Source of the DNA: Nitrososphaeraceae archaeon
GTDB taxonomy: Archaea > Thermoproteota > Nitrososphaeria > Nitrososphaerales > Nitrososphaeraceae
Reading direction: 5' to 3'
DNA: 7,786 bases
NCBI GenBank assembly: GCA_021155845.1
Contig: JAJNBK010000029.1
Span: 1-7,786, forward strand
Made by a program: the position numbers and the translations under genes. Position 1 is the first letter of the stretch; each line of letters begins with the position of its first letter. Under the pieces are notes generated by a model. That model saw only the letters and a program-made list of their open reading frames with translations, was not told where the DNA came from and searched no databases. Below, piece by piece: positions 1-7,786 of this stretch.

Positions 1-441
1 TTTCCACGGATATCTTAGTCGACGCGAAAATACAATATTGATGATTGGCCAGTTACATACATTACATCTTTTGGTCGTAGTTTTTATTGAGCCTTTCTGG
101 GGGAGCGGAGCAGTTGCTTTACATCCAGCAGAGTAATTAGAACAACCAACGAATCTCTTCTTTGATGTGCGAGATATTCTAATTCTTAATTCTCCTTTTT
201 GACACAAAGGACAAGTTCCAGCAATTATCTCTTTGGTCAAAGTAATATCTGCCACATTCGTTATCTTATCTCCTCGATCAACCTCTTTTTCTTTAAATCT
301 AGTGAGCCACTCGATTAGATTATCTACGGCATATTCTATAACCGAAAAGCTCTTGCTCTTACATATTTCAATATTTTCTAAATCTTTTTCCATTGCTCTG
401 GTAAAATCTGTAGAAACAATAGTTGGTACATATTTTTTCAT
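1..441 (-). CDS. Topoisomerase IA C-terminal fragment (zinc-finger region), partial at left edge
   Basis: Downstream of the 38-bp duplication a clean minus-strand frame runs to the window edge; the first ATG is at 441, but homology starts earlier, at about 534 (ISTLFNRNYIVTSQKF). It reads MKKYVPTIVSTDFTRAMEKD, matching the end of the type IA core (the FTxxME helix), then a linker and Cys pairs: CPLC with downstream Cys residues (FVGCSNYSAGC), then CNVC at the start of a second finger. These four-Cys fingers are typical of archaeal TopA tails and bind single-stranded DNA. The stop codon and last finger lie outside the window. It is the third piece of the broken gene rather than an independent protein. 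Confidence 0.65.
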   Translation of the reverse strand, partial: MKKYVPTIVSTDFTRAMEKDLENIEICKSKSFSVIEYAVDNLIEWLTRFKEKEVDRGDKITNVADITLTKEIIAGTCPLCQKGELRIRISRTSKKRFVGCSNYSAGCKATAPLPQKGSIKTTTKRCNVCNWPIINIVFSRRLRYPWK

Positions 442-496
442 AGTTTCTATTACAGCAAATCCGAGATCTGTGGCTTCAATTCCAAAAAATTTTTGA

Positions 497-572
497 CTCG
501 TGACAATATAATTTCGGTTGAACAAAGTACTTATCTCGTGACAATATAATTTCGGTTGAACAAAGTACTTAT
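497..572. repeat. Perfect 38-bp tandem duplication inside topA
   Basis: Copies 497-534 and 535-572 are identical and adjacent, each beginning CTCGTGACAATA and ending GTACTTAT on the plus strand. Since 38 is not a multiple of three, the duplication shifts the minus-strand topoisomerase frame and creates the TAA at 531-533. One copy alone joins the central and C-terminal parts in frame. Confidence 0.95.
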
Positions 573-1787
573 GATTTGTGCTCTTGTAGCCTTTGTCCCA
601 ATCTGTTCTTTTTCCATCTTTTCCAATAAACTAGCCTGGTTAAATCGAAATGGCGGTTGCGTGAATTTCTCTTTAGAAATAACTACGGCATTTCTCAAAA
701 TATCGCCTTGATTCAATTTTGGGAGTTCTACTTCGTGAAATATAAAATACGGTTCGTAAAAATGTATCCATCCTTCATGTATTTTTGATTTTCCTTCAGA
801 TTTGAAAACATAACGACCATTGATATCAATTGATGCTGTTGTATGCTGATTTACCGCTGGATCACCGAAAGTCGCCAAGAACCTCCTGACAATAAGATCA
901 TAGATTTTACAATGCATTGGATCTAGTTGTCGCTTCGGTTTTTCTCCAGTTGGATATATGGCTGGATGTGCCGGATCTGTTTTAATTCCATCATTCGGTA
1001 AAAGACGATCCTTGGAAAGTAATGCTGCGGTTAAACTTCCGTAATTGCTATTAACTTTAGACAGACGCGCAATAATTTTCTTATAGTCTATAGATAACGG
1101 CAGCTTCTGACTTGATGTTCGTGGATAAGAAATCATTGCATTAAGATAAAGCCTTTCTGCAATTGAAAGCGTGTAAGTAGGAGAAAATTTGAATAGTCTA
1201 TATGCCTCCTTTTGTAAGTCGCCTAGATTGAATGGAGTAGGAGGATGGAGTAAAATTTTTTGAACTTTAATTTGACTGACTAATCCATCTTTGCCATTAC
1301 AAGCATTAATTATTGAATTTGCTTCTAATAATGTCTGTACCTTGTCTTTTTCATAAAATGCTTGAATTATGTGCCCATTTTTTTCAAAATCTGCTATTAT
1401 GCCCCAATAAGGATCTGGAATATGCTTTCTAATATCAATCTCTTTGTCTACTACAAAAGCTAGAGTAGGTCCCTGTACTCTGCCAATGGACAAGTTATGG
1501 TATCGCTTACCATTATTGCCTACTTTAAACGATTGTGAAAGAGCTCTTGAAAGATTCACTCCATATATGAAATCAAGTATATGTCTAGATCTACCAGCTT
1601 CAGCCAAGCCCCTGTTAGGTTTTAGCAAATTATCAAAGGATTCTCTTATTTCTTGATCCGTAAGTGTTGAGAATTTAGCACGTAAGGATTTGTCATACTT
1701 AAATTTACAAGCATATTGAAGGATTACAAGCATATTGAAGGACATTGTAACCAATAACCTCACCTTCTTGATCATAGTCGCAGGCAT
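531..1787 (-). CDS. Topoisomerase IA central fragment (gate domains with catalytic tyrosine)
   Basis: This open frame encodes 418 aa. Its first ~24 residues are not genuine topoisomerase sequence: they are the Toprim end and duplicated DNA read out of frame. True homology resumes at about YACKFKYDKSLRAKFS. The rest is typical of type IA enzymes: the GRVQGPTLAFVVDKE segment, LGDLQKEAYRLF, the active-site ISYPRTSSQKLP with the DNA-linking Tyr, TDPAHPAIYPTGE, and FNQASLLEKMEKEQIGTKATRAQIISTLFNR. It ends at TAA 531-533 because a 38-bp tandem duplication shifts the frame; in a single-copy sequence it would continue as VTSQKFFG. Without the Toprim domain this piece would be inactive. Start 1787 is simply the first ATG of the frame and probably has no biological meaning. 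Confidence 0.7.
   Translation of the reverse strand: MPATMIKKVRLLVTMSFNMLVILQYACKFKYDKSLRAKFSTLTDQEIRESFDNLLKPNRGLAEAGRSRHILDFIYGVNLSRALSQSFKVGNNGKRYHNLSIGRVQGPTLAFVVDKEIDIRKHIPDPYWGIIADFEKNGHIIQAFYEKDKVQTLLEANSIINACNGKDGLVSQIKVQKILLHPPTPFNLGDLQKEAYRLFKFSPTYTLSIAERLYLNAMISYPRTSSQKLPLSIDYKKIIARLSKVNSNYGSLTAALLSKDRLLPNDGIKTDPAHPAIYPTGEKPKRQLDPMHCKIYDLIVRRFLATFGDPAVNQHTTASIDINGRYVFKSEGKSKIHEGWIHFYEPYFIFHEVELPKLNQGDILRNAVVISKEKFTQPPFRFNQASLLEKMEKEQIGTKATRAQIISTLFNRNYIVTR
1705..1742. repeat. Perfect 19-bp tandem duplication inside topA
   Basis: TTACAAGCATATTGAAGGA occurs at 1705-1723 and again at 1724-1742 with no gap. The extra 19 bp (one more than a multiple of three) shifts the minus-strand frame just after the Toprim acidic motif. 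With one copy the protein reads continuously GYNVLQYACKFKYD. Confidence 0.95.
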
Positions 1788-2118
1788 GGATAAATCCAGT
1801 AGCTCTTTTTGAGACCTCTGATATTGATTTTATAATTTGCTCCACTTTAAATAGTCTACGTGAGTTGGAGGGAAGTGGTATCCATTCTAAATCAAATACA
1901 GGATATATCTCTCGATTTTTTGTGACATCATCTAAGCCATATAGATGACCTATAGAAGAGAATATCATAATATTTGAAACTGCATAAAAAAATGGAACAC
2001 CATCTGATGATATGGATCTTTTAAAACTCTTGGTCCCAAGTGCCTGTGCTATCCTTTGTGCGGCATGAGGTTTTTCACAGATAACAAGGATAAATGGCTC
2101 ATCCTTTATATCAGGCAT
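1705..2118 (-). CDS. Topoisomerase IA N-terminal fragment (Toprim domain)
   Basis: This 137-aa reading frame starts at ATG 2118 and holds most of the Toprim domain. It contains the N-terminal ILVICEKPHAAQ strand-loop with the conserved Glu-Lys-Pro, SSIGHLYGL, and near the end the acidic HACDYDQEGEVIGYN motif that binds Mg2+. The frame leaves the family sequence after YNVLQYAC, exactly where the second copy of a 19-bp tandem repeat begins, and stops seven codons later after NPSICL. Translated alone it has no gate domain or catalytic tyrosine and could not cut DNA. The start is supported by the motif lying only about 10 residues in, as usual for archaeal TopA, and by a TATA-like box 33-45 bp upstream. 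Confidence 0.75.
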   Translation of the reverse strand: MPDIKDEPFILVICEKPHAAQRIAQALGTKSFKRSISSDGVPFFYAVSNIMIFSSIGHLYGLDDVTKNREIYPVFDLEWIPLPSNSRRLFKVEQIIKSISEVSKRATGFIHACDYDQEGEVIGYNVLQYACNPSICL

Positions 2119-2150
2119 GAATTACATTAAATGGAATAAATATGAATGTT

Positions 2151-2163
2151 ATTATTATATAGA
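2151..2163 (-). promoter_or_regulatory. TATA-like box for the topoisomerase gene
   Basis: The minus strand reads TCTATATAATAAT here, 33-45 bp before ATG 2118. With the usual archaeal box-to-start distance of about 25 bp, transcription would begin near 2130, leaving a leader of around 10 nt. Position and AT pattern are the only evidence, in a region that is AT-rich throughout. Confidence 0.4.
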
Positions 2164-2177
2164 TTGATGTTTAACAA

Positions 2178-2190
2178 TTTATATATATAT
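2178..2190 (+). promoter_or_regulatory. TATA box for the thiolase-DUF35 pair
   Basis: TTTATATATATAT is a strong archaeal TATA match. It overlaps the upstream ATG at 2189, so that ATG cannot be in a transcript made from this box. The expected start about 25 bp downstream (roughly 2208-2213) coincides with the second in-frame ATG at 2213, implying a leaderless mRNA. Confidence 0.55.
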
Positions 2191-2212
2191 GCAAAAAAGT
2201 ACTTCTAAACAC

Positions 2213-3373
2213 ATGACAAATAAGGTCTGTGTTCTTGGTGCGGGCAGTACTAATTATGGTAAATTAAATGAAAGTATTATTGAAATAGCATTAAATGCAT
2301 CAAAAGATGCGATAGAGTCTGCAGGTATTACACCAAAGGATATTCAGGCAGGCTATATCTCAAATGTTTTTGGAGTGACTGACAAGCAGGTACATATGGC
2401 ACCCGTTATTATGAGTAACTTAGGAATTCCCAACGTTCCAGGACTTACCATTGAGTCTGCATGTGGTTCAGGTTCTGTTATGTTCAGGGAGGCATACGCT
2501 AACATAGCTGCAGGATTTTATGATTGTGTTTTGGCATTAGGCGTCGAGAAAATAACACATACAGGAACTACTCAGAGTACTACTTTATTTTCTTACTGTT
2601 CTGATTTCTTTTATGAAGGAGGAAATGGAGCATCATTTCCTGGATTATTTGCATCAATAGCAAGAGTATATATGACTACACACAAAGCTAATGAAGAAGA
2701 CCTTGCTTACGTAGCTGTAAAGAACCATGAAAATGGAATCCTCAATCCAAAGGCTCATGTTCGAAAAAAAATCACAGTTGATGATGTAATGAAATCTCCT
2801 GTCGTGGCTTCACCTTTGAAACTTTATGACTGCTGCCCGTTTTCAGATGGGGCATCAGCTGTCATACTTTGTAATGAAGAGTTTGCCAAGAAAAGCCAAA
2901 AACCATATGTTGAAGTTATAGGTTCAGGCAGAGGAGCATCACCTGCGGCAGTTCAAGCTCGTGAAGATATTACTACTATTCCAAGCACAATATCGGCTGC
3001 AAAGCAAGCATACAAAATGGCTGGTATTACTCCAAAAGATATTGATTTTGCAGAAGTGCATGACTGCTTTACAATAGCAGAAATCATTGATATTGAAGAT
3101 CTTGGTTTCTTTCCAAAAGGAACTGCTGCTCATGCTGTAACAGAAGGAGCAACTCGAAGAAATGGCGAAATTCCAATCAATCCGTCTGGTGGTTTGAAAT
3201 CAAAGGGACATCCAATCGGTGCAACAGGCGTAGGTCAGGTCGTAGAAGTTTTTGAGCAGTTTACCGGTAAAGCAGGAGAAAGAACTGTTAAGAACGCAGA
3301 AACCGCTCTTACACACAATTTTGGCGCGACTGGTGCAAGTGCTGCTGTTCATATTTTTAGAAAGGTACAGTAA
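2213..3373 (+). CDS. Thiolase family protein (acetyl-CoA C-acetyltransferase, archaeal type)
   Basis: Thiolases condense two acetyl-CoA to acetoacetyl-CoA or cleave it. In Thaumarchaeota this step starts the mevalonate pathway for lipids and ends the 3-hydroxypropionate/4-hydroxybutyrate carbon-fixation cycle. From this start the protein has 386 aa, normal for the family. It has the nucleophilic Cys in ESACGSGS (residue 84), HDCF (His 283), GHPIGATG (His 333) and a C-terminal HNFGATG in place of the second catalytic Cys motif of bacterial thiolases, as in archaeal/SCP2-like members. I chose ATG 2213 because the TATA box at 2178-2190 overlaps the alternative ATG at 2189 and family proteins begin near KVCVLGAG; the longer form would be 394 aa. 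A DUF35 gene follows 36 bp later, as in archaeal thiolase/HMG-CoA synthase complexes, but no HMG-CoA synthase gene is in this window. Exact substrate is not decided by the sequence. Confidence 0.9.
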   Translation: MTNKVCVLGAGSTNYGKLNESIIEIALNASKDAIESAGITPKDIQAGYISNVFGVTDKQVHMAPVIMSNLGIPNVPGLTIESACGSGSVMFREAYANIAAGFYDCVLALGVEKITHTGTTQSTTLFSYCSDFFYEGGNGASFPGLFASIARVYMTTHKANEEDLAYVAVKNHENGILNPKAHVRKKITVDDVMKSPVVASPLKLYDCCPFSDGASAVILCNEEFAKKSQKPYVEVIGSGRGASPAAVQAREDITTIPSTISAAKQAYKMAGITPKDIDFAEVHDCFTIAEIIDIEDLGFFPKGTAAHAVTEGATRRNGEIPINPSGGLKSKGHPIGATGVGQVVEVFEQFTGKAGERTVKNAETALTHNFGATGASAAVHIFRKVQ

Positions 3374-3409
3374 AATAACACTGTCTGGTGCTAACAGGTA
3401 ACAGCAGCT

Positions 3410-3778
3410 ATGAGTGCACGAGAGAAGTTTATCGCATCGGCTAAAAAAAATAAAATTCTTGCCAACAAATGTTCCTATTGCGGACATACAATGCTAGAGA
3501 CAGTAAACTATTGTGAAAAATGCTTTGGTAGCAAATTTGAAACTATCGAACTGGAAGGAATTGGCAAGGTGGTCACTTATACGATCCAAGCTGTAGCGCC
3601 AGAAGGATTTGAAGATGCCGGCTCATATGCTTGGGTCGTTTTCAAGGTAGATAATGCGCCATTTAGAGCATCGGGGTTTCTTCCTAGGATTGCAACCCCC
3701 AAAGATCTACCTATAGGAACAACAGTCAAAGTAACCGGCTTTGATCTAAAACATGGTCTTTTGTTACAAAAGCTTTAG
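3410..3778 (+). CDS. DUF35 Zn-ribbon/OB-fold protein, thiolase partner
   Basis: This 122-aa protein has an N-terminal helix (residues 1-18), a rubredoxin-like zinc ribbon with Cys pairs at 21/24 (CSYC) and 35/38 (CEKC), and an OB-fold from about residue 45 (GIGKVVTYTI through GTTVKVTGFD). This is the DUF35 family layout. In archaea such proteins bridge thiolase and HMG-CoA synthase and provide a shared CoA-binding site that channels acetoacetyl-CoA; they are not known to be catalytic alone. It lies 36 bp after the thiolase on the same strand with no obvious terminator between, so the two are probably co-transcribed and form a complex. A weak Shine-Dalgarno-like AGGT lies 10 nt before the ATG. 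Family assignment is firm; the partner role is inferred from neighbours and family knowledge. Confidence 0.88.
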   Translation: MSAREKFIASAKKNKILANKCSYCGHTMLETVNYCEKCFGSKFETIELEGIGKVVTYTIQAVAPEGFEDAGSYAWVVFKVDNAPFRASGFLPRIATPKDLPIGTTVKVTGFDLKHGLLLQKL

Positions 3779-3811
3779 ATGTAGTTACTTTGGTGGATAA
3801 GAGAACAATAC

Positions 3812-3831
3812 ATCACCACGCACATGGTGAT
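3812..3831 (+). terminator. Hairpin downstream of the thiolase-DUF35 operon
   Basis: ATCACCA (3812-3818) pairs perfectly with TGGTGAT (3825-3831) around the six-base loop CGCACA, 33 nt after the DUF35 stop. No long T-run follows, so it may be a 3'-end stabilising structure rather than a true terminator. Confidence 0.4.
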
Positions 3832-4093
3832 TAAACAATATATGCAAAAGCTGAGTAGATCAAGTTGCTATCTTCTTGACTTTTGTAGCTGCTGGGAATC
3901 GTCGCATTACTTCCAAATGTAATCAAATGCACTTTCAAAAATTTGCAATTGCCTAAAATCTATTAATGATCCATTAATGATGTATAGATGGAACTAGGTT
4001 TAGGTTCACCCCCACAGCTCATGTCAACTTTGAATTTGTAGCTTAGCTTTGTAACAGCTATTTGTATACATACATTAACATTTAGTTTTAACA

Positions 4094-4103
4094 TTTTTAA
4101 ATA
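4094..4103 (+). promoter_or_regulatory. TATA-like box for the cdvB-like gene
   Basis: TTTTTAAATAA spans about 4093-4103, centred some 28 bp before ATG 4128. The predicted transcription start falls within a few bases of the ATG, consistent with a leaderless message. It is the best TATA candidate in the gap. Confidence 0.45.
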
Positions 4104-4127
4104 ATCACCTTTGGATAGAAAAAGAAG

Positions 4128-4742
4128 ATGGACAAGCATCAACAATTCATGAGTGATATTTTAACCGCCAGCACAGTAGTTCATAACCAACTCACTCGAT
4201 TGAATATGCTTGATAAAAAGTTCACTATAATGGATAAAGACTTGCGTTATAAAATAGCTGCTAACATAAAGGCTGGTAACAATGCTAGGGCAAGAGCTCT
4301 TGCAATAGAACTATCAAATATACATCGAATTCAGCGTACTACACAAAACATGAGCCTTGCACTAGAAGTAGTAGTAATACGCTTTAGTACTATCAATGAA
4401 TTTGCCATGGTGCTTGATACCATTAATCCAACTATTGAAATGATAAAGGATATTCAAAATGATATTTCGAGGGCAGTTCCAACAACAAACCACTTGTTAT
4501 CAGAGATGACGTCGATGACATCGGACATTCTACTTAACACTAATATCAAGTCAGAGATAGGCAAGATTTCAACTTCTATGGATTCTGACGCGCTTTCAAT
4601 ATTGAACGAAGTCGAAGGAATACTTGAAGACGAAGCAAAGTCGCGATTACCTGAAGTTCCAACTACTATTCAGGAGGTTAGAATAGGTAGAGATGTTGAG
4701 GAAGTCACAGTTAAAGATAATCGTATGATGATTGAAAGTTAA
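4128..4742 (+). CDS. ESCRT-III/CdvB family cell-division protein
   Basis: ESCRT-III proteins polymerise on membranes and are remodelled by the AAA ATPase Vps4/CdvC; in Thaumarchaeota they carry out cell division and several paralogues exist. This 204-aa protein has the Snf7-like helical layout: a basic early helical hairpin (about residues 10-90, with Arg/Lys-rich KAGNNARARALAIELSNIHR), a central helix with IEMIKDIQNDI (103-113), and an acidic distal part (DSDALSILNEVEGILEDEA, 152-170). LPEVP at 174-178 resembles the MIM2 motif that binds Vps4-type MIT domains (eukaryotic CHMP6 has a closely similar stretch). No membrane segment or winged-helix tail is visible. It has its own promoter and is followed by a 39-nt palindrome and a predicted nucleotide-sensing regulator. 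No cdvA or cdvC lies in the window. The assignment rests on helical pattern and motifs, so which paralogue it is remains open. Confidence 0.78.
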   Translation: MDKHQQFMSDILTASTVVHNQLTRLNMLDKKFTIMDKDLRYKIAANIKAGNNARARALAIELSNIHRIQRTTQNMSLALEVVVIRFSTINEFAMVLDTINPTIEMIKDIQNDISRAVPTTNHLLSEMTSMTSDILLNTNIKSEIGKISTSMDSDALSILNEVEGILEDEAKSRLPEVPTTIQEVRIGRDVEEVTVKDNRMMIES

Positions 4743-4755
4743 ATCTGTTGACCTG

Positions 4756-4794
4756 CTAATCAATTGATAGGAGTAGGGCCTATTATATGATTAG
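4756..4794. promoter_or_regulatory. 39-nt imperfect palindrome between cdvB-like gene and HTH/ATP-cone gene
   Basis: CTAATCA (4756-4762) pairs with TGATTAG (4788-4794). After a symmetric two-base mismatch, TGATAGG (4765-4771) pairs with CCTATTA (4779-4785) with one G-T wobble, around loop AGTAGGG. A nested perfect palindrome ATCAATTGAT occupies 4759-4768. It starts 14 nt after the cdvB-like stop and ends 52 nt before the next ATG. It could be an RNA hairpin ending the upstream transcript or a dimer operator for the HTH protein encoded downstream; the absence of a T-run slightly favours an operator. Confidence 0.5.
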
Positions 4795-4846
4795 TTAATA
4801 AAAATTTACAAAGTAGTTTTAATCATTTATACGAATAACGGGTGCA

Positions 4847-6982
4847 ATGGAACAGTTGAGTCACGACTATTCATATCAAACAGAAACTAGGCGGGATGGA
4901 GTTTTAGAATCTGCTTCAAAACGAGTTAGAATGATTTTTTCTGTTATGGCTAGCCCTAATAGAATTGATATTCTGCGTATTTTAAATTCTAAAGGACCTC
5001 TGACTTATTCGGAATTAAAGTCTCTTGCCGGATTCAAATCTAAAAAGGAGTCTGGAAAATTTGCTTATCATTTACGAAAACTGCTAAGACAATCACTTGT
5101 TGCTCTTAACAAGGCAGAACGACGTTACACTATTACTAACTTGGGTAAATTGGTATTGAGCCTTGCCAGACAAATAGAGGAAAGATCAATAATTGAAAGT
5201 GGTAAAATGTACGTTAGGACCACCAGACATTCAATCGAAGAGTTTAATTCCCATAAGATAATCCAGTCATTAGTAAGAGAGGCCAACATGCCCCTTGAAC
5301 AGGCAAACAAAATTACAGAAGAGGTTGAAAACAAGATATACAAATTTCAGACTTCCTATCTTACTTCATCATTAATTAGAGAAACAGTGAATTCAGTGTT
5401 AATTGAACATGGACATGAAGAATATAGAAACAAGTTGGCCAGATTAGGGTTACCTGCTTCTGATATTGTAGAGATATTAAATAATATAGACACAGTGAAG
5501 AACGGAGCTGATAGTATAATGTCAAAGGCTTCTCAATCTGTATTCTCTGAACATCTCATGCTCAATATACTTCCAAAAGATATAGCAGATATGCACTTGA
5601 ATGGTGAAATAAGTATCTCTAACAGTGGAATTTGGAGCTTGCTCCCTGATACTGTATTTCTAAATATTACTGATTTTGCTGAAGTCGGTCTAGACTTAAA
5701 AGGCAAATTCTTAAATGTCTCTAGAATACCTGCTATAAAGAATTCAGATGACCTTGGAATTGCTCTGCCTATATTGATTTCGCTTCTAAGTAGAGAGGTT
5801 TCAACAGAAATTGTACTTGATGGAATTATTCCCTTATTATTAGATGATCAGCTAAGAGAACCAAATGAGATTGCATCACGATTTGAGAATATTTTGATAG
5901 CATCTTCTGTAGCCCCATCTTATTCTCCAGCTGGACTTCCTGTTACTACAATAACCGTTCAATTAGATAAATTTGATAAAAAATCAATTGACGCAGTATT
6001 GTCTGGTTATAAAAGTTACATTGCCTCTACTCCTGTTCCTAGAATAGGAATATGCCTAATCAATAATGACAAACTAAAGGATTATACTGATACTATTGCG
6101 TCAATAGTACGCACTGGTGGCATCATTTCCATTTTACAAAATGGATCTAGAAGTAATAATGGTGTTCGTAAAAATATAGGAGGCAAGGGTTCTAGTACAG
6201 TTATGACTTTACAATCACTTTCTATTAATCTTCCAAGACTGGCATATCAATCGAATAAGGATGAAACTTATTTCAGGGCAAGGCTTGCTCTCATGATAAA
6301 GCCTGCATTATCTGCGATGTCGATTAGGAAGAAGGCTATTGCTGATCTTATAAGGAAACAAATGGTTCCTGTGATTGCTAACAGCGCACAATTCATACAG
6401 CTTGGAACTACTAATGTTATAATTAATCTTACGGGCATAGAAGAATCGGTATATAAAATTTTAGGTCATGACGCTTCTAATGATGGAGCAGAGATTTTGC
6501 AAAAAGTTTTGAAGACTGCTGTAGATGTGGCTGCAGAACATGGTAAACAGCTTGGAGAAGACTCTATAGGAATTGCTATGATACATGATGATAGTGCTAC
6601 AAGATTTGCAACTCTAGATTCTGATAAATATGGTAGGATCTCTCTTCTAACATCAAATCAACAAAAAACAGTTACTTATTCACAAGGGTTAACATTAAAT
6701 GCTAGAGAGTTGTTGTCGTCTGACAATAATAAACATAATTCTGTAATTAAGGAATGTATATCAATAGATAATATACTCAATGGCGGGCTTTCGTTAACTT
6801 TGGATGTAAGCGAGCTTTACTCTGATGAAGAAGTAAAGAATGCAATAGAATCTGTAGCAGACCTACCCTTCTTCCGTCTCATGTCTAGAGTATTGGTGTG
6901 CAACACTTGTGGTAAAAGATCGAGCACACAATCTAGTGAAAGATGCGAATATTGCAAATCACCTTATCTGCTGATGATTTAG
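4847..6982 (+). CDS. ArsR-type HTH + ATP-cone + NrdD-like (anaerobic ribonucleotide reductase-like) protein, probably non-catalytic
   Basis: The 711-aa protein has three visible parts. Residues ~25-105 form a winged HTH of ArsR type (VRMIFSVMASPNRIDILRIL, then SGKFAYHLRKLL and a wing at RRYTITNLG). Residues ~121-205 match an ATP-cone (VRTTRHSIEEFNSHKI ... LIRETVNSVLIEHG), the allosteric dATP/ATP-binding module of ribonucleotide reductases and NrdR. Residues ~225-711 resemble class III reductase NrdD (MHLNGEISISNSG, SINLPRLAYQS) and end in a Cys4 zinc site, CNTC (685-688) and CEYC (700-703). The chain stops eight residues after the last Cys, where NrdD normally carries its glycyl-radical loop; GSRS (433-436) stands where NrdD has a conserved Cys, and the IHIHD-like motif reads ISISN. 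I infer a nucleotide-responsive DNA-binding regulator, not an enzyme. ATG 4847 is the first ATG; TTTATAC at 4826-4832 is too close to serve it, whereas AATTTAC near 4803-4809 fits. Confidence 0.8.
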   Translation: MEQLSHDYSYQTETRRDGVLESASKRVRMIFSVMASPNRIDILRILNSKGPLTYSELKSLAGFKSKKESGKFAYHLRKLLRQSLVALNKAERRYTITNLGKLVLSLARQIEERSIIESGKMYVRTTRHSIEEFNSHKIIQSLVREANMPLEQANKITEEVENKIYKFQTSYLTSSLIRETVNSVLIEHGHEEYRNKLARLGLPASDIVEILNNIDTVKNGADSIMSKASQSVFSEHLMLNILPKDIADMHLNGEISISNSGIWSLLPDTVFLNITDFAEVGLDLKGKFLNVSRIPAIKNSDDLGIALPILISLLSREVSTEIVLDGIIPLLLDDQLREPNEIASRFENILIASSVAPSYSPAGLPVTTITVQLDKFDKKSIDAVLSGYKSYIASTPVPRIGICLINNDKLKDYTDTIASIVRTGGIISILQNGSRSNNGVRKNIGGKGSSTVMTLQSLSINLPRLAYQSNKDETYFRARLALMIKPALSAMSIRKKAIADLIRKQMVPVIANSAQFIQLGTTNVIINLTGIEESVYKILGHDASNDGAEILQKVLKTAVDVAAEHGKQLGEDSIGIAMIHDDSATRFATLDSDKYGRISLLTSNQQKTVTYSQGLTLNARELLSSDNNKHNSVIKECISIDNILNGGLSLTLDVSELYSDEEVKNAIESVADLPFFRLMSRVLVCNTCGKRSSTQSSERCEYCKSPYLLMI

Positions 6983-6994
6983 AAAAAGAATGAA

Positions 6995-7021
6995 AAAAGG
7001 TCTTGGGAGATAGGACCTTTT
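6995..7021 (+). terminator. Terminator-like hairpin after the HTH/ATP-cone gene
   Basis: AAAAGGTC (6995-7002) pairs perfectly with GACCTTTT (7014-7021), extended inward by three pairs (two of them wobble) around loop GGAGA. It starts 13 nt after the stop codon and runs into TTTTAATATTTATTT, a T-rich tract of the kind at which archaeal polymerase stops. Confidence 0.65.
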
Positions 7022-7253
7022 AATATTTATTTGATAGTGTACTTTTCGTACAGCTATAGCAATCGCAATCTATCATAATTTAAAATGCATTCAGAGTATT
7101 TATTTCTAAAATTCAACTTAAAGATAAAAATCGATCTCTTGCTAATTATTGTATTGTATATAGCTAATTAGAACATCATAGACAATCTGTTGATTAGCAC
7201 GAAACATTAAAGAAATAGCTAGAGTATCTCTATGTAAACTAATATGTTATACA

Positions 7254-7293
7254 ATGGTATATATGGTAATATGTATTGAATAGATATTGAATA
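7254..7293. repeat. Cluster of short AT-rich direct repeats
   Basis: TATTGAATA occurs at 7274-7282 and 7285-7293, an 11-bp period close to one helical turn. Just upstream ATGGTATAT (7254-7262) abuts ATGGTAATAT (7263-7272). Such phasing can mark protein binding or curved DNA, but the composition is so AT-rich that chance is possible. Confidence 0.5.
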
Positions 7294-7332
7294 TACAAAT
7301 AAGAAAACGTAGTCATTGACAAGAAAGTAAAA

Positions 7333-7352
7333 TATTGGGGATTTCCTCAATA
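7333..7352 (-). terminator. Hairpin with a T-rich tail on the minus strand
   Basis: TATTGGGG (7333-7340) and CCTCAATA (7345-7352) form an 8-bp stem with one G-T wobble and a four-base loop. On the minus strand the stem is followed by TTTTACTTTCTT, terminator-like, about 50 bp beyond the stop of the short acidic frame at 7402-7479. Confidence 0.4.
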
Positions 7353-7401
7353 ATCAGATTGATTCTCTTAGAATTTAACATTAGTTTAGACTTAGGCTCC
7401 G

Positions 7402-7479
7402 TTAATAATCATCATCATCTTCTTCTTCTTCTTCAAAGTCCTTACATGAATACTTTGTTTTTGCAGACTTAATTGAGTT
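7402..7479 (-). other. Short acidic minus-strand frame, possible gene remnant
   Basis: Twenty-five sense codons between stops at 7480-7482 and 7402-7404 read NSIKSAKTKYSCK followed by DFEEEEEDDDDY. This looks like the acidic tail of a real protein, but there is no ATG, GTG or TTG in frame, and upstream stops close the other frames. The GAA/GAT run corresponds to a plus-strand (ATC)4(TTC)5 tract at 7408-7434. A perfect TTTATAAA-type box sits just upstream (7477-7487, minus) and a hairpin follows. It may be a decayed gene, a small RNA or a chance product of the trinucleotide repeat. Confidence 0.25.
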
Positions 7480-7602
7480 TTATAAAGTCGATGTATCAGT
7501 TTGTTCTATAATAAATTCAATTTCTACATTCTATTTTGCATTTCTCGCTATATCATATAAGAATTCATAGGGAAAAAAACTTGGATTATAATTCAAAATA
7601 AT

Positions 7603-7619
7603 TTATCATTTTATGATAA
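7603..7619 (-). terminator. Hairpin after the partial minus-strand gene at the right edge
   Basis: TTATCAT (7603-7609) and ATGATAA (7613-7619) form a perfect 7-bp stem with a three-base loop. On the minus strand it begins 8 bases past the TAA at 7627-7629 and is followed by ATTATTTT, as expected for the end of a transcript. Confidence 0.45.
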
Positions 7620-7626
7620 GTGATTG

Positions 7627-7785
7627 TTACATCTTTTTCATATCTTTTCTTTGCTTTGAAAATATACTGTGTAATACAGCTACGTAATTTGAGATCAATT
7701 CTCCAGACTGCATCTCTTCTCGCCGTTTTTCAAGATCATTACCGAAAGCCATTGTCAATGATTTTGGCAATTTCAGATGTTCATT
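7627..7785 (-). CDS. Unidentified protein, C-terminal 52 residues (partial at right edge)
   Basis: On the minus strand a frame is open from the right edge to TAA 7627-7629. It reads NEHLKLPKSLTMAFGNDLEK and continues through RREEMQSGELISNYVAVLHS to SKQRKDMKKM. The mix of charged and hydrophobic residues suits a helical protein end, with a basic tail and no Cys or membrane segment. I do not recognise the family. An internal ATG (in LTMAFG) would give a 41-residue protein, so a very small complete gene cannot be excluded. A hairpin with a T-rich tail just after the stop supports a real transcript end. Confidence 0.5.
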   Translation of the reverse strand, partial: NEHLKLPKSLTMAFGNDLEKRREEMQSGELISNYVAVLHSIFSKQRKDMKKM

Positions 7786-7786
7786 T

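Follow-up and report, generated by a model that had tools for sequence, protein, structure and literature searches.

A winged-helix, ATP-cone and pseudo-NrdD fusion in Thermoproteota as a likely regulator of ribonucleotide reductase genes

The closest described systems to the protein considered here are NrdR, the class III reductase NrdD and the ArsR/SmtB-type regulators. The ATP-cone, which is common to the first two, is reportedly the subject of a study by Aravind from 2000. To our knowledge it is not settled how archaea match reductase expression to the demand for dNTPs. NrdR is a protein of 140–220 aa in which an N-terminal zinc ribbon binds DNA next to an ATP-cone, which has no NrdD body, and whose gene lies beside those of ribonucleotide reductase (RNR), as set out in excerpts of PMC9110341. 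The same excerpts call NrdR rare in archaea, and in 2009 RNRdb contained 1268 NrdR entries from bacteria and 6 from archaea (PMC2795772, excerpt). Class III NrdD combines an ATP-cone with the NrdD barrel fold and a Cys4 zinc site, and in the Prevotella copri enzyme an HxHD motif and an NxN flap are responsible for substrate binding (PMC11226230, excerpt).

The stretch analysed, called the window, comprises 7,786 nucleotides of a Nitrososphaeraceae archaeon contig and encodes a protein that resembles each of the three in part (Table 1). As with NrdR, a DNA-binding module is joined to an ATP-cone and the gene is typically found beside RNR; sensing of dATP and ATP for the transcription of RNR is a presumed likeness. 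Unlike NrdR, the candidate DNA-binding part is a winged HTH and the zinc cysteines are C-terminal (residues 685–703), within an NrdD body. The NrdR model TIGR00244 gave no match to the protein at E values up to 10, and exceeded its cut-off in 0/58 genomes of ammonia-oxidising archaea (AOA; one sub-threshold match), in a search that 9 of 14 controls pass. Judged by its sequence the protein is not a member of NrdR, and by analogy it would work like one. With class III NrdD it shares the cone, the barrel, the zinc site and a common ancestry, whereas it has added a winged HTH and lost the radical and substrate residues together with the glycyl loop. The winged HTH is also found in ArsR/SmtB-type regulators, but here the sensing part is a reductase and not a metal site. 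A literature search covering titles, the beginnings of abstracts and term counts of freely accessible papers returned no description of the fusion, and the excerpts of PMC11226230, PMC9110341, PMC3019208, PMC2795772 and PMC9531940 make no mention of it.

The protein is likely to regulate the transcription of RNR genes, and probably of other genes of nucleotide metabolism, by reading the (d)NTP pool. The first-pass annotation had proposed such a nucleotide-sensing factor; the analysis confirms its observation and supports its interpretation.

Table 1. Positions in the window of the regulator, its parts and its surroundings
Feature	Positions	Strand	Basis or remark
Thiolase + OB/zinc-ribbon pair	2189..3778	+	Upstream; each in 71/81 loci (window + best 80 of 261)
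CdvB-type (ESCRT-III) paralogue	4128..4742	+	NF041008 E 7e-15 (sub-threshold)
Candidate operator, palindrome GTNAA-N6-TTNAC (GTTAATAAAAATTTAC)	4794..4809	+	Motif count in upstreams
Promoter block TTTACAAAGTAGTTTTAAT	4805..4823	+	Nearly invariant in loci nearest the window; overlaps candidate operator
HTH-ATP-cone-pseudo-NrdD regulator	4847..6982	+	CDS, 711 aa
Winged HTH, residues 20-113	4904..5185	+	Pfam DUF7347/HTH_20, AF2 model, conservation
ATP-cone, residues 121-203	5207..5455	+	Pfam PF03477, E 2.3e-12, over cut-off
NrdD-like barrel body, ~residues 220-680	5504..6886	+	
HxHD (substrate-phosphate motif) position, now SISN	5612..5623	+	Alignment with true NrdDs
First catalytic cysteine position, now Thr269	5651..5653	+	Alignment
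Thiyl-radical cysteine position, now Val440	6164..6166	+	Alignment
Zinc-site cysteines C685/C688/C700/C703	6899..6955	+	ORF ends just after; no glycyl-radical loop
Stretch after the regulator, no convincing gene	6983..7786	+	Reductase starts here in 66/80 relatives (best 80 of 261)

Domains of the regulator and loss of reductase chemistry

The three-part composition first read from the translation is present in full according to Pfam, fold comparison and an AF2 model, and the NrdD-like body ends, as proposed, in a Cys4 zinc site. Both HTH_20 and DUF7347 exceed their cut-offs for the N-terminus, and structure prediction gives it an HTH fold with the secondary structure HHHH-EE-H (taken from a second AF2 model, the HTH of the first being too poor). 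The description of the HTH as ArsR-type stands as far as the winged HTH goes and not as to family: no ArsR model exceeds its cut-off (HTH_5 10.3 vs 22 bits; NF033788 23.1 vs 55), and the nearest PDB sequences, ArsR-family 6uvu and SmtB, match at a non-significant E of ~0.4. In several Nitrosopumilus-type members (L037, L040-L042, L046, L056, L062, L079 and others) a long Asp-rich tail precedes the HTH.

The catalytic residues were compared in an alignment of 10 usable true NrdDs, 18 non-AOA regulators and 11 AOA regulators, two further NrdD rows in wrong frames being left out of the counts. The glycyl-radical loop R(V/I)xGY, present in 10/10 usable true NrdDs, is missing from 11/11 AOA regulators and is missing or replaced in 18/18 non-AOA ones, as by RVSAK in L121. 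The first catalytic cysteine is gone in all 29 regulators, whilst the thiyl-radical cysteine is kept in 2/18 non-AOA and 0/11 AOA proteins. The HxHD motif and NxN flap are likewise lost, with neither present in any of the 11 AOA rows. The zinc cysteines are retained in 15/18 non-AOA and 11/11 AOA regulators. Lacking the glycyl-radical loop, both substrate motifs and both radical cysteines, the regulator should not be a reductase; an active NrdD is rejected on this alignment, and the earlier view of a retired enzyme is upheld. From the aligned sequences we read a stepwise decay of an NrdD inside a protein that was probably kept for another role.

Source annotations nevertheless name the protein as a working anaerobic reductase, for instance 'ribonucleoside-triphosphate reductase (formate)', a function with which the NrdD fold and the zinc cysteines would agree. 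Given the residues missing from all 11 AOA rows, this reading is practically excluded. The activase model TIGR02495 (NrdG2) has sub-threshold matches in 58/58 AOA genomes and none over cut-off, which may also speak against it, in a weak test that only 2 of 14 controls pass. No strong NrdD was found in the 58 AOA genomes, where the best NRDD match had an E no better than ~4e-23, while true NrdDs score 1e-90 and better with this profile. One AOA genome has a second, weak NRDD match (G008:C3:444859-445044), which covers the part with the zinc site and lies in a 386-aa frame of its own.

Spread, constraint and origin of the family

A profile search placed the family in 174 of 300 Thermoproteota genomes at E 1e-40 or better, a line of our own choosing (aligned ranges among the matches listed reach ~1e-52). 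Any match at all was found in 200 of the 300: 51 of these are AOA-like, with E of 1e-150 or lower, 123 are intermediate (1e-150 to 1e-40), and 26 are weaker and may be ordinary cones. The best 120 database matches are at least 77% identical to the protein. A contig scan gave 261 relatives, the best 80 of which were taken as loci L001-L080 and belong by their record titles to Nitrososphaerales and Nitrosopumilales, apart from a few odd titles. The titles of L024, L028, L072 and L080 (Nitrosopumilales, bacterium, Phycisphaerales and Nitrososphaeraceae, respectively) mismatch the group of the protein, and these contigs are probably misbinned or mislabelled. Bathyarchaeal-type relatives come from Bathyarchaeota wherever a taxon is named, bar one 'archaeon'. 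The family is thus wide in Thermoproteota, bathyarchaea included, and is not confined to aerobic archaea, as the initial idea of a device of an aerobic archaeon might suggest. When eight non-AOA proteins were scanned with Pfam, NRDD exceeded its cut-off in all eight and the cone in six; each had some HTH model, with DUF7347 clearly over cut-off in five. Three short members (L136, L137 and L138, 587-602 aa) have no zinc tail; an ornithine/aspartate carbamoyltransferase gene adjoins L136 according to Pfam, and L137 and L138 look alike.

Constraint is unevenly distributed along the protein. Between two AOA groups, split by locus number and compared as 31 x 47 proteins, mean identity is 96.3% over residues 20-125, 76.6% over the cone and 39.3% over the body. 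A 99-aa HTH block reaches 97.8% (1426 pairs) against 41.3% at third codon positions. The HTH is therefore by far the most constrained part and the cone the second most conserved. A relic is unlikely, since the HTH is near-constant while third codon positions diverge.

The cone of the regulators is a variant with VRTT or VRTS, where other aligned cones have V(x)KRD. The absence of KRD-type residues counts against a protein that reads the nucleotide pool, and is consistent with a protein that regulates the RNR locus by binding DNA but whose cone and body have ceased to bind nucleotides and serve only for oligomerisation, with another source of control such as redox state or the cell cycle. The low identity of the body between the AOA groups (39%, against 96-98% for the HTH) points the same way. 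We consider this unlikely, because the cone is still 77% identical between the groups and VRTS-like cones also occur on the nrdD products adjoining regulators in L124-L127, which keep intact catalytic residues.

As to origin, a tree of cone and body (592 columns, 39 rows), with the root placed by us inside the NrdDs, parts the regulators from true NrdDs with a support of 1.000 and groups the AOA proteins with short forms of 587-620 aa (support 0.949). Of the notion of a retired anaerobic reductase serving as scaffold, the NrdD without catalytic residues is borne out, but the tree suggests an old duplicate and not a recently retired enzyme. From these sequences we infer that an old nrdD duplicate was combined with an HTH before the AOA arose. 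After acquiring the winged HTH, the duplicate would have shed its catalytic residues; in AOA the true nrdD would have gone, leaving the regulator to stand before a class II-type reductase.

Gene neighbourhood and candidate promoter sites

The link between regulator and reductase that had been suggested is now found in the neighbourhood itself. A PF02867 reductase is present in 58/58 AOA genomes searched. In 55 of them it lies directly downstream, sharing contig and strand with the regulator, and the Pfam match of the reductase starts 935-1405 bp past that of the regulator; in G004, G010 and G092 the two genes are on different contigs. In the loci inspected the first in-frame start codon of the reductase is 69-403 bp after the regulator stop. 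Among the best 80 of the 261 relatives a reductase match starts less than 700 bp downstream in 66, and 12 of the remaining 14 have less than 1.5 kb of DNA left. No reductase was found in the downstream DNA of L009 (6.4 kb) and L010 (2.1 kb), nor in the 804 bp of contig that remain in the window, and these three loci count against the regulator of RNR genes that we favour, as do the three genomes with the pair split between contigs. The thiolase and OB/zinc-ribbon genes are common neighbours, so the regulator of the window is in its usual place even though no reductase follows. The CdvB-type paralogue lies 104 bp upstream and is a neighbour in 31 of the best 80 of 261 loci, all among L001-L033. 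At the far end of the window, a topoisomerase IA gene (1-2118, minus strand) is broken into three parts that differ in reading frame (1-525, 531-1787 and 1705-2118), with a 38-bp unit twice in tandem near 480-560; this may be real decay or an assembly error.

Two AOA reductases were typed as class II: they score far above the cut-off of TIGR02504, the adenosylcobalamin-dependent class II model (742 and 754 bits vs 400), although they also exceed that of the class I model TIGR02506 (399 and 395 vs 341 bits). In non-AOA genomes the partner is different: where both genes are listed, nrdD lies directly downstream on the same strand in 12/78 genomes, the match extending at least as far as position 560 in 11 of the 12. 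Adjacency was not seen in the other 66, a further point against our reading. A glutaredoxin-like ORF stands between regulator and nrdD in L122, L123, L129 and L130, with Pfam confirmation for L130. Other non-AOA regulators are near genes for a carbamoyltransferase (pyrB and argF not being separable by Pfam), pyrI and a YfbR-like deoxynucleotidase (L131). That the regulator occurs together with two classes of RNR, as well as with genes for pyrimidines and deoxynucleotides, makes it very improbable that the protein is a global chromatin-like factor to which the RNR neighbourhood is incidental, despite an HTH block that is 97.8% identical between groups, as many binding sites might require, and some lineages with no RNR seen next door.

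A palindrome at 4756-4794 had been put forward as operator and was rejected, as it is not conserved in relatives, where 4794-4823 is conserved instead; on this comparison 4794-4809 is the better candidate. The pattern GTNAA-N6-TTNAC, picked by eye and scored on the same set (the window and loci up to L033), occurs with at most one mismatch in 32/32 regulator upstreams and exactly in 31 of them, whereas shuffled sequences give a mean of 3.9. The 19-bp block at 4805-4823 is exact in most window-group loci, ~42-45 bp before the start, and is probably BRE/TATA. In the reductase promoters of L034-L080 these half-sites recur with a spacer of 5: 43/46 have them with no more than one mismatch and 8 have them exactly, whereas shuffling gives a mean of 4.6 and a maximum of 8. 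Against this, the spacer in the regulator promoters of that group is 8 (31/47 with one mismatch and no exact case). In the window group (loci up to L033), GTNAA-N6-TTNAC is present in just 1/20 reductase promoters, likewise a point against our reading, and a shared operator there was dropped. Since the rows are related to one another and the pattern was chosen by eye, the promoter palindromes serve as a lead only. L122, L123, L127, L129 and L130 share a AATTTTATAC-type motif in front of nrdD, or in front of the glutaredoxin-like ORF that precedes it, and this motif is a possible operator.

Genome-wide, GTNAAN6TTTACAAAG has an exact match at the regulator's own promoter in 6/8 window-group genomes; G230 has it there only with one mismatch, and G218 lacks it at its regulator but has a single exact match elsewhere. 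When one mismatch is allowed, the totals exceed those of the reversed control in 5/8 genomes and fall short of them in 3/8; the spacer-5 pattern is below control in 8/9 genomes and about equal in G063. As these patterns are not clearly commoner than their reversed controls, which also counts against our reading, no regulon is claimed.

Exact sites at the regulator's own promoter in 6/8 genomes, set beside 1/20 reductase promoters of the same group, would suit a pseudo-NrdD that binds or caps RNR post-translationally and whose HTH regulates only its own gene, and the pairing of the two genes fits this as well. Such a role appears quite improbable to us, given that constraint is by far the strongest on the HTH and that a different RNR class is paired in non-AOA genomes, which makes one conserved protein contact less likely.

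Proposed mechanism and meaning

In the mechanism that we infer for a transcription regulator of RNR genes, in which DNA binding, ligand, sign of regulation and autoregulation are all conjectural, the winged HTH would bind promoter DNA and the ATP-cone would bind ATP or dATP. The dead NrdD body would be a dimerisation scaffold, possibly with a second ligand site, and the state of the pool would alter the DNA binding of the regulator. Its own gene is probably among its targets, by way of the candidate site at 4794-4809. As the regulator usually stands right before the live reductase in AOA, it probably sets the amount of DNA building block. By analogy, the best reading is that it stands where NrdR stands in bacteria.

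We hold it to be evenly balanced whether this is a previously undescribed, Thermoproteota-wide class of transcription factor, made from a whole dead RNR with its own allosteric machinery and a DNA-binding head, that does the work of NrdR. Such a regulator, adjoining a class III enzyme in one set of lineages and a class II enzyme in another, would have outlived its parent enzyme. Ammonia oxidisers are among the most abundant archaea. If the reading is true, it would answer for them and for many of their relatives how reductase expression is controlled, and a whole enzyme would have been turned into a gene regulator. Database names that call the regulator an anaerobic reductase would be corrected, and the regulator gene with its conserved promoter site would offer a direct test.
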